Positions 1-64,000 of a stretch of DNA of 64,000 nucleotides are shown here, in pieces. The notes beneath the pieces are model-generated. The model saw nothing but the letters and a program-made list of their open reading frames with translations. It did not search any database and was not told the DNA's origin. The stretch spans positions 62,001 to 126,000 of the forward strand of contig NZ_JWIF01000063.1 of assembly GCF_000812685.1 (NCBI RefSeq), given 5' to 3'. Numbering within the stretch: the first letter of the stretch is position 1; each line of letters begins with the position of its first letter. This stretch comes from Halocynthiibacter namhaensis (lineage in GTDB: Bacteria > Pseudomonadota > Alphaproteobacteria > Rhodobacterales > Rhodobacteraceae). The position numbers were made by a program, and so were the translations under genes.

Positions 1-520
1 CGCACGTGGCACCATGGAAGTTCTTATGGAAGCTTCTGGCCTGACCACTGACGATTTCGCTTTGGCAACTGAGCTGAAGCCTGCTGAGCAATCTGCAGCG
101 CTTTGCGACAACCAAATCGACGCAATGGTCTTCACTGTTGGTCACCCTTCCGGAACCATCCAAGAAGCAACAACAGCATGTGATTCTGTGATTGTTGAAG
201 TTTCTGGCGAAGCTGTTGACGGTCTGATCAACGACAACGCTTACTACCGTACAGCAACCGTTCCTGGTGGCATGTACCGTGGCAACGATTCTGACATCGG
301 CACATTTGGTGTTGGCGCGACTTTCGTGTCTTCCGACGCAGTGTCTGAAGAAGTTGTTTACGTTCTCGTGAAATCAATCTTTGAAAACTTCGACGACTTC
401 AAAGGTCTTCACCCTGCATTCGCAAACCTGAAACCAGAAGAAATGGCGACTGCTGGTCTGTCTGCTCCTCTGCATGATGGCGCTGCGAAATACTACCGTG
501 AAATGGGCTGGATCGAGTAA
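1..520 (+). CDS. TAXI-family TRAP transporter solute receptor, 5' partial
   Basis: C-terminal part of a periplasmic substrate-binding protein of the TAXI class that delivers a small carboxylate-type solute to a TRAP permease. The reading frame is open from the left edge of the window (ARGT precedes the first ATG at 14), so the true start lies outside. The visible part ends in the pattern typical of the family: a stretch with YVLVKSIFENFDDFKGLHP, then APLHDGAAKYYREMGW. The signal peptide and first lobe are not visible. The fused permease gene follows after 156 nt, separated by a terminator-like hairpin, the usual arrangement for this transporter class. The substrate cannot be read from the sequence. 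Confidence 0.88.
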   Translation, partial: ARGTMEVLMEASGLTTDDFALATELKPAEQSAALCDNQIDAMVFTVGHPSGTIQEATTACDSVIVEVSGEAVDGLINDNAYYRTATVPGGMYRGNDSDIGTFGVGATFVSSDAVSEEVVYVLVKSIFENFDDFKGLHPAFANLKPEEMATAGLSAPLHDGAAKYYREMGWIE

Positions 521-545
521 TCGACCAGATCTGATCTGAGTATCA

Positions 546-570
546 GGGGGCGGGTAACTGCCCCCTTTTC
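546..570 (+). terminator. intercistronic hairpin after the TAXI receptor gene
   Basis: GGGGGC (546-551) pairs with GCCCCC (560-565) around an 8-nt loop and is followed by TTTTC. It sits 26 nt after the receptor stop and before the permease gene. Such a hairpin could give more receptor than permease transcript; that role is inference. Confidence 0.6.
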
Positions 571-676
571 TACACCTGATACATGAAATCCGCATATAAG
601 ACGGCGCATAGGTGGTGTATTAAGTTTTCCAAAATTCCGGCCGCATCTGACATTGCGGCATGTCCGGGAGGGACAT

Positions 677-3676
677 ATGTCACAAAACACCGAAAATTCC
701 AGCGCGCTAAGCGAGGAAGAGCTCCAGGAACTGGTCGCTTCTTCTGACGCAGGCGCACGCAGCCCGGCAGGCGCGGTTGGCACGATGATGGCGGTTGTCG
801 CCATTGTCTGGTCGCTGTTCCAGATTCTGCTGGCATCACCTTGGGCCCCGTATATTTTGCCGGGTTCAGTTATTAACAACTCGCGTCTATTCCATCTCAG
901 CTTTGGTCTGTTTATGGTATTCTTAGCCTACCCACTGACCGCTACCAGCCCGCGTGACCGCATTCCTGCCTATGACTGGATTTTGGCGATATTTGGCGCT
1001 GCTGTCGCGCTATATGGCTTTTTCTTTTATCAGAAAATTGTGGATGCTGGTGGACTAGCCGATAACCTGGATAAAAAAGTCGCTCTGGCTGGACTAGTCG
1101 TTTTGTTCGCAGGCGCATGGCGGGCCCTTGGTCCGGCTATGGCAGTTCTGGCTTCAGTGTTTTTGGGCTATGTCTTCCTCGGAGACAGCAGTGGGATCGT
1201 GTACTTCCTGGAAACACGCTTGGAGATGGAAGTCTCATCAGGCTTGATCTCCGTATTGGAATGGGGTGGACTAATTCTCCTGCCAATCATTGTATTTGTT
1301 GCTTATCGGACTATTGGGATTGCCCCAGCAGTTTTGATTTTTCTTCTTGGCTTGATGTTTGTGGTCGGCGTACCTGAAGTCATCCAGTGGAAAGGCGCAT
1401 CCCTGAAGAAAGCCATGTCGCATATGTGGATCACCTCTGAGGGTGTGTTCGGTATTGCGCTGGGTGTTTCGACCAAATTTGTGTTTCTCTTTGTTCTGTT
1501 CGGCGCATTGCTGGATAAAGCGGGTGCGGGCAACTATTTCATCAAGATGGCCTTTGGTGCCCTAGGCCATTTGCGCGGTGGTCCGGCGAAAGCGGCTGTT
1601 GTGGGTTCTGCGGCGACAGGTCTGATTTCCGGATCCTCCATCGCCAATGTTGTGACAACTGGTACATTCACCATTCCTTTGATGAAGCGTGTTGGGTTCT
1701 CGTCTGAGAAAGCCGGTGCGGTTGAAGTTGCGTCCTCTGTGAACGGTCAAATCATGCCCCCAGTTATGGGTGCTGCGGCCTTCTTGATGGTGGAATATAC
1801 ATCAACACCGTATATCGACGTGATTACCCATGCCTTCCTGCCTGCTGCAATTTCTTATATCGCGCTTGTGTATATTGTGCACTTGGAAGCGGTTAAGAAG
1901 AATATGCCTGCACTTGGCGAAAGTGACACCAGCTTCTTGAAGATGCTTCTGTCATTCATCTTGTCATTTGGCATTATGTGGGGCGTTAGCAAAACATGTG
2001 GAATTGCGTTTGCTCTCATACTTTCGGGTATTCTTGGGCTGAGTGCCAGCCTGACAAGTTTGTTGGCATATCTCGTAGTCTCAGCGATAGCTTTCGTTCT
2101 CATTCGTTGGTCTGTTAGCATTGAGAAAGATAGCATTTGGTCGTGGTTCGCTTCCACTGGTGCGTTCATCATAGCGTTGTTTGGCAGCCTGTTTGGTGTT
2201 TTGTATTCATTCATGCAGGTTCTTAGCTATGTCTTCCCGGGTGGTTCAGGCGCGTCGACTGCGATCATTCTTGCACTGATTGGTGGTTCATATCTTGGTT
2301 TGCTGTATCTGGCATCGCAAAGCCCAGATCTTGAAGCCGATGATCCCAATGCGGCAGAAATCAAGCTCCCAGTGGTTGGTGAAGTCTATAAAACCGGCCT
2401 TTACTTCCTGCTGCCAATCGTTGTGTTGGTTTGGTTCTTGATGGTCGAGCAGAAATCTCCTGGTCTTTCGGCTTTCTGGGCAACTGCTTTGATGATTGTC
2501 ATGCTTCTGACGCAACGCCCTCTGAAAGAGATGTTCCGAGGTCAGAATGACTATGTAAACACATTCAAAGACGGCTTGGTTGATCTGATGCAGGGCCTGA
2601 TTGACGGCGCACGCAACATGATCGGCATCGCGCTGGCGACAGCGACAGCTGGTGTGATCGTGGGCACTGTGACTTTGACGGGTATTGGCCAAGTTATGGC
2701 TGATCTGGTCGAATTCCTGTCTGGCGGCAACTTGGTTGCGATGTTGGTGCTGGTTGGCATCCTGTCCCTGATCTTGGGCATGGGGCTGCCGACAACCGCG
2801 AATTATATCGTTGTGAGTTCTCTCATGGCGGGTGTGGTTGTGGAGCTTGGCGCGCAAAACGACCTGATCGTTCCATTGATCGCGGTGCACTTGTTTGTGT
2901 TCTATTTTGGGATCATGGCGGACGTGACGCCACCTGTGGGGCTTGCGAGTTTCGCGGCGGCGGCTGTGTCTGGTGGGGATGCAATCAAAACTGGTTTCAT
3001 TGCGTTCTTCTATTCACTGCGCACCGTGGCTTTGCCGTTCGTGTTCATCTTCAACACAGATCTTTTGTTGATTGATGTGACCTGGACGCAGGGGATAATC
3101 GTGGCCATTGTTTCGACCATAGCCATCCTTGTGTTCACCGCGGGCACAATGGGTTGGTGGCTGACCAAGTCGAAGATCTACGAAAGCATTGCCCTTTGTG
3201 CGATTGCCTTTGTTCTCTTCCGTCCTGACTATGTGATGAACCGCATTCAGCCTCCGTTTAACGCGGTTGAACCGGCAAATCTCGCGCAGGCGCTTGGGGA
3301 TGCAAATCCTGGTGATGAAGTACGTATCGTTGTGCGCGGCCCTGATTTCGACACGCTCGAAAGCAAGGACGTAACCCTGGTTCTGCCAGTGGGCGATGAG
3401 ACAACCGGTGAGGAACGTCTTGCAGCCTTTGGTCTGGCAACCACTGTTGACGGCGACGTCGTACAGCTGGATGAACCTTTCCCGCAAACAACGTTCTCGT
3501 CGAAACTGGGTGGCTTTGACTTCTACGGTGACGAAGTCGTGACTGTTGCAGCGGCCAAAGCGACGGCGGAACAATCTCCTAAGGAATTGGTGTTCATTCC
3601 GGCACTGATCTTCCTGGGTCTGATTGGGATGTTGCAATTGGCCCGTGCGCGTAAAGAAGAAGGAGAAATGGCATGA
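677..3676 (+). CDS. TRAP transporter permease, fused 4TM/12TM (DctQM-type)
   Basis: Inner-membrane permease of a TAXI-type TRAP transporter, driving solute uptake with an ion gradient. About 999 residues: a short hydrophilic N-terminus (about 40 residues), the 4-helix small-subunit region, then the 12-helix large subunit with the conserved stretch SGSSIANVVTTGTF near residue 320 and GMGLPTTANYIV near residue 700. The last 150 or so residues look like the DUF3394 extension found on these fusions. The start at 677 is chosen because GGGAGGG lies 4-10 nt upstream; an ATG at 653 in frame has no such site. The stop overlaps the next gene's start (ATGA). The family is clear; the substrate is unknown. 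Confidence 0.93.
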   Translation: MSQNTENSSALSEEELQELVASSDAGARSPAGAVGTMMAVVAIVWSLFQILLASPWAPYILPGSVINNSRLFHLSFGLFMVFLAYPLTATSPRDRIPAYDWILAIFGAAVALYGFFFYQKIVDAGGLADNLDKKVALAGLVVLFAGAWRALGPAMAVLASVFLGYVFLGDSSGIVYFLETRLEMEVSSGLISVLEWGGLILLPIIVFVAYRTIGIAPAVLIFLLGLMFVVGVPEVIQWKGASLKKAMSHMWITSEGVFGIALGVSTKFVFLFVLFGALLDKAGAGNYFIKMAFGALGHLRGGPAKAAVVGSAATGLISGSSIANVVTTGTFTIPLMKRVGFSSEKAGAVEVASSVNGQIMPPVMGAAAFLMVEYTSTPYIDVITHAFLPAAISYIALVYIVHLEAVKKNMPALGESDTSFLKMLLSFILSFGIMWGVSKTCGIAFALILSGILGLSASLTSLLAYLVVSAIAFVLIRWSVSIEKDSIWSWFASTGAFIIALFGSLFGVLYSFMQVLSYVFPGGSGASTAIILALIGGSYLGLLYLASQSPDLEADDPNAAEIKLPVVGEVYKTGLYFLLPIVVLVWFLMVEQKSPGLSAFWATALMIVMLLTQRPLKEMFRGQNDYVNTFKDGLVDLMQGLIDGARNMIGIALATATAGVIVGTVTLTGIGQVMADLVEFLSGGNLVAMLVLVGILSLILGMGLPTTANYIVVSSLMAGVVVELGAQNDLIVPLIAVHLFVFYFGIMADVTPPVGLASFAAAAVSGGDAIKTGFIAFFYSLRTVALPFVFIFNTDLLLIDVTWTQGIIVAIVSTIAILVFTAGTMGWWLTKSKIYESIALCAIAFVLFRPDYVMNRIQPPFNAVEPANLAQALGDANPGDEVRIVVRGPDFDTLESKDVTLVLPVGDETTGEERLAAFGLATTVDGDVVQLDEPFPQTTFSSKLGGFDFYGDEVVTVAAAKATAEQSPKELVFIPALIFLGLIGMLQLARARKEEGEMA

Positions 3677-4107
3677 GTGGTTCCGTTCTATGCGCAATCG
3701 ATGTCAGCCAGCCGGTTGATGATACGAAAGTGTTGAAAAAGGGCGCTTTGCTTGCCGCGATGGAAGGGGCGACGCTTGATGTGATCACTGTCATCCCTGA
3801 CTTTGGCATGAGTGTCGTTGGGTCGTTCTTTGACAAAACCCACACTGAGCAGGCGATTGTCGAGGCAAAATCGGCCTTGAACAAACTCTGCGTTGAGGTG
3901 CTGGGCGATGAGATGAACGCAAATATCCGTCACATCGTGGCCGTGGGTACCGCCTATGAGGAAATCCTGAAAACCGCGAATGCGGCAGGCAGTGAGCTGA
4001 TCGTGATCGGCGCGCATAAGCCTGATTTCAAAGATTACCTTCTGGGCCCCAACGCCGCCCGCGTGGCGCGTCACGCAACAGTGTCCGTGCATATCGTCCG
4101 CAGCTGA
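3673..4107 (+). CDS. universal stress protein (UspA family), TRAP-associated
   Basis: Cytoplasmic UspA-fold protein of 144 residues, probably ATP-binding. The C-terminal nucleotide-binding segment is visible as VIGAHKP, then GPNAARVARHA and SVHIV. The start overlaps the permease stop (ATGA), with AAGAAGGAG upstream, so the two are translationally coupled. Small Usp proteins encoded at the end of TRAP operons (for example TeaD of the ectoine system) are thought to tune the transporter; the same role here is inferred from position. A strong terminator follows. Confidence 0.9.
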   Translation: MSGSVLCAIDVSQPVDDTKVLKKGALLAAMEGATLDVITVIPDFGMSVVGSFFDKTHTEQAIVEAKSALNKLCVEVLGDEMNANIRHIVAVGTAYEEILKTANAAGSELIVIGAHKPDFKDYLLGPNAARVARHATVSVHIVRS

Positions 4108-4128
4108 TCGGCTGAGACATGAAATAAT

Positions 4129-4159
4129 AAAACGGCGCGGGTATTTCTCGCGCCGTTTT
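4129..4159. terminator. terminator of the TRAP operon
   Basis: AAAACGGCGCG (4129-4139) pairs perfectly with CGCGCCGTTTT (4149-4159) across a 9-nt loop. The A-rich left arm and T-rich right arm suit termination on the plus strand, 21 nt after the UspA stop. Confidence 0.85.
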
Positions 4160-4246
4160 GCGTTCGTAGACGCTTACGAAATAAATTGAAGACCGGAAGT
4201 TTGCGCCGTACCATTTGCGAAATTCAATGATTAAGAAGGTCATTTT

Positions 4247-4906
4247 ATGTCGAAATTTGATTTGGTCATATTTGATTGCGATGGGGTGTTGCTTGACAGT
4301 GAATTGATCTCCTGTGGTGTCGATGCGGAAGCCTACTCCAAGGCGGGCTATGCCATGACCACGAACGAGGTTGCGATGCGCTTCGCCGGAGTGCCGGGAG
4401 AAGTCAGTGATGCGATCATTGCACAGGAGATGGGCAAACCGTTACCGGACGGTTTTCGGGCGAATTTGAAGGAGGTTGTCCTTGCGCGATATAGAGACGA
4501 ATTGGAGCCGATCCCTGGGGCAAAGACGCTTTTGTCATCATTGGTTGTCGCGAAATGTGTCGCCTCATCCGCAGCGCCTTCCAAGCTGGCGCTTGGGTTG
4601 ATCCTGACTGAGATGTTTGAACTTGTTTATCCGAATGTGTTTTCTGCTAACCTGGTCTCTAAGGGTAAACCACACCCGGATGTGTTTCTTTACGCTGCGG
4701 AAAAAATGAATGTCCTGCCTTCCCGTTGCGTTGTGATTGAAGACAGTGTCGCGGGGGTTGCCGCTGCGAAAACGGCAGGGATGACCTGTATCGGGTTTAC
4801 GGGCGCGTCCCACTGTTTTGAAGGGCACTCGGACCGTTTGACAAAAGCAGGGGCGGATTTTGTGGTGAACAGAATGGATGCAATACCTGCACTGCTTGAA
4901 GGTTAG
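4247..4906 (+). CDS. HAD-superfamily phosphatase (subfamily IA, beta-PGM/Gph-like)
   Basis: Cytoplasmic HAD hydrolase of 219 residues, in the size range of phosphoglycolate phosphatase or beta-phosphoglucomutase relatives. Motif I is FDCDGVLLDSE with nucleophile D10 and acid/base D12. Motif III lysine is K141 in GKPHPDVF. Motif IV is VIEDSVAGVAAA, with the metal-binding acid pair E165-D166. The alpha-helical cap lies at about residues 18-85. It stands alone between two terminators, so the context gives no substrate. A sugar-phosphate or phosphoglycolate phosphatase is the most likely activity. Confidence 0.85.
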   Translation: MSKFDLVIFDCDGVLLDSELISCGVDAEAYSKAGYAMTTNEVAMRFAGVPGEVSDAIIAQEMGKPLPDGFRANLKEVVLARYRDELEPIPGAKTLLSSLVVAKCVASSAAPSKLALGLILTEMFELVYPNVFSANLVSKGKPHPDVFLYAAEKMNVLPSRCVVIEDSVAGVAAAKTAGMTCIGFTGASHCFEGHSDRLTKAGADFVVNRMDAIPALLEG

Positions 4907-4929
4907 TTCGCGATACCGATCGGCCAAAC

Positions 4930-4960
4930 AAAAGCCCCGCAGCAGTGCTACGGGGCTTTT
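4930..4960. terminator. bidirectional terminator between HAD gene and helicase gene
   Basis: AAAAGCCCCG (4930-4939) and CGGGGCTTTT (4951-4960) form a perfect 10-bp stem. It lies between two convergent genes, with A and T tracts suited to both strands. Confidence 0.85.
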
Positions 4961-4965
4961 GTTAT

Positions 4966-6384
4966 TTACGCTGCTGGTTTGCTGCGACGGGGGCGGCGTG
5001 GCTTGCGGTTTTCGCCGCCAGGGTTGCCACCTCCAGCGTTGCCGCGACCACCAACATGACCGCCGCCACCGGGTTTGCCGCCTGGACGACCGCCACCACC
5101 GTGACCACCGCCGCCATGACGACGTCCGCCGCCACCGCCACCGCGATGTGGTTTATGTTTGCCTAGGCCACCGCGTGGTTCTGGTTTTTCTTCCTGCGGA
5201 CGTGCGCCACCGATCACTTCAATCTCGGTTTTCATCAGCTTTTCAATCGCGCGTAGATAGGCGATTTCAGTCGCTGCACAAAACGCAATCGCATCGCCAT
5301 CACGGCCCGCACGTGCGGTCCGACCAATGCGGTGGACATAGTTGTCGGCGACTTCGGGCAGCTCATAGTTATAGACGTGGCTTACGCCAGGGATATCGAT
5401 CCCGCGCGCGGCAACATCGGTCGCAACCAGAATGCGGATCGCGCCGGATTTGAAATCACGGATCGCTTTGTCACGTTGGTTTTGTGATTTGTTGCCGTGA
5501 ATGGAAGATGCTTTGAAGCCATCTTCTTCGAGGCTGCGTTTTAGTTTCTCAGCACCATGTTTCGTACGTGCGAATACCAACGAAAGACCATCTGGGTCAC
5601 GACGTAGGTAATCTTTCAAAAGCTCAGTTTTGTTTTCTTTCGCGCAGTAATGCAGCGTCTGACGCACTTTATCCGCGGCCTTACCGGGAGGGGCAACTTG
5701 TACGCGTTTTGGGTTGGTCAGATACGCTTTTGACAGCTCTTCCATGGTTTTTGGCATGGTGGCTGAGAACAACAAAGTTTGACGCGGTGTGCCTAGTTTT
5801 GGTGCAATTTTGCGCAACGAGTGAATGAAACCCATGTCGAGCATTTGGTCAGCTTCGTCCAGCACAAGGTAAGTTGCACTGTCGAGGTACAAGGCGCCGC
5901 GATCCATCAAATCGATCAAACGACCAGGGGTCGCGACCAAGATATGCGTGCCTTTATCAAGCTTTTTGATTTGGTTGTTGATGGAAACACCGCCCACAAC
6001 AGTTACAACGCGGATTGGCGTGCCCTGTGTGTAGCTTGTGATGTTTTCAGCGATCTGGTTTACCAGCTCACGGGTTGGCGCAAGGATCAAAGCTTTGATT
6101 TGCTTGGGGCCGGGTTTGCCATGTTCGCGCATCAAACGGTTGATCAGGGGCAAACCAAAGGCGGCGGTTTTGCCGGTACCGGTTTGCGCAAGACCGATGA
6201 TGTCATTGCCTTCCAAGATCAACGGGATGGCTTTTTGTTGGATCGGGGTCGGCGTCTTATAGCCAGCACCGGAAATCGCAGCCATCAATTTTGGTGTGAA
6301 ATCCATGTCAGCGAATTGTGGGCCTGTGGTGGCAGGCGCTTTGTCAGCTGTGTCTTCAGTCGTGTTTTCTGTTGCGTCGGTCAA
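4966..6384 (-). CDS. rhlE: DEAD-box RNA helicase, RhlE-like
   Basis: ATP-dependent RNA helicase (472 residues) acting in ribosome assembly or RNA turnover. All core motifs are visible in order: Q motif around TPTPIQQ, Walker A AQTGTGKT (66-73), PTREL, TPGRLIDL, DEAD (176-179), SAT, then ATDVAARGIDIPG and HRIGRTARAG in the second RecA-like domain. The tail from about residue 395 is basic and extremely glycine/histidine rich (repeated GGGG and GGGH units), ending RKPRRPRRSKPAA. It probably binds RNA without sequence specificity. The RhlE assignment over other DEAD-box paralogues is by overall resemblance. The 270-nt stretch upstream (6385-6654) shows no gene. Confidence 0.9.
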   Translation of the reverse strand: MTDATENTTEDTADKAPATTGPQFADMDFTPKLMAAISGAGYKTPTPIQQKAIPLILEGNDIIGLAQTGTGKTAAFGLPLINRLMREHGKPGPKQIKALILAPTRELVNQIAENITSYTQGTPIRVVTVVGGVSINNQIKKLDKGTHILVATPGRLIDLMDRGALYLDSATYLVLDEADQMLDMGFIHSLRKIAPKLGTPRQTLLFSATMPKTMEELSKAYLTNPKRVQVAPPGKAADKVRQTLHYCAKENKTELLKDYLRRDPDGLSLVFARTKHGAEKLKRSLEEDGFKASSIHGNKSQNQRDKAIRDFKSGAIRILVATDVAARGIDIPGVSHVYNYELPEVADNYVHRIGRTARAGRDGDAIAFCAATEIAYLRAIEKLMKTEIEVIGGARPQEEKPEPRGGLGKHKPHRGGGGGGRRHGGGGHGGGGRPGGKPGGGGHVGGRGNAGGGNPGGENRKPRRPRRSKPAA

Positions 6385-6654
6385 AGGATGACCCTTTCAT
6401 ATGTCGGGCAATAACGGCCCATAACAAAGAGACATTTCAGCAATAGAAATGCCATTTGCGCCAAGATGGCGCGCGGTTGCGGTTACATATGCTGCCAGCC
6501 TGTGGCGCGTCATATGTCAGACCCCCGCGTGATTTGGGAACTGTTCGGAATATATTCTCTGCTTTTGCTGATTGTTCAGCGGCTGCTCACGCGGCAACGG
6601 GCAAAGACAGGGGGCGTATGCGCCTTCAGCGCGACAAAGTCAATGGTGGGGTGT

Positions 6655-7518
6655 TTAGGCGGTTTTGACCATGCGGCTGCGCAACACGGTGTAGACCCCG
6701 CTGGCGACAATCAAGGCGCTGCCCGCCAATGTCCAAGCATCCGGGTTTTCGCCAAACACCAGCATTCCAATGACCATCGCGAAGATCAACCGTGTGTAAC
6801 GGAAGGGGGATACAACGGAGACTTCGCCCATGCGCATGGCGCTGGTCAGGGCAGAATAGGCGATGACACCGATCAAAGAAGCCGCAATCACGCAGGCAAG
6901 CGTCACGGCATCGGGCACCACAAAACCACCCGTATAGGGTGCGGCGATGCACCCGGCGATGATCAGCATGGTGAAGCCACTGACACCAAGCTGTGCATTG
7001 GTCATGGTGGCGGGGCTGGCGCGTGTGGCCAAATCACGGCCGGCAAATCCAATCGTGCCCAGCAGCGCAAAAAGGGATGTCAGCTGTAACCCTTCAGGGC
7101 CGGGACGTAGGATCAGCAGAACGCCCAGAAAGCCAACCAACATAGAAACCCAACGCCGCGCGCCGACGACTTCAGAGAAGATCACAATCGCGCCGAGAGA
7201 CACAAACAAAGGTGTCGCCTGCAAAATCGCCGACGCTGTGGAAAGCGACGCCAAAGCTATCGCCAATGTGAAAAACAACCGCCCGCTGATTTCAAATCCC
7301 GCGCGCCAGAGCATCGGTTTTGAACGCCATTGCGGGTGGATCAAAGCTTCGCCGTTCAAGCGCCCCATCGCGGCAAAGATCACCCCGCCGATCAGCCCAA
7401 ACAGAATCAGGGCCTCACCCACGGGGATAAATGTTGTGGCCTTCTTCAGGAACATGTCTTCAATGGCAAAACAGGCCATCGCCAGCACCATGAATAGACT
7501 GCCTTTTGTATTATCCAT
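6655..7518 (-). CDS. DMT-superfamily (EamA) exporter
   Basis: Integral inner-membrane protein of about 287 residues with ten predicted helices arranged as two EamA repeats, typical of drug/metabolite exporters. The start at 7518 (MDNTKGS) is preferred because GAGGA lies about 8 nt upstream; a further in-frame ATG at 7551 has no good site. Conserved features include LFGLIGGVIFA near residue 40 and a final helix before the basic C-terminus LRSRMVKTA. The substrate is unknown. It is transcribed divergently from asd, with 143 nt between the start codons. Confidence 0.85.
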   Translation of the reverse strand: MDNTKGSLFMVLAMACFAIEDMFLKKATTFIPVGEALILFGLIGGVIFAAMGRLNGEALIHPQWRSKPMLWRAGFEISGRLFFTLAIALASLSTASAILQATPLFVSLGAIVIFSEVVGARRWVSMLVGFLGVLLILRPGPEGLQLTSLFALLGTIGFAGRDLATRASPATMTNAQLGVSGFTMLIIAGCIAAPYTGGFVVPDAVTLACVIAASLIGVIAYSALTSAMRMGEVSVVSPFRYTRLIFAMVIGMLVFGENPDAWTLAGSALIVASGVYTVLRSRMVKTA

Positions 7519-7661
7519 CTGCACGTCCTCGGATCTGATCGAAATGACCATAATGTGTTCAAATGGCGCAGCAAGCGAATAAACACGCCTCTTCCATGCG
7601 CGCAGAGTTTGCGCTATGACCCATCTCGCTCGCTATGAGTAAAACAAAGAGGAGTCCCGTG

Positions 7662-8684
7662 ATGGGGTACAAAGTTGCTATCGTAGGCGCCACAGGCAAT
7701 GTGGGTCACGAAATGCTGAACATTCTGGCTGAACGCCAGTTTCCTGTAGATGAGATCGTGGCACTTGCAAGCCGCCGGTCCCTCGGATCCGAGGTCAGCT
7801 TTGGCGATACCACACTCACGACCAAGGACCTTGATACCTTCGATTTCGCGGGTTGGGATATGGCCTTGTTTGCGGTTGGTTCTGAAGCCACGAAAATCTA
7901 CGCGCCCAAAGCGGCAGCGGCAGGTTGTCTTGTGATCGATAACTCATCTTTGTATCGTTATGATCCACAGATCCCGCTGATCGTACCTGAGGTAAACCCA
8001 GAGGCGATTGCGGATTACAAAAACAAAATGATCATTGCGAACCCCAACTGTTCCACAGCCCAAATGGTTGTGGCGTTGAAGCCGTTGCATGATCGTGCCC
8101 GCATCAAACGCGTTGTGGTCAGCACCTATCAATCCGTGTCTGGTGGCGGCAAAGAAGCCATTGATGAACTTTGGGATCAAACCAAATCCATCTACAACCC
8201 GACCGACAGCAAGCCACCGAAGAAGTTCACCAAACAGATCGCTTTCAACGTGATTCCCCACATCGACGTCTTCATGGAAGATGGGTCGACCAAGGAAGAA
8301 TGGAAGATGGTTGTTGAGACGAAGAAAATCATCGACCCATCCATCAAAGTGACCGCGACCTGTGTGCGCGTGCCTGTGTTTGTTGGCCACTCTGAATCCG
8401 TGAACATCGAATTTGAAGATTTCTTGGATGAAGACGAAGCCCGCGATATCCTGCGTGAAGCACCAGGCGTTATGGTCATCGATAAACGCGAAGATGGTGG
8501 TTATGTGTCCCCGATCGAATGCGTCGGTGATTTCGCAACTTTCATCAGCCGTATCCGCCAGGACAGCACTGTTGAAAACGGTCTGAACCTATGGTGCGTG
8601 TCCGACAACCTCCGTAAGGGTGCTGCCCTGAACGCGGTACAAATTGCGGAACTTTATGGTCGTGAGATCCTGAAAAAAGGCTAA
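7662..8684 (+). CDS. asd: aspartate-semialdehyde dehydrogenase
   Basis: Cytoplasmic NADPH-dependent enzyme that reduces aspartyl phosphate to aspartate semialdehyde, the branch point to lysine/diaminopimelate, threonine and methionine. 340 residues, normal for the family. The nucleotide-binding loop is GATGNVG (9-15), and the catalytic cysteine is C130 in NPNCSTAQM. YQSVSGGGKEA follows, with the RVPVFVGHSE region further on. The start at 7662 is chosen because GAGGAG lies 8 nt upstream; the longer frame from 7635 lacks a site. It ends at its own terminator and stands as a single gene. Confidence 0.96.
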   Translation: MGYKVAIVGATGNVGHEMLNILAERQFPVDEIVALASRRSLGSEVSFGDTTLTTKDLDTFDFAGWDMALFAVGSEATKIYAPKAAAAGCLVIDNSSLYRYDPQIPLIVPEVNPEAIADYKNKMIIANPNCSTAQMVVALKPLHDRARIKRVVVSTYQSVSGGGKEAIDELWDQTKSIYNPTDSKPPKKFTKQIAFNVIPHIDVFMEDGSTKEEWKMVVETKKIIDPSIKVTATCVRVPVFVGHSESVNIEFEDFLDEDEARDILREAPGVMVIDKREDGGYVSPIECVGDFATFISRIRQDSTVENGLNLWCVSDNLRKGAALNAVQIAELYGREILKKG

Positions 8685-8702
8685 TCCAGCCTGCATAGAT
8701 GT

Positions 8703-8732
8703 AAAAAGGCCGGGCAATCGTTCGGCCTTTTT
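8703..8732. terminator. asd terminator
   Basis: AAAAAGGCCG (8703-8712) pairs perfectly with CGGCCTTTTT (8723-8732), 18 nt after the asd stop. The A and T arms suit both strands, so it can also serve the convergent gene at 8767. Confidence 0.85.
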
Positions 8733-8766
8733 CAGTTTCAATGTATCGTCATCTTGCCGCGCCGGG

Positions 8767-9279
8767 TCAGGCTTCTGGGGGTGCCGCCGGGTATCTATAT
8801 TCTCGGATCAATGTCCAAATGCTTTGGTTGATAGCTTGTATGGTCTTGATTGCGGCCGTTACGCCTTTGGCGTCATCTTGGCTGACGGGTTCTGCTGGCT
8901 TTGGTTTTAACGTGGTTGTCCGATCCCCAAGTTTGGTCAAATATGCTTCAGAAATCTTCGCGCTGGGATCAAAGTCATAAATGCAATGACTATAGCGGTC
9001 GCGCAGTTTACGGGCTTTTTTCAGGCGAGTGATAACCGCAAGAACGTCGTCTCGTTGGGCGCTGGGTGTGTGGTCTAGCCTCGCCAAGCGTTGCACCAAA
9101 TCCAAGCGCGCATCAGAGGTTCGCAAGGTAACAAAAGTGGCGGCGGCGGTTTCAATGTCGGATTTTGAGAGGCCCGCGATAAGATGTATCAGCAAGCCTT
9201 CGGTGTTGACCCATGCGTGATTCATCCTGCCAACCAGCAGCAAGTACTTGTCAAAATTGTGTGTGTTATTGGCGTTCAT
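8767..9279 (-). CDS. uncharacterised cytoplasmic protein
   Basis: 170 residues, not recognised. No signal peptide or membrane segment. The first 110 residues look mostly alpha-helical: a helix around NHAWVNTEGLLIHLIAG, then RLDLVQRLARLDHTPSAQRD, then a KKARKLRDRYSHCIYDFDP segment. The LRDRYSH pattern resembles small proteins with RNase-like or HEPN-like helices, but I cannot confirm this. The C-terminus is proline rich (YRYPAAPPEA). It is a lone minus-strand gene, convergent with asd. Codon use fits the neighbours, which supports it being a real gene. Confidence 0.65.
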   Translation of the reverse strand: MNANNTHNFDKYLLLVGRMNHAWVNTEGLLIHLIAGLSKSDIETAAATFVTLRTSDARLDLVQRLARLDHTPSAQRDDVLAVITRLKKARKLRDRYSHCIYDFDPSAKISEAYLTKLGDRTTTLKPKPAEPVSQDDAKGVTAAIKTIQAINQSIWTLIREYRYPAAPPEA

Positions 9280-9389
9280 ACCTCGAATTTTCGTGGCTTT
9301 ATAGTTGGAACGTGCAACGTAATATAATCGACCATTTAATAACCTTCCCGGGTTATCGGAAGATTATTAAAGACCGAAAACCCTCAAAA

Positions 9390-9438
9390 CAGCCCCCTCC
9401 TGAGATACCCGGAATTATGGGAATTCAGGAGGGGGCTG
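9390..9438 (-). terminator. long perfect hairpin downstream of the carbonic anhydrase gene
   Basis: A 14-bp perfect inverted repeat, CAGCCCCCTCCTGA (9390-9403) with TCAGGAGGGGGCTG (9425-9438), and a 21-nt loop. On the minus strand it is followed by TTTTGAGGGTTTTC. It lies 126 nt past the carbonic anhydrase stop and 111 nt before the upstream end of the gene at 8767. A minus-strand terminator is the simplest reading. The surrounding 284-nt gap (9280-9563) has no other gene, only a small inverted repeat AATACCAT / ATGGTATT at 9447-9468. Confidence 0.5.
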
Positions 9439-9563
9439 AGTGTTATAATACCATGAATTGATGGTATTGCCCAGATTAACTTTTCTCTTATTCCTGTAAT
9501 CACAATGGGATAAGGGACAATTAGGCGTTTGGAATGATGGGCAGGGTCGTGATCTTGATCAAC

Positions 9564-10214
9564 TTAAACCTGATTGAAGGACTTGGTCGCCGGATCAAAA
9601 CATTCAAGTCCACCGACGCCAATATCATTCCACAGACCGTGAATGGACAGGTCGCCCGCGTTCACGGCTTCGGCGACAAAAGGGAAGCCCATAAGGTTTT
9701 CCAGCGAAACCAATACAGCTTCCTTTTCAAGCGCGGTTCTGCGTTCGGCTTCATCCTCAATGTGTTTCACGCGCTCATATCCAGGACGCAAAATATCCAT
9801 CCAGCGTCCAACAAAACTGGTTGCCTCTTCCAGCTCTGGGGCTTGGCCGTTGCACATGTCGTGACAGCCTGCGACACCGCCACAGCTGGAATGCCCAAGA
9901 ATGATGATATGGGCGACTTTCAGTGCATTTACCGCATATTCGACCGCCGCGGATGTACCGTGGTGATCACCATCAGGCGCATAGGGGGGGATCAGATTTG
10001 CGATGTTGCGATGGATGAAAAATTCGCCCTGTTCAGCACCAAAAATCGACGTGACGTGCACACGCGAATCGCAGCAAGAAATGACCATGGCCCGTGGGTG
10101 CTGTCCTTCTGATGCCAAGCGACGATACCATGCCTTATTGTCTTCAAAGGCCGTGGCTTTCCAACCGTGATAACGCTGAGCTAGATAAGCGGGCAGAGTT
10201 TTTGCATGTTCCAT
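9564..10214 (-). CDS. beta-class carbonic anhydrase
   Basis: Zinc enzyme interconverting CO2 and bicarbonate; 216 residues, usual for bacterial beta-CAs. Zinc ligands are visible: C47 of the CxDxR motif (D49 and R51 form the dyad), then H108 and C111 in ILGHSSCGG. HRNIANLIPPY and VEYAVNALKVAHII are further family landmarks. The start at 10214 is chosen for the AAAGAGG site just upstream; the TTG at 10229 is less likely. It is a lone gene with a divergent neighbour at 10381. It supplies bicarbonate for carboxylases such as acetyl-CoA carboxylase, whose beta subunit is also encoded in the window. Confidence 0.93.
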   Translation of the reverse strand: MEHAKTLPAYLAQRYHGWKATAFEDNKAWYRRLASEGQHPRAMVISCCDSRVHVTSIFGAEQGEFFIHRNIANLIPPYAPDGDHHGTSAAVEYAVNALKVAHIIILGHSSCGGVAGCHDMCNGQAPELEEATSFVGRWMDILRPGYERVKHIEDEAERRTALEKEAVLVSLENLMGFPFVAEAVNAGDLSIHGLWNDIGVGGLECFDPATKSFNQV

Positions 10215-10380
10215 GGGGGCCTCTTTCAATAGATCGCCGAGCGATGAGCTTTACCCGTTCTAAGCGAAATCTGTGTGGAATTCGAGCAAATATTCTGTGA
10301 CCTATCAACCTTTTCGAAGGGATTACTGAGATAGATTGGCGAATACGTGGGGGCACGTGCTTGAAAAGGGTGATGGATAG

Positions 10381-10758
10381 ATGGTGGTTACGACATTACG
10401 CCAGAATGAGGCTCCGGGGATGGATCCAGATCGGATCACGGAGTTATACGTAAAGCTGGGCGAGGCGGGTGCAGAAGACGTGATCTGCCGTGCGATGGAA
10501 GAATTGGCTTCACGGTTGGCGGACATCCACGAAGTGCAATTGTTTGCGGATGCTGATTTGTTGCGGCAATCTGCCCGCAGTATTGCAGAAATCGCGGGGA
10601 AAATTGGGCTGACCAGCCTGTCTCGTGTGGCATTGGATGCGGAATATTGTTTGAACTTCAATGACTATGTTGCGAGGTCCGCCACCATCGCGCGCATGGT
10701 GCGCATTGGTGAAAAGTCACTTACAATTGTATGGGATTATCGCGATATGTCTGTGTGA
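10381..10758 (+). CDS. HPt-like helical protein without the phosphorylatable histidine
   Basis: 125 residues, no signal peptide, predicted all-helical. Residues 60-90 (LLRQSARSIAEIAGKIGL then SLSRVALDAEYC) follow the spacing of a histidine phosphotransfer helix pair (A-H-x-L-K-G-x-A-x-x-L-G), but the histidine position is R66, so it cannot carry a phosphate there. It could be a degenerate HPt that binds a receiver domain as an antagonist or scaffold; this is inference from pattern alone. It lies just upstream of the aminopeptidase gene, in the same direction with 112 nt between them. The 166 nt to the divergent carbonic anhydrase gene shows no further gene. Confidence 0.6.
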   Translation: MVVTTLRQNEAPGMDPDRITELYVKLGEAGAEDVICRAMEELASRLADIHEVQLFADADLLRQSARSIAEIAGKIGLTSLSRVALDAEYCLNFNDYVARSATIARMVRIGEKSLTIVWDYRDMSV

Positions 10759-10870
10759 GATGATGTGAGGGGACCAGAAAATACATTGCAATAGGTCGCT
10801 ATGGGAAATTTCAGCTTGCGGGTCGACGTTGGGGCGGCCACTCTGGCGTCATCCAGTCAGAGAGAACCCA

Positions 10871-12253
10871 ATGTCCCTTCAATTCAGTGCCGACGCCAAT
10901 GCATTTCCCCTCCATATTGTAGAAATTAAAGATCTTACGGGTTTCTTAGAAACGCTGCCGGTTGCGCAAAAGAATTGGGCTGTGGCCTCGGGGTTTTCTG
11001 CGACGTTGGGGAGTGCGCTTGTGTTGCATCATGCGGATGGCACCCTTGCGGGCGGGGTGATTGGGTATGGGGATGCGAAATCTCGCAAGCGGGGGCGTTT
11101 TCATGTAGCTGCGGCGGTTGAAAAACTGCCTCAAGGATCATGGCAGATCGTCAGCGATCACAGCCAGGAGATGTTGGAAGAAACTGCGTTGGGCTGGCTT
11201 CTCGCCTCTTATCGGTTTGATCGATACAAGACACAGTCCAGTCTTAAGGCGCGGCTGGTTGCGCCCGATGGCGTTGATGCGGCCAAGATCGAAGCGATTG
11301 CCACCGGCGAAGCACTGACCCGTGACTTGATTAATACGCCTTCGTCAGACATGGGCCCGGCGGAACTTGAAGCCGTCGCACGCGACCTTGCAGAACAACA
11401 CGATGCAGCGATTGAGGTGATTTCGGGACAAGATTTACTGACTGAAAATCTCCCAATGCTGCATGACGTGGGTCGGGCGTCGTCTCGTGTGCCGCGTCTG
11501 TTGGATATGACTTGGGGGGCAGAAGGGCCAACATTGGTCTTGGTGGGCAAGGGCGTTTGTTTTGATACAGGTGGCTTGAACTTGAAACCTGGCGGATCAA
11601 TGGGCTTGATGAAAAAAGACATGGGCGGATCCGCAGCGGTGCTGGGTCTTGCGCATATGATCATGGCATTGGACCTGAAGTTGCGTTTGCGCGTGTTGAT
11701 TCCCGCTGTGGAAAATTCTGTGTCCTCAAACAGTTACCGCCCCCAAGATGTTCTTACATCTCGCAAGGGCCTGACCGTCGAAATCAACAATACCGACGCC
11801 GAAGGCCGTCTTGTTTTGGCGGATGCATTGACCTTGGCTGACGAACGAAAACCTGATTTGATCATCTCAATGGCAACCCTGACTGGCGCGGCGCGTGTCG
11901 CTGTGGGCCCTGATTTGGTGCCGTTTTACACGGATGATTCCGCTGCCGCGACCAGCCTGTTTCAATCAGGCGAAAAAATCGCTGACCCGCTGTGGCGCAT
12001 GCCGTTTCACGCGCCTTATGAGACAATGATCGAACCTGCGATCGCCGACCTGGATAATGCCCCGAAAGGTGGGTTTGCAGGATCGATTACGGCCGCACTG
12101 TTCTTGCGACGCTTTGTCAGTGAAGATCAGCCATATGTTCATTTTGATATGTATGGCTGGCAGCCGACATCAGAACCCGGGCGTCCAAAAGGTGGGGTCG
12201 GCCAGGGCACGCGCGCCATCTTGGATGCGTTGCCTGACCTTCTGGACCTTTAA
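10871..12253 (+). CDS. leucyl aminopeptidase family (M17) metallopeptidase
   Basis: Cytoplasmic dinuclear-metal aminopeptidase of about 460 residues that removes N-terminal residues from peptides. The metal and active-site region is clear: VGKGVCFDTGGLNLKP, then MKKDMGGSAAVLG, and the family signature NTDAEGRLVLADAL. The N-terminal third is the non-catalytic macro-like domain. The start at 10871 (MSLQFS) lies after AGAGAGAA; the longer frame from 10829 begins with an unlikely leader. It is followed after one base by the NlpC/P60 gene, a pairing that suggests a shared role in peptide or murein-peptide recycling. Confidence 0.93.
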   Translation: MSLQFSADANAFPLHIVEIKDLTGFLETLPVAQKNWAVASGFSATLGSALVLHHADGTLAGGVIGYGDAKSRKRGRFHVAAAVEKLPQGSWQIVSDHSQEMLEETALGWLLASYRFDRYKTQSSLKARLVAPDGVDAAKIEAIATGEALTRDLINTPSSDMGPAELEAVARDLAEQHDAAIEVISGQDLLTENLPMLHDVGRASSRVPRLLDMTWGAEGPTLVLVGKGVCFDTGGLNLKPGGSMGLMKKDMGGSAAVLGLAHMIMALDLKLRLRVLIPAVENSVSSNSYRPQDVLTSRKGLTVEINNTDAEGRLVLADALTLADERKPDLIISMATLTGAARVAVGPDLVPFYTDDSAAATSLFQSGEKIADPLWRMPFHAPYETMIEPAIADLDNAPKGGFAGSITAALFLRRFVSEDQPYVHFDMYGWQPTSEPGRPKGGVGQGTRAILDALPDLLDL

Positions 12254-12254
12254 G

Positions 12255-13079
12255 ATGGACCGCAGAATAACCCCCGCCACGCCCCGTGTTGCGGCCAGTG
12301 AATTGCGCGACCAAGTGACCAGCAACCGGTTCAGTAAGGGCACCTTTATGCACGTTTGTGTGCCCGTTACCGACCTTCTAGCAGCACCCGATGGGCCACG
12401 TGATCGACAGCTTCTTTTGGGGCAGAGCATGCGTGTTTTTGAAACGCATGCTGGGTTTAGCTATATTCAAAGCCAGCGTGATGGCTATTGCGGTTACGTG
12501 TCTGAAATGGCGCTTGGCCCTGTCGCAGCATCAACCCATTGGGTGACTGCCCCCGCGACACATCTTTATGCTGAGGCTGATTTCAAATCCCAAGACATGG
12601 GTCTTTTATCGCTCGGGGCTGAGCTTTGCGTGACAGAAACTCAGGGGCGTTTTGCGCGTACCCAGATGGGATCTTGGGTGCCTCAGCAACATATCGAACC
12701 CATTGATTTCCGCTTTGATGACCCGGCTTCTGTCGCGCAGACACTGATTGGCACGCCTTATTTGTGGGGGGGGAACAGTCGATCAGGCCTGGATTGTTCC
12801 GCGTTGGTGCAGATTGCTTTTCATGCCTGTGGGCGAGAAATTCCTGGCGACAGTGACCTGCAAGAACGCGGCCTTGCGCCTGGCTTGCCAATGGGTGACA
12901 TCCCTAAACGCAATGATCTTATGTTTTGGAAGGGGCATGTTGCGTTGGTTCTGAGCGAGGACAGGCTGATTCATGCAAATGCAGGCGCGATGGCCGTTGC
13001 CATTGAGGGTATAAATGCAGCAATCCGTCGCATTGAAGATCAAGGGGATGGGCCTGTCACATCGCGGGTGCGTCTGTGA
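12255..13079 (+). CDS. NlpC/P60 family cysteine peptidase with SH3-like domains
   Basis: 274 residues. The N-terminal 150 residues contain two SH3-like segments (about 33-90 and 98-150). The C-terminal NlpC/P60 domain begins at about 158 with TLIGTPYLWGG. Catalytic residues are C181 in LDCSALVQ, H228 in KGHVALV and H240 in LIHANAG. There is no signal peptide, so it probably cleaves imported murein peptides in the cytoplasm, like the dipeptidyl-peptidase VI group. The gene starts one base after the aminopeptidase stop, so the two are almost certainly co-transcribed. Its TGA directly abuts the stop of the convergent DUF2794 gene. Confidence 0.9.
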   Translation: MDRRITPATPRVAASELRDQVTSNRFSKGTFMHVCVPVTDLLAAPDGPRDRQLLLGQSMRVFETHAGFSYIQSQRDGYCGYVSEMALGPVAASTHWVTAPATHLYAEADFKSQDMGLLSLGAELCVTETQGRFARTQMGSWVPQQHIEPIDFRFDDPASVAQTLIGTPYLWGGNSRSGLDCSALVQIAFHACGREIPGDSDLQERGLAPGLPMGDIPKRNDLMFWKGHVALVLSEDRLIHANAGAMAVAIEGINAAIRRIEDQGDGPVTSRVRL

Positions 13080-13433
13080 TCACTTCACTGCGCTAATCAA
13101 TTTGCGTTCCAGCACACGCAACACTTGTTTCAGATCATGCCCGCGCCGTAGAATTTTCCCATCCATGCCGACAACGCAGTATTGACCTTGCTGCAACCGC
13201 AGTTTGGGGCGTTTTTCGATCCGATACATTGGGACTTCTGCAGCGCGCCGGTATACTGAAAACACGGCCAAATCGCGCAGCATTGAAATGCCATAATCGC
13301 GCCATTCACCAGCCGCGACCATCTGACCATATAGCGACAAAATGATGGCCAGCTCGGTGCGATGAAAGCAGACCTGCTGCTGGGGGCGTGCTGATTGAGG
13401 GCCTGACAGCGATGACAAAGTGGGTGTGTGCAT
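13080..13433 (-). CDS. DUF2794 family protein
   Basis: 117-residue protein of a family widespread in alphaproteobacteria, with no known function. The family core is plain: VCFHRTELAIILSLYGQMV, GEWRDYGISMLRD, AVFSVYRRAAEVPMYRIEKR and a final GHDLKQVLRVLERKL. No membrane segment or signal peptide. It is convergent with the NlpC/P60 gene, the stop codons being adjacent (13077-13079 and 13080-13082), with no terminator between them. The 196 nt upstream hold an inverted repeat at 13561-13608 and no gene. Confidence 0.88.
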   Translation of the reverse strand: MHTPTLSSLSGPQSARPQQQVCFHRTELAIILSLYGQMVAAGEWRDYGISMLRDLAVFSVYRRAAEVPMYRIEKRPKLRLQQGQYCVVGMDGKILRRGHDLKQVLRVLERKLISAVK

Positions 13434-13560
13434 CTCCGTAATCTGTGTCCAGTTTTCGCTAAAAGCAAGTAAACTGCCCGAAATTTGTCACAATTATAAC
13501 GCCAAATTTCCATTCAAGGGCCGAGATATTCCAGAATATTGATCACGTAGCAGATGCTAT

Positions 13561-13608
13561 TTCCGGTGTCGCGGCGTTTTTTGCCCCCACCAAGTCACGA
13601 CACCGGAA
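13561..13608 (-). repeat. inverted repeat downstream of the TetR gene
   Basis: TTCCGGTGTCG (13561-13571) and CGACACCGGAA (13598-13608) are perfect 11-bp complements separated by 26 nt. It lies 22 nt beyond the TetR stop on the minus strand. No T-run follows in that direction, so terminator function is uncertain. Confidence 0.45.
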
Positions 13609-13629
13609 CGCTGCATCCGGGACGTGGGG

Positions 13630-14253
13630 TCAGTGGCGCAAGCCATAGCGGGCCAAAAAGGTATCAACGGTTCCGGTGACGACCTTTTTGATATCGGCTT
13701 CTGTTGGGGAGTCTTCCATTTGCAAACAACACTTTACCCATAGATCTGCTTTGCATAGGGCCGCGAATTGTTCTGCCGCGAATTCCAGGTCGTCGATCTT
13801 TAATTCGCCTCGTTCGATCTGGGCTTCGAACAATTCGATCAAATAGGCTTTCCCCATTTCAGGGCCCATCTTGTAGAATTTATGCGCCAATTCAGGGAAG
13901 CGTTTCGCTTCGCCGTGAATGAGGTTGTGCATAGAGAGAGCCAGCGGGGAAACAATGAAGCGCACAAAGATAGTCGCAGCCGAGGTCAAGGCCTCGCGCG
14001 CCGGGGCTTGCTTGAGGTTTCCGCAAAAAGCTGCATTGGCTTGTTCTTGGCACTTGATGCGCATAATTTCCAAGAATAACATACGTTTATCTGGAAAGTA
14101 GCTGTACAAAGTAGCCTTGGAAACACCGGCCTCTCGGGCGATTTCGTCTACGCTTGCACCGTCAAAGCCATCTCGCATAAACACGACTTGGGCGCCATTG
14201 AGTACATCGTCGTACTTACGGCCTTTGCGTGATGTTGCGGTGGTCTCTGGCAT
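13630..14253 (-). CDS. TetR/AcrR family transcriptional repressor (AefR-like C-terminal domain)
   Basis: 207 residues. The N-terminal winged helix-turn-helix is at about residues 25-65 (VDEIAREAGVSKATLYSYF, then PDKRMLFLEI). The remaining 140 residues are the ligand-binding helical domain, resembling the TetR_C_7/AefR type, with an internal HNLIHGEAKRFPELAHKFY segment. A 16-bp near-palindrome 36 nt upstream of its start (14289-14304) is repeated twice before the next minus-strand gene at 14384. It therefore probably represses itself and that gene. The ligand is unknown. Confidence 0.9.
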   Translation of the reverse strand: MPETTATSRKGRKYDDVLNGAQVVFMRDGFDGASVDEIAREAGVSKATLYSYFPDKRMLFLEIMRIKCQEQANAAFCGNLKQAPAREALTSAATIFVRFIVSPLALSMHNLIHGEAKRFPELAHKFYKMGPEMGKAYLIELFEAQIERGELKIDDLEFAAEQFAALCKADLWVKCCLQMEDSPTEADIKKVVTGTVDTFLARYGLRH

Positions 14254-14288
14254 GGTTTCTCCGGCTGAGAGCGCGTTGTGCGACAGTA

Positions 14289-14304
14289 TAAACCGAACAG
14301 TTCA
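14289..14304. promoter_or_regulatory. putative TetR operator 1 (own promoter)
   Basis: TAAACCGAACAGTTCA. Its reverse complement fits a shared pattern T[AG]AAC[CT]GTT[CT]nGTT[CT]A, also found at 14559-14574 and 14582-14597. It lies 36-51 nt before the TetR start codon. Assignment is by motif recurrence beside a TetR gene. Confidence 0.5.
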
Positions 14305-14383
14305 CTTTCAACAACCTATCATAATGGGAAAAAAGGCGGCAAGGTTGCCCCCGCCGCCAGGTTCCTCAGGGATGAACTGGGGG

Positions 14384-14536
14384 TTACTCTTCTGGGCCAG
14401 GCTCTGCGGGTTCAGCATCTGTTGGCCAAGTTAGGGTAGGGAACCAGGTGCCTCCAATGCCGCCTGCATTTGCGGTGGCAGGAATGGCAAGGGTCGCAAC
14501 AAGTGCGAGTGTCAGTGCTGTGCGGATGAACGTCAT
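14384..14536 (-). CDS. small exported protein, 50 residues
   Basis: A 50-codon gene too short for routine gene finding. It starts at 14536 with AAGGAAG 6-12 nt upstream. The product begins MTFIRTALTLALVATLAIPA and continues TANAGGIGG. This is a textbook Sec signal peptide with an ANA cleavage site after residue 24, leaving a mature peptide of only about 26 residues, ending WFPTLTWPTDAEPAEPGPEE. It is acidic, and rich in proline and glutamate. Two operator-like palindromes overlap its promoter region, so it is probably controlled by the TetR protein encoded 130 nt downstream in the same direction. No function is recognised. Confidence 0.65.
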   Translation of the reverse strand: MTFIRTALTLALVATLAIPATANAGGIGGTWFPTLTWPTDAEPAEPGPEE

Positions 14537-14550
14537 TTTGATGCTTCCTT

Positions 14551-14577
14551 TGGTGAACTAAACTGTTTCGTTCACCA
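14551..14577. promoter_or_regulatory. putative TetR operator 2
   Basis: A 27-bp near-perfect palindrome: left arm TGGTGAACTAAAC, one central base, right arm GTTTCGTTCACCA, matching at 12 of 13 positions. It contains the shared 16-mer TAAACTGTTTCGTTCA (14559-14574). It covers the region just upstream of the ribosome-binding site of the small exported protein. Confidence 0.55.
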
Positions 14578-14578
14578 T

Positions 14579-14600
14579 ATCTAAACCGTTTAGTTTAGAT
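14579..14600. promoter_or_regulatory. putative TetR operator 3, within the promoter of the small exported protein
   Basis: ATCTAAAC (14579-14586) and GTTTAGAT (14593-14600) flank a short centre and contain the shared 16-mer TAAACCGTTTAGTTTA (14582-14597). On the minus strand a -35-like TTGATA (14605-14600) lies immediately upstream, and a weak -10-like TAGATA/AGATAT sequence overlaps its other end. A repressor bound here would block the promoter spacer. Confidence 0.5.
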
Positions 14601-14654
14601 ATCAAGGGCGGCAAGTAAAAAAACAGTATTTGTTTTCTTCAGAGATTGGGTTAC

Positions 14655-14669
14655 TTAGAATCATTCTAA
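14655..14669. promoter_or_regulatory. iron control element (Irr-type box) of mbfA
   Basis: A perfect palindrome TTAGAATCATTCTAA directly before the mbfA ribosome-binding site and 12 nt before its ATG. It matches the alphaproteobacterial iron-control-element pattern TTAGAAnnnTTCTAA recognised by Irr. Irr represses mbfA under iron limitation in rhizobia; the same logic fits here, though no irr gene is in view. Confidence 0.75.
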
Positions 14670-14681
14670 AAAGGATAAGCC

Positions 14682-15659
14682 ATGTTTCCCGGGATGACCT
14701 ACCGCCGTCAGTTTGCTGATCTCACAGAGCAAGAAATTCTAGCGCTTGCGATTTCTTCGGAAGAAGATGATGCGCGAATATATAGGACTTATGCGCAGCG
14801 CCTGCGTGCAGACTTCCCAGCTTCGGCGGACATGTTTGAAGAAATGGCATGTGAGGAGGATGATCATCACAGAGCGTTGATTGCGTCGCATCAAAAGCGT
14901 TTCGGTGATGTTATCCCTTTGATCCGACGTGAGCATGTTTCAGGGTTTTACGCGCGCCATCCCATTTGGCTGATTGAAAACCTTGGCTTAGATCGGATGC
15001 GTGCGGAAGCCGCCAAAATGGAACATGACGCCGCCAATTTCTACACCAAGGCCGCACAGCACAGCAGTGATGCCTCGACCCGTCAGCTGTTGTCGGACTT
15101 GGCTGCCGCCGAGGCAGGGCATGAAGCGCGCGCAAACGCTTTGCAACATCAGCATCTATCTGGTTCGGCTTCGGAGGAAGAATCGCGTACCGCCCATCGA
15201 CAGTTCGTTCTCACGTGGGTGCAACCTGGCCTTGCGGGGCTAATGGATGGTTCGGTTTCCACTTTGGCCCCGATTTTTGCGGTGGCCTTTGCGACGGGTG
15301 ACACATGGACGACTTTTCTTGTTGGCCTTGCGGCTTCGGTTGGAGCGGGAATTTCAATGGGCTTCACCGAAGCTGCGTCAGACGACGGTGAATTGTCGGG
15401 CCGGGGTTCGCCCATCAAGCGTGGTTTCGCTTCCGGGATTATGACAACCGTTGGGGGGCTTGGCCACGCATTGCCTTATCTGATTGCTGATTTTTGGACC
15501 GCGACAAGTATTGCCATTTTGGTTGTGTTCATTGAGCTTTGGGCGATTGCATGGATCCAAAACAAATTCATGCAAACGCCGTTCTGGCGTGCGGCATTTC
15601 AGGTGGTGTTGGGCGGGGCCTTGGTATTTGCAGCTGGGGTGCTCATTGGAGGTGGCTAA
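14682..15659 (+). CDS. mbfA: membrane-bound ferritin-like iron exporter (MbfA)
   Basis: 325 residues with two parts. The N-terminal ferritin/rubrerythrin-like domain (about 15-160) has di-iron ligand candidates E27/E28, E58/E59 with H62/H63, E114 in MEHDAANFY, and E144 with H147. The C-terminal part (about 175-325) is a VIT1/CCC1-type transport domain: WVQPGLAGLMDGSVSTLAP, then GISMGFTEA and three further helices. This fusion is the MbfA family, which exports excess Fe2+ and protects against iron and peroxide stress in rhizobia and Agrobacterium. AAGGA precedes the start. The adjoining Irr-type box supports the iron assignment. Confidence 0.9.
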   Translation: MFPGMTYRRQFADLTEQEILALAISSEEDDARIYRTYAQRLRADFPASADMFEEMACEEDDHHRALIASHQKRFGDVIPLIRREHVSGFYARHPIWLIENLGLDRMRAEAAKMEHDAANFYTKAAQHSSDASTRQLLSDLAAAEAGHEARANALQHQHLSGSASEEESRTAHRQFVLTWVQPGLAGLMDGSVSTLAPIFAVAFATGDTWTTFLVGLAASVGAGISMGFTEAASDDGELSGRGSPIKRGFASGIMTTVGGLGHALPYLIADFWTATSIAILVVFIELWAIAWIQNKFMQTPFWRAAFQVVLGGALVFAAGVLIGGG

Positions 15660-15669
15660 AGGTTTTACG

Positions 15670-15700
15670 CCTCCGGCGGGAGTATTTCTGGCAAGATGAA
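15670..15700 (-). repeat. 31-bp dispersed repeat, copy 1
   Basis: The reverse complement of this stretch reads TTCATCTTGCCAGAAATACT followed by CCCGCCGGAGG. It matches copy 2 at 26163-26193 at 30 of 31 positions. The GC-rich end can fold back (CCTCCGGCGGG). It lies 11 nt after mbfA, in non-coding DNA. Confidence 0.7.
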
Positions 15701-15794
15701 TGGGGATTGCCATCTTGCCTCAATTATTCAAACGCAACGTGACAACATGTGTTGTGGGATATGCAAAGCCAATCCTTCATGCTAGCGCTATCCC

Positions 15795-16721
15795 ATGATC
15801 GAAATTTTTATGAAAACCCTGCCGTTTTTCGCGCTTATTGGCCTTGGCTATGGCGCTTGTCGCAGTGGGTTTTTCCCAAAAGAAGCCTCGGTCTGGTTGA
15901 CGAAGTTCGTCTTCTATTTCGCGCTGTCGGCCATGTTGTTTGGCTTTGCGGCCAGCCTACCTGTGACCGAGATTTTTGATCTCAGCTTTGCGCTTGCCTA
16001 TCTTACAGGGTGTTTCATCGTCTACGCCATTGCGACCATTGTTGCGTTAATGCGCAAACGGGGTTTTGAAGAAGCGGCAATAGAGGCTCAATGCGCCACC
16101 ATCGGCAATACCGGGTTTTTGGGCGTGCCTTTGATGGTGTCGCTTTTTGGCCCCATTGCAGCGGGCCCAGCCCTGATGGTGTTAACGCTTGATATGGTCG
16201 TATTTTCTAGCCTGATCGTCATCTTAATCACACTGGCCCGCAATGGCCGGATGCAATGGGCGCTTTTGGGAACAGTGGCGGGCGGGCTTTTGCGCAACCC
16301 TATGATCGTGTCGATTGTCGCGGGCCTTGCTGTTTCAGCGCTTGGGTGGTCACTGCCCGCACCCGTGCAAGAGTTCACCGATATCTTGGGCGCAGCGGCC
16401 ACGCCAGGCGCGCTTTTTGCCATCGGGGCATCTTTGGCGGGCAAGTCTGCAGAACGCATTTCCGTTGCTGCATGGCTGTCTTTCCTTAAGCTGTTTGTCC
16501 ATCCATTGGCGGTGTTCATTGCTGCGTTCTGGATCTTCGAAATTGAGGCTTTCCCAGCCATGATCATGGTGACGGCTGCATCTTTACCAGTCGCGGGGAA
16601 TGTTTACATTCTTGCGCAGCATTATGGGGTTGCACCGCAGCGGGTTTCGGCCTCGATCTTGATCTCGACACTCATCAGTGTGGCAACTGTCACGCTTACC
16701 ATTGCTTTTCTACAGGGGTAA
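15795..16721 (+). CDS. AEC-family (auxin efflux carrier-like) transporter
   Basis: 308-residue inner-membrane protein with about ten helices in two inverted halves, typical of AEC permeases that export organic acids or similar anions. The start is at 15795 (MIEIFMKTLPFFALIGLGYGA). Landmarks are the GNTGFLGVPLMVSLFG segment near residue 105, characteristic of the family, and AAATPGALFAIGASLAG in the second half. The stop lies 4 nt before the nitroreductase start, so the two genes form an operon. The substrate is not identifiable. Confidence 0.88.
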   Translation: MIEIFMKTLPFFALIGLGYGACRSGFFPKEASVWLTKFVFYFALSAMLFGFAASLPVTEIFDLSFALAYLTGCFIVYAIATIVALMRKRGFEEAAIEAQCATIGNTGFLGVPLMVSLFGPIAAGPALMVLTLDMVVFSSLIVILITLARNGRMQWALLGTVAGGLLRNPMIVSIVAGLAVSALGWSLPAPVQEFTDILGAAATPGALFAIGASLAGKSAERISVAAWLSFLKLFVHPLAVFIAAFWIFEIEAFPAMIMVTAASLPVAGNVYILAQHYGVAPQRVSASILISTLISVATVTLTIAFLQG

Positions 16722-16725
16722 GTAC

Positions 16726-17451
16726 ATGTATTTTCTAGAAGATGTTAAATACGAGGCGCTTGAGCTGCCTGATCGCGCCACCATGACGGACGCAGAAATG
16801 ATCACGTCAGCCGAGGCCTTTTCCACGTTTATGACGCAACGCCACACTGTGCGTGATTATTCTGACCGGCCCGTGGATGAGGCGGTGATCGCGGAATGCA
16901 TTCGTGCTGCGGGCACCGCCCCGTCTGGTGCCAATCATCAGCCTTGGCATTTCGTGGCGATCTCTGATCCAGACATGAAAGCCCGCATTCGCGAGGTCGC
17001 CGAGGAAGAGGAAAAAGCATTTTATGCCGGGGGGGCAGGGGACGAGTGGCTGAAAGCGCTTGAACCCGTGGGCACGGATGAAAGCAAGCCACATCTGACC
17101 AAAGCGCCGTGGTTGATTGTTATCTTTGCCCAACGCTGGGGCATGACACGCGATGGGCATCGTTACAAAAATTACTATGTTCCTGAAAGCACCGGAATCG
17201 CATCCGGTTTCTTGCTGGCGGCTCTGCATCACGCGGGTTTGACCAGTCTGACGCATACACCTAATCCGATGAAATTTCTCAATGAAATGTGCGGTCGGCC
17301 CGCATCGGAGAAAGCTCTTATGATCGTCGCTGTCGGCCATCCCTCTGAGGATGCCACCGTTCCAGCGGTCGCCAAGATGAAGAAGCCAATGGATGAGATC
17401 ATGTCAGTGAATCCAGCCCCGACGCAGGGCAACGACGAAAACAAGAAGTAA
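16726..17451 (+). CDS. nitroreductase-family flavoprotein
   Basis: 241-residue FMN-dependent oxidoreductase. The N-terminal FMN-binding pattern FMTQRHTVRDYSDRPV is followed by RAAGTAPSGANHQPWHF, both standard for the family. A glycine near residue 103 starts a cap-like insertion (GGAGDEWLKALEPVGTD), and ESTGIASGFLLAALHHAGL is the helix that packs on FMN. The start at 16726 is chosen because AGGGG (16716-16720) lies 5 nt upstream. Its N-terminal extension resembles members related to iodotyrosine dehalogenase. The reduced substrate is unknown. It is in an operon with the AEC transporter, which may export or import a related compound. Confidence 0.87.
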   Translation: MYFLEDVKYEALELPDRATMTDAEMITSAEAFSTFMTQRHTVRDYSDRPVDEAVIAECIRAAGTAPSGANHQPWHFVAISDPDMKARIREVAEEEEKAFYAGGAGDEWLKALEPVGTDESKPHLTKAPWLIVIFAQRWGMTRDGHRYKNYYVPESTGIASGFLLAALHHAGLTSLTHTPNPMKFLNEMCGRPASEKALMIVAVGHPSEDATVPAVAKMKKPMDEIMSVNPAPTQGNDENKK

Positions 17452-17532
17452 GGCGACGCAAACCGGGTTTGTGCTTTGCACGCGGCCTGATATGCAGAGT
17501 TAACTTAAAAAATAATCATGGATGGGGTCACA

Positions 17533-18363
17533 ATGAAAACCGTTTCAGAAAATGCATGCTTCGGCGGCACGCAGGGCGTTTACAGTCACGCATCAAAAGC
17601 CACGGGCACGGAAATGACGTTTGCACTCTTCCTACCCGAGGAGGCGCAAGACGGCCCGGTCCCAATTCTTTGGTTTCTGTCCGGGCTGACATGCACCCAT
17701 GAAAACGCCATGACCAAAGCAGGTGCACAGGCTTGGGCGGCGGAACAGGGCATTGCAATTTGCTTTCCTGATACGTCTCCGCGCGGCGAAGATGTCGCTA
17801 ATGATGAGGCTTATGATCTTGGCCAAGGGGCGGGTTTTTATGTTAACGCCACCCAGGAACCATGGTCACCGCATTTCAAAATGTGGGATTATATCGCTGA
17901 AGAATTGCCGGCCCTGATCGCGGCCAACTTTGCGGTAGATACGGATCGCCAATCCATCACGGGTCATTCTATGGGGGGGCATGGCGCGTTGACACTGGCT
18001 ATGAACCTGCCGGGTCGTTTTAGGTCGGTATCCGCCTTTGCGCCTATTGCGAATCCTACCGCAAGTGATTGGGGCCGCAAGCAATTTTCGGCTTACCTTG
18101 GGGATGACGAAGCAACCTGGGCCAAGCATGATGCAAGTCTGTTGATGGCGGATGTGGGCTTTGACGGCCCGGTTCTGATCGATCAAGGGGCGGATGATCA
18201 ATTCTTTGATCTGCTGAAACCTGCTGCTTTGGCGTCTGCTATGATGCAAAAGCGCCAGAACGGAATTTTGCGCATGCAAAAAGGCTATGACCACAGTTAT
18301 TTCTTCATCGCTTCCTTCATGGAAGACCACGTAAATTTCCACGCAGAAGCGCTCTGGGCGTAA
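17533..18363 (+). CDS. fghA: S-formylglutathione hydrolase
   Basis: 276-residue serine esterase that hydrolyses S-formylglutathione to glutathione and formate in formaldehyde detoxification. The alpha/beta hydrolase triad is visible: nucleophile S146 in TGHSMGGHGALTL, an aspartate in IDQGADDQFFD (near 222) and a histidine in YDHSYFF (near 256). FLSGLTCTHENAMTK is the family oxyanion region. The start at 17533 (MKTVSEN) has a GGATGGGG site; an ATG 15 nt upstream is possible. It precedes the transhydrogenase gene by 24 nt. No formaldehyde dehydrogenase gene is in view. Confidence 0.94.
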   Translation: MKTVSENACFGGTQGVYSHASKATGTEMTFALFLPEEAQDGPVPILWFLSGLTCTHENAMTKAGAQAWAAEQGIAICFPDTSPRGEDVANDEAYDLGQGAGFYVNATQEPWSPHFKMWDYIAEELPALIAANFAVDTDRQSITGHSMGGHGALTLAMNLPGRFRSVSAFAPIANPTASDWGRKQFSAYLGDDEATWAKHDASLLMADVGFDGPVLIDQGADDQFFDLLKPAALASAMMQKRQNGILRMQKGYDHSYFFIASFMEDHVNFHAEALWA

Positions 18364-18387
18364 GCTTGGAAAATGGGGGCTACAGCT

Positions 18388-19824
18388 ATGAACCACTATG
18401 ATTTGATCGTTATCGGCAGCGGCCCTTCTGGGCGATCTGCTGCAATTCAGGCCGGTAAACTTGGGCGCCGTGTGATGGTTGTTGAACGCTTTGCCCGCCT
18501 TGGTGGCGTGTCTGCGCATACGGGAACCATCCCGTCGAAAACCCTGCGTGAGACTGTTTTGAACTTGTCGGGTTGGCGCGAACGCAGCTTTTATGGCCGC
18601 AGCTATCGTGCCCGTGAAGACATTGGTGCGGCTGACCTAAAAGCCCGCCTGCACATGACAATCGACCATGAAGTTGACGTGCTGGAACATCAGTTTAACC
18701 GCAACCACGTTGATACGTTGACGGGTGAAGCGCATTTCCTGTCTGACAAAGAAATCTCGGTCAAACAGCCTTCGGGCGAAGTGTGCACCTTCACGGCGGA
18801 TAAGTTTCTGATTGCTACGGGCACCCGGCCATTCCGCCCTGATTACGTGCCTTTCAACGGGAAAACCGTGTTGGATGGGGATGAATTCCTGGACATGGAT
18901 GACCTGCCACGCAGCCTTGTTGTCATCGGTGCGGGCGTGATTGGCGTGGAATACGCCACCATGTTCTCAGCCCTTGATATCCGGGTCACATTGATTGAAC
19001 CGCGTGAGACGTTCCTTGATTTCATCGACCGACAGTTGATCGACGAATTCACCCATCAAATTCGTGAAAACGGCGTTGATTTGCGCCTTGGCGCGGCGGT
19101 CGAGAAGGTCGAGGATCGTGGCACATTTGTTGAGGTGTCTCTTGATAATGGTCGCCATGTACGCGCGGATATGCTGCTGTTTTCTGCGGGGCGTATGGGC
19201 GCGACAGATGCGCTTAATCTCAAGGCAGCGGGTCTTGAGACTGATCACCGTGGCCGCATCAAAGTGGACCGCAAGTCATACCAAACCGACGTGCCGCATA
19301 TCTATGCCACCGGTGACGTGATCGGGCACCCAAGCCTTGCGTCAACTTCACTTCAACAGGGCCGGGTTGCCGCTTGCCACGCGCTTGATACACCGACGCT
19401 GAAGGAATCACCTTGGTTCCCCTATGGCATCTATTCTGTGCCTGAAATGTCCACCTGTGGCATGTCTGAGGAAGAAGCGCAGAAACGCGAAATTCCTTAT
19501 GAAGTTGGCGTCGCGCGCTTCCGTGAAACCTCTCGCGGGCATATCATGGGCCTTGAACACGGCATGTTGAAAATGCTGGTCAGTTTGAAAACCCGCCGTC
19601 TGCTGGGTGTGCAAATTGTTGGCGAAGGTGCGACCGAATTGATCCACATTGCTCAGGCTGTTTTGAACTTGCATGGCACAGTTGATTATTTCGTTGAAAA
19701 CACATTCAACTATCCGACCTTGGCTGAGGCATACAAAATCGCGGGTCTTGATGCCTTCAACCGGATGCCCATCCCGGATGAGTTCAAGAAAGCTGCCAAA
19801 CCCAAAACCGCGAAAAAGAAATGA
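18388..19824 (+). CDS. sthA: soluble pyridine nucleotide transhydrogenase (Si-specific NAD(P)+ transhydrogenase)
   Basis: 478-residue FAD flavoprotein of the disulfide-reductase fold that moves hydride between NADPH and NAD+. The FAD-binding motif [17 protein letters not shown] is at the N-terminus. The segment where disulfide reductases have CxxxxC reads [17 protein letters not shown], with no cysteine pair, as expected for SthA and not for lipoamide dehydrogenase or mercuric reductase. The second nucleotide motif is [15 protein letters not shown], and [14 protein letters not shown] is the second FAD contact. The start at 18388 has GGGGG 9 nt upstream. The C-terminal dimerisation domain is complete. 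The next gene overlaps its stop (ATGA). Confidence 0.93.
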
Positions 19825-20282
19825 CCGCGATTTACATCGATGCCGACGCCTGCCCGGTGAAAGCCGAGGCAGAGCGCGTCGCGACCCGCCACAAGGTCAA
19901 AATGTTGCTTGTTTGTAATGGCGGTTTGCGGCCCTCAGCAAACCCGTTCGTGGAACTTGTGATCGTGCCCGATGGCCCGGATGTTGCCGATATGTGGATC
20001 GCGGATCGCGCGAAAAAGGGTGATGTCGTTGTCACTGGCGACATTCCTTTGGCGGCGAAATGCGTTGCCTCTGGTGCGCGTGTCATTCGCCATAATGGCG
20101 AGATGTTCACAGAAGCCAACATCGGTCAGCAGCTTGCGACCCGCGATCTTATGGCGGATCTACGGGAAGCGGATCCCTTCCGGCAGGGCGGCGGCAGACC
20201 GTTCTCAAAGGCGGATCGTTCGCGGTTTTTGGATGTCATGGAACGCGAAATTCGAGGGGCATTGCGGGACGGCGTGGCTTAG
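19821..20282 (+). CDS. YaiI/YqxD (DUF188) family protein
   Basis: 153-residue protein of the conserved UPF0178 family, with a predicted PIN-like nuclease fold and no settled function. Landmarks are [17 protein letters not shown] at the N-terminus, [21 protein letters not shown], and the conserved [20 protein letters not shown]. The aspartates in IDADACPV and TGDIPLA are in the positions expected for metal binding. The start overlaps the sthA stop, so it is translationally coupled. It ends 26 nt before the convergent permease gene. Confidence 0.9.
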
Positions 20283-20307
20283 CCGCCCGCTGGACGCGGT
20301 GACGCTG

Positions 20308-21354
20308 CTAGATCACGCTCCAGGCTTGGAAAATTAGCCCGGCCATAAAGGCCCCAGACAAAGACAGAACCAAGTATAGTCCAAAGACCTTTGGCTTTAC
20401 CAATGCCCAAACCGCGATGGCGGCGGGCAGGGATGTCACGCCCCCGGCCACCAAGAAGGCAAGTCCTGCACCTGGGGCCATGCCCTGTTCAATCAACCCG
20501 CCGACCAAGGGCAAGGCCGCATAGCCGTTCAGATAGGCCGGAACCCCGACAAATGTTGCCACTGCGATCGGGCCAACCCCGGTGCCACCAAGGGCTTTTG
20601 TGACCATATCTGCGGGGATCCAAGCCAACATGAGGCTTTCCAATAAGAAGGCCAATATCAGCCATTTTGCGAGGAATAGAGTCGTTTTTAGGGCCTCATT
20701 TTTGAACTTTTCACGACGCACCGCATCCTTCCAAAACGCCCAAACAACAGGTTTGTCTTCTTGCACAGCAGAGGCACCACATCCGCCACCCACGCCATCT
20801 TTCAACGGGTCTTTGAGGGCCGCTGTGCCGGACAAAATATGCACGGTGAAGCCGCCGAAAATTCCCAAGCTGACCGCAGCAATTGTCTTGGCGATGGCGA
20901 ACTCAAACCCCAAAACACCTGAGGTAAGCAAGAACATCGAGGGGTCCATCACAGGGGAAGCCAGCCAGAATGCCATCACCGCCGAAAGGGGCACGCGCAT
21001 TGCCAGCAAAGCCGCAATCAAGGGGATCACCCCACAAGAACAGAAGGGCGAAAACCCACCAGCAACCGCGCCCAATAAGATCATCAACGCGGGCGTTCCT
21101 GTGAAGGCTTTTGCAATCAAACCGTCCGCATCACTTGCGCCTGCCCAAGCGGCAATACCTATGGACAATAACAGGTAAGGCCCCGTGTGCGTCAGGGATA
21201 CGACGACTTTCTCTAGGCTGGCAAAGGCCTGTGTGCGATCAAAGATGAGAAGCAAAGCGAAGATCACAATGGACGCCAACCAGACGCGTTGATCTTTCCA
21301 AATCATTGCGACCACAGAGGGCCTTTGGGTTTGGGTACAACAGGCATTTGTCAT
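20308..21354 (-). CDS. DUF318/YraQ-family permease (ArsP-like)
   Basis: 348-residue inner-membrane protein with about eight helices in two halves. The key motif SPFCSCGVIPLIAALL near residue 100 is the cysteine-containing signature of DUF318 permeases, several of which export metals or methylated arsenicals (ArsP; the SO_0444 Cu/Zn group). The N-terminus carries CC at residues 4-5 (MTNACCTQT), another possible metal ligand. The start at 21354 is preferred over the long upstream extension, which overlaps arsR. It lies 50 nt downstream of an ArsR regulator gene on the same strand, so a metal- or metalloid-induced efflux operon is the likely meaning. Confidence 0.85.
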   Translation of the reverse strand: MTNACCTQTQRPSVVAMIWKDQRVWLASIVIFALLLIFDRTQAFASLEKVVVSLTHTGPYLLLSIGIAAWAGASDADGLIAKAFTGTPALMILLGAVAGGFSPFCSCGVIPLIAALLAMRVPLSAVMAFWLASPVMDPSMFLLTSGVLGFEFAIAKTIAAVSLGIFGGFTVHILSGTAALKDPLKDGVGGGCGASAVQEDKPVVWAFWKDAVRREKFKNEALKTTLFLAKWLILAFLLESLMLAWIPADMVTKALGGTGVGPIAVATFVGVPAYLNGYAALPLVGGLIEQGMAPGAGLAFLVAGGVTSLPAAIAVWALVKPKVFGLYLVLSLSGAFMAGLIFQAWSVI

Positions 21355-21404
21355 TTCTATATATCCGGTTTTATGGTTTCTTTTTGACAAAAAAAGGGAC
21401 CCCC

Positions 21405-21716
21405 CTATTTTGCCATCTCTTCCGTCTTCAAGCCAACACAGCATTCCTCAGCAAGGAAGCCTAACAGGCCGTGCATTCTGTCATAATCCGTCATGCTGAA
21501 CACTTCGCGCCCACGTTTTTCCTGCAAGACCAAACCGGCATCAACCAAGGTTGAAAGATGGTGGGCCAAGGTCGAGGGTGCGATCTTTAGGTGGCCGGCA
21601 ATCTCGCCAACGCGCAATCCGTCTTTCCCAGCCTTCACCAATAGGCGAAAGATCGATAGGCGGGCGTCGTGGCCAAGTGCGGCAAGGGCGCGTGCATTGG
21701 GGCTGCTGATACTCAT
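21405..21716 (-). CDS. ArsR-family metal-sensing repressor
   Basis: 103-residue winged-helix repressor. The helix-turn-helix is at about residues 36-63 (VGEIAGHLKIAPSTLAHHLS, then TLVDAGLV). A vicinal cysteine pair, C92-C93, near the C-terminus (AEECCVGL) is a plausible thiolate sensor site, but ArsR sensor sites vary and the metal cannot be assigned. The start at 21716 (MSISSP) is chosen to give the usual family length. A perfect 16-bp palindrome at 21733-21748 lies just upstream. The permease gene follows by 50 nt. Confidence 0.88.
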   Translation of the reverse strand: MSISSPNARALAALGHDARLSIFRLLVKAGKDGLRVGEIAGHLKIAPSTLAHHLSTLVDAGLVLQEKRGREVFSMTDYDRMHGLLGFLAEECCVGLKTEEMAK

Positions 21717-21732
21717 GCGACTTAATATAACC

Positions 21733-21748
21733 ATAAAACTAGTTTTAT
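21733..21748. promoter_or_regulatory. palindromic operator candidate upstream of arsR
   Basis: ATAAAACTAGTTTTAT is a perfect 16-bp palindrome 17 nt before the arsR start codon and 82 nt before the divergent DMT gene. A similar half (ATAAAACCGGATAT on the minus strand) recurs before the permease start. ArsR repressors bind such AT-rich dyads; binding here is inferred. Confidence 0.5.
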
Positions 21749-21830
21749 CAATATATAATCGCAATGTCTGAAAACGACGCCATGTCGGCAACAGCGTAGA
21801 TCGCATCCTGAAATCTGTTTGTATACATTC

Positions 21831-22805
21831 ATGACACAGGCTGAAATCACACAAACCACCAATCGCAACACGCTTTATGGCGCGTTGTCCGTATTGATTG
21901 CGGTCATCTTCTTTTCGATGAATGACACGTCAATTAAGTTCCTATCTGGGGGTTACGCCTTGCATCAGATCGTTTTGATCCGGTCGATTCTAGGGCTTGG
22001 TGTGTTGTTTGCTGTGCTTATGCCGCTGGAAGGGAATTGGCAGTTATTGAAGACCAAACGCCTTGGTTTGCACCTGATCCGTGGCATGTGTGTGGTCGTG
22101 GCGAATATGACGTTTTTCCTTGCACTTGCGGTGCTTCCCTTGGCGGATGCTGTGGCGGTCTTCTTTGTCAGCCCACTTTTAATCACTGCTTTTTCGGTCC
22201 TGTTTCTGGGTGAAACGGCTGGCATTCATCGTTGGACTGCCGTTGGGGTTGGCCTTGTTGGCGTTGTTATCATGCTGCGCCCTGGGACGGAAAATTTCAA
22301 CCTTACCATGATCTTGCCACTTCTTTCGGCAGCGGCCTATGCGATGTTACACGTGTTAACGCGTAAAATTGGCATCACAGAAAGCGCTGTGACGATGACC
22401 TTTTATATTCAGATCAGTTTCATCGTGACATGTGTGGTCATTGGCCTCGCTTTGGGGCACGGGCGGTGGGAAGGTCAAGGACCTGAAATTCTGCATTTTA
22501 TGTTGCGCACTTGGTATATGCCGCCCGTATCTGATTGGTGGATCTTTGGGCTTATTGGCTTGGCCAGCGGGTTTGGCGGGTATTTTATTTCGCAAGGATA
22601 TCGCTTGGCCGAGGCATCCGTCGTGGCACCGCTTGAGTATGTCGCTATGCCAATTTCAGTGATTGCGGGCTTGTTTATCTTCGGAGAATGGCCCGATCCG
22701 ATTGCCTGGATTGGGATCACGTTGATCGTTGGGGCGGGGCTATATGTGTTTTGGCGTGAAACCGTGAACAATGTGCGTCTGAAGCGTCGATCCATCCGGC
22801 GTTAA
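21831..22805 (+). CDS. DMT-superfamily (EamA) exporter
   Basis: 324-residue inner-membrane protein with ten predicted helices in two EamA repeats, distinct in sequence from the one at 6655. The N-terminal half has FFSMNDTSIKFLSGGYALHQIVLI; the second half opens with LLSAAAYAMLHVLTRKIG, and the C-terminal tail is basic (RLKRRSIRR). The ATG at 21831 is preferred over the TTG at 21819. It is divergent from arsR across 114 nt. The substrate is unknown. The next gene follows after 57 nt and may be co-transcribed. Confidence 0.87.
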   Translation: MTQAEITQTTNRNTLYGALSVLIAVIFFSMNDTSIKFLSGGYALHQIVLIRSILGLGVLFAVLMPLEGNWQLLKTKRLGLHLIRGMCVVVANMTFFLALAVLPLADAVAVFFVSPLLITAFSVLFLGETAGIHRWTAVGVGLVGVVIMLRPGTENFNLTMILPLLSAAAYAMLHVLTRKIGITESAVTMTFYIQISFIVTCVVIGLALGHGRWEGQGPEILHFMLRTWYMPPVSDWWIFGLIGLASGFGGYFISQGYRLAEASVVAPLEYVAMPISVIAGLFIFGEWPDPIAWIGITLIVGAGLYVFWRETVNNVRLKRRSIRR

Positions 22806-22862
22806 TTCGGGCTTTACGTTGCGACTGTGCCCTGTATCAATACGCTGTGAAAGCGGGGAACT

Positions 22863-23486
22863 ATGGCGATAGAAGCGGTCATCTTTGACATCGGTAATGT
22901 GCTGATCGAATGGCAACCAGAACGATTTTATGACGCTGAGATCGGTGTGGCCAAGCGACGTGACATGTTCGCAGAGGTCGATTTGCATGACATGAACAAC
23001 GACGTCGATCTGGGCGAGGATTTTCGCGACACGATTTACGCAACCGCCGATAAGTTTCCCCAATGGCGTGATGAAATTCACATGTGGCACGACCGTTGGT
23101 TTGAACTTGCCACGCCCGCGATTGATCATTCCGTTCACTTGTTGCGTGCGCTTAGGGCGAAAGGCATCCCGGTCTTTGCCCTGACGAATTTCGGTGATGA
23201 GATTTTCGCACGCGCACAGAAACATTATACGTTTTTACAGGAATTCGATCGGTTCTATGTTTCCGGTGAAATGAAAATGGTGAAACCTGATCCTGCGATC
23301 TACGCCGCTGTTGAAACCACTTGTGGGTATGCGCCACAAGGGTTGCTTTTTGCTGATGATCGCCAAGAAAACCTAGATGCCGCCAATAAGCGTGGCTGGC
23401 AAACACACCACTTTACATCCCCTCAAGGTTGGGCCGATCGCCTGGTCTCTGAAGGTTTGTTAATTTCAAACGAGGCCGGCCCATGA
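22863..23486 (+). CDS. HAD-superfamily hydrolase (YihX-like)
   Basis: 207-residue HAD protein, subfamily IA. Motif I is FDIGNVLIEW with nucleophile D9; the second position is glycine 11, not aspartate, a variation usual in the YihX-type group of sugar-phosphate phosphatases. Motif II is FALTNFGDE, motif III KMVKPDPAIY and motif IV LFADDRQENLDAA. GGGGA precedes the start. The stop overlaps the start of the ornithine-cyclodeaminase-like gene (ATGA), tying it to that run of genes. The substrate is not known. Confidence 0.85.
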   Translation: MAIEAVIFDIGNVLIEWQPERFYDAEIGVAKRRDMFAEVDLHDMNNDVDLGEDFRDTIYATADKFPQWRDEIHMWHDRWFELATPAIDHSVHLLRALRAKGIPVFALTNFGDEIFARAQKHYTFLQEFDRFYVSGEMKMVKPDPAIYAAVETTCGYAPQGLLFADDRQENLDAANKRGWQTHHFTSPQGWADRLVSEGLLISNEAGP

Positions 23487-24403
23487 TCCCATATATTTCC
23501 TTCAATGATGGCGACGCGCTGTGCGATTGGATCGATCATTGTGATGCCATTTACGCGGGCCATAGGTTCCCTCATGGGGACATCGGCGACACGTTTCTAT
23601 ATCGTGGGAATGACACGCTTTTATCACGTGCGGCCTATATCGATGGGATGGGCGTTTTGGTGAAGGCTGCGACGATCAATCCGGGCAACCCGGCCAAAGG
23701 CAAGCCGATGATTCACGGGGCTGTCACGCTATTTTCTGATGACACGGGCGAGCCCGAGGTGATGATTGATTTTCATCTGGTTACCAAGTGGAAGACCGCA
23801 GGGGATAGTCTCGCTGCTGCACGCATTCTTGCCCGGTCAGACAGTCGTAAAATCTTGATTGTCGGTGCGGGTACGGTTGGCCGTAATCTGCGTGTTGCCT
23901 ATGCGCAGGCCTTCCCGGATGCCAAATTTATGGTCTGGAACCGCTCTCCCGAAAGTGCGGTGAAATTTGCGGCGGACTTCGACAAAACCGAAGCTGTAAC
24001 AGATCTTCAATCTGCCGTTGAACAAGCCGACATCGTGACCTCGGCCACCATGTCGACGGACCCTTTTATCAAAGGGGAATGGTTCCGCCCAGGGCAACAT
24101 ATCGACATCATTGGGGCCTATCGCCCCGATATGCGCGAAGTCGATGACGAAGCCCTGAAACGCGCCTCTATCTTTGTGGACAGCCGTGACACCACCCTTG
24201 ATCACATTGGGGAATTGAAAATCCCGCTGGCCGCTGGCGTGATCACCCGCGAAGACATCCTGGGTGATTACTATGACCTGCAATCCGGTGTGTTTAAGCG
24301 CAGCTCAAACGATGAGATCACCTTATTTAAAAACGGCGGTGGGGCGCATCTGGACCTCATGACAAGCCGTTACATCCTGAACGCATGGCAAGCAAAACAG
24401 TAA
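23483..24403 (+). CDS. ornithine cyclodeaminase / mu-crystallin family protein
   Basis: 306-residue NAD(P)-dependent protein. The dinucleotide-binding motif ILIVGAGTVGRNLRVAYAQ begins near residue 128. SATMSTDPFIKGEWFRPGQH, then IIGAYRPDMREVDDE, match the family's C-terminal conserved block. This family includes ornithine cyclodeaminase, alanine dehydrogenases, ketimine reductases and EutC of ectoine breakdown, so the reaction cannot be fixed from sequence. It is translationally coupled to the HAD gene and followed after 12 nt by a PhyH dioxygenase gene, implying a joint pathway acting on an amino acid or imine. Confidence 0.85.
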   Translation: MIPYISFNDGDALCDWIDHCDAIYAGHRFPHGDIGDTFLYRGNDTLLSRAAYIDGMGVLVKAATINPGNPAKGKPMIHGAVTLFSDDTGEPEVMIDFHLVTKWKTAGDSLAAARILARSDSRKILIVGAGTVGRNLRVAYAQAFPDAKFMVWNRSPESAVKFAADFDKTEAVTDLQSAVEQADIVTSATMSTDPFIKGEWFRPGQHIDIIGAYRPDMREVDDEALKRASIFVDSRDTTLDHIGELKIPLAAGVITREDILGDYYDLQSGVFKRSSNDEITLFKNGGGAHLDLMTSRYILNAWQAKQ

Positions 24404-24415
24404 GAAAGATACGCA

Positions 24416-25204
24416 ATGATTACCGAACAGCAAATCGAAGAATTCCAACGTGACGGCGTCGCTTTCATCCCGGGTGCTTTCACCGATTGGGTTGAGGTGA
24501 TGCGCGAAGGTGTGGCCCGAAATCTGGCAGAGCCCGGCGAATACGCATCCGAAAACAACGTCAAACAGGGGCGGTTCTTTGATGATTACTGCAACTGGCA
24601 ACGCATCCCCGAATTTGAACGCGTTATGCGCGAAAGCCCCGCCGCTGAGATTGCCGCAAAGGCCATGCGTTCGCAAACTGCACAGTTCTTCCATGATCAC
24701 GTGTTGGTCAAAGACGGCGGCACGCCAACCCCCACGCCTTGGCACCAAGATGGCCCGTATTATTTCGTTGAGGGTCAGCAAACTGTCAGCTTCTGGGTGC
24801 CGCTTGATCCGGTTGATTCGGCCTCGCTGCGTTTGATTGCCGGGTCTCACAAATGGGACAAACCTGTGCGCCCGGTAAGCTGGGCCGACAACAGTGATTT
24901 TTATGAAGGCGATGATACGGATTGGATCGAAGTGCCCGATCCCGACAGCACGGATTACGGTAAGCATGATGTCCGCGAATGGAAGATGAACCCGGGTGAC
25001 GCGGTGATCTTTGACTATCGCACGGTGCACGGCGCACGTGGCAATCCTGGGGGCATGGGGCGACGCGCTTTGTCTCTACGTTGGGTCGGCGATGATGCGC
25101 GTTATGTGGAACGCCCCGGTCGTACGTCTCCGCCGTTTCCAGGGCACGATATGAAGCCTGGCCAGAAGCTGCGCGAAGATTGGTTCCCCGTCGTTCCGTA
25201 TTAA
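24416..25204 (+). CDS. phytanoyl-CoA dioxygenase (PhyH) family protein
   Basis: 262-residue Fe(II)/2-oxoglutarate-dependent oxygenase. The iron triad is complete: H110 and D112 in PWHQDGPYYF and H205 in YRTVHGARGN. ALSLRWVGDDARY downstream supplies the arginine expected to hold 2-oxoglutarate. The family hydroxylates small molecules as diverse as phytanoyl-CoA and ectoine. Position between an ornithine-cyclodeaminase-like gene and a hydrolase gene suggests an amino-acid-derived substrate, by inference. The next gene follows after 27 nt. Confidence 0.88.
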   Translation: MITEQQIEEFQRDGVAFIPGAFTDWVEVMREGVARNLAEPGEYASENNVKQGRFFDDYCNWQRIPEFERVMRESPAAEIAAKAMRSQTAQFFHDHVLVKDGGTPTPTPWHQDGPYYFVEGQQTVSFWVPLDPVDSASLRLIAGSHKWDKPVRPVSWADNSDFYEGDDTDWIEVPDPDSTDYGKHDVREWKMNPGDAVIFDYRTVHGARGNPGGMGRRALSLRWVGDDARYVERPGRTSPPFPGHDMKPGQKLREDWFPVVPY

Positions 25205-25231
25205 ATCAATCAGCCAGGGAAAGGGCATGTG

Positions 25232-26161
25232 ATGCTTTGGTTTTCGACACTATTACTGCCTTTTCTTGGCATTGGGGTATATCCCTTTATCCGCGAAGCC
25301 CTGCGTCCCGACGTGGCAACAACGCGTGAGAAGACCAAACGCGCGGGGCAAGTTGCAGCGCTGCCATCGGGCAAGACCTGGTACAGCTGGCACGGGCAAG
25401 AAGGCGCGCCTGTCGCGGTCTGCGTGCATGGGCTGTCTACCCCGGCTTTTGTCTGGGGGGCTGTGGTTGATATCTTGGTTGCGCAGGGGTTTCGCGTGCT
25501 GACCTATGATTTATACGGACGTGGATTGTCAGATCGCGCACCCGGCGAACAAAATGCTGATTTCCACCTAAATCAGCTGAATGAATTGCTGAAGGATCAA
25601 CAGGTTGCAGATGGGTTTACCTTGCTGGGCTATTCCATGGGCGGTGCCATTGCCACGTATTTTGCGGCCCGCCATCCTGAACGGTTAAAGCAAGCGGTCT
25701 TGATTGCGCCTGCCGGGCTTGGCCATGATCTTGGCCCCACGACAGAGTTCGTTCTGCGCCATAACCTGCCGGGAGATTGGCTGATGTTGACCCGCGGCGC
25801 GCGTGAGTTGCGTGACGGCATCCAGCTTGAAGCTGCCGGTTTCACCCCTGCCGTGCCTGGCATATATGAGATGCAGGAAGCTGAACTTACCCTGCACGGC
25901 TATATCCCCGCGATCACCTCAAGCCTGCGTCATTTTCTGCGCTCAGATCTGGGGGCGGAGCATGAAAAAATCGCAGCATCCAAACTGCCTTTGACGGTTG
26001 TCTGGGCGGCGGAAGATACGGTGATCCCAATTGCAAATATGGAAAAACTGGCTGTACTTAACCCGGATGCACAGCAGATCTCAATCGCGCACGCGCCGCA
26101 TGGGGTCACCTATACCCACCCGGATGAAATGCGCGAAGCGTTAAGACATATTTCGATCTGA
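25232..26161 (+). CDS. alpha/beta hydrolase, membrane-anchored
   Basis: 309 residues. The first 20 (MLWFSTLLLPFLGIGVYPFI) form a hydrophobic segment, probably an N-terminal anchor or uncleaved signal. The hydrolase core has HGLSTPAFVWG (oxyanion region), the nucleophile S135 in LLGYSMGGA, an aspartate in VVWAAEDTVIP and a histidine in HAPHGVTY. The start could be GTG 25229 or ATG 25232; AGGGAAAGGG upstream suits the latter. It is the last gene of the run beginning at 22863 and ends 1 nt before a dispersed repeat. The substrate is unknown. Confidence 0.83.
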   Translation: MLWFSTLLLPFLGIGVYPFIREALRPDVATTREKTKRAGQVAALPSGKTWYSWHGQEGAPVAVCVHGLSTPAFVWGAVVDILVAQGFRVLTYDLYGRGLSDRAPGEQNADFHLNQLNELLKDQQVADGFTLLGYSMGGAIATYFAARHPERLKQAVLIAPAGLGHDLGPTTEFVLRHNLPGDWLMLTRGARELRDGIQLEAAGFTPAVPGIYEMQEAELTLHGYIPAITSSLRHFLRSDLGAEHEKIAASKLPLTVVWAAEDTVIPIANMEKLAVLNPDAQQISIAHAPHGVTYTHPDEMREALRHISI

Positions 26162-26162
26162 T

Positions 26163-26193
26163 TTCATCTTGCCAGAAATACTCCCCCCGGAGG
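26163..26193 (+). repeat. 31-bp dispersed repeat, copy 2
   Basis: TTCATCTTGCCAGAAATACT followed by CCCCCCGGAGG, matching the inverse of copy 1 (15670-15700) at 30 of 31 positions. It fills the whole 34-nt gap between two convergent genes. A role as a terminator or a REP-like element is possible. Confidence 0.7.
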
Positions 26194-26195
26194 GA

Positions 26196-27443
26196 TCAGG
26201 TCCGTGCTACAGCCGCCCCCAGTGGTTTTTCACGGATCGGCAGATGAACGACGGCTGAGAATGCGCCGATGGCAATGCCCAGCCACCAGACCTGGGAATA
26301 ACTGCCATAGACGTCATACATGCGCCCGCCCAGCCAAACGCCCAAAAAGCTGCCCAATTGGTGGCTGAAGAAAATGATCCCATAAAGGGTGCCCATATAG
26401 CGCAGCCCATAGATATGCGCGATCAAGCCCGAGGTCAGCGGCACAGTCGCCAACCACAATGACCCCATCGCAAGAGAGAAAATGATCACGCTTGTGGGGG
26501 TGATGGGCATCATGATGAAGGTCGCGCCAACAATGGTTCGGGCGGTGTAAATCCCCGCCAGTAAGTATTTCTTCGACCAGCGTTTGCCGGCCCAACCCGC
26601 CAGCAAGGTTCCTGCGATATTAGCTGCACCGATCAATGAAATCGCGACCGCCCCAAGGGTGGACGTTGACCCAATTCCGATAGAGGACAACAACCCATCT
26701 GGTGCAATGGGCCCGCAAAGTTCGCGGATGAAGGCCGGGAAATGGGCTGTGATAAAGGCCAACTGATAGCCGCAGGAAAAGAACCCCAAGAAGATCAGGG
26801 TGTAAGACGGGTCCTTAAACGCTTTGACCAGAATTGCGCCCATGCTTTCTTCCAACTCTGCTTTGCTCGCAACCACGGGCGAGCGCATCAAAGGCAGGAA
26901 AACCAACACGACAATCATCACGCCAGCAAAAACAAGAAACACCGACTGCCAAGTCATGAAGCCAAGTAAATATTGCGCGGTCGGGGCGCCGATCACTTGT
27001 CCGGCGGACCCGGCGGCGGTGACAATCGCCAAAGACATGGATCGGTTTTCATCGGAACTTGCGCGCCCGACGACGGCCAAGATCACGCCAAAACCTGTGC
27101 CCGCGATGCCGAAACCCACCAGGATTTCATAGAATTGATGCGCGCTGGGCGTCACTGCGGTGGAGGATAAAACTAGCCCTGCCGCATAAACCAAAGCCCC
27201 CATCAAAATCGCTTTGCGGTCACCGATCTTTTCGGCAATCGCGCCAAATATTGGCTGGCCAATGCCCCAGGCCAAGTTTTGGATTGCAATCGCGAGGGAA
27301 AATTCCGACCGCGCCCAACCGAACTCATCGGCGATGGGGATCTGGAACACGCCAAAAGATGCGCGCACCGCAAAGCTCAGCATGATGAAAATACACCCAC
27401 CGATCAGAACCGGTGTCATTATAGAATTGCGGGTGTCAGTCAT
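26196..27443 (-). CDS. MFS transporter
   Basis: 415-residue, 12-helix major facilitator. The start at 27443 (MTDTRNSIMTPVLIGGCIF) is chosen because AGGAG lies about 10 nt upstream. Conserved loops include the segment after helix 2, GAIAEKIGDRKAILMGAL, and the matching GWAGKRWSKKYLLAGIY between helices 8 and 9. The sequence resembles the oxalate/formate or monocarboxylate-type MFS groups, but the substrate is not certain. It is divergent from zapE with 117 nt between starts. Confidence 0.87.
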   Translation of the reverse strand: MTDTRNSIMTPVLIGGCIFIMLSFAVRASFGVFQIPIADEFGWARSEFSLAIAIQNLAWGIGQPIFGAIAEKIGDRKAILMGALVYAAGLVLSSTAVTPSAHQFYEILVGFGIAGTGFGVILAVVGRASSDENRSMSLAIVTAAGSAGQVIGAPTAQYLLGFMTWQSVFLVFAGVMIVVLVFLPLMRSPVVASKAELEESMGAILVKAFKDPSYTLIFLGFFSCGYQLAFITAHFPAFIRELCGPIAPDGLLSSIGIGSTSTLGAVAISLIGAANIAGTLLAGWAGKRWSKKYLLAGIYTARTIVGATFIMMPITPTSVIIFSLAMGSLWLATVPLTSGLIAHIYGLRYMGTLYGIIFFSHQLGSFLGVWLGGRMYDVYGSYSQVWWLGIAIGAFSAVVHLPIREKPLGAAVART

Positions 27444-27560
27444 GGCGGGTCTCCTGTGGCGCTTGGTGACACTGACGCCGTGTGCCCTGCAGGTCAAATT
27501 GATTATCGTGATGACGTTACATCACCTTTTCTAATCAGTGCGCGCAGTTTATGTGGGGGT

Positions 27561-28637
27561 ATGGAAACGCTTAGTGAAATTTATCTGTCTAAGGTCGCCG
27601 CAGGCGAGTTGACATCTGATCCCGCCCAATTGGCGATCTTGCCGCAGCTTGAACGGATCTCCCGGGCGCTGATGGCCCCTGAACCCAAACGCGGGTTCTT
27701 CCGTAAATCTACCGTGATTGAAGCGCCCAAGGGCCTTTATCTTTGGGGCGGGGTTGGGCGCGGGAAATCCATGTTGATGGATATGTTCGTCGATCACCTT
27801 GATATCCCTGGGAAGCGCCGCGTGCATTTCCACGCTTTCATGCAAGAGGTTCACGCAGCCCTGCATGAAGCGCGTAAAACCGGGGTTGAAGACGCGATTG
27901 TGCCTGTTGCGGTCGATATCGCCAAGGGACTGAAAGTACTGGCCTTTGACGAAATGCAGATCACGGATATCACCGATGCGATGATTGTTGGGCGTTTGTT
28001 TGATAAGCTGCATGAAGCCGGTGTCGCGATTATCACCACATCAAATCGTGTGCCAGATGATCTGTATAAAAACGGGCTGAATCGTAACCTGTTTTTGCCG
28101 TTCATTGAGTTGATTAAAACCCGTTTGGATGTGGTCGAGATCATCTCGGAAAATGACTATCGACAGAACCGCCTAAAAGGGGAACGCGTTTGGTTTTCAC
28201 CCGTCTCTGCTGAAACGCGGACGGCGATGGATGTTATCTGGCAGGATCTGACCACTGGCAAAGCGGAACAGCTAATCCTGATGGTGAAAGGCCGCGAAGT
28301 CGAGATCCCAGGTTTTTACAACGGCGTTGCGCGCGCATCGTTTTTTGACCTATGCGGTCGATTTTTGGGGGCGGGCGATTATCTTGCATTGGTGGAAAAT
28401 ACACGTGTGTTATTGCTGGATGATGTCCCACAATTAGGGCGCACGAACTTCAACGAAGCCAAGCGTTTTGTGACATTGGTCGATGCATTGTATGAGGCCA
28501 AAGTGCGCCTGATCGTATCTGCCGCCGCAGAACCTGAGATGTTGTATATTGAGGGCGAAGGCAGCTTTGAATTCGAACGCACGGCGTCGCGCTTGCGTGA
28601 GATGCAGGACGAAACCTGGGGTGATACCGCCGCCTAA
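27561..28637 (+). CDS. zapE: cell division ATPase ZapE (AFG1 family)
   Basis: 358-residue AAA-type ATPase of the AFG1/ZapE family, which acts at the division ring and in membrane-protein quality control. The Walker A motif GGVGRGKS is at residues 63-70 and the Walker B is VLAFDEMQITD. ITTSNRVPDDLYKNGLNR is the sensor region and a family hallmark, as is FDLCGRFLGAGDYLAL in the C-terminal part. The start at 27561 is chosen because GTGGGGG lies just upstream; the long upstream extension overlaps the MFS gene and is not credible. Confidence 0.93.
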   Translation: METLSEIYLSKVAAGELTSDPAQLAILPQLERISRALMAPEPKRGFFRKSTVIEAPKGLYLWGGVGRGKSMLMDMFVDHLDIPGKRRVHFHAFMQEVHAALHEARKTGVEDAIVPVAVDIAKGLKVLAFDEMQITDITDAMIVGRLFDKLHEAGVAIITTSNRVPDDLYKNGLNRNLFLPFIELIKTRLDVVEIISENDYRQNRLKGERVWFSPVSAETRTAMDVIWQDLTTGKAEQLILMVKGREVEIPGFYNGVARASFFDLCGRFLGAGDYLALVENTRVLLLDDVPQLGRTNFNEAKRFVTLVDALYEAKVRLIVSAAAEPEMLYIEGEGSFEFERTASRLREMQDETWGDTAA

Positions 28638-28676
28638 ATCGCCTGCGGTATCTGTTTTATAGCATTTTGGAATGCC

Positions 28677-29297
28677 TCAACGTTGCGCTGTAATCAGTTT
28701 GGCGGCAAGGGCGATGAACACGGTTCCAGCCACGCGGTTGATCCAGATTTGAGCAGAGGGTCGCGCTTTTAGCCAATCGCCAAGTGATCCCGCGCCAATT
28801 GCCACGCTGCCAAACACAAGGATCGTGGAACACGCCATAACCGCGCCCAAAACCAGAAGTTGAGGGATCAGCGGGAGTTCGGGACGCGCGAATTGCGGTA
28901 GGAACGCCAGAAAGAAAATCGCGACTTTTGGGTTGGTGATGTTCATGATCAAGCCGCGCAGATAAAGTGACTTTAGATTGGCGTCAGCGCGTTCGCCTTC
29001 GATGGCGGTGCTCCCAGCGCGAAAGGCCTTATACGCAAGGTATAGCAGATATCCAGCGCCCGCGAATTTCAACAGGGTGAAGGCGATTTCGGATGTCTGG
29101 AAGATCGCGGCCACGCCCAAGGCCACTGCCGTGGTGTGAAATAAAAGCCCGGTGCAAAGGCCGAGCGTCACAAATAACCCGGCCATGCGCCCGTTCATTG
29201 CGGATTGGGTCAACACGAAGACATTGTCTGGCCCCGGCGCGAGGGCCAGCATCACGGATGCGCCGAAAAACAGCGTAAGTGTTTCAAAAGGGATCAT
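28677..29297 (-). CDS. LysE-family amino-acid exporter
   Basis: 206-residue inner-membrane protein with six predicted helices, of the LysE/RhtB family. The family signature is visible at the N-terminus: LALAPGPDNVFVLTQSAMNG. The second half has NITNPKVAIFFLAFLPQF. Members export lysine, threonine, homoserine or related solutes. The start overlaps the folC stop (ATGA), so it is translationally coupled to folate synthesis without an obvious functional link. Confidence 0.9.
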   Translation of the reverse strand: MIPFETLTLFFGASVMLALAPGPDNVFVLTQSAMNGRMAGLFVTLGLCTGLLFHTTAVALGVAAIFQTSEIAFTLLKFAGAGYLLYLAYKAFRAGSTAIEGERADANLKSLYLRGLIMNITNPKVAIFFLAFLPQFARPELPLIPQLLVLGAVMACSTILVFGSVAIGAGSLGDWLKARPSAQIWINRVAGTVFIALAAKLITAQR

Positions 29298-30565
29298 AGT
29301 TCATTCCTCCGCAGGACTTCGCCCGCAAGATAAAGCGAACCACAGATAAGTATACGCGCAGTTGGGTCCGTTTCCGCAAGCTTTTTCAACGCGCTGTCCA
29401 CATCTTCTGCTGTATCGGTTTTCATACCTGCGGCTTGCGCAAAGCGGGCGGTTTCTGCTGCGGGCAGTGTGTTTGGCTCGCCCGGGATGGAAACCGCGAT
29501 CAGGCTGTCGGCGACTTTTGCGAGGGGTTCCATGTAACCAGAGGCATCCTTGGTGTTCAACATGCCGCAAATCAGATGCAATGGGCGCTTGGGCAGATTG
29601 CCGAGGTGTTTCGCAAGGGCAATGGCGGCTGCGGGATTGTGACCACCATCAAGCCAAAGTTCGGCCTCAGGCACACGGGCTGGGAAGGCACCATCTGTCA
29701 AACGTTGCATGCGAGCGGGCCAAAAGACATTCTCCATGGCGGCTTGATAGGACGCTTCGGGCATATTTAGGTGACGCAAAGCCGCGAGCGCAGCACCGGC
29801 ATTTTCAAATTGATGCGCGCCGGGAAGGGCGGGCAGGGGCAAGTCAAGCAGGCCGGTTTCATCCTGATAAATCACACGCCCGCGTTCTTCAGATACATGC
29901 CAATGCTGGCCATGAGCGATGATAGGCGCGCCCAAGCGGGCGGCGGTGGCCTCAATCACGTCCATCGCTTCATCCGGTTGCGGGCCGACAATCACCGGCA
30001 CGCCGCGCTTGATGATCCCAGCTTTTTCAGCCGCGATTTTCGCCAATGTATCGCCAAGAAATTGTTCGTGGTCGATGGAAATTGGGGTGATGATCGACAG
30101 TTCAGGCGTGATCACATTGGTGGCATCTAAGCGTCCGCCGAGGCCGACCTCAAGCAAGGTGTAATCCGCTTTGTTGCGCGCGAAAGCCAGTAGGCCTGCG
30201 ACAGTTGTGATCTCGAAATAGGTGATGGTTTCGCCACCGTTCGAACTGTAACATTCGTCTAGAATTTCGGTCAAATATTCTTCTGTAATCAGATCACCTG
30301 CGAGGCGGATGCGTTCATGAAACCGCGCGAGATGTGGGGACGTATAGGCGTGCACAGATTTTCCCGCGCCTTCCAGACCCGCCCGGATCATCGCTTGCGT
30401 TGACCCTTTGCCATTGGTGCCTGCGATATGGATCACAGGGGGGAGCTTTTCCTGTGGGTTGTCCAAGGCGGCCAACAAACGCCAGACCCGATCCAAGGTC
30501 AGATCGATGATTTTTGGATGTAAGGCGAACATGCGTTCAAGGATGAGATCGGATGTTTGGGTCAT
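29294..30565 (-). CDS. folC: bifunctional folylpolyglutamate synthase / dihydrofolate synthase
   Basis: 423-residue cytoplasmic ligase that adds glutamate to dihydropteroate and to folates. The P-loop GTNGKGS is at residues 49-55. VGLGGRLDATNVI, then SIDHEQFLGDTLAKIAAEKAGI, are the conserved Mur-ligase-like core, and LDGGHNPAAA begins the C-terminal domain. The start at 30565 has AGAGG upstream. accD lies upstream in the same direction, but the two are separated by a 1.4-kb region of broken genes (30669-32000). accD and folC are often adjacent in alphaproteobacteria, so that region looks inserted. Confidence 0.93.
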   Translation of the reverse strand: MTQTSDLILERMFALHPKIIDLTLDRVWRLLAALDNPQEKLPPVIHIAGTNGKGSTQAMIRAGLEGAGKSVHAYTSPHLARFHERIRLAGDLITEEYLTEILDECYSSNGGETITYFEITTVAGLLAFARNKADYTLLEVGLGGRLDATNVITPELSIITPISIDHEQFLGDTLAKIAAEKAGIIKRGVPVIVGPQPDEAMDVIEATAARLGAPIIAHGQHWHVSEERGRVIYQDETGLLDLPLPALPGAHQFENAGAALAALRHLNMPEASYQAAMENVFWPARMQRLTDGAFPARVPEAELWLDGGHNPAAAIALAKHLGNLPKRPLHLICGMLNTKDASGYMEPLAKVADSLIAVSIPGEPNTLPAAETARFAQAAGMKTDTAEDVDSALKKLAETDPTARILICGSLYLAGEVLRRNEL

Positions 30566-30668
30566 GGGGCACCTCTGTTTGCGGCTTTGTCGCGGTCTGC
30601 ACCAGATTGCCAGAAAAGGGAAGATCATAGTGGCCCGTATCAGCCAAGTTGACCGTCATAAACGACAG

Positions 30669-31577
30669 CTATCCCTTGCGAAATTCTGCGAGCCTCGTTC
30701 GGAACATATCGCGAAATAGATCTGCAAACGCCTTGGTCGCTGCGGAACGATAATCGGCAGGGGGGAACACCGAATAGACCCCAGCGCGGGGTAAATCCCA
30801 GTTGGGCAACAGGCGTATTAGGCTTCCGTTTCGCAGTTCATTCAAAACATAAAAGTCGGGAAGAATTGCAAAGCCCGCACCTGCGATCGCCATGTTTTTG
30901 ATCACAGGGGTAACGTCGGCGGATATGCTGGCGTTCATGGTTGTTTTGACGGGTTTTCCTGAGGGGGAGGTGAAACCCCAGTCGCACGGATTGACCAGCG
31001 CCCTATGTTCGATGAAAGGCAGACCCTGCAAGTCAGCGGGGCTGGTGGGGGTCGAATGTTCGGAAAGAAATGAAGGGGCCGCCACGATATATTGGTGAAA
31101 ATCAGCAAGCTTTCGAGCGATATTTCCAGAATTTTCAAGCCACCCTGCGCGGTAAGCAATATCAAATCGTGCATCAACCGGATCAAGCTTTTGGTCGCTA
31201 ATGGTTAGGTCAATTGTAACCGCAGGATAGGCCTTGCGAAAGGCGGCAATCGCCGGGCTGACCTAGTCCTCTCCGAGATCCAAAGGGGCGGTGATCCGCA
31301 AGGTGCCTGAAGGGGTATTGTGCCCTTTTTGCACGATTTGACAGGCTGATTCCGCTTGACGAACCGCTGCACAGGCGGATTGAAAGAAGTCCTCGCCTAT
31401 CTCGGTCAATTTCAGGTGGCGAGAGTTCCGAATGATCAAAGTCGCGCCCAGTTCAGCCTCAAGTCGTTGCAATTGCTTGCTGACCACAGCCTTGCTGATA
31501 CGCAATTTTTGCGCAGCCGCTGTAATGTTTCCGGCTTCCACAATGGCAACGAAATATTCGAGGCGGTTTAGATTGAT
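30669..31577 (-). pseudogene. LysR-family regulator, broken by an in-frame amber codon and loss of the start
   Basis: The minus-strand frame from 31574 down to 30669 reads as one LysR protein of about 300 residues. It begins NLNRLEYFVAIVEAGNI, has the helix-turn-helix AAAQKLRISKAVVSKQLQRL, and continues through an effector domain ending FRTRLAEFRKG. A single TAG at 31263-31265 interrupts it between DLGED and VSPAIAAFRKAYP, with the frame unchanged on both sides. The codon before NLNRLEYF is ATC, not ATG, and homology stops there, where the opposite-strand metallo-hydrolase fragment begins. The regulator is therefore almost certainly non-functional. A short C-terminal product from an internal start cannot be excluded. 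Confidence 0.82.
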
Positions 31578-32000
31578 ACCATTCGTGCGGCTTTCCCGGA
31601 TGCACGGATCGTGGCAACCCCATCGACGGTTGAAGGCATCAGCCAGACCATTCAGTTGAAATATGATTTCTGGGGGCCAATTCTGGGTGATAACGCACCT
31701 ACAGATTTGATTGTACCCGAGGTCCTGGAAGGCCGCGATGATTGGCGTATGAACTTTGATGTGATTGAGGGGCTGAACCCGAAACGCGTCATTGCCGGGC
31801 ATTCTGTTGGTGATAGCGCGGAAGACATCAGCATCGTTGAATTCACGCGCAGCTATGTCGCGGCATTTGAGGCGGCGGCTGAGGTTGCGAATTCTGAGGA
31901 ATTGGTTGCAGCGATGCAGGTGGCATACCCAGATTTTGCTGTGAACAGCTCTCTTGAAATTGGGGCTGCGGTGCTGATGGGCGAGCGTTCCTGGCCGTAA
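31572..32000 (+). pseudogene. metallo-beta-lactamase-fold hydrolase, C-terminal fragment
   Basis: An open frame of about 142 codons with no proper start. It begins abruptly at IDTIRAAFPDARIVATPSTV and ends EIGAAVLMGERSWP. The stretch VIAGHSVGDSAEDISIVEFT resembles the late histidine region of MBL-fold hydrolases, whose first half with the HxHxDH site is absent. The upstream in-frame TAG (31569-31571) lies within the neighbouring LysR remnant. The two fragments meet at about 31572-31577. The simplest history is one deletion across a divergent LysR/MBL gene pair. The MBL assignment rests on the C-terminal half only. Confidence 0.62.
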
Positions 32001-32003
32001 ACG

Positions 32004-32031
32004 AAAAAGACCCGGGCGCTGACCCGGGTCT
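32004..32031 (-). terminator. accD terminator
   Basis: AGACCCGGG (32008-32016) pairs with CCCGGGTCT (32023-32031). On the minus strand the stem is followed by a T tract (32008-32004). It lies 22 nt beyond the accD stop. Confidence 0.82.
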
Positions 32032-32053
32032 GAAATACTGGAAAATCGGTGGG

Positions 32054-32971
32054 TTATTCCGCCGCTTTTTCTTCCGCCTTATCGGCCTTAGTAGGCTTTG
32101 GCAGATCACCTTTGATCGCGGGGCCAAGACCCATGAGCATACGGGTGATTGTGATCAATTCATCACGCATGTTTTTGCGGTGCGTCACGCGGTCCAACAT
32201 GCCGTGATCCAGCAGATATTCGGAACGCTGAAAGCCTTCAGGCAGTTTTTCACGGATGGTTTGTTCAATCACGCGAACACCAGCAAAGCCGATCAAGGCG
32301 TTTGGTTCCGCGATTTGCACATCCCCCAACATCGCATAAGACGCGGTCACGCCACCGGTTGTTGGGTGGGTTAGCACAACGATGTAAGGCAGGTTTGCTT
32401 CGCGCAGCATTTCTACGGCGATTGTGGTGCGTGGCATTTGCATCAGGGATAGGATCCCTTCCTGCATGCGCGCGCCACCAGCGGCAGAGAACAGCACAAA
32501 CGGGCGTTTCATCGCAACTGCACGTTCCGCACCGGCCAAAATAGCGTTGCCAACATACATGCCCATGGAACCACCCATGAACGAGAAATCCTGACAGGCG
32601 GCAACAATCGGGGTGCGCCCAATTTCGCCTTCCGCCACAAGCATCGCTTCATGTTCGCCAGTCTTTTTGCGGGCCGCTTTCATACGCTCAGGGTATTTTT
32701 GTTGATCCTTGAACTGCAACGGGTCGGTTGTGACCGCAGGCACTTCGATTTCGCCAAATACGCCGCCGTCAAACAAGGCTGTAAACCGTTCACGTGGTGT
32801 GATCGCCATATGGTGATCACATTCAGTACAAACGTTTAGATTCTCAGCCATTTCGCGGTGAAACAGCATTGTGCCGCATTCTTTACATTTAACCCAAAGA
32901 TTGTCTGGCGTTTCACGGCGGGAAAACAATGAGTTAATCGTTGGGCGAACGTAGTTTGAAATCCAGTTCAT
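32054..32971 (-). CDS. accD: acetyl-CoA carboxylase carboxyltransferase subunit beta
   Basis: 305-residue subunit that, with AccA, transfers the carboxyl group from biotin to acetyl-CoA, making malonyl-CoA for fatty-acid synthesis. The N-terminal zinc ribbon is complete: C29 and C32 (KCKECG), C48 and C51 (CTECDHH). The carboxyltransferase core has [38 protein letters not shown] and [16 protein letters not shown]. The start at 32971 (MNWISNY) is chosen because it matches the family N-terminus. The CPBP protease gene lies upstream on the same strand. The C-terminal tail is alanine/lysine rich. Confidence 0.96.
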
Positions 32972-33046
32972 AGGGTCTCTCTGTCTGATCTTGCTCTGCC
33001 CAAAGGGCGTTTGACCTGAAATACGCTGTCGCAAGGTAAATTGCAA

Positions 33047-33940
33047 TCAACGCTTCAATATCAGTCGCACCATTAGCCAATTGCAAAGCACAAAAAGGAA
33101 GTCGGTCAGCAACATCGGGTTCTGTTCAAGCATCTCTTCGCTGGTCCAGGGCAGGTGAAACAGCGCAAATCCGCTTAGATTGTCTGGGAAGGCTGCAAAG
33201 ACCAGTGGATAGAGATTGTTCACAAAATGGAAAGCAATCGCAGCACTTAACGTGCCGCTGCGTGCAACCAAATCCGCGGCACAGAGGCCAAATAGCGTGG
33301 CCCAAAGCACGGGCCAAATTGCGCCATCCCCCCAGGTGTTCGGATCATAATGCAGACACCCAAAGATCACAGAAGGCACCAGCATCCAGATGATCGGGTT
33401 GTTGAAACGCGCCGCCAACTGGCTTTGGAAATATCCCCGGAACACGATTTCTTCTGCGCTGGTTTGGATCAACACTCCAATAATGGCGATGGGCAAGATC
33501 ATCAGCCAGCTTCCCGCGCTTAACAGCGGGTTTGGTTTTAGCAGGCCAAGATTCCACGGTGGAAGCAATTCAAGTGCGATCACCAATATCAACAGCGCGG
33601 CGGACACATATGGAAACATCCGTTTTTCAACGTGCCATGGTGCAAATAATGTATGCCAGCGGCGTTTGTGTAAAACTTCGACCATCAAAAATATGGGGAC
33701 AGCCATGCATATGAACGTGAATAGGGTTACGCCCGTCCAGAATGGTGTCGTGATGCTTCCCAAGGCGAATGACAGCTCATCCATCGACATCTGCAATGCC
33801 CGTGCAATGCTGCTGAAAACATAAAGAATGCTGAGATAATACAACACGGTCCCCAGCATCAAACCCAAAGCCAAACGCCAGATTTGCGCATGTTTGCGGG
33901 CGGGTGCGATCAGAGGTTCATAATAGGGGTAGCGCATCAT
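33047..33940 (-). CDS. CPBP-family intramembrane metalloprotease
   Basis: 297-residue membrane protein with about seven helices. The CPBP (Abi/Rce1-like) active-site motifs are all visible: the glutamate pair in TSAEEIVFRGYFQSQ near residue 175, the histidine in FGCLHYDP, and HFVNNLYPLVFA. Bacterial members process peptides or act in immunity and protein sorting, but most are uncharacterised. It lies 75 nt upstream of accD on the same strand. The start is either 33940 or the adjacent ATG at 33937. The 173 nt to the divergent ilvD gene holds promoters only. Confidence 0.87.
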   Translation of the reverse strand: MMRYPYYEPLIAPARKHAQIWRLALGLMLGTVLYYLSILYVFSSIARALQMSMDELSFALGSITTPFWTGVTLFTFICMAVPIFLMVEVLHKRRWHTLFAPWHVEKRMFPYVSAALLILVIALELLPPWNLGLLKPNPLLSAGSWLMILPIAIIGVLIQTSAEEIVFRGYFQSQLAARFNNPIIWMLVPSVIFGCLHYDPNTWGDGAIWPVLWATLFGLCAADLVARSGTLSAAIAFHFVNNLYPLVFAAFPDNLSGFALFHLPWTSEEMLEQNPMLLTDFLFVLCNWLMVRLILKR

Positions 33941-34113
33941 CTGTCCTTGGTTTGACTGCGATCAGTCCTTAATCGGTGGTTGATTCGTCATTGTCTTGCC
34001 TGCGACGAAACTGCATTTTATGCGCAGGATATGCAATCAAGCTTGTTCCTTGGGCAATGCAGTTGTATTCCAGTGGCAATCTCGTTTCAGGTCCCGTTTG
34101 AAGAAAGCCAGCC

Positions 34114-35841
34114 ATGTCCAGCGTCGATAAAACCAAACTTCCCAGCCGTCACGTCACCGAAGGCCCAGCCCGCGCGCCACACCGTTCATATCTTTATGCG
34201 ATGGGTCTGTCGGAAGAAGAAATTCACCAGCCGCTTGTTGGCGTTGCCACATGTTGGAACGAAGCCGCGCCTTGTAACATTGCCCTGAACCGTCAGGCGC
34301 AATCTGTAAAAGCAGGTGTGAAGAAAGCTTTTGGTACGCCGCGCGAATTCACAACCATCACCGTGACCGACGGCATCGCCATGGGTCATGAAGGTATGCG
34401 GTCTTCCTTGGCATCGCGCGAAGCGATTGCTGATACCGTCGAATTGACCATGCGCGGCCATTGTTATGACGCGATTGTTGGTCTTGCGGGCTGTGATAAA
34501 TCTCTGCCTGGTATGATGATGGCGATGGTGCGTTTGAACACGCCTTCCGTCTTTATCTATGGTGGGTCTATCCTTCCGGGCCGCCACAATGGCAAAGACG
34601 TGACCGTTCAGGACGTGTTTGAAGCTGTTGGCGAACACCAGGCGGGCAATCTGTCTACCTGTGAACTTGAAAAACTGGAACAAGTTGCTTGCCCGTCTGC
34701 CGGTGCTTGTGGTGGGCAATTTACGGCCAACACAATGGCTTGTGTGTCTGAGGCCATCGGCCTTGCCCTGCCAAATTCTGCGGGTGCACCAGCGCCTTAT
34801 GAAAGCCGCGACCAATACGGCGAAGCGTCTGGCCGTGCGGTTATGAACCTGATTGCAAACAACATTCGCGCTCGTGACATTGTTACGCGCGAAAGCCTGA
34901 TCAATGCTGCGCGCGTTGTGGCTTGTACCGGTGGGTCCACCAATGCGGGGCTTCACTTGCCCGCGATTGCCCATGAAGCTGGCATTGATTTCTTCCTGCA
35001 AGACGTCTGCGACATCTTCCGTGAAACACCATATTTCGTTGATCTGAAACCAGGCGGCGCTTATGTGGCCAAGGACCTTTATGAAGCGGGCGGCGTTCCT
35101 GTGATCATGAAAGAACTCGACAAAGCGGGCCTTGTGAACCGCGATTGTATCACGGCAACGGGTCGTTCCATCGGCGAAGAAATCGACATGGTGACGCGCG
35201 AAGCTGACGGTAAAGTCATCTATCCAGCTGCGACCCCAATCACCAAAACTGGTGGTGTTGTGGGCCTCAAAGGCAACCTGGCCCCAGAAGGCGCGATCGT
35301 GAAAGTTGCTGGCATGGAAACACAGCATCAGATTTTCACCGGTCCAGCCCGCGTATTTGAATGCGAAGAAGAAGCGTTCGAAGCCGTACAAGGCCGCGAC
35401 TATGAAGAAGGCGATGTCTTCGTGATCCGCAATGAAGGCCCCTCCGGCGGCCCAGGCATGCGCGAAATGTTGGCAACAACTGCGGCACTGTCCGGCCAAG
35501 GCATGGGCAAAAAAGTTGCTCTGATCACGGATGGCCGTTTCTCTGGCGCGACACGTGGGTTCTGTGTGGGTCACGTTGGCCCAGAAGCCGCACATGGTGG
35601 CCCAATCGCATTCATCGAGAACGGCGACGTGATCACTTTGAACGCGATTGAAGGTTCTATCGATGTTGCTTTGACGGATGAAGAATTCGCTGAACGTAAA
35701 GCCAAATGGAAAGGCCCACGCGAAACTATCTATGCGTCAGGCGCTTTGTGGAAATACGCCCAGCAAGTTGGCGCGACCTATAAAGGTGCCGTGACTCATC
35801 CTGGCGCGAAACACGAACGCCACATCTACATGGATCTCTGA
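34114..35841 (+). CDS. ilvD: dihydroxy-acid dehydratase
   Basis: 575-residue iron-sulfur enzyme that makes the 2-oxo acid precursors of valine, isoleucine and leucine. Cluster cysteines are in the expected blocks: [11 protein letters not shown] (about 45-55), [12 protein letters not shown] (near 127) and [16 protein letters not shown] (near 200). [21 protein letters not shown] near residue 475 is the C-terminal signature. The stop overlaps the next gene's start by one base (TGATG), while a strong terminator hairpin lies within that next gene's first codons. It looks like a single-gene unit with limited read-through. Confidence 0.96.
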
Positions 35842-36473
35842 TGGCGTCTTGCTTTCATATTATAAAACAAAAGGCCCGGATCATTCTGGGCCTTTTGTCA
35901 TTGCTTGCCTTGCCCGCATGTCTTGCCGCGCCTCTTGTTGATGAAAACCGTGAATTGGCGGATCACGGTCAGGTGTTTGACGGCGCTGTCACTATTCCTG
36001 CCCCTGATGGGTATTGTTTGGACGAAGCCACATCCAAAGCCACAGCAAATCCCCCGGTTCTTGTTTTCGCCTCGTGTCAGGCTTTGGGTCAAACCAACAC
36101 CCCGCCACCGAACACACTTGCTATTGTAACAGCGACGATCATGCCTGACCCCGTACCAGTTGAACGGAACGCGCAGCCAGAATTACTGGCGTTTTTTCAG
36201 TCTCAAGGTGGGTTAAGTTTGATGTCCCGTGGTGCACGAACTGAGATCTCTATCGTGGATCATAGCCAGCAGAGCGATGATTACTTTTGGGTCTTGGCCA
36301 GGGAAGACCGGGCGCCGCGTCACTTAAGCCCGTGGATCTGGTTCGGTCTGACCGAGGTTTCCGGCCATGGCGTCACTGTTTCTGTTTATCCTGCCTCAGA
36401 TCACCACGGGGATGATGATGCTGCAGGAAAATTGCTGTTCACATCTTTCCTGCAGCGCCTTGCCAAACGTTAA
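35841..36473 (+). CDS. uncharacterised exported (lipoprotein-like) protein
   Basis: 210 residues. The N-terminus [20 protein letters not shown] is followed by LLALPAC, a signal peptide with a lipobox-like LPAC at C27, so it is probably a lipoprotein or periplasmic protein. The rest is not recognised. Two further cysteines (GYCLDEA and FASCQAL) may form a disulfide. The start overlaps the ilvD stop (TGATG). A 14-bp stem hairpin with a T tract occupies codons 9-20, so most transcripts from ilvD should end before the mature part is reached. Regulation by read-through is possible. Confidence 0.65.
   Translation: MASCFHIIKQKARIILGLLSLLALPACLAAPLVDENRELADHGQVFDGAVTIPAPDGYCLDEATSKATANPPVLVFASCQALGQTNTPPPNTLAIVTATIMPDPVPVERNAQPELLAFFQSQGGLSLMSRGARTEISIVDHSQQSDDYFWVLAREDRAPRHLSPWIWFGLTEVSGHGVTVSVYPASDHHGDDDAAGKLLFTSFLQRLAKR
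35867..35898 (+). terminator. terminator hairpin lying inside the following coding region
   Basis: ACAAAAGGCCCGGA (35867-35880) pairs with TCTGGGCCTTTTGT (35885-35898) over all 14 positions, one of them G-U, with a TCAT loop. It has the A-rich/T-rich arms of an intrinsic terminator. It begins 26 nt after the ilvD stop but encodes the signal peptide of the next gene. Confidence 0.75.
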
Positions 36474-36644
36474 CGATTTTCTTATCAAAGTTGGACAATA
36501 AGATGGGTTGCGAGTGCAGCGAAAAACGTCCAAATATCGTAGTTGAATGGTTTCGCTATGACGGCGATGGCGGAAACGGCTTGCTGCTTGTGAAAGTATT
36601 TATTCGAACATGTGTGATGATTTAATCAATATGAGTGTTTTGAC

Positions 36645-37415
36645 ATGAAGGCAGGCGGAAAACTTCTTCAACAGTTACGGCACCAACGCTATCTGAAGCG
36701 GTTGGGGCAGCAACTTGACCAAGCGGATAAAATACCGCTTGGGGAACTGCGCCAGCAATGCAGTCAGGCACGCCATGTTTTGCGGCCCCTGACGCGCTTT
36801 CTGCGTTTGTCAGAAGAACGTTTGGCCGATCCACTGACCCGTGATCAGAAGATCCCGGCACCTGTTGGGACGGATTGGACGTGGCGACCAAAACAATGGC
36901 GCACCCAGATGGCCGAAAAAGGGTTTGCTGGCCTCGCAAGCGAAACGCAAATCGGCGAAGATGCCACCGTATTTCACGATTGTTCCGAACGCGAACTTAT
37001 CGTGAAGCAGGTTCGCAATCGCAACGCGGGGGACGGTGCACGTTTTGGGCTGCGTTTCGATGTGTTCCATTTTGCGGGCAGTTTTCTATCCCTCGCTGTC
37101 GATCTTCCGCCGGAAGCTGTTGCTGGGCTGAAAAAACGCCATCTGTTCCGCTTGGATACTTCAATTTCCGTGGAACGTGACATTGATCTTTATGCGCGAT
37201 TGAACATCAAACACGGGCCGAATACCGAAAAACTGGTCAGCAAAATATCGACTGATGGGGCGGGTTCGTCTGCGGAATTCGATCTGGCTTACACGCAATT
37301 GAATGAACAACGCGTCGAGAAAATTTGGATGGATTTCATCTTTGAGAACCCTGCCCACAATCAAATCGAATTGCATGATGTGACGTTCAGCCGCCGCCCG
37401 CGGTCAGAAATTTAA
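36645..37415 (+). CDS. uncharacterised protein, probably DUF6478 family
   Basis: 256 residues, no signal peptide or membrane segment. The N-terminal 65 residues are basic and helical (LLQQLRHQRYLKRLGQQLDQ). The rest appears to be a beta-rich domain with FGLRFDVFHFAGSFLSLAVD, RHLFRLDTSISVE, and a final MDFIFENPAHNQIELHDVTF. I recognise the central segment as that of a Rhodobacterales family annotated DUF6478, from memory and without a search. Function is unknown. It is followed after 9 nt by a small partner gene, so the two form an operon. Confidence 0.7.
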   Translation: MKAGGKLLQQLRHQRYLKRLGQQLDQADKIPLGELRQQCSQARHVLRPLTRFLRLSEERLADPLTRDQKIPAPVGTDWTWRPKQWRTQMAEKGFAGLASETQIGEDATVFHDCSERELIVKQVRNRNAGDGARFGLRFDVFHFAGSFLSLAVDLPPEAVAGLKKRHLFRLDTSISVERDIDLYARLNIKHGPNTEKLVSKISTDGAGSSAEFDLAYTQLNEQRVEKIWMDFIFENPAHNQIELHDVTFSRRPRSEI

Positions 37416-37424
37416 GAGGTTCCC

Positions 37425-37793
37425 ATGGCTGACTTTACGATTATTCATTCTGAAATGCATGATGGGATCTGGAACGGCGTTGTGTCCGGCCCCAAGGATG
37501 GCAATCAGCCCGACATTGAAATCAGCTGCCTCGATCGTGTGCTGGACAGTGTTTCCCTTGAAGATCAAGGTTTAGGCGTTTGGAAGTTATCTTTTCCGGT
37601 GCCCGCCGATCTGTTGTCAGACGGGGTGCAAATTCTTGTGGTCACAGAAAAATCAAGTGACACGCGGATTGGGAATTATCCGATTATATCAGGCCAATCC
37701 CTTGAAGATGATTTTCGGGTAGAGGTCGAGCTTTTGCGTGCCGAAGTCGAGCTCTTGAAGAAAACCCTGCGCAAGCATTGTTCCGAGACTTAA
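37425..37793 (+). CDS. uncharacterised small protein with C-terminal coiled coil
   Basis: 122 residues, not recognised. Residues 1-85 look beta-rich (FTIIHSEMHDGIWNGVV, then LSFPVPADLLSDGVQILVV). The last 35 form a leucine-heptad coiled coil (VEVELLRAEVELLKKTLRKH), suggesting oligomerisation. It starts 9 nt after the DUF6478-like gene stop, with AAGAGG upstream, so the two are co-transcribed and may work together. The N-terminal domain could bind a ligand or glycan, but nothing in the sequence proves it. Confidence 0.68.
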   Translation: MADFTIIHSEMHDGIWNGVVSGPKDGNQPDIEISCLDRVLDSVSLEDQGLGVWKLSFPVPADLLSDGVQILVVTEKSSDTRIGNYPIISGQSLEDDFRVEVELLRAEVELLKKTLRKHCSET

Positions 37794-37898
37794 GGGCGAG
37801 ACCTGAGGGGCGAGGCTTGAAGATCCAACGTTTTGATCATCTAGGTTAACGCGGCGTCTTGCGTGACAGTCCGGGTCTTTCTGCGCAAACTGTGCTGA

Positions 37899-39940
<2,042 letters not shown>

Positions 39941-40066
39941 CCCCCAAGATAACCCCGGCCAATAGTGGAAACTGTTAACATAATACCACGTTATTGTCCG
40001 CCCACTGACCCATTGTCGCCCAAATTCGGTGCTGAACTATCTTAACAGGTTTTATTGGGGGTGCAT

Positions 40067-40969
40067 ATGGATCGACTGACGGAAATGGAGGCCTTCGTTG
40101 CGGTCGTCGAACAGGGCGGTTTCACAGACGCAGCCCGCAAGATGGACGTCTCTAAATCTGCGGTGTCGAAACATATCTCGTCGTTGGAAACCCGGTTAGG
40201 GGCGCGCCTATTGCGACGGACAACACGCCGGGTCACTCCGACCGAAGTTGGGCTGGCCTATTATGATCGCGCCCGCAACGTCCTGAATGACGCCAGCGAG
40301 GCCTACCTTTTGGTGTCGGCTTTGCAATCTCCCCCGTCTGGGCATTTGAAAATCTCGGTTGCCACTGATTTTGGCAGGCGGCAACTTGCGCCTGTGATCG
40401 ATGAGTTCTTGCACAGGTTTCCAGATATTGACGTAAGCATGACGTACGAAAATCGTTACGTTGACCTTATGGGCGAGACCATCGATGTCGCCATTCGCAC
40501 GGGTGGCGTGGTGGACAGCAGTTTGCGTTCGCGTAGGCTTGCCGAGGCGACAATGTCCATGGTTGCATCGCCGTGCTATTTTGAAAAATTTGGACAGCCA
40601 AAGAAGATCGACGATCTAAACACGCATAGACTTCTTCATTCTTCCAGCATTTCTGCCGCGGTCTGGAACGTGCGGGCGACAACAGGCGAGATGCGCCAAA
40701 TCCGCGCCACAGGTCGGCTGTCGGTTAATGATGGGCAATCCTTGCTCAGCGCGGCCATTTCCGGTCTGGGGATCGCCTATTTGCCAAGTTTTCTCTATGG
40801 GGATGCTCTGAAAAAAGGGGTGGTTCAAAAGGCAATGCCGGATGGGGCTTTCGATGATTTGGGCATTTATGCCGTATGCGCGCCAAGCCGATTTACCGAA
40901 CCCAAAGTGCGCGCCTTCATGGATTTCATGACCGAAGCTTTCATTGGCAAAGGGCCTGACCATTGGTGA
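40067..40969 (+). CDS. LysR-family transcriptional regulator
   Basis: 300 residues. The N-terminal winged helix-turn-helix is at about 1-60: MDRLTEMEAFVAVVEQGGFT, then AARKMDVSKSAVSKHISSLE. The effector domain begins near 90 with GHLKISVATDFGRRQLAPVI. The start at 40067 has GGGGG just upstream. It follows the FadH-like gene by 126 nt in the same direction, an arrangement that often means a regulator of the neighbour, but no clear operator could be picked out between them. The OmpA-like gene beyond it is convergent. Confidence 0.9.
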   Translation: MDRLTEMEAFVAVVEQGGFTDAARKMDVSKSAVSKHISSLETRLGARLLRRTTRRVTPTEVGLAYYDRARNVLNDASEAYLLVSALQSPPSGHLKISVATDFGRRQLAPVIDEFLHRFPDIDVSMTYENRYVDLMGETIDVAIRTGGVVDSSLRSRRLAEATMSMVASPCYFEKFGQPKKIDDLNTHRLLHSSSISAAVWNVRATTGEMRQIRATGRLSVNDGQSLLSAAISGLGIAYLPSFLYGDALKKGVVQKAMPDGAFDDLGIYAVCAPSRFTEPKVRAFMDFMTEAFIGKGPDHW

Positions 40970-40987
40970 AAAGGCGCGCGGTGGGGA

Positions 40988-41932
40988 TCATTCGACGGAC
41001 ATAAGCATAACCTCCACGCGCCGATTTGCTTCGCGACCAGCGGTGGTTAAGTTGCTAGCACGCGGTGCTAAATACCCTGCCCCTTCAGCGGATACTTGTG
41101 ACGACGACACGTTGAATTTCGAAATCAAATGTTCCCTGACTGATTGGGCGCGCCGTTTGGAAAGACTAGTGTTTCCGGGCAGGCCCCCAACTGCATCTGT
41201 GTGACCAACCAAGGTCACTTGCCGATCAGGATTGCCGTTCAAATATTGTGCCAATGCCGCAAGCGCCGACATGCCGGATTCTGTCAACCCGGCACCGCCA
41301 CTTTGAAAGGTTAACCCTTCTAGTACAGCATGCCCGTGGCCTTCCAACGCCTGCCCAAGTTCGGACGAAGCCAAGGGGGTGGGGATCGGTTGGGTAACAG
41401 ATCCAGCGGGTGTGGTTGTAACCGTTTTGGCAGCATCGCCCAGTTGATTGATCTGCACAAAACCCGTGCTATCGGTACGGCTGACAAATATGGTCACGGC
41501 ATTGCTTGCGCCTGTTGCCGTGACCTGTTGAGCGGATAGAAACCTAAAATCGCTCAGATTCACATGCATATCAGGTTCTGAAAATACGTCAGCGGAAAAT
41601 CTGAAGTCAAAGCCACCACAACCGTCTGTCTCGCATTCAAATGTGATCTCAAACCCGGCATCCATCAGCTGTTGGCGCAATGGATCTAGCAATTGCAAAC
41701 TGGTCAACTCAGAAGCTGGAAGCCTCCAAGCTTGCTTGGCCACGGCACCTTGTAGATCAATACTGGACATCTCGCCATCGCGCCAAGGAGTGGTGATTAA
41801 AGCAAAACTTGTGTGATCGGATGTTTCACTCGCACTTATCTGGGCGGGCAAGGGGAATTCGGGCGTGAAAGCGCTGACTGCGGTCGACATAGCCGCCAGC
41901 GCGATCCCGAAAATGGCAAGCTTTGCTGTCAT
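40988..41932 (-). CDS. OmpA-family peptidoglycan-binding protein
   Basis: 314 residues. The N-terminus MTAKLAIFGIALAAMSTAVS is a signal peptide, cleaved around SAFTPE. Residues about 25-200 form an uncharacterised domain containing a probable disulfide (ECETDGCGG). The C-terminal OmpA domain has the peptidoglycan-binding pattern VGHTDAVGGLPGNTSLSKRR and NRRVEVML. It is probably a periplasmic or outer-membrane-associated anchor. The start overlaps the stop of the CMD-family gene (ATGA), making it the last gene of a minus-strand run. Confidence 0.88.
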   Translation of the reverse strand: MTAKLAIFGIALAAMSTAVSAFTPEFPLPAQISASETSDHTSFALITTPWRDGEMSSIDLQGAVAKQAWRLPASELTSLQLLDPLRQQLMDAGFEITFECETDGCGGFDFRFSADVFSEPDMHVNLSDFRFLSAQQVTATGASNAVTIFVSRTDSTGFVQINQLGDAAKTVTTTPAGSVTQPIPTPLASSELGQALEGHGHAVLEGLTFQSGGAGLTESGMSALAALAQYLNGNPDRQVTLVGHTDAVGGLPGNTSLSKRRAQSVREHLISKFNVSSSQVSAEGAGYLAPRASNLTTAGREANRRVEVMLMSVE

Positions 41933-42498
41933 CTATGGCTCGCGTGGTAGTCATCATTGGGGCGCATTTTGGTGCCCGATGCAATGCGATTGGTCATATT
42001 GTAGAACCCTGCAACGGACGCGATATCCCAGATATCCCGATCACTGAAACCCACATCCCTTAGCTTCTGGCGGTCGCTTTCAACCACTTCGGCGCTGGTT
42101 TTGGTGAGTTTTTCAGAAAACTCAAGCATCGCCCATTGCCGTTCAGGCAAATCCAAGACGCGCCAATTCATGACAAGCGCCTCGCCCAGTTGCGGATCAC
42201 CAGAAAGTTCGCGCACAGCAGCACCATGGGCGACAAGGCAGTAATGGCATTTGTTGATGGAAGACACGCAAACCGCGATCATCTCACGTTCCAGCTTGGT
42301 CAGGCCAGAATCCGCCAGCATCATGTCATTATACAGCGCAGCAAAGGCGTTTAGTTTATCAATATCAAACGCATAGGCCTGCAAAACATTCGGCACCATC
42401 CCCAACTTTTCCTGGCAAATGTTGAAATATTTTGCGGTCGCTTCGGGTAGTGGGTCGACCATGGGCAGATCAAGGGCGGTTACGGGTTTATCTGTCAT
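41929..42498 (-). CDS. peroxidase-related (AhpD/carboxymuconolactone decarboxylase-like) protein
   Basis: 189-residue all-helical protein of the CMD/AhpD superfamily. The redox motif is present: C84 and C87 in INKCHYCLVAHG, with H91 as the proton-relay histidine and an acidic residue earlier in LEREMIAV. This matches the uncharacterised peroxidase-related enzyme group, probably a thiol-dependent hydroperoxide reductase. It overlaps the downstream OmpA-like gene (ATGA) and follows the GNAT gene by 10 nt, so it belongs to one minus-strand operon from cinA. Confidence 0.88.
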   Translation of the reverse strand: MTDKPVTALDLPMVDPLPEATAKYFNICQEKLGMVPNVLQAYAFDIDKLNAFAALYNDMMLADSGLTKLEREMIAVCVSSINKCHYCLVAHGAAVRELSGDPQLGEALVMNWRVLDLPERQWAMLEFSEKLTKTSAEVVESDRQKLRDVGFSDRDIWDIASVAGFYNMTNRIASGTKMRPNDDYHASHR

Positions 42499-42508
42499 CT
42501 ATCTGATC

Positions 42509-43234
42509 TCACGCTTGTTTTACTCGATAATGGTACTGTCCCACAGAACACATGTTCATGGAAGAATAGAGCGCATTTGCCCCCTCGTTATCCTGCGTCA
42601 CAATCACAGAGAAATATTTTGCCCCGTGATGTTTTGCCCAGGTTGCCGCCTTGCGCATCGCATTTTGTGCAGACCCGTTCCGACGCTGGGAGGGTGTGAT
42701 TTCAAGGGCGTGCAACATGGCGATATCGTTGTGAACGCCGACATAAGCAACGCCAGCTGGGCGGTCATTCGTGCGTGCGAAAATGCTTGTTTTCGGCTCA
42801 CACCCCCGGCGCATTACATCGATGCGCGCGGCATCAATCCCGCCCGCAAGCCACAGTTCTTCCATGATGCCAACAGGCGGCCAAACGGTAAAGGCGGACA
42901 TGCGCGGCGCATCATCGCCGGCAATTTCACCAATGGGTGCGACCCAAAGCGTCACCGGGTCTTTCACCATATAGCTGCGTTCCGCCAGCGCTTGGTCCAG
43001 CGCGCCCTCACCTTCGCGGATCATGAAAAGCGGCGTCTGCCCCAAGGCCTTCATTTTGTTCTCAGCCACTGCGATGTCGGGCACCTCGCCCGCATTTACA
43101 GCCGTGGTTGCGGAAACGCGCTGGCCACCACCCACGCCATCACGGATGACCCAACCTGCGTTCTGTTCGCGGGAAGCCGGGGGCCATGTCGCCTCGCAGA
43201 CATCATAAAGTTGGAATACATCAGGCGCGCTCAT
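42509..43234 (-). CDS. GNAT-family N-acetyltransferase
   Basis: 241 residues. The C-terminal half holds the acetyl-CoA-binding GNAT fold: a strand with AMLHALEITPSQRRNGSAQN (the RRxGxA-type pyrophosphate loop is QRRNGSA) and a final NEGANALYSSMNM. The first half may be a second, degenerate GNAT domain. The substrate is unknown. The start overlaps the stop of the CinA-like gene upstream (ATGA), so these are translationally coupled. Confidence 0.83.
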   Translation of the reverse strand: MSAPDVFQLYDVCEATWPPASREQNAGWVIRDGVGGGQRVSATTAVNAGEVPDIAVAENKMKALGQTPLFMIREGEGALDQALAERSYMVKDPVTLWVAPIGEIAGDDAPRMSAFTVWPPVGIMEELWLAGGIDAARIDVMRRGCEPKTSIFARTNDRPAGVAYVGVHNDIAMLHALEITPSQRRNGSAQNAMRKAATWAKHHGAKYFSVIVTQDNEGANALYSSMNMCSVGQYHYRVKQA

Positions 43235-43962
43235 AACAGGTTCTCCGAAAATTTGTTCCGCAACACATCCATCACAGCCTTTGCCGCCTGCGCATCCGTT
43301 CCCCGGATCACGATATTGGTGCCGTAACGGCCTTCATGATGGAACGGGTATGACCCGATAGACAGGGCGGGATTGGCCTTTGCCAATGCGCCTAAGGGGG
43401 CTGCAATATCGCCTTCACCGACCAAAAACCGTTGGCTTTCCGACAAAAGGGGCGCACCGCCGGTTAGTCCGGGCATCACACTTTCGACCATGGCACGAAA
43501 CACCGATGGAACCCCTGCCATGACGTAGCAATTTTCCACCTGAAAGCCCGGCGCAATCGACACCGGATTATCAATCAGAACCCCATGTTCTGGGATGCGC
43601 GCCATGCGCAAACGTGCTTCGTTCAACTCAGACCCTTGCCGTTCATAATGCGCCGCCAGCAGGGCGCGGGCATCATCGCGCACGTCAATGTTTTGGCCAA
43701 AGGCCTCGGCCACGCAATCGGCCGTAATATCATCATGGGTCGGGCCAATGCCGCCAGAGGTAAACACATGATCAAAGCTGGCCGACAGCGTGCGAATTGC
43801 AGCAATAATCGCAGGGGCATCGTCGGACACAACGCGCACTTCCTTTAAATCAACGCCCTTTTGCGTCAGCACCTGCGCCAGATGATGCATATTCGCATCG
43901 CGCGTGCGCCCGGAAAGGATCTCATCACCAATAACAAGCATTGCAGCCGAAGGATTTGTCAT
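43231..43962 (-). CDS. CinA-like molybdopterin-binding domain protein
   Basis: 243 residues, corresponding only to the N-terminal (MoCF_biosynth) domain of CinA; the C-terminal nicotinamide-nucleotide amidase domain is absent. The family motifs are MLVIGDEILSGRTRDANMHH at the N-terminus and VFTSGGIGPTHDDITADCVA near residue 65. Stand-alone members are common in Rhodobacterales and may hydrolyse ADP-ribose or act as pyrophosphatases; the activity is unproven. The start at 43962 has GAGGAA about 11 nt upstream. It is the first gene of a four-gene minus-strand operon and divergent from sfsA by 42 nt. Confidence 0.88.
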   Translation of the reverse strand: MTNPSAAMLVIGDEILSGRTRDANMHHLAQVLTQKGVDLKEVRVVSDDAPAIIAAIRTLSASFDHVFTSGGIGPTHDDITADCVAEAFGQNIDVRDDARALLAAHYERQGSELNEARLRMARIPEHGVLIDNPVSIAPGFQVENCYVMAGVPSVFRAMVESVMPGLTGGAPLLSESQRFLVGEGDIAAPLGALAKANPALSIGSYPFHHEGRYGTNIVIRGTDAQAAKAVMDVLRNKFSENLL

Positions 43963-44004
43963 GTTCTGTTCCTCAAAGATCTTACCCCGGTATAGGCCCG
44001 CATT

Positions 44005-44712
44005 ATGGAATTTCAAACCCCGCTTGTCCCCGCCAGGCTCATTCGTCGCTACAAGCGCTTCCTTGCTGATATGCGTTTGCCCGATGGGCAGGAAATTACC
44101 GCCCATTGTGCGAACCCTGGGTCCATGATGGGCCTGAAGGATGAGGGGCAGTTGTGTTGGCTGGAACCCAATGACGACCCAAAGAAAAAGCTGAATTATG
44201 GCTGGCGTCTGGTGGATCACGAAAACGGGCATTTCACCGGGGTTGATACCAGCTTGCCGAACCGTGCGCTAAAAGCGGCCTTCATGGCGCGCGATGTGCC
44301 GGAGGTCGCGGATTACGCAGGCGTGAAGCCCGAGGTGAAATATGGCGAAAATTCCCGCGTGGATTTCCTGCTGACCGATGAGGGCAAACCCGATCTTTGG
44401 CTTGAGGTGAAATCCGTCACCCTGTGTCGTACCCCCGGTCTTGCAGAATTTCCCGACAGTGTGACAGCGCGCGGCACCAAACACCTGAATGATTTGGCAG
44501 ATCAAGCGCGCAAGGGCGACCGCGCCATGTTGTTTTACCTGGTACAGCGCACGGATTGCACGTCGGTTACATTGGCGGATGACATTGACCCGACCTACGC
44601 GCAAGCCTTCAGAGAGGCGCGCAAAGCGGGATTGGAAGTGTTGGCCTACACGTGCAAAATCTCGCCTGAAGGCATTACAGTGCATGCGCCCGTGCCCTTT
44701 AGCTTCGATTAA
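44005..44712 (+). CDS. sfsA: SfsA family protein (sugar fermentation stimulation protein)
   Basis: 235 residues with an N-terminal OB-fold and a C-terminal restriction-endonuclease-like domain, predicted to bind DNA or act as a nuclease. Conserved blocks are LVPARLIRRYKRFLADMRLP, CANPGSMMGL, RVDFLLTDEGKPDLWLEVKS (with the D...ExK-type catalytic set) and FPDSVTARGTKHL. The E. coli namesake affects maltose genes, but the true role is unresolved. It precedes map by 68 nt in the same direction, an arrangement seen in other alphaproteobacteria. Confidence 0.93.
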   Translation: MEFQTPLVPARLIRRYKRFLADMRLPDGQEITAHCANPGSMMGLKDEGQLCWLEPNDDPKKKLNYGWRLVDHENGHFTGVDTSLPNRALKAAFMARDVPEVADYAGVKPEVKYGENSRVDFLLTDEGKPDLWLEVKSVTLCRTPGLAEFPDSVTARGTKHLNDLADQARKGDRAMLFYLVQRTDCTSVTLADDIDPTYAQAFREARKAGLEVLAYTCKISPEGITVHAPVPFSFD

Positions 44713-44780
44713 GCTTTTACATTTCTGATGGCTGCAGTATTTAGGCCCCGAATTGATCCATAGTTGAATTGGAGAGACCT

Positions 44781-45626
44781 GTGAACGACATGCACCTGCG
44801 CGAAACCAAAGAAGGTATCCGGATTTATGATCCGGCAGATTTTGACGGCATGCGCAAAGCGGGGCGCTTGGCGGCGGAAATCTTGGACGCGGTTGGCCCA
44901 TTGGTCAAAGCCGGTGCCACGACCCATGCGTTGGATGCGGCCGTTGAGAAAATGGTTGACGACGCCGGTGCGCTGTCCGCCACCATCGGCTATAAAGGCT
45001 ATAAGCATGCGTCCTGCATTTCGGTGAATCATGTGGTGTGTCACGGCATACCGGGCAGCGAAATTCCGAAAAGCAAATATGAAAAGGTGGCGCGTAAGAA
45101 TGACATCCTAAAGGATGGCGACATTCTGAACGTTGATGTCACTGTGATTGTGGATGGCTGGTTTGGCGACACATCCCGCATGTATACCGTTGGCCCACAA
45201 AAGAAATTCGCGGAACGCTTGGTGCAGGTCACTCATGACAGCCTGATGGAAGGCATCAATACCGTAAAGCCGGGCAACACGTTTGGCGATATTGGCTATG
45301 CCATCCAGAAATACGCCGAAGCCCGCAAAATGGCTGTTGTGCGTGACTTCTGCGGTCATGGGATTGGGCGTGTGTTTCACTCGCCGCCCAATGTTTTGCA
45401 CTATGGTCGGGCTGGTTCTGGTGCGACGCTAGAAGAAGGCATGATCTTCACGATTGAACCCATGCTGAATCTTGGACGCCCGGAAACCAAAGTTCTTTCT
45501 GATGATTGGACTGCGATCACCGTCGACAAGACCCTATCCGCACAGTTCGAACATTCGATCGCGGTGACATCTGACGGCTTTGAGATCTTCACGCAATCCC
45601 CCAAAGATATCTATTTTCCGTCGTAA
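44781..45626 (+). CDS. map: methionine aminopeptidase, type I
   Basis: About 281 residues. It removes the initiator methionine from new proteins. The metal ligands are in place: D in NVDVTVIVDGWFGDTSRM (two aspartates), H in FCGHGIGRVFH, E in MIFTIEPM and E in FEHSIAVT. The N-terminal extension of about 25 residues before FDGMRKAGRLAAEIL is usual for the alphaproteobacterial form. A GTG start at 44781 is chosen because GGAGAG lies 5 nt upstream; an ATG at 44790 would shorten it by three residues. A hairpin follows the stop. Confidence 0.93.
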   Translation: MNDMHLRETKEGIRIYDPADFDGMRKAGRLAAEILDAVGPLVKAGATTHALDAAVEKMVDDAGALSATIGYKGYKHASCISVNHVVCHGIPGSEIPKSKYEKVARKNDILKDGDILNVDVTVIVDGWFGDTSRMYTVGPQKKFAERLVQVTHDSLMEGINTVKPGNTFGDIGYAIQKYAEARKMAVVRDFCGHGIGRVFHSPPNVLHYGRAGSGATLEEGMIFTIEPMLNLGRPETKVLSDDWTAITVDKTLSAQFEHSIAVTSDGFEIFTQSPKDIYFPS

Positions 45627-45646
45627 GGCGTTGATTTAATTTAGAG

Positions 45647-45671
45647 GATCGCCCTGTTGAACCGGGCGATC
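45647..45671. terminator. hairpin between map and the convergent membrane-protein gene
   Basis: GATCGCCC (45647-45654) pairs perfectly with GGGCGATC (45664-45671), 20 nt after the map stop. No strong T-run follows on either strand, so termination efficiency is uncertain. Confidence 0.5.
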
Positions 45672-45686
45672 TATCTGTGGGCGTGA

Positions 45687-46886
45687 TCAGTCGAACGTGC
45701 CCGCGACACGCCCCAACAGCATAAAGGCACGCGCGGTGCGTGTATCGGAAAACGTCATGATGTCATCGTCACTGGCGTTTTTCACGAACTCAACGAAGCT
45801 GAGATCAAACTGGCGGATGAAGTGATGGGCCGCATCGCGGAACACCGGGTCTTCGCGCATGCGCCCTGCTGTCAGTGTCAGCGATGATCTGTCCCGCACG
45901 CCGCCCAAACGGGAAATAGAGTCACCCCGTTCGCCAGCCGCAAAGCTGCGCCAGTAAGTGGCGGGTACTTTTTCTTGGCGCAGGTCATCCATATAGATGC
46001 CTTCTTGGCTGAGCAGCGTTAGAATATCTTGGCTAGCTTGGACAAGGCGCGCGCTGCGTCGGTCGTGAAGCGCATGGCGCAGAGCCGCGAAACCTTCGTG
46101 ATCGTCGACGTTTTCAGGAAAATTCAGCGCACGTGTGAAATCAGAAACCGAAATTGGCAGTTCAAGTGCCTCTGCCGGGGTGCCCAATTCAAGCGCGCGT
46201 TGACCTTCGCTGTTTGCGGGTGGCTGTGGGGCAGGGGCCTGCGCGACCGCGGGCATCGCGCCGGTGTCCGTCAGATGCGATGCAGTGAAGCGCGCCAAAG
46301 TGTATTCAGTTTCTTTTTGGGCCGCCGCGATTTGATCCAATTTCTGTTCCATGGTTGGCCCGTTGCCGGTGCCACCATGTTGGACTTGGGCGATATAGGT
46401 TTGCCGCATTCCATCTATCGCCGTTTGTAAACGGGCTGACTCGGCTTTCATGATCCGGGCTGATCTTGCGGCAACGGCACCGATCCAAATCACAGCGATA
46501 GGCAAGAAGATTGCCAACACCGTCATGATGAATTCCATACCACTGCTTTGCTGTTCACCTTCGCCCGTGTCGGTGAAAACATAGAACACCACGACAAAGC
46601 CCAGCCATAACATTGTAAGCGCAACGGCAATCAATTCAGTCGCGGACACGCCCCCTTGCCCGGGTGTGCTATAGACGCCCAAGTTTACGGGTGCTGCGGT
46701 TTTGGGCGCGCGGCTGGTCTTGGTCACGGGCTTTTTGACGGGGGTTGCAGGTCTTTCAACCGTTGTCCCCGTTGCTGGCTTTACACCACTTGCGTCCGGC
46801 TTTTGCACTGATTTTTGCGTCGGCTTTGGGTCAGCCGAAGTCGTATCGTTCACTGATGATGCAGACGGAATATTGTCTTCGGGCAT
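45687..46886 (-). CDS. uncharacterised two-helix membrane protein
   Basis: 399 residues, not recognised beyond a likely Rhodobacterales-wide distribution. Residues 1-75 are disordered and rich in Pro, Thr and Lys. Two membrane helices follow (about 85-107, TELIAVALTMLWLGFVVVFY, and about 117-140, MEFIMTVLAIFLPIAVIWIG). Next comes a helical segment (AARSARIMKAESARLQTAI), and the rest is a cytoplasmic helical domain ending DTRTARAFMLLGRVAGTFD. The start lies 27 nt downstream of the greA stop, so it is probably co-transcribed with greA. The topology recalls proteins that organise at the envelope, but no function can be assigned. Confidence 0.75.
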   Translation of the reverse strand: MPEDNIPSASSVNDTTSADPKPTQKSVQKPDASGVKPATGTTVERPATPVKKPVTKTSRAPKTAAPVNLGVYSTPGQGGVSATELIAVALTMLWLGFVVVFYVFTDTGEGEQQSSGMEFIMTVLAIFLPIAVIWIGAVAARSARIMKAESARLQTAIDGMRQTYIAQVQHGGTGNGPTMEQKLDQIAAAQKETEYTLARFTASHLTDTGAMPAVAQAPAPQPPANSEGQRALELGTPAEALELPISVSDFTRALNFPENVDDHEGFAALRHALHDRRSARLVQASQDILTLLSQEGIYMDDLRQEKVPATYWRSFAAGERGDSISRLGGVRDRSSLTLTAGRMREDPVFRDAAHHFIRQFDLSFVEFVKNASDDDIMTFSDTRTARAFMLLGRVAGTFD

Positions 46887-46913
46887 AAAAGCACTTTCGA
46901 ACGGTGAAAGACG

Positions 46914-47384
46914 TTACTTATAAAGGATGGTCAAAACTTCATAATCCCGCTGACCGCCGGGGGTGCGCACTTCGACGCTGTCGCCCTCGTCTTTGCCGAT
47001 CAGGGCGCGGGCCAATGGGGATTTGATGTTCAACATTCCATTTTCAATATCGGCTTCGGGCTCACCTACAATTTGATAGGTTTTTTCTTCATCCGTATCC
47101 TCGTCGACAATCGTGACGGTTGCGCCAAATTTGATGGCGCCGGACAGGCTGGTGGGGTCAATGACTTCGGCCAAAGAAATAATGGCTTCGATTTCTTTGA
47201 TACGGCCTTCGATGAAACTTTGTTTCTCGCGGGCAGAATGATATTCCGCGTTTTCAGACAGATCGCCATGCTCGCGCGCTTCGGCGATAGCCCGGATAAC
47301 AGAGGGGCGCTCAACGGTTTTGAGGTTTCTCAACTCTTGCTCAAGTGCGGTGTGCCCACCGCGGGTCATCGGTATCTTTTCCAT
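46914..47384 (-). CDS. greA: transcription elongation factor GreA
   Basis: 156-residue factor that rescues backtracked RNA polymerase by stimulating transcript cleavage. The N-terminal coiled coil starts [20 protein letters not shown] and carries the acidic tip in [18 protein letters not shown]. The C-terminal FKBP-like domain runs from about residue 82, with [20 protein letters not shown]. Length and motifs are standard. The membrane-protein gene follows after 27 nt. The upstream gap to etf-QO contains promoters for both divergent genes. Confidence 0.96.
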
Positions 47385-47688
47385 GGTCGCCCTGTTATAT
47401 TTTCTATCTTAGGTTGATTATCGGCTTTTCCAAGGGAAAAAAGCAACTGAAGTGTTTAACCTGACGCAGGGAGGCAAAGTCAAGACCCGCAGTTTTGTGT
47501 CACGCGGTTCTCGGCGAAAATGTTCCGGGGTTTGGCGCTTCCTTACCTCACCTATGTATAAACTGCGGCCAAATTGACGGTGTGGGCGCATTTTACGGCG
47601 CGTTTGAATTGACGACAGGTCTGCAAAGCGGATAGGGCTTTTCGAGAAACAAAATTGCGCAGCCGTAAGCGACGTGGAGATGGGTACA
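47385..47688. other. 304-nt divergent intergenic region, greA / etf-QO
   Basis: No convincing gene in either strand. It holds the promoters of both divergent genes; a candidate sigma-70 promoter for etf-QO is listed separately at 47532-47560. A short AGGGAAAAAAGC tract lies near 47441. I see no riboswitch-like structure. Confidence 0.5.
47532..47560 (+). promoter_or_regulatory. candidate sigma-70 promoter of etf-QO
   Basis: TTGGCG (47532-47537) and TGTATA (47555-47560) are separated by exactly 17 nt, 128 nt before the chosen start. Match quality is moderate and no other support exists. Confidence 0.3.
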
Positions 47689-49326
47689 ATGGCCGATATT
47701 GAACGCGAGTCGATGGAATATGATGTAGTGATCGTAGGTGCGGGGCCCGCTGGTCTTTCTGCTGCGATCCGTCTGAAGCAACTTGATGCGGACTTGGACG
47801 TTGTTGTTTTGGAAAAAGGCTCCGAAGTGGGCGCCCATATTCTATCAGGTGCCGTGCTTGACCCCTGCGCCTTGAACGAATTGATGCCGGACTGGAAAGG
47901 AAAAGGCGCGCCGCTGAACACGCTTGTGAAGGAAGATAACTTCCTGATCTTGGGTGAAGCTGGCAAAGCCCGCATTCCAAATTTCCCTATGCCACCTTTG
48001 ATGAACAACCACGGAAACTATATCGTTTCTATGGGCAATGTTTGTCGTTGGATGGCGGAACAAGCCGAAGAACTTGGCGTTGAAATCTTCCCTGGCATGG
48101 CCTGTTCCGAACTGGTGTTTGGTGACAGTGGCGAGGTCAAAGGCGTGGTGGCCGGTGTGTTCGGTCTGGAAGCGGATGGATCCTACGGTGAAGGCACCGA
48201 ACCTGGCATGGAACTCTATGGCAAATACGTATTCCTATCCGAAGGTGTGCGCGGTTCCTTGTCTAAGGAAGTGATCAACAAATACGACCTTGCCAAAGAT
48301 GTCGACGTTCAAAAATACGGCCTTGGTATGAAAGAGATCTGGGAAATCGATCCTGCGAAACATTCTGAAGGGACCGTGACCCACACAATGGGCTGGCCTC
48401 TGGGTTCTAACGCGGGCGGTGGTTCCTTCATCTATCACCTTGAGAATAATCAAGTTTATGTCGGTTTCGTGGTCCATCTGAACTACAAGAACCCACATCT
48501 CTTCCCTTACATGGAATTCCAACGCTTCAAACATCACCCGGAAATTGCAAAGCTGCTGGAAGGCGGCAAACGCGTCGCTTACGGCGCACGTGCGATCACT
48601 GAGGGCGGTTGGCAGTCTCTGCCGAAAACCTGTTTCCCAGGCGGCGCGCTTTTGGGCTGTTCCGCAGGCATGGTCAACGTGCCGCGCATCAAGGGCAACC
48701 ACAATGCGATGTATTCCGGTATGCACGCAGCCGAAGCGGCATTCGCAGCGATCAAAGACGGCCGTTCCGGTGACGAACTTCAGTCTTATGACGATATGGT
48801 CCGCAACGGCCCAATCGCCGCTGATCTGAAACCTGTGCGCAACGTGAAAGCCATTTGGTCGAAGTTTGGCCTTGTTGCATCCTTGATGCTGGGCGGCTTT
48901 GATATGTGGGTTGCGAACCTCACAGGTTGGAATCCGCTAGGCACTTGGAAGCACGGGAAAAACGATGCCCAAGCAACCGAAGCAGCTGACAAACACGCGC
49001 CGATTGATTACCCAAAACCCGATGGCAAGCTCAGCTTTGATCGCCTGACCAACGTCAGCTTCTCCATGACCAACCATGAAGAAAGCCAACCGGCACATCT
49101 GAAACTGACCGATGCCAGTATTCCGATGTCCGTGAACATGCCGAAATTCGCAGAACCTGCGCAGCGCTACTGCCCTGCGGGTGTTTATGAAGTCGTCGAC
49201 AATGATTTTGTCATCAACTTCCAGAACTGTGTGCATTGCAAAACATGTGATATTAAGGATCCCTCCGAGAACATCACTTGGACCACGCCACAAGGCGGTG
49301 ACGGGCCAAATTACCCGAACATGTAA
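47689..49326 (+). CDS. electron transfer flavoprotein-ubiquinone oxidoreductase
   Basis: 545-residue peripheral membrane flavoprotein that passes electrons from fatty-acid and amino-acid dehydrogenases, via ETF, to ubiquinone. FAD binds at [14 protein letters not shown] (from residue 16). The 4Fe-4S cluster cysteines are near the C-terminus in RYCPAGVYE and FQNCVHCKTCDIKDP, followed by the standard NITWTTPQGGDGPNYPNM end. GWQSLPKTCFPGGALLGCSA is the ubiquinone-side landmark. The start at 47689 gives the usual N-terminus; ATG 47680 is an alternative. It ends at a strong UUCG-loop terminator. No etfAB is in view. Confidence 0.96.
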   Translation: MADIERESMEYDVVIVGAGPAGLSAAIRLKQLDADLDVVVLEKGSEVGAHILSGAVLDPCALNELMPDWKGKGAPLNTLVKEDNFLILGEAGKARIPNFPMPPLMNNHGNYIVSMGNVCRWMAEQAEELGVEIFPGMACSELVFGDSGEVKGVVAGVFGLEADGSYGEGTEPGMELYGKYVFLSEGVRGSLSKEVINKYDLAKDVDVQKYGLGMKEIWEIDPAKHSEGTVTHTMGWPLGSNAGGGSFIYHLENNQVYVGFVVHLNYKNPHLFPYMEFQRFKHHPEIAKLLEGGKRVAYGARAITEGGWQSLPKTCFPGGALLGCSAGMVNVPRIKGNHNAMYSGMHAAEAAFAAIKDGRSGDELQSYDDMVRNGPIAADLKPVRNVKAIWSKFGLVASLMLGGFDMWVANLTGWNPLGTWKHGKNDAQATEAADKHAPIDYPKPDGKLSFDRLTNVSFSMTNHEESQPAHLKLTDASIPMSVNMPKFAEPAQRYCPAGVYEVVDNDFVINFQNCVHCKTCDIKDPSENITWTTPQGGDGPNYPNM

Positions 49327-49347
49327 TTCGGTACAGTTATGATATTG

Positions 49348-49380
49348 CGGGCTGCCTTCGGGCGGCCCGTTTTCGTTTTT
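49348..49380 (+). terminator. etf-QO terminator with UUCG tetraloop
   Basis: CGGGCTGCC (49348-49356), TTCG loop, GGCGGCCCG (49361-49369, one T-G wobble position), then TTTTCGTTTTT. It begins 22 nt after the stop. Confidence 0.88.
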
Positions 49381-49441
49381 GGTTGATGCAGGCGATGTTT
49401 CGCGGCAAAGCTCTGCCAAACTCATATCAAAGGACATGAAC

Positions 49442-49783
49442 ATGATTGAACGTATTGAAACTGGGGTGCGCTCCTCCAAGATCGTGAAACACAATGGCGT
49501 GGCTTACATCACAGGCCAGGTTGGCGAAGGTGCAACCATCCAGGAACAAACCGAAGAATGCCTGCGTCGCGTCGATGCGCTGCTGATCCAGGCTGGTTCG
49601 TCCCGCGAAAAAATGTTGCGCTGCACAATCTGGCTTGCAGATATGTCCGATTTCGCGGGCCTGAACGAGGTGTGGAACGCTTGGGTTCCCGAAGGCCATT
49701 CCCCAGCACGCGCCTGTGGCGAAGCGAAACTTGCCCGCCCAGAACTGAAAGTCGAATTCATCGTTGACGCCGCTTACGATTAA
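49442..49783 (+). CDS. RidA family protein (enamine/imine deaminase-like)
   Basis: 113-residue member of the YjgF/RidA family, which hydrolyses reactive enamine and imine intermediates from pyridoxal-phosphate enzymes. Family landmarks are [34 protein letters not shown] and [21 protein letters not shown]; the substrate-binding arginine is in SPARACG. The start at 49442 (MIERIE) is chosen because AAGGA lies 8 nt upstream, too close for the ATG at 49436. It is probably a trimer in the cytoplasm. A terminator follows. Confidence 0.9.
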
Positions 49784-49804
49784 TAAGCGTCAATATCCTT
49801 GTTC

Positions 49805-49830
49805 CGGGCCGCCCTTTTGGTGGCCCGTTT
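49805..49830 (+). terminator. ridA terminator
   Basis: CGGGCCGCC (49805-49813) pairs with GGTGGCCCG (49819-49827), one wobble, then TTTCATTTT, 22 nt after the stop. The following 190 nt to the TPR gene show no other gene. Confidence 0.75.
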
Positions 49831-50019
49831 CATTTTAGGCACCTGTGTCGGATAGGAATTGCGCGACATGATGTGGAATTCAGTAAATATAAACGTGAAC
49901 GTGATCTGAAGAACGCGCGAGTTAGCGCTGGATCGCAAGGTGTTTTGCCCCGCGCCATTGCCTTTCGCTGCCGCAACACTTAGCTTTCTTACTGCGACCT
50001 GAAATTAACCGGAGTTTCC

Positions 50020-51738
50020 ATGTTCAGAACCCTCAGTGCAGCTTTGCTTGCAAGTGTGATGATCTTGCCCACAGGGGCATATTCCGATGGGCTTGCTGGG
50101 TCTTATCTTGCCGCGCGCCAAGCCAGTTTTTATTCAGACTATCAACGGGCTGCAGATTGGTATCTTCGCGCGATTGAACAGGATTCCAGCAATCCGATTT
50201 TGCTTGAGAACGCCCTAACAGCGTGGATCGGACTTGGGGACTTTGACGCCGCCATGGAAACCGTGGCGACCATGCGCGACGCTGGGTTTGACACTCAGCA
50301 AACCAGCATCCTTACGGTCGCAAATCTTGGGGCGCGCCAAGAATTCCAAACCCTGATTGAAGTCTACGAGGGGCCGGTCAATATTGGCCCTTTGGTGGAC
50401 GGGCTTGTGGTGGCTTGGGCGCAAGTTGGTGCAGGCCAAATGACGGTTGCATTGGAAGGTTTTGATGCGGTTGCCGCAGATGCCTCTACGCGTAGTTTTG
50501 GTCTTTATCACAAAGCGTTAGCGCTTGCCTTGGTCGGAGATTACGAAGGCGCGGATGGGATCCTATCGGGCGAGACTGACGGAGCGTTGCCCGCGACGGT
50601 TAACGGCATTTTGGCCCATGTTGAAATCCTTAGCCAACTTGAACGCAACGCGGACGCGCTTGAATTGTTGCAAAGCGTTTTCGGCCGTTCCACTGATCCA
50701 ATTGTGACGCAGATGATCGAACGGCTTGAAGCAGATGAGACGCTTCCGTTTTCGGTGGTCACGGATGCCTCTGAGGGGCTATCAGAAGTGTTCTATTCGG
50801 TGGCGGGTGTCTTGGAAAATGAATCCACCGCTGGCTATGCCTTGCTGTTTTCACGCGTTGCGGAACATCTAAATCCCGATAATGTTTCCGCGATGCTTTT
50901 GTCGGCAAACTTGCTGGAAACGCTTGAACAATATGACTTGGCAAATGCGACATATGATCGTGTGCCGCGCAGTCATCCTTCTTTCCATGAAGCGGAAATC
51001 GGACGCGCCGAGGCCCTGCGCAAGGCGGGCAATGACGAGGCCGCGATCGAAGCCCTCAAGCAACTGGCCGAAACGCGTTTTGATTTGCCCATCGTACATT
51101 CCGCTTTGGGGGATGCATTGCGCGGAATGGAACGCTTCGAAGAAGCCGTCGCGGCCTATAACAACGCCATCGCGCTTTTCGATGACCCCATGCGCGGCCA
51201 TTGGGGCGCTTATTATACACGTGGAATTACGCTGGAAAGGTTGGAACGCTGGGAGGAAGCCGAAGCTGATTTACGATTCGCTTTGGAACTCGCCCCGGGT
51301 CAGCCATATGTGTTGAACTATCTGGGATATTCCTTGGTTGAACAACGCCGAAGCCTAGATGAAGCTCTTGAAATGATTGAACAAGCTGTCGCTGGGCGCC
51401 CTGATGATGGGTATGTTACGGATTCGCTTGGCTGGGTTTTGTATCGGCTTGGCCGTTTTGACGAAGCTGTTGTTCACATGGAACGCGCAGTTGAATTGGA
51501 ACCCGTCGATGCCATTGTCTCTGACCATCTGGGGGATGTGCTTTGGGCTGTTGGCCGGCACCGTGAAGCCGAATTTCAATGGAAGCGCGCGCTGTCCTTT
51601 GTGGACCCCGAAGAAGTTGATGGTGAAGCTGACCCTGATCGGATGCGCCGCAAGATTGAAGTCGGATTAGACGTGGTTTTAGAAGAAGAGGGCGCAGCCC
51701 CCCTGACGGTCGTGGGCGGAACGGGTAATGACGGCTAA
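50020..51738 (+). CDS. exported tetratricopeptide-repeat protein
   Basis: 572 residues with a signal peptide (MFRTLSAALLASVMILPTGA, cleavage near AYSDG). The mature protein is a superhelix of tetratricopeptide repeats: an N-terminal set including YQRAADWYLRAIEQDSSNPI, and a C-terminal set with YLGYSLVEQRRSLDEALEMI, YVTDSLGWVLYRLGRFDEAV and DHLGDVLWAVGRHREAEFQW. It probably acts as a periplasmic scaffold. The stop lies inside the ispE start region (11-nt overlap), so ispE is translated from the same mRNA. The partner is unknown. Confidence 0.9.
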   Translation: MFRTLSAALLASVMILPTGAYSDGLAGSYLAARQASFYSDYQRAADWYLRAIEQDSSNPILLENALTAWIGLGDFDAAMETVATMRDAGFDTQQTSILTVANLGARQEFQTLIEVYEGPVNIGPLVDGLVVAWAQVGAGQMTVALEGFDAVAADASTRSFGLYHKALALALVGDYEGADGILSGETDGALPATVNGILAHVEILSQLERNADALELLQSVFGRSTDPIVTQMIERLEADETLPFSVVTDASEGLSEVFYSVAGVLENESTAGYALLFSRVAEHLNPDNVSAMLLSANLLETLEQYDLANATYDRVPRSHPSFHEAEIGRAEALRKAGNDEAAIEALKQLAETRFDLPIVHSALGDALRGMERFEEAVAAYNNAIALFDDPMRGHWGAYYTRGITLERLERWEEAEADLRFALELAPGQPYVLNYLGYSLVEQRRSLDEALEMIEQAVAGRPDDGYVTDSLGWVLYRLGRFDEAVVHMERAVELEPVDAIVSDHLGDVLWAVGRHREAEFQWKRALSFVDPEEVDGEADPDRMRRKIEVGLDVVLEEEGAAPLTVVGGTGNDG

Positions 51739-52558
51739 CTTTGCGCCTGGTTTTGCCCCGGCGAAGATCAATCTGACGCTGCATATTACAGGGCAGCGGG
51801 CGGATGGATATCATCTATTGGACAGTTTGGTCGCTTTTGCGGATTTTGGTGATCATTTGACGGTGACCCCTGCCTCTGACATGCGCCTTGATGTCGTTGG
51901 TCCCGAGGGCGAGGGGGTGCCGACGGATTATAGAAACTTGATCCTGCAGGCCGCCGCGCTGTGTCCTGTGGCCGACCCACATGCTTTCACACTTGAGAAA
52001 AACCTGCCCACGGCAAGCGGTGTCGGTGGCGGGTCATCTGATGCTGCCGCAGCCATCCGTTTGCTGAAGGTGGATGTGGATCTGCAAAGAGTGCTGAAGT
52101 TGGGGGCCGATATCCCGATGTGCATCACACCAAAAGCGGCGCGGGTGCAGGGAATTGGCGACCAGATTTCCGTCGTGTCGAATTTCCCGAGTCTGCCTGC
52201 TGTCCTATTGAATCCACGTCTCAGTGTGCCCACTCCGGATGTGTTTTCTGCTTTGTTATCAAAGGATAACGCCCCAATGCAGTCGATGCCGAAACCTGGT
52301 GGTGATGTCATCGTGTGGCTTGCTGAGCAACGCAATGATCTTCAGGGGCCAGCGATCAGCCTTTTCCCTGGAATCCAGTCAGCATTGTCGGCGCTAGAGG
52401 GAACAAATGGCTGTCAAATCGTGCGGATGTCGGGATCAGGGGCAACATGTTTTGCCTTGTACCGAACCGATACTGAGGCAGAAAACGCCGCCAAGGATTT
52501 GACCCACAGCCACCCGGATTGGTGGGTTCAATCCTGTCGATTGGGATCTATGGCTTAG
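51728..52558 (+). CDS. ispE: 4-diphosphocytidyl-2-C-methyl-D-erythritol kinase
   Basis: 276-residue GHMP kinase that phosphorylates CDP-methylerythritol in the MEP pathway to isopentenyl diphosphate. The N-terminal APAKINLTLHITGQRADGYH and the ATP-binding motif PTASGVGGGSSDAAAA (94-109) are diagnostic; MSGSGATCFALY is the third motif. The start at 51728 overlaps the TPR gene by 11 nt. The polyprenyl diphosphate synthase gene, which uses the pathway's product, lies convergently just downstream. Confidence 0.95.
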   Translation: MTANFAPGFAPAKINLTLHITGQRADGYHLLDSLVAFADFGDHLTVTPASDMRLDVVGPEGEGVPTDYRNLILQAAALCPVADPHAFTLEKNLPTASGVGGGSSDAAAAIRLLKVDVDLQRVLKLGADIPMCITPKAARVQGIGDQISVVSNFPSLPAVLLNPRLSVPTPDVFSALLSKDNAPMQSMPKPGGDVIVWLAEQRNDLQGPAISLFPGIQSALSALEGTNGCQIVRMSGSGATCFALYRTDTEAENAAKDLTHSHPDWWVQSCRLGSMA

Positions 52559-52583
52559 CCTAGCATCGCTGTGCGCCTAAGGG

Positions 52584-53573
52584 TTAACGCACACGCGCGA
52601 CCACATACTCGGCAATATCAGACAGCATTTGACGCAGCTCGTGATCGGGCAACACACCCAGTGCTGATTTTGCCTTTTGCGCCCAGGCCAAAGCTTCCAC
52701 GCGAGTGTCTTCCATCGCGTTGTGTTTTTTCAAAAGGGCGAGGGCATGTTCGAGATCGCCATCGTTTTGTTTCCCTTTTTCGATGGTACGTGTCCAGAAT
52801 TCACGCTCATCTTCATCAGCTTTCGCAACAGCTTTGATCACGGGCAGGGTGAGTTTACGTTCGCGGAAATCATCACCGACGTTTTTACCAAGGGCACCAG
52901 AGCCCCAATAATCCAACAGGTCATCTACGATTTGAAAGCTGATCCCAAGGGCATCACCATAGTCAAACAACGCCTGTGTCGTCGCATCATCAGCACCGGC
53001 AATCACGCCACCAACTTCTGTCGCCGCGGAGAACAACGCCGCAGTTTTACCGCGCACAACTTGCAAATATATGGCCTCTGAGGTGGCCAAATCCTGGGCG
53101 GCGGTCAGTTGCAAAACCTCGCCTTCTGCAATCGTGGCGGATGCGTTGGCCAGAATGTCCAAGACCCGCAAAGACCCGGTTTCAACCATCAACTGAAAGC
53201 TGCGAGAGAACAGATAATCGCCGACCAAGACGCTTGATTTATTATCCCAAAGCAGGTTCGCCGTTGGCCGTCCGCGACGTTGCCCGCTTTCGTCCACCAC
53301 ATCATCATGCAGTAAAGTCGCCGTGTGAATGAATTCGACCGTCGCTGCCAATTTCACATGATGATCACCGGTATAGCCACACAGATGCGCCGCCGCCAAA
53401 GTCAGCATGGGGCGCAATCGTTTGCCACCCGCTTCGACCAGATGTGCGGTCACTTCTGGGATGCGCGGGGCGTGTTCAGATGCCATGCGTTTGCGGATTA
53501 GAACGTTCACCGCATCCATGTCGTCAGACAGATACTGGGCGAGGCGGTCATGTGGTTTTACGGAGGCGTCCAT
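52584..53573 (-). CDS. polyprenyl diphosphate synthase (octaprenyl/decaprenyl type)
   Basis: 329-residue trans-prenyltransferase that builds the side chain of ubiquinone. The two aspartate-rich metal sites are present: LLHDDVVDE followed by RRGRPT, and QIVDDLLDYWG near residue 215. EAGGKRLRPMLTLAAAHLCGY is the isopentenyl-binding region. Roseobacters usually make ubiquinone-10, so decaprenyl is likely; chain length cannot be read here. The start at 53573 (MDASVK) is preferred to a TTG at 53582. Divergent from the DUF2007 gene with 70 nt between. Confidence 0.92.
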   Translation of the reverse strand: MDASVKPHDRLAQYLSDDMDAVNVLIRKRMASEHAPRIPEVTAHLVEAGGKRLRPMLTLAAAHLCGYTGDHHVKLAATVEFIHTATLLHDDVVDESGQRRGRPTANLLWDNKSSVLVGDYLFSRSFQLMVETGSLRVLDILANASATIAEGEVLQLTAAQDLATSEAIYLQVVRGKTAALFSAATEVGGVIAGADDATTQALFDYGDALGISFQIVDDLLDYWGSGALGKNVGDDFRERKLTLPVIKAVAKADEDEREFWTRTIEKGKQNDGDLEHALALLKKHNAMEDTRVEALAWAQKAKSALGVLPDHELRQMLSDIAEYVVARVR

Positions 53574-53643
53574 GGGCTTCAAATCTCTGTTATTTGCGGC
53601 CTAAAGCTCGACAATTGCGTGCCAGTGCCGTTATGTCTCCAGT

Positions 53644-53874
53644 ATGAAAGAACTCCTGCGTACCACGGACCCGACCATCATCGCATTCGCCCAAGCGCTC
53701 CTTCAGGGAGAGGGTATAGACTGCTTTGAAATGGACGTAAATATCAGCATCCTAGAAGGAGGCATTGGCATTTTGCCGCGTCGTTTAATGGTGCGCCAAA
53801 GTGATCATTTTGAAGCTTCAGCCATTCTGAAAGACAACGATGTCGATTTCGGTATTACAACAGCATTTTCCTGA
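53644..53874 (+). CDS. DUF2007 domain protein
   Basis: 76-residue protein matching the DUF2007 putative signal-transducing family: MKELLRTTDPTIIAFAQALL, GEGIDCFEMDVNISILEGG and a final DNDVDFG. It has no membrane segment. Such small proteins are often encoded next to a polyprenyl synthase and a TrmN6-like methyltransferase in Rhodobacterales, exactly as here. The stop lies inside the methyltransferase start region (35-nt overlap), so the two are translationally coupled. Function unknown. Confidence 0.85.
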   Translation: MKELLRTTDPTIIAFAQALLQGEGIDCFEMDVNISILEGGIGILPRRLMVRQSDHFEASAILKDNDVDFGITTAFS

Positions 53875-54619
53875 CGGGTTGACCGACGATGGGTTTCTGT
53901 CGGGGCGGTTGCAAATCTTGCAGCCCCGCAAGGGGTATCGTGCAGGCGCTGATCCTGTGTTGCTGGCTGCCGCTTGTCCCGCCAAGCCCGGGGACAATGT
54001 TTTGGAGGCCGGTTGCGGGGCAGGGGTTGCATCAATCTGTCTAGGTGCACGTGTTGATGCGCTGACGCTGACGGGCCTTGAGCTGCAGGGGGAATATGCC
54101 GATTTGGCGTGCGAAAATGCAGCAAGAAATCACCAAACTCTCGAAGTTGTTGCGGGCGATATTCGGGCGATTCCCGGGCATATTAAGGCGCGTAGTTTCG
54201 ATCAAGTGATTATGAATCCACCATTTTTTGAGCGCACAAAAGGGTCATCTGCGCCTGACGCGGGAAAAGAAATCGCGCTGGCGGGTGAAACCCCGACGCA
54301 GGCTTGGATCGATTTGGCCGCGCGGCGCCTTAAACCAAAAGGGTATTTGACGCTGATTCACGATATTCGCCGTCTGCCCGATGTTTTGGCCGCCTGTCTT
54401 GGGCGGCTGGGCAGCATTGAGATCCTGCCGATATCCGCGCGTGAAGGTCGTAAGGCGCATTTGTTTTTGATGCGGGCCCGAAAGGGTGGGCGGGCAGATT
54501 TTATGCTGCATTCACCGTTGGTTACACATGTGGGCACGCAGCATTTGGAGGATGGCGAAAGCTATACACCTCAAATTCGCTCTATTTTACGAGAGGGTGC
54601 TGCACTAAAATTCCCTTAA
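53840..54619 (+). CDS. SAM-dependent methyltransferase, TrmN6-like
   Basis: 259-residue class I methyltransferase. The SAM motif is VLEAGCGAGVASICLGARV (near residue 53), and the N6-adenine methylase motif NPPF occurs in VIMNPPFFERTKGS (near residue 117). This combination fits tRNA1(Val) adenine-37 N6-methyltransferase relatives (YfiC/TrmN6). The C-terminal segment with ILPISAREGRKAHLFLMRAR is standard for the group. The start ATG at 53840 lies within DUF2007; a later start is possible because the first dozen residues are weakly conserved. Confidence 0.87.
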   Translation: MSISVLQQHFPDGLTDDGFLSGRLQILQPRKGYRAGADPVLLAAACPAKPGDNVLEAGCGAGVASICLGARVDALTLTGLELQGEYADLACENAARNHQTLEVVAGDIRAIPGHIKARSFDQVIMNPPFFERTKGSSAPDAGKEIALAGETPTQAWIDLAARRLKPKGYLTLIHDIRRLPDVLAACLGRLGSIEILPISAREGRKAHLFLMRARKGGRADFMLHSPLVTHVGTQHLEDGESYTPQIRSILREGAALKFP

Positions 54620-54757
54620 GATTAAGGTTTTGGCAAGGAAATGCTTCCAATCATCGGCGGAGAATGGGTTTTGAGTGGGTGTTTTCTGCACTGCAACGTG
54701 ACATGACTCAAATTCTGTGCTCGACTTGATTACACACTTTTGTAACGGAGGAATGCC

Positions 54758-54925
54758 ATGAGTAAGAGTTCGCACATCCAGGAACTCCACCGTAAACATC
54801 AATCTCTTTCTGAAAAAGTTGATCAGGAACAACGACATCCTGGTGCCGATCCCATTGAGATCGCAGCTATGAAGAAAGAAAAACTACGCCTTAAGGAAGA
54901 AATATCGCGTCTTTCCGGCGGGTAA
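54758..54925 (+). CDS. YdcH/DUF465 family small protein
   Basis: A 55-residue gene too short for routine calling. An excellent CGGAGGAA lies 5-12 nt before the ATG. The product starts MSKSSHIQELHRKHQSLSEK and continues VDQEQRHPGADP. Then comes a highly charged helix (AAMKKEKLRLKEEISRL). This is the classic YdcH/DUF465 pattern of a short helical hairpin. The family has no settled function. It lies between the methyltransferase gene and the convergent phbB terminator, as a probable single-gene unit. Confidence 0.85.
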   Translation: MSKSSHIQELHRKHQSLSEKVDQEQRHPGADPIEIAAMKKEKLRLKEEISRLSGG

Positions 54926-54990
54926 TATCTAATTTTCTTTCTTGCCTCCCAGATGGGATCCACACCCATGAGGATCGGGATCAAGACACC

Positions 54991-55020
54991 AAAAAAATAG
55001 GGCAGCCCCTTGGCCGCCCT
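54991..55020 (-). terminator. phbB terminator
   Basis: On the minus strand AGGGCGGCC (55020-55012), loop AAGG, GGCTGCCCT (55007-54999, one wobble), then A and seven Ts (54997-54991). It lies 24 nt past the phbB stop. Confidence 0.9.
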
Positions 55021-55043
55021 AACTCACATATTTTCAGCGAAAA

Positions 55044-55766
55044 CTATACGAAAAACTGCCCGCCATTTGCGGAGATCGTGGAACCGTTGATGAATTCAGC
55101 ATCATCGGACACCAAGAACTTTACACAGCGCGCGATTTCTTCTGGGGTGCCTAGGCGACCGGCTGGGATCTGGCTGATGATTGATTCGCGTATCTTTTCA
55201 GGCACCGCCATAACCATCTCTGTTCCGATGTAACCCGGACAAATTGCGTTTGCGGTGATGCCAAAACGCGCGCCTTCTTGCGCCAGAGATTTGGTGATGC
55301 CAAGGTCACCGGCCTTGGATGCGGCATAGTTGACCTGTGCAAATTGACCTTTTTGACCATTGATCGAAGAAATGGTCACGATGCGGCCAAATTTGCGCTC
55401 GCGCATTCCTGGCCAAATTGGGTGGGTCATATTGAAAACGCCCGACAGATTGGTGTCGATGACTTGCTGCCACTGCTCGCGGGTCATCTTATGGAAAGGG
55501 GCGTCGCGGGTGATGCCGGCGTTGTTCACGAGAACCTCCACTGGGCCCAAGTCGGCCTCGACCGCGGCGATTCCCGCGGTGCATGCGTCGTAATCTGCAA
55601 CGGACCATTTATAGGTCTTGATGCCTGTTTCTTCCGTGAACTTTGCGGCGGCCTCGTCGTTGCCGGCATAATTGGCTGCAACGGCATAGCCCGCATTTTT
55701 CAATGCAATCGAAATTGCGGCGCCGATGCCGCGTGTGCCGCCGGTTACCAATGCGGTTCGTGCCAT
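55044..55766 (-). CDS. phbB: acetoacetyl-CoA reductase
   Basis: 240-residue short-chain dehydrogenase that reduces acetoacetyl-CoA to (R)-3-hydroxybutyryl-CoA with NADPH for PHB synthesis. The nucleotide motif TGGTRGIGAAI is at the N-terminus. NNAGITRDAPFHKMTREQW identifies the PhbB group. The catalytic set is in TISSINGQKGQFAQVNY (Ser and Tyr) and AASKAG (Lys). It lies 160 nt downstream of phbA, with its own terminator at the 3' end. A hairpin terminator between them suggests separate transcripts as well as some read-through. PHB synthase is not in view. Confidence 0.95.
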   Translation of the reverse strand: MARTALVTGGTRGIGAAISIALKNAGYAVAANYAGNDEAAAKFTEETGIKTYKWSVADYDACTAGIAAVEADLGPVEVLVNNAGITRDAPFHKMTREQWQQVIDTNLSGVFNMTHPIWPGMRERKFGRIVTISSINGQKGQFAQVNYAASKAGDLGITKSLAQEGARFGITANAICPGYIGTEMVMAVPEKIRESIISQIPAGRLGTPEEIARCVKFLVSDDAEFINGSTISANGGQFFV

Positions 55767-55861
55767 GTCTGCTCTCCCAAAAAATAAATCCGTTCAGCAA
55801 CTCTTTAAAACATTTTCACACCATTTCGCAAGATTATTTCGCCATGAATTGCCGCATTGCA

Positions 55862-55895
55862 GAAAAAAGACGCCAACAGGGTTGCTGTTGGCGTC
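55862..55895 (-). terminator. phbA terminator
   Basis: On the minus strand GACGCCAACAG (55895-55885), loop CAACC, CTGTTGGCGTC (55879-55869), perfect 11-bp stem, followed by TTTTTT (from 55868). It lies 32 nt after the phbA stop. Confidence 0.9.
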
Positions 55896-55926
55896 CTAAA
55901 TTAAAAATGAAACGCTTACGTGACAG

Positions 55927-57102
55927 TTAACGTTCGATGCAAATTGCAACGCCCATGCCACCACCGATGCATAGGGTCGCCAAGCCTTTCTTGGCATCGC
56001 GGCGCTGCATTTCGAACAGTAGCGTATTAAGAACGCGACAGCCCGATGCACCAATTGGATGGCCAATCGCGATGGCGCCACCGTTTACATTCACGATCTC
56101 AGGGTCCCAGCCCATATCTTTGTTCACGGCACAGGCTTGGGCGGCGAAGGCCTCATTTGCTTCGACAAGATCCAGATCTGACGCTGACCAACCTGCCTTT
56201 TCTAAAGCTTTTTTCGACGCGTGGACTGGCCCCATTCCCATGATGGAAGGATCAAGGCCTGCTGTCGCATAGGATGCTATGCGGGCCATCGGTGTGAGGC
56301 CTCGTTTTTCAGTGTTTTCGGCACTCATCATAAGAACAGCTGCAGCGCCATCGTTGATGCCTGATGCGTTTGCCGCAGTTACGGAGCCGCCGTCGCGCAC
56401 GAAAGCTGGGCGCAATTTTTGCATGGATTCCAATGTTGCACCGTGGCGGATGTATTCATCCGCATCGACAATGATCTCGCCTTTGCGTGTCTTGATCGTG
56501 AAAGGCGTGATTTCATCAACAAACAGCCCAGCCTTCTGAGCTGCCTCAGCTTTGTTTTGGGACGCAACGGCGAATTGATCCTGCATTTCGCGACTGATTT
56601 CCCATTGGTTTGCAACATTTTCAGCAGTCTGCCCCATGTGGTAGCCGTTGAACGCATCCCAAAGCCCGTCGCGAATCATGGAATCGATATATTTGACGTC
56701 ACCCATTTTGTGACCCGCCCGCAGATGTGCAACATGCGGGGACAAAGACATGTTTTCTTGGCCGCCAGCTGCCACGATCTCAGCATCGCCAAGCATGATA
56801 TGCTGCGCGCCAAGTGCAACAGTGCGCAAGCCAGATCCGCAAACTTGGTTGATGCTCCAGGCCGAGCTTTCTTTTGGAAGGCCTGCATTGATATGTGCTT
56901 GGCGTGCCGGGTTCTGTCCTTGGCCTGCCTGTAAAACCTGCCCCAGAATGGTTTCTGAAACATGGGCCTTTTCGATGCCAGCCCGGGCAACAACCGCTTC
57001 CAGCACGGCACTGCCGAGATCATGGGCCGGTGTGTTCGCAAACGCACCGCTAAAACTTCCGACTGCGGTACGCGCCGCAGAAACAATAACTACATTGGTC
57101 AT
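55927..57102 (-). CDS. phbA: acetyl-CoA acetyltransferase (beta-ketothiolase)
   Basis: 391-residue thiolase condensing two acetyl-CoA into acetoacetyl-CoA, the first step to PHB. The nucleophile cysteine is in [19 protein letters not shown] (near 88), the histidine in [14 protein letters not shown] and the second cysteine in [24 protein letters not shown] is a family mark. The start at 57102 ([17 protein letters not shown]) has GGGAGA upstream. It forms a gene pair with phbB. The 156 nt before it, up to the EAL gene, contains no further gene. Confidence 0.95.
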
Positions 57103-57258
57103 TCTCGTCTCCCTCATTGGATGCGCCGGTGCAGGTTACGCCATCACCCAAACGCGCTTGCGAGGGAGGTTAGGGGGAAATTTTTTAAAGAGCAATGCAG
57201 TTGCAGAGGAAAACTGCTGCATCGCAGCAATTGGCGTTATCAGATGTTGAGAATTGGA

Positions 57259-58104
57259 TTATGCACGTGACTGATTTGCTTTTTCGCGCTGCTCCATTGG
57301 GTTTACCATTGTTGGGCTTCCAAAGTAATACCCCTGAAGGCAGTCGATCCCAATGTCTTGTAGAACGGCTATGTCATCTTGGCTTTCCACACATTCTGCG
57401 ACCGTAAACATGTCGAAATGTCGGGCAATAGACACAAGTGCGCGGGTTAAAACCTGGTTGTCTGAATTATTGGCGATACCAGTGATGAATTGCCCATCGA
57501 TCTTGATGACGTCAAAGAAAAAATCCTTGAAAAACCGGAAGGCCGTATACCCCGCGCCGAAGTCGTCTAAGGCAAACGCGATGCCTTGGCTTTGCAGGTC
57601 GGCCATGAAGCTTGTGACCAGTTCGGGCATCTGCATCGCAGATGATTCTGTGATTTCAAGAATTAGACGTTCGCCAATTGTGTCATTCTGCGCCAATCCA
57701 GCGTTTAACGCCTTAACCCAAGGGGCATATCCGATTGAACGTGCAGACATGTTGATAGACAAGCGCAGGCTTTGATCATCCGCCAAGGCCCGCAATCCCA
57801 GTTCAATCGCGCGACAATCAATGAGGCGACCAAGTTCATTGTTTTCAATTTGATTTATGAATTCCTTGGCTGGAATAATGCGCCCGTTTTCGTCCAATAC
57901 CCGAACCAAGCCTTCATGGAATGAAATTTGGTCAAGCTGATCGGACCGCACAATGGGCTGATACGCCAATGCAACGTTTCGATTGACCAAGGACTTGTGG
58001 ACCATCTGTAAGATATCGCGATCACGATGTGCCAGGACGCGCGACAGTGGCCCCCCGCCAGTTCCTTCATCACCGGTGTCAAATTTCAACTCATCACTTA
58101 ACAT
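57259..58104 (-). CDS. EAL-domain protein (putative c-di-GMP phosphodiesterase)
   Basis: 281 residues, essentially a stand-alone EAL domain after a 35-residue lead. The signature reads HEGLVRV instead of the usual EALxR, but the glutamate is kept. The other ligand positions are also present: LSINMSA (N), LILEITESSA (E), ALDDFGAGY (DD), VIKIDGQF (K, D), TVAECVES (E) and LQGYYFGSP (Q). Catalysis is therefore plausible. There is no GGDEF or sensory domain and no membrane helix. It stands alone on the minus strand. Its partner or signal is unknown. Confidence 0.88.
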   Translation of the reverse strand: MLSDELKFDTGDEGTGGGPLSRVLAHRDRDILQMVHKSLVNRNVALAYQPIVRSDQLDQISFHEGLVRVLDENGRIIPAKEFINQIENNELGRLIDCRAIELGLRALADDQSLRLSINMSARSIGYAPWVKALNAGLAQNDTIGERLILEITESSAMQMPELVTSFMADLQSQGIAFALDDFGAGYTAFRFFKDFFFDVIKIDGQFITGIANNSDNQVLTRALVSIARHFDMFTVAECVESQDDIAVLQDIGIDCLQGYYFGSPTMVNPMEQREKANQSRA

Positions 58105-58241
58105 TCTATGTCCCGGATTTTGTGCTAGAATTACAAAAACAGATTGTGCTGAAATCCTTAAGGTCCCATGAATAATCGAGTTTTTGATGAATTTGAATCA
58201 AATGAAAGCGGGAAGAGAAAGCCCTTGGGAGATTGAGTGAT

Positions 58242-58826
58242 ATGACAGATCGTTGCGGATGGGTTGGAATTGAATCAATTTATTTGGCTTATCATGACGC
58301 AGAGTGGGGCGTTCCTGAATACGACTCACGCGCTTTGTGGGAGAAATTGGTTTTAGATGGATTTCAGGCGGGTCTCAGCTGGTTAACGATCCTGAAGAAA
58401 CGCGAGAACTTCCGCAAAGCCTTTGAGGGGTTCCATCCCGAAGTGATTGCCACTTGGGATGAAGACGACGTCGAACGTTTGCTACAAGACGCGGGAATCA
58501 TCCGGCACCGTGGCAAGATCGCCGCGACGATTACCAACGCGCAGGCTTATTTGCGCATTCAGGAAACCCAGCCTTTTGCTGATTTTCTGTGGGGTTATTT
58601 TGATCACAAGGTCGAACAAAACAGCTGGGCATCCCAAGCCGACGTTCCCACACAAGACGCGCGGTCATTGCAGATTTCAAAAGACCTGAAAAAGGCCGGG
58701 TTCAAGTTCTGCGGACCAACCATTGTGTATGCTTTCATGGAGGCATCGGGCTTTATGAACAATCACCTCACCACCTGCCACCGCCACAAAGAAGTGGCCG
58801 CGATGGCACGCGAAAATCAGGTATAA
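58242..58826 (+). CDS. tag: DNA-3-methyladenine glycosylase I
   Basis: 194-residue base-excision repair enzyme that removes 3-methyladenine. The zinc-binding and substrate elements of the Tag family are visible: RCGWV at the N-terminus, YHDAEWGVPEYDSRALWEKL, then DGFQAGLSWLTILKKRENFR, and a C-terminal TCHRHKE for zinc. The ATG at 58242 is preferred over a TTG at 58233. It follows a 22-codon open frame with a plausible ribosome site (58168-58236). The 3' end overlaps the convergent FAD-oxidoreductase gene by 10 nt. Confidence 0.93.
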   Translation: MTDRCGWVGIESIYLAYHDAEWGVPEYDSRALWEKLVLDGFQAGLSWLTILKKRENFRKAFEGFHPEVIATWDEDDVERLLQDAGIIRHRGKIAATITNAQAYLRIQETQPFADFLWGYFDHKVEQNSWASQADVPTQDARSLQISKDLKKAGFKFCGPTIVYAFMEASGFMNNHLTTCHRHKEVAAMARENQV

Positions 58827-60187
58827 CGCGCGCCCTGACGATCAAGTTCTTTGCGCACAAGTGTGAGGTCAATATCAGCAACACCCTTGCCCGTTTTCAC
58901 AGACACTGCCGCGGCAATCCCGGCGGCCTGACCGGCAACGGCACAGCAGGCCATGTTGCGGGTGGCGGCGTGGCTTGTGGTGTCGCCGCCGGTGATCCGG
59001 CCTGAGACCAGTAGGTTCTCGATCTTTTTGGGCAGTAGATTGCGGTAAGGGATCTGGAAATACCGCCCGGTGGTTGGCAAGATTAGAATGCCGTAGCCAT
59101 CGATGAATTCAGGGAAGATCCCAACGCTGTCTTCAAAGCGCCCTTGTTCGCGTACATCCTGCCCGGTCATATTGTAAACCGTATCCACCTTGCGCGTGTC
59201 CCGAATGCCCAGCGACATACCAAAGTTGCGCAGGCGAATACCTTCACACCCCGGCGTATAGGCGCGCAGGGCCTCAATCGCCAGCATCGCCTGTCGACGG
59301 CCTTCGATCTCATAGGTGGTCAGACTGTCGGGATCGGTGCCATCGCAATTCGCCATATGAATCAAGTTCATATAGGTCAGTTCGCCCGTGTCATGACAGG
59401 CCCCCCAGGTGCCCGCGATGGTATTTAGATTGGGTGGAATTATCCCGTCTTTGATCGCTTGCGCAAAAGGTTTGTGCAGGAAAGGCGAGAACATCTCGTC
59501 CTCTTTGCCAGTTGTTTCGATGTTCCATTCACCGCCGCCACCCCAGTCTTTATAGGTCTGCGGATCGGCCTTGATGCCATCCATGAATTTCTGCTTATCA
59601 ACGCCTGCCACATGGAACATCACAGAGGCTGCCATCATCTTTTCGACCGGAGTGGTGAACACAGGCGCACCGGCGCGCTGGGCGACATCTGCATCCCCCG
59701 TGGCATCAATCACCCGTTTGGCAAGGATCGCTTCGCGCCCGGCTTTGGATTCGGTGATCGCCCCGATGATTGTGTTGCCCTCCATGATCGGCGCTACAAA
59801 CTGGCGATGCAGCATGGGACGGATGTTGGGTTCATTCAAAACCATCTGGTCCGCAACCAATTTGAAACCCTCGGAATCGATCTCATAGGATAAGGATTGG
59901 CTTTCTGGCACCGCCGCGCCCATTTCTTTCGCGCGGTCTTCAAATTCACGTGCAATTCCGTCGGATTCCACGGTTTCCTCGTGGCGATACCAATGCATGC
60001 CTTCGACGCCAACAACTGTCAGGTTCCCACCGAAACAGCCAAAGCGTTCAACCAGTGTCACCTCTACCCCGGCCCGGGCCGCTGCAAGGGCTGCCGGCAA
60101 CCCACCCGGGCCAGACCCAATCACCAAAACATCGGTTTCATGAATCACATCAATTTCGCGGGCGGGTTCAGTGATTTTGCGGGTCAT
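58817..60187 (-). CDS. FAD-dependent oxidoreductase (FAD_oxidored type)
   Basis: 456 residues. The N-terminal FAD motif is VLVIGSGPGGLPAALAAARA followed by GVEVTLVERFGCFGGNLTVV, typical of the PF12831-like group. RVIDATGDADVAQRAGAPV and the late GGDTTSHAATRNMACCAVAG with QAAGIAAAV complete the FAD-binding pattern. There is no signal peptide. The reaction is not known; the group is often found in catabolic clusters. It follows the alpha/beta hydrolase gene by 92 nt on the same strand and may form a transcript with the fatty-acid-hydroxylase genes. Confidence 0.85.
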   Translation of the reverse strand: MTRKITEPAREIDVIHETDVLVIGSGPGGLPAALAAARAGVEVTLVERFGCFGGNLTVVGVEGMHWYRHEETVESDGIAREFEDRAKEMGAAVPESQSLSYEIDSEGFKLVADQMVLNEPNIRPMLHRQFVAPIMEGNTIIGAITESKAGREAILAKRVIDATGDADVAQRAGAPVFTTPVEKMMAASVMFHVAGVDKQKFMDGIKADPQTYKDWGGGGEWNIETTGKEDEMFSPFLHKPFAQAIKDGIIPPNLNTIAGTWGACHDTGELTYMNLIHMANCDGTDPDSLTTYEIEGRRQAMLAIEALRAYTPGCEGIRLRNFGMSLGIRDTRKVDTVYNMTGQDVREQGRFEDSVGIFPEFIDGYGILILPTTGRYFQIPYRNLLPKKIENLLVSGRITGGDTTSHAATRNMACCAVAGQAAGIAAAVSVKTGKGVADIDLTLVRKELDRQGARYT

Positions 60188-60279
60188 CGTGGGCCTTTCC
60201 TATGGTCAGATCATATGAACGATGCGCGCAGCACCCCGCGAGGCCAATTCCGACCCCGATGTCGCTTTTAAGAAAATAA

Positions 60280-61071
60280 CTACAACTTCACATGCGCAAG
60301 CGTGGAGTAATGCTCGCGGTCTTCGACTTCATGAAGCGTGCAGGATTTTCCAAAGCATTCGCGCAATGCAACTGACATCTGCGGTGGGGACCAGCTATCC
60401 TTGCTGCCGTGCCAAAGATCAACGGGGCACTGCACTTTTGGCAACTCATCACGCCAATCCTGAACATAAGCCTGAACATATGAAAGATATGTTTCGCGCC
60501 TATTGATAAAGCTTTCTCGCAATGCGGTGCCCATGACCTGCATGAAGTCAGGATCTTGCAGCAAATCACTTTCCATTGGGCCGCATTTAGCGAACAACAT
60601 ATTCAGGATCAGACCGGGTGAGAGGCGCGAAACAATGCCCTGAAAGACAGTGAGAAGCCGCAGAAGTTTTGGGTTTTTGGCAGCCAGTTCAAACACGGGT
60701 TGCCCGGCCATATGGGGCAGAAAATCCCCCGACTGCAAAGGTGTAGCAGGGGATATGAGTGTCAATTGGGCAACGCGATCTGGCCGTGAGGCCGCGATCA
60801 TAATGGCAGCCATCGCCCCGATGGAAAAGCCAACCAAATGCACGGGATCGGTATCGGCACCTTCCGCGGCCAGTGCATCCGCCAGCGCCTGATGGGCAAG
60901 CTCAGGTGGATAGTGCAGAAGATCCAGCGCCACGGTCTCTACCCCCGGATTGGCCCGCGCCAGAAGATCCGCATCTGCTGCGCTGCCGGGCATTCCATGA
61001 CAAAAGTATATCTTCCTCAAAACATCGGATCCTATCGTTACCATAAGGGGAGACTGATTGTCCCCGTTCAT
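60280..61071 (-). CDS. alpha/beta hydrolase
   Basis: 263 residues from the chosen start MNGDNQSPLMV (61071); an ATG at 61044 is an alternative and the ribosome sites are weak at both. The catalytic set is visible: FCHGMPGSAADAD (oxyanion region), serine in LVGFSIGAMAAI, aspartate in WHGSKDSWSP and histidine in DREHYST. No membrane anchor. The substrate is unknown. It lies 46 nt downstream of the fatty-acid hydroxylase gene and 92 nt upstream of the FAD-oxidoreductase gene, all on the minus strand, so a small lipid-modifying operon is possible. Confidence 0.85.
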   Translation of the reverse strand: MNGDNQSPLMVTIGSDVLRKIYFCHGMPGSAADADLLARANPGVETVALDLLHYPPELAHQALADALAAEGADTDPVHLVGFSIGAMAAIMIAASRPDRVAQLTLISPATPLQSGDFLPHMAGQPVFELAAKNPKLLRLLTVFQGIVSRLSPGLILNMLFAKCGPMESDLLQDPDFMQVMGTALRESFINRRETYLSYVQAYVQDWRDELPKVQCPVDLWHGSKDSWSPPQMSVALRECFGKSCTLHEVEDREHYSTLAHVKL

Positions 61072-61117
61072 ACGTCCATATAGGTGCCAAGCCGAGATGG
61101 TGCTTTGTCGCTGTCGT

Positions 61118-62059
61118 CTATGCCTTATAATCCTCAAAGCCGGGCGTGCCTGCGGTTTCGGGGTTTCGTGCCACATGGCGGCGTTTCAATAATTCGGTCG
61201 ACCCGCCCTTGCCGTCATGACGCCAGCCTGGAGGTTTCACGGCGTAATTCCAGCGGTCTTTCCAGGTCAATCCCGGTTGCCGCCAATCGCGCCAGATCGC
61301 GACCCATTCATGAAAGGCCACGCGGATGGGGTTGAACGTGCCGATATTGTGGATCAGCCCGTAGTCGACTTTTTCGTCCTGTACCTCGGGCACAAAGGTG
61401 CCAAACATCTTATCCCAGATGATAAACACACCGGCGTAATTGGCATCCAGATAACGCGGATTGCGCCCGTGGTGCACGCGGTGGTGGCTTGGGGTGTTCA
61501 TCACTGCCTCAAACCAGCGGGGCATTTTGTCGATGGCTTCGGTGTGGATCCAGAATTGATAAATCAGGTTCACACCACCCACAAACAGCACCATCGCCGG
61601 ATGAAATCCCAGCAAGATTAAGGGGGCACGCACCACCATCATCAAGGTGAACGTGCCAGTCCAGGTCTGGCGCAGAGCGGTGGTCAGATTGTAATGCTGG
61701 CTTGAGTGATGGTTCACATGTGAGGCCCATACCCAGCGCACGCGATGGCCAAAGCGATGCACCCAGTAATAGCGCAGATCATCCAGCACGAAACAAATCA
61801 CCACCACCAGCACAGATGCGCCAAGATTGATCGGTGTCAGCCACCAAAGGAAGGTAAAGCAATTCCAGGCGATGAAGCCCAGCAGAATGCCAGACACAAC
61901 AGACCCAACCCCCATGAAAAGTGAGGTCATGGCGTCGCGTGTTTCATACCGTCCACCACGTTTTTTGAAGGTGATCCAGGCGATTTCAACAAGGATCAAC
62001 AGGATGAAAAACGGCACCGCGTAATCGGTGACTTTTGGGTAGATTAACATATCAGTCAT
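61118..62059 (-). CDS. sterol desaturase / fatty acid hydroxylase family protein
   Basis: 313-residue integral membrane di-iron oxygenase. The histidine clusters are complete: YYWVHRFGHRVRWVWASH (HxxxH), VNHHSSQHYNL, and MNTPSHHRVHHGRNPRYLDA. Three or four membrane helices precede the first cluster (PFFILLILVEIAWITF, IAWNCFTFLWWLTP). Members hydroxylate or desaturate fatty acids, sterols or carotenoids; the lipid here is unknown. Its start overlaps the stop region of the small upstream gene by 8 nt, so the two are coupled. Confidence 0.9.
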   Translation of the reverse strand: MTDMLIYPKVTDYAVPFFILLILVEIAWITFKKRGGRYETRDAMTSLFMGVGSVVSGILLGFIAWNCFTFLWWLTPINLGASVLVVVICFVLDDLRYYWVHRFGHRVRWVWASHVNHHSSQHYNLTTALRQTWTGTFTLMMVVRAPLILLGFHPAMVLFVGGVNLIYQFWIHTEAIDKMPRWFEAVMNTPSHHRVHHGRNPRYLDANYAGVFIIWDKMFGTFVPEVQDEKVDYGLIHNIGTFNPIRVAFHEWVAIWRDWRQPGLTWKDRWNYAVKPPGWRHDGKGGSTELLKRRHVARNPETAGTPGFEDYKA

Positions 62060-62462
62060 TGCGGGTCTCCTGCTGGTGGGCGTTGATGCGGGCCTGCCAA
62101 ATCGTACATTCTTTCGGGGTCAGGGTGAGCCGCGCTTTTGGGTCGTCATACTCTGGAAACGTCAATGTTAGACCCTGTTTTACGGTGATGACTTGGGCCG
62201 CACCCAGATGGTGGATCACGCTATCAATGCCAAAACTGCGCAAAAGCCAAAGCCCGCTGCCCACCTCCACCAGCGCCGCACGCCCATCAGCGGCCACAAT
62301 GATATCACGCGGTTTCGCACCGGGCCTGTGACGCAACCAATGCAGGCGCGCGTCCTCAACCGTGGTGAACCGCAAATCCTGCGAGCAGCCCGCAAACCGC
62401 ATCGCCCCCCAAGCAATGATCAACCCGACCACAACCATGGGTGCAAGTATATGTAATGGCAT
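62052..62462 (-). CDS. uncharacterised small membrane-anchored protein
   Basis: 136 residues, not recognised. One N-terminal membrane helix (MPLHILAPMVVVGLIIAWGA), then a soluble domain of about 110 residues with a possible cysteine pair (AGCSQ and KECTIW) and a long stretch RDIIVAADGRAALVEVGSGL. The start at 62462 has GGGAGAGA upstream. It overlaps the fatty-acid hydroxylase gene by 8 nt and probably assists it or shares its transcript. Divergent from the gene at 62570 over 107 nt. Confidence 0.72.
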   Translation of the reverse strand: MPLHILAPMVVVGLIIAWGAMRFAGCSQDLRFTTVEDARLHWLRHRPGAKPRDIIVAADGRAALVEVGSGLWLLRSFGIDSVIHHLGAAQVITVKQGLTLTFPEYDDPKARLTLTPKECTIWQARINAHQQETRND

Positions 62463-62569
62463 TCGTCTCTCCCTGCCTGCCATTGGGGCCAAGGAAGCGG
62501 CATCCTGTCAACGGGGCCGTGGCGTCAAGAGGGATAGCTGCTCCTATGATGATCTGTTAAGTACGAGAC

Positions 62570-63013
62570 ATGCCAACGCTTGAAGTTATATCTCTTGGTG
62601 CAACGAACGTGCCTGATCTGTCGGATCTAACGGTCTTTGTTGCAAGGGGCGATACGCATTTGAAATCAGATCGAGCGTTGTTTCAGGACGATTTGGATGC
62701 GTTGGCTGGCGTGATTGTGCACCTAGGTACACGACACAAAGGGACGACGGTTTGGTCGTGTGGGGGTGAAGTTTCATGGAATGAAGCCCGTGATGGATAT
62801 TTTGGATTTCATAGCGACGCACTGCGAGACATAAATCTAATGTTGGGGAGGCTATGGGATGTTTCGCCATCCCGGAAGCTGATGTTTCTGTCGGATATTC
62901 AGGGTGGCCCGGAAGAAGCCCGCAGGGTCACTTTGTCAAGCAACGCTGACTTTTTCAAGCTTGCAGAAGCCGCGATGCTTCGCTTCAATACCATATATAC
63001 GCTGCATGGTTAA
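62570..63013 (+). CDS. uncharacterised cytoplasmic protein
   Basis: 147 residues, not recognised. No signal peptide or membrane helix. The protein appears mixed alpha/beta: TLEVISLGATNVPDLSDLTV, a histidine in HLGTRHKGTTVW, SCGGEVSW, then RKLMFLSDIQGGPEEARRVT. Nothing matches a known catalytic motif. It stands alone, its stop 3 nt from the stop of the convergent tlpA-like gene, with no terminator visible between. Base composition is close to that of its neighbours, so recent transfer is not obvious. Confidence 0.6.
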   Translation: MPTLEVISLGATNVPDLSDLTVFVARGDTHLKSDRALFQDDLDALAGVIVHLGTRHKGTTVWSCGGEVSWNEARDGYFGFHSDALRDINLMLGRLWDVSPSRKLMFLSDIQGGPEEARRVTLSSNADFFKLAEAAMLRFNTIYTLHG

Positions 63014-63016
63014 ACG

Positions 63017-63616
63017 TTACTCAGCCGCGCCTTGATGCTCTGCACCGCTCATCGCTGACAGAATTGCAATCGCGCTGTTGCTGTCCCATTCTGCGTCACC
63101 AATCAGACGGGCGATTTCTTGGCCTTCAGGGTTCAGCACAATCGTTAGAGGCAGGGACAGTGCGCCGAAATCAGCGGCAAGCAGGCGATCTGGGTCCAGT
63201 AAAACGGGTAGGTTCTTGATCTCAGCCTGGTCCCAGAACCGATCAATTGCGGCTGCCGGGTTGTGGGATGTTGCCACGGGAACGACCTCAAATTGATCCC
63301 CACCCAGACGCGCTTGCAAGCGATCCAGCGACGGCATTTCAACCCGACACGGCGTACACCAAGTGGCCCAAAAATTCAGCAGCACATATTTGCCCTGATA
63401 ATCCGCAAGCGTATGTTCGCCACCCTGTTGATCCACAAACACCGCCGCAGATTCGCGACGCGGTTCGGGGTGCAGGATCAATTTGCGCAGGCTGCCTTCC
63501 CGCATTTCGCGCAACTCTTCAATGGATGGGGGCGTATGCGTGATATCTTGCGCCATAGCTGACGTTGCAGTGAAAGCGACTGCGGTGTAAACGACGAGGG
63601 ACTTTAGGAAATTCAT
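63017..63616 (-). CDS. TlpA-family thiol:disulfide oxidoreductase
   Basis: 199-residue thioredoxin-fold protein with a signal peptide ([20 protein letters not shown], then MAQ). The active site is [20 protein letters not shown], with CTPC. A typical cis-proline is in [16 protein letters not shown]. It acts in the periplasm, usually to keep cytochrome or copper-site cysteines reduced. It is divergent from argH with 51 nt between the starts, an arrangement I recall as frequent in Rhodobacterales. It is probably not linked to arginine synthesis. Confidence 0.92.
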
Positions 63617-63667
63617 GTGTGCTCCGGGCGAATGGCCAGACGAGTGCGGCAGTTGAGAGGCAAGACA

Positions 63668-64000
63668 ATGGCAGATAAATCAAACACCATGTGGGGCGGT
63701 CGGTTTGCCGCGGGTCCGGATGCGATCATGGAAGCCATCAATGCCTCTATTGGTTTCGATAAACGGATGGCGCGTCAAGATATTGAAGGCTCCCGTGCCC
63801 ATGCTGCGATGCTTGCCGCGACAGGCATTATCACAGATAGCGATGCGGATGCCATTCGTGAAGGTCTGCTCACGGTTTTGTCAGAAATTGAGAGCGGAAC
63901 CTTTGAATTTTCCACAGCCCTTGAAGATATTCACATGAATGTCGAAAGCCGCCTGAAAGATCTGATCGGTGAACCTGCGGGACGTCTGCATACAGCACGG
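63668..64000 (+). CDS. argH: argininosuccinate lyase, 3' partial
   Basis: First 111 codons of the enzyme that splits argininosuccinate into arginine and fumarate. The diagnostic start is visible: [20 protein letters not shown], then [38 protein letters not shown] carries the EDIHMNVE motif, and [13 protein letters not shown] continues it. The frame runs off the right edge. The start at 63668 is supported by the match to the family N-terminus; the upstream GAGAGGCAAGAC includes GAGAGG 7-12 nt before the ATG. It is divergent from the tlpA-like gene. Confidence 0.95.

Follow-up and report, generated by a model that had tools for sequence, protein, structure and literature searches.

An exported-looking micropeptide and an RND pump share an operator in a probable TetR-controlled efflux regulon

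The 64-kb stretch of DNA analysed here (the window) carries a tetR gene and, upstream of it, a gene of 50 codons for a small exported-looking peptide. Both are preceded by palindromic operators of a type also found before an RND pump operon on another contig of the same genome. The arrangement is, on balance, probably a xenobiotic-triggered efflux regulon, in which TetR would silence tetR itself, the RND operon and an exported peptide acting in the envelope alongside the pump. The reality of the peptide gene, its signal-like N-terminus, the operators and the membership of the regulon are well supported by sequence comparison; DNA binding by TetR, the direction of control and the TetR ligand are what we infer. 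The features of the tetR/peptide locus are as follows.

13630 to 14253, minus strand: tetR, TetR/AcrR repressor of 207 aa with PF00440 and PF14246 (AefR-like C-terminal domain), from domain and structure searches
14289 to 14304, minus strand: operator before tetR, TGAACTGTTCGGTTTA, 0 mismatches
14329 to 14358, minus strand: intrinsic-terminator-like hairpin and T run downstream of the peptide gene, from a terminator scan (2 in the region against a shuffled mean of 0.6)
14384 to 14536, minus strand: gene for a small exported-looking peptide of 50 aa, ATG start, core WFPTLTWP, from the frame, selection and the family profile
14544 to 14551, minus strand: ribosome-binding-site-like AAAGGAAG, from sequence
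14554 to 14574, minus strand: promoter-proximal operator of the peptide gene, the 16-bp site 14559-14574 lying within the 21-bp near-palindrome TGAACTAAACTGTTTCGTTCA, from sequence
14577 to 14605, minus strand: putative peptide promoter with -35 TTGATA at 14600-14605, operator 14582-14597 in the spacer and a weak -10, from TTG offset statistics
14582 to 14597, minus strand: second operator of the peptide gene, TAAACTAAACGGTTTA, 0 mismatches

The product of frame 14384-14536 is MTFIRTALTLALVATLAIPATANAGGIGGTWFPTLTWPTDAEPAEPGPEE. As the sequence-only reading had proposed, the tiny gene has a ribosome site (AAAGGAAG upstream) and, by eye, an N-terminus resembling a Sec-type signal peptide. The signal sequence extends to about residue 24, and the mature product of ~26 aa would be acidic and proline-rich, again in agreement with that reading, assuming cleavage after A-N-A (read by eye). 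Two genomes of the same genus keep the peptide with 70% identity over residues 1-46. In a single-sequence search these two congeners were matched at E 2.6e-14 and everything else at E 0.07 or worse; such a search reaches the genus alone, and a family profile is needed to go further. Comparison with one congener over 48 codons gave pS 0.585 and pN 0.188, with synonymous changes only in the WFPTLTWP core. Judged by its sequence and by that of its relatives, the 50-codon frame is a real gene. A search of Pfam and NCBIfam with the peptide gave no match up to E 0.1. In the predicted structure a signal helix is followed by an unstructured tail, no secondary structure or fold being predicted for the mature peptide, which in the window copy lacks cysteine. 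Given the terminator-like hairpin between the peptide gene and tetR, and the operator that tetR has of its own, the two genes are probably transcribed as separate units.

Of 30 loci of the family read upstream of tetR, many showed a small exported-looking frame sharing the core, and a peptide profile was built from 13 sequences. The profile matched 33 of 149 sampled genomes of the family at E < 1e-4; 30 of the 33 matches were opened and read (G046, G122 and G130 were left out), and the match in G122 is the least certain, lying far from its tetR and with no strict operator pattern beside it. All 33 peptide genomes fall among the 104 tetR-positive genomes, defined by a match to this TetR at an analyst-chosen threshold of E <= 1e-38 (hypergeometric p 1e-6, kinship ignored), and some two thirds of the tetR-positive genomes (71/104) are without a peptide match at E < 1e-4. 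At the 30 loci read, tetR is near the peptide in 27 and mbfA, an iron exporter gene, in 23 (both in 20, tetR only in 7, mbfA only in 3). In the three mbfA-only cases tetR lies elsewhere in the genome, and operators still precede the peptide.

A second set comprised 80 named tetR loci, in which the nearest TetR is that of Paenihalocynthiibacter styelae (73%). Under a strict filter the peptide was found at 25 of these loci, after removal of one false hit (L182) whose frame, by eye, lies on the strand opposite a longer gene. The relatives share a signal-like N-terminus and a core of the [LF]P-x-L-T-[FW]P type. Among 52 relatives (the window's own copy is left out, and at least two pairs, L177/L183 and L237/L241, are very similar), two cysteines occur in 38, none in 14 and an odd number never, as would be expected of an oxidised periplasmic loop. 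The core motif is present in 51 of the 52, partly by construction, the motif having been a search criterion in the named set and in the profile seed; operators and cysteine counts were not selection criteria. The conservation of the small frame and its signal in relatives, on which the sequence-only reading had made its proposal depend, is apparent from the family profile and from pN/pS. That reading had also called the peptide unannotated, which does not extend to its relatives, one of them being already annotated as 'hypothetical protein' (WP_085996628.1, Cereibacter azotoformans). In C. azotoformans both tetR and the peptide gene are plasmid-borne. Two loci depart from the common layout. 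Roseivivax jejudonensis (L193) has two non-identical copies of the exported peptide, one after the other, ahead of tetR (4395-4556 and 4767-4931), and in G017 (L069) the operators upstream of tetR are followed by a 68-residue exported-looking frame with two cysteines and no LTFP core, so that the peptide slot may there be filled by an unrelated small exported protein.

Exact matches to T[AG]AAC[CT]GTT[CT]nGTT[CT]A, with 0 mismatches, lie at 14289-14304, 14559-14574 and 14582-14597 and nowhere else in the 64 kb. The three 16-bp near-palindromes are thus present where the sequence-only reading had placed them, and they exceed chance by shuffles: with up to 2 mismatches the window holds 5 operator matches (both strands and overlaps counted) against a shuffled mean of 0.94, and none of 100 window shuffles reached 5. 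With the slightly looser pattern TRAACNGTTYNGTTYA, the 3.5-Mb genome yields 5 exact matches, 3 of them at the tetR/peptide locus. An exact match at C59:37299, inside a frame resembling by eye a cytochrome c biogenesis gene, was treated as chance. Family-wide, the operator is better written as the palindrome T[AG]AAC-N6-GTT[CT]A. The two congeners have counterparts of the three operators, in some cases with one mismatch: 14582-14597 is exact in both, and both keep 14559-14574 with one mismatch to the 16-bp pattern. Exact T[AG]AAC-N6-GTT[CT]A sites occur within 700 bp upstream of tetR at 65 of the 80 named tetR loci, often at around -41 to -75 relative to the matched start, and the operators beside orthologous tetR genes are in this sense conserved, as the sequence-only reading had required.

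The upstream regions of 53 peptide genes together hold 106 exact palindromes, against 0.045 in total in shuffles. At least one exact operator is present in 51 of the 53, at least two in 42 and three in 13, and by eye they fall into groups at about -90, -57 and -31 relative to the start codon. The shuffles, the genome-wide count and these 53 regions rule out chance as the source of the operators. A TTG stands 8-9 bp before an operator (with up to 1 mismatch) in 38/53 regions, versus at most 9/53 at the other offsets tested, as if that operator filled the spacer between -35 and -10; a consensus scan for a sigma-70 promoter at the peptide gene found none. By operator count, the peptide promoter ranks first among the three, mostly with two or three operators, against usually one at tetR and one at the pump.

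The TetR protein scored 118.6 bits with TetR_C_7 (cut-off 22) and 58.1 bits with TetR_N (cut-off 24), and its AlphaFold model has a mean pLDDT of 86.4. The closest structures to the model, at 26-33% identity, are MexL, a Mesorhizobium TetR, FrrA (with and without flavonoids) and NalC, and the sequence profile agrees, being led by the same four proteins (NalC 8ke8, E 3.6e-27). Relatives of this TetR in other families of the class are, by eye, mostly divergent from drug-pump adaptor genes of EmrA or RND type, and 10 of the 16 opened outside the family have an exact operator no more than 1500 bp upstream. Because these outside relatives face drug-pump adaptors and carry operators, efflux control was probably the ancestral job of TetR. 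By analogy with FrrA, for which flavonoid structures are available, and with NalC (excerpts of PMC3290565), the inducer is likely to be a toxic aromatic compound.

An operator of the same type precedes an RND operon of this genome.

Contig C8, 6004 to 6019: operator before the RND operon, an exact match 229 bp before the adaptor
Contig C8, 6233 to 7363: RND adaptor, from a family match
Contig C8, 7360 to 11217: RND permease, from a family match

No tetR was seen among the frames of at least 140 aa on the 11.9-kb RND contig, and the genome holds a single match to TetR at E <= 1e-20. In a first scan of adaptor upstream regions from 90 genomes, the exact operator was found in 55 of 70 tetR-positive and 2 of 20 tetR-negative genomes; the reversed pattern gave 0/90, and regions upstream of paralogous adaptors gave 2/20. 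The first scan missed sites where adaptor frames were longer. An upstream extension covering 9 of the 15 tetR-positive misses (8 gained a site) and 11 of the 18 tetR-negative misses (0 gained) raised the count to 63 of 70 tetR-positive genomes and left it at 2 of 20 tetR-negative ones, the 8 added sites standing 6-101 bp upstream of an ATG that is in frame with the adaptor. The exceptions are 7 tetR-positive genomes without a site in the scanned stretch and the 2 tetR-negative genomes with one.

These genomes are not independent: among the first 30, a clade of six adaptors is without a site, and five of the six come from tetR-negative genomes. The best tree of the 90 adaptors yielded 15 independent pairs differing in tetR, and the site was lost with tetR in 10-11 and the opposite was seen in 0-1 (sign test, median p 0.001, maximum 0.012), many branches of this tree being weakly supported; restriction to supported branches leaves 2 pairs, from which no conclusion is possible. 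Taken with the operator itself, the scans strongly suggest that TetR controls the RND operon through a shared operator. The sequence-only reading had described a repressor 'dedicated' to itself and one peptide. That description is not supported, since the operator also marks an RND pump, here and in most of the tetR-bearing relatives examined; it may be nearly true in the few genomes where tetR and the peptide are kept and the pump is missing (8 of the 33 peptide genomes).

A blind scan of 10 genomes with the pattern TRAACYRNNYRGTTYA returned 32 sites, and the reversed control 7. Eighteen loci were opened: the site is followed by the RND adaptor in 8 of them and by the peptide or tetR in 5, and the other 5 show neither pump, peptide nor tetR. 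One of these last five, in a genome of another genus (G159, L332), has a perfect palindrome, TGAACTGATCAGTTCA, flanked by an MFS-type transporter frame and a carboxylase-like frame in divergent orientation, and represents another possible target. In the genome of the window, at G000:C27:66277-66292 (L128), an operator-like palindrome with an atypical core, TAAACGATCCAGTTTA, lies 58 bp before an MFS-transporter-like frame, a possible further member of the regulon.

The xenobiotic-triggered regulon proposed here would work in the following way. TetR would be a xenobiotic-sensing repressor of the efflux-pump clade (MexL/FrrA/NalC-like) that, with no inducer present, would occupy T[AG]AAC-N6-GTT[CT]A palindromes and silence three transcription units, namely tetR (one site), the RND adaptor-permease operon (one site) and the peptide gene (two sites here, up to three in relatives). 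On entry, a small toxic and probably aromatic molecule would bind TetR as inducer and free all three units, and the pump would then expel it. After export by Sec, the peptide would be processed to a length of some 19-43 residues, probably closed into a disulphide loop in most relatives (the window peptide has no cysteine for one), and would act in the envelope in parallel with the pump. As to its effect there, we can only guess that it may protect or tighten the outer membrane.

A more specific version, which we hold only tentatively, is that such peptides form a new class of inducible envelope effector: an acidic, proline-rich peptide of 20-40 residues with an exposed [LF]PxLT[FW]P core, mostly looped by a disulphide, which an efflux repressor would free into the periplasm, where it would bind an outer-membrane target and, for example, block a porin. 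In pump-less genomes the peptide would then be the whole response, and TetR would have been kept for it. If this were true, the peptide would lower the entry of a poison while the pump raises its exit.

A different role, doubtful but still to be weighed, is that of an accessory of the RND pump, in the manner of AcrZ on AcrB: the peptide would be co-induced with the pump, bind its adaptor or permease in the periplasm and tune its substrates or stability. The operator does stand at the pump in 19 of the 20 peptide genomes whose pump upstream region was examined, so that peptide and pump bear the same operator, and co-induced efflux helpers are known, namely AcrZ (excerpts of PMC11554990) and DjlA with TipR (excerpts of PMC10754441). 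However, 8 of the 33 peptide genomes are without a pump orthologue, five having no permease match at E 1e-50 and three a distant match at 43-45%, which argues that the peptide is no obligate part of the pump. With the strict pattern, operators in these pump-less genomes occur at the peptide locus only in G069, G139, G012 and G046 and once elsewhere in G122 and G064, and are absent in G024 and G129. Among tetR-positive genomes, moreover, the peptide is commoner where the pump is absent (8/11 versus 25/93, p 0.004, kinship ignored; tallied by hand, with G011, G014 and G052 not rechecked and with G024 and G046 incomplete at 85 and 86%). The presence of the peptide in pump-less genomes and its higher frequency there favour a parallel role in the envelope over that of a pump subunit.

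The gene on the other side of the peptide operators is another candidate partner.

14655 to 14669, no strand assigned: palindrome TTAGAATCATTCTAA before mbfA, an Irr/ICE-like box, with box identity inferred from sequence
14682 to 15659, plus strand: mbfA, iron exporter, divergent syntenic neighbour (NCBIfam FeExpMbfA, 555 bits against a cut-off of 450)

The neighbouring iron exporter noted in the sequence-only reading is confirmed as MbfA by the NCBIfam family FeExpMbfA. If the peptide belonged with MbfA in iron or oxidative envelope stress, TetR would also control mbfA from the shared intergenic region, and mbfA does lie beside the peptide in 23 of the 30 loci, including the 3 with tetR elsewhere. 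This explanation is nevertheless improbable: seven of the 30 loci have tetR near and no mbfA, a drug pump is the other conserved target, mbfA carries an Irr-type box of its own, and relatives of TetR outside the family mostly face drug-pump adaptors. According to excerpts of PMC3413700, Irr binds the mbfA promoter in Rhodobacter sphaeroides. MbfA seems to be a neighbour served by a separate Irr-type box, and it does not look like the clue to what the peptide does. The Irr-type palindrome at 14655-14669 shares its intergenic region with the TetR operators.

The sequence-only reading had suggested either a stress-induced envelope peptide or a signal. Of the two, the stress-induced envelope peptide is the better class of explanation; signalling found no support. 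A secreted signal, possibly the ligand of TetR itself, would suit a small exported-looking peptide encoded beside a one-component regulator. It is very unlikely, as TetR occurs widely without the peptide (57 of 289 genomes of the class at E <= 1e-30, against confident peptide copies in 2), FrrA, among the nearest solved relatives, was crystallised with flavonoids, and the peptide sequence varies strongly between genera. Both class-wide peptide copies (G000 and G401) belong to this family, to which 4 of the 289 genomes are assigned by label; other class-wide profile matches, chiefly to the signal part of longer frames, were not counted. That the frame is an accident within a regulatory leader, as its shortness and lack of a Pfam or NCBIfam match would allow, is scarcely credible given purifying selection, the synonymous changes in the core and the conservation of signal, core and paired cysteines in dozens of genera.

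FrrA (Bradyrhizobium) and MexL (Pseudomonas) are among the closest structures to the predicted TetR fold, and MexL is an efflux repressor. We know of no exported peptide in the FrrA or MexL regulons. In excerpts of PMC4070704, the FrrA gene adjoins a pump operon. The nearest formal likeness is to NalC, PA3720-ArmR and MexR of Pseudomonas aeruginosa, in which a related TetR repressor likewise stands over a peptide of ~50 residues encoded behind its operators; according to excerpts of PMC3290565 and PMC6018408, NalC silences the gene encoding a peptide of 53 residues and in this way influences an RND pump. However, ArmR binds MexR in the cytoplasm, a mode of action that would be closed to an exported peptide, whereas the family of the window peptide has a conserved export signal (by rule and by eye). 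In the present system, moreover, the TetR operator lies on the RND pump itself.

AcrZ with AcrAB-TolC provides a small protein that shares its regulation with an RND pump (excerpts of PMC11554990), as here the same operator precedes both. AcrZ, however, is a partner of AcrB activated by MarA/SoxS/Rob, whereas the window peptide has a cleavable-looking signal and stands under TetR, and its family also occurs in pump-less genomes (8/33). In Caulobacter, an alphaproteobacterial repressor, TipR, controls itself, the RND pump AcrAB-NodT and a separate helper gene, djlA (excerpts of PMC10754441). The helper in that account is a DnaJ-like co-chaperone, whereas here it is a peptide, and tipR is divergent from its pump, which here lies on another contig; the likeness is one of regulon layout, not of sequence orthology. 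By these analogies, the present system would work most like the TipR regulon while formally resembling NalC-ArmR.

A literature search, with most subscription journals outside its scope, found no efflux regulon releasing an exported micropeptide alongside its pump, and no description of the peptide family was found in the literature searched. Efflux repressors are well known; the exported micropeptide that would be released together with the pump is the element not met in that literature. What began as an anonymous small frame is now one member of a conserved family, for which a likely regulator, the layout of the promoter, a co-regulated pump and a motif open to testing can be named. The system is a concrete example in which to ask how bacteria couple drug export to envelope changes, and the bacterial family concerned includes the roseobacters, which are abundant in the sea.

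A DUF2794 gene lies near tetR in the window (13080-13433, minus strand), and the related tetR of Ruegeria sp. TM1040 (L406) likewise has a DUF2794 gene downstream, together with NlpC/P60 and aminopeptidase genes. The sequence TGAACCCATTTGTTCA, with 22 exact copies in the genome, fits the loose palindrome but not the operator core and was set aside. Its copies often lie within a few hundred bases of contig starts (e.g. L124-L127, L129-L133 and L135-L137), and it probably belongs to a mobile element whose repeats interrupt the assembly.
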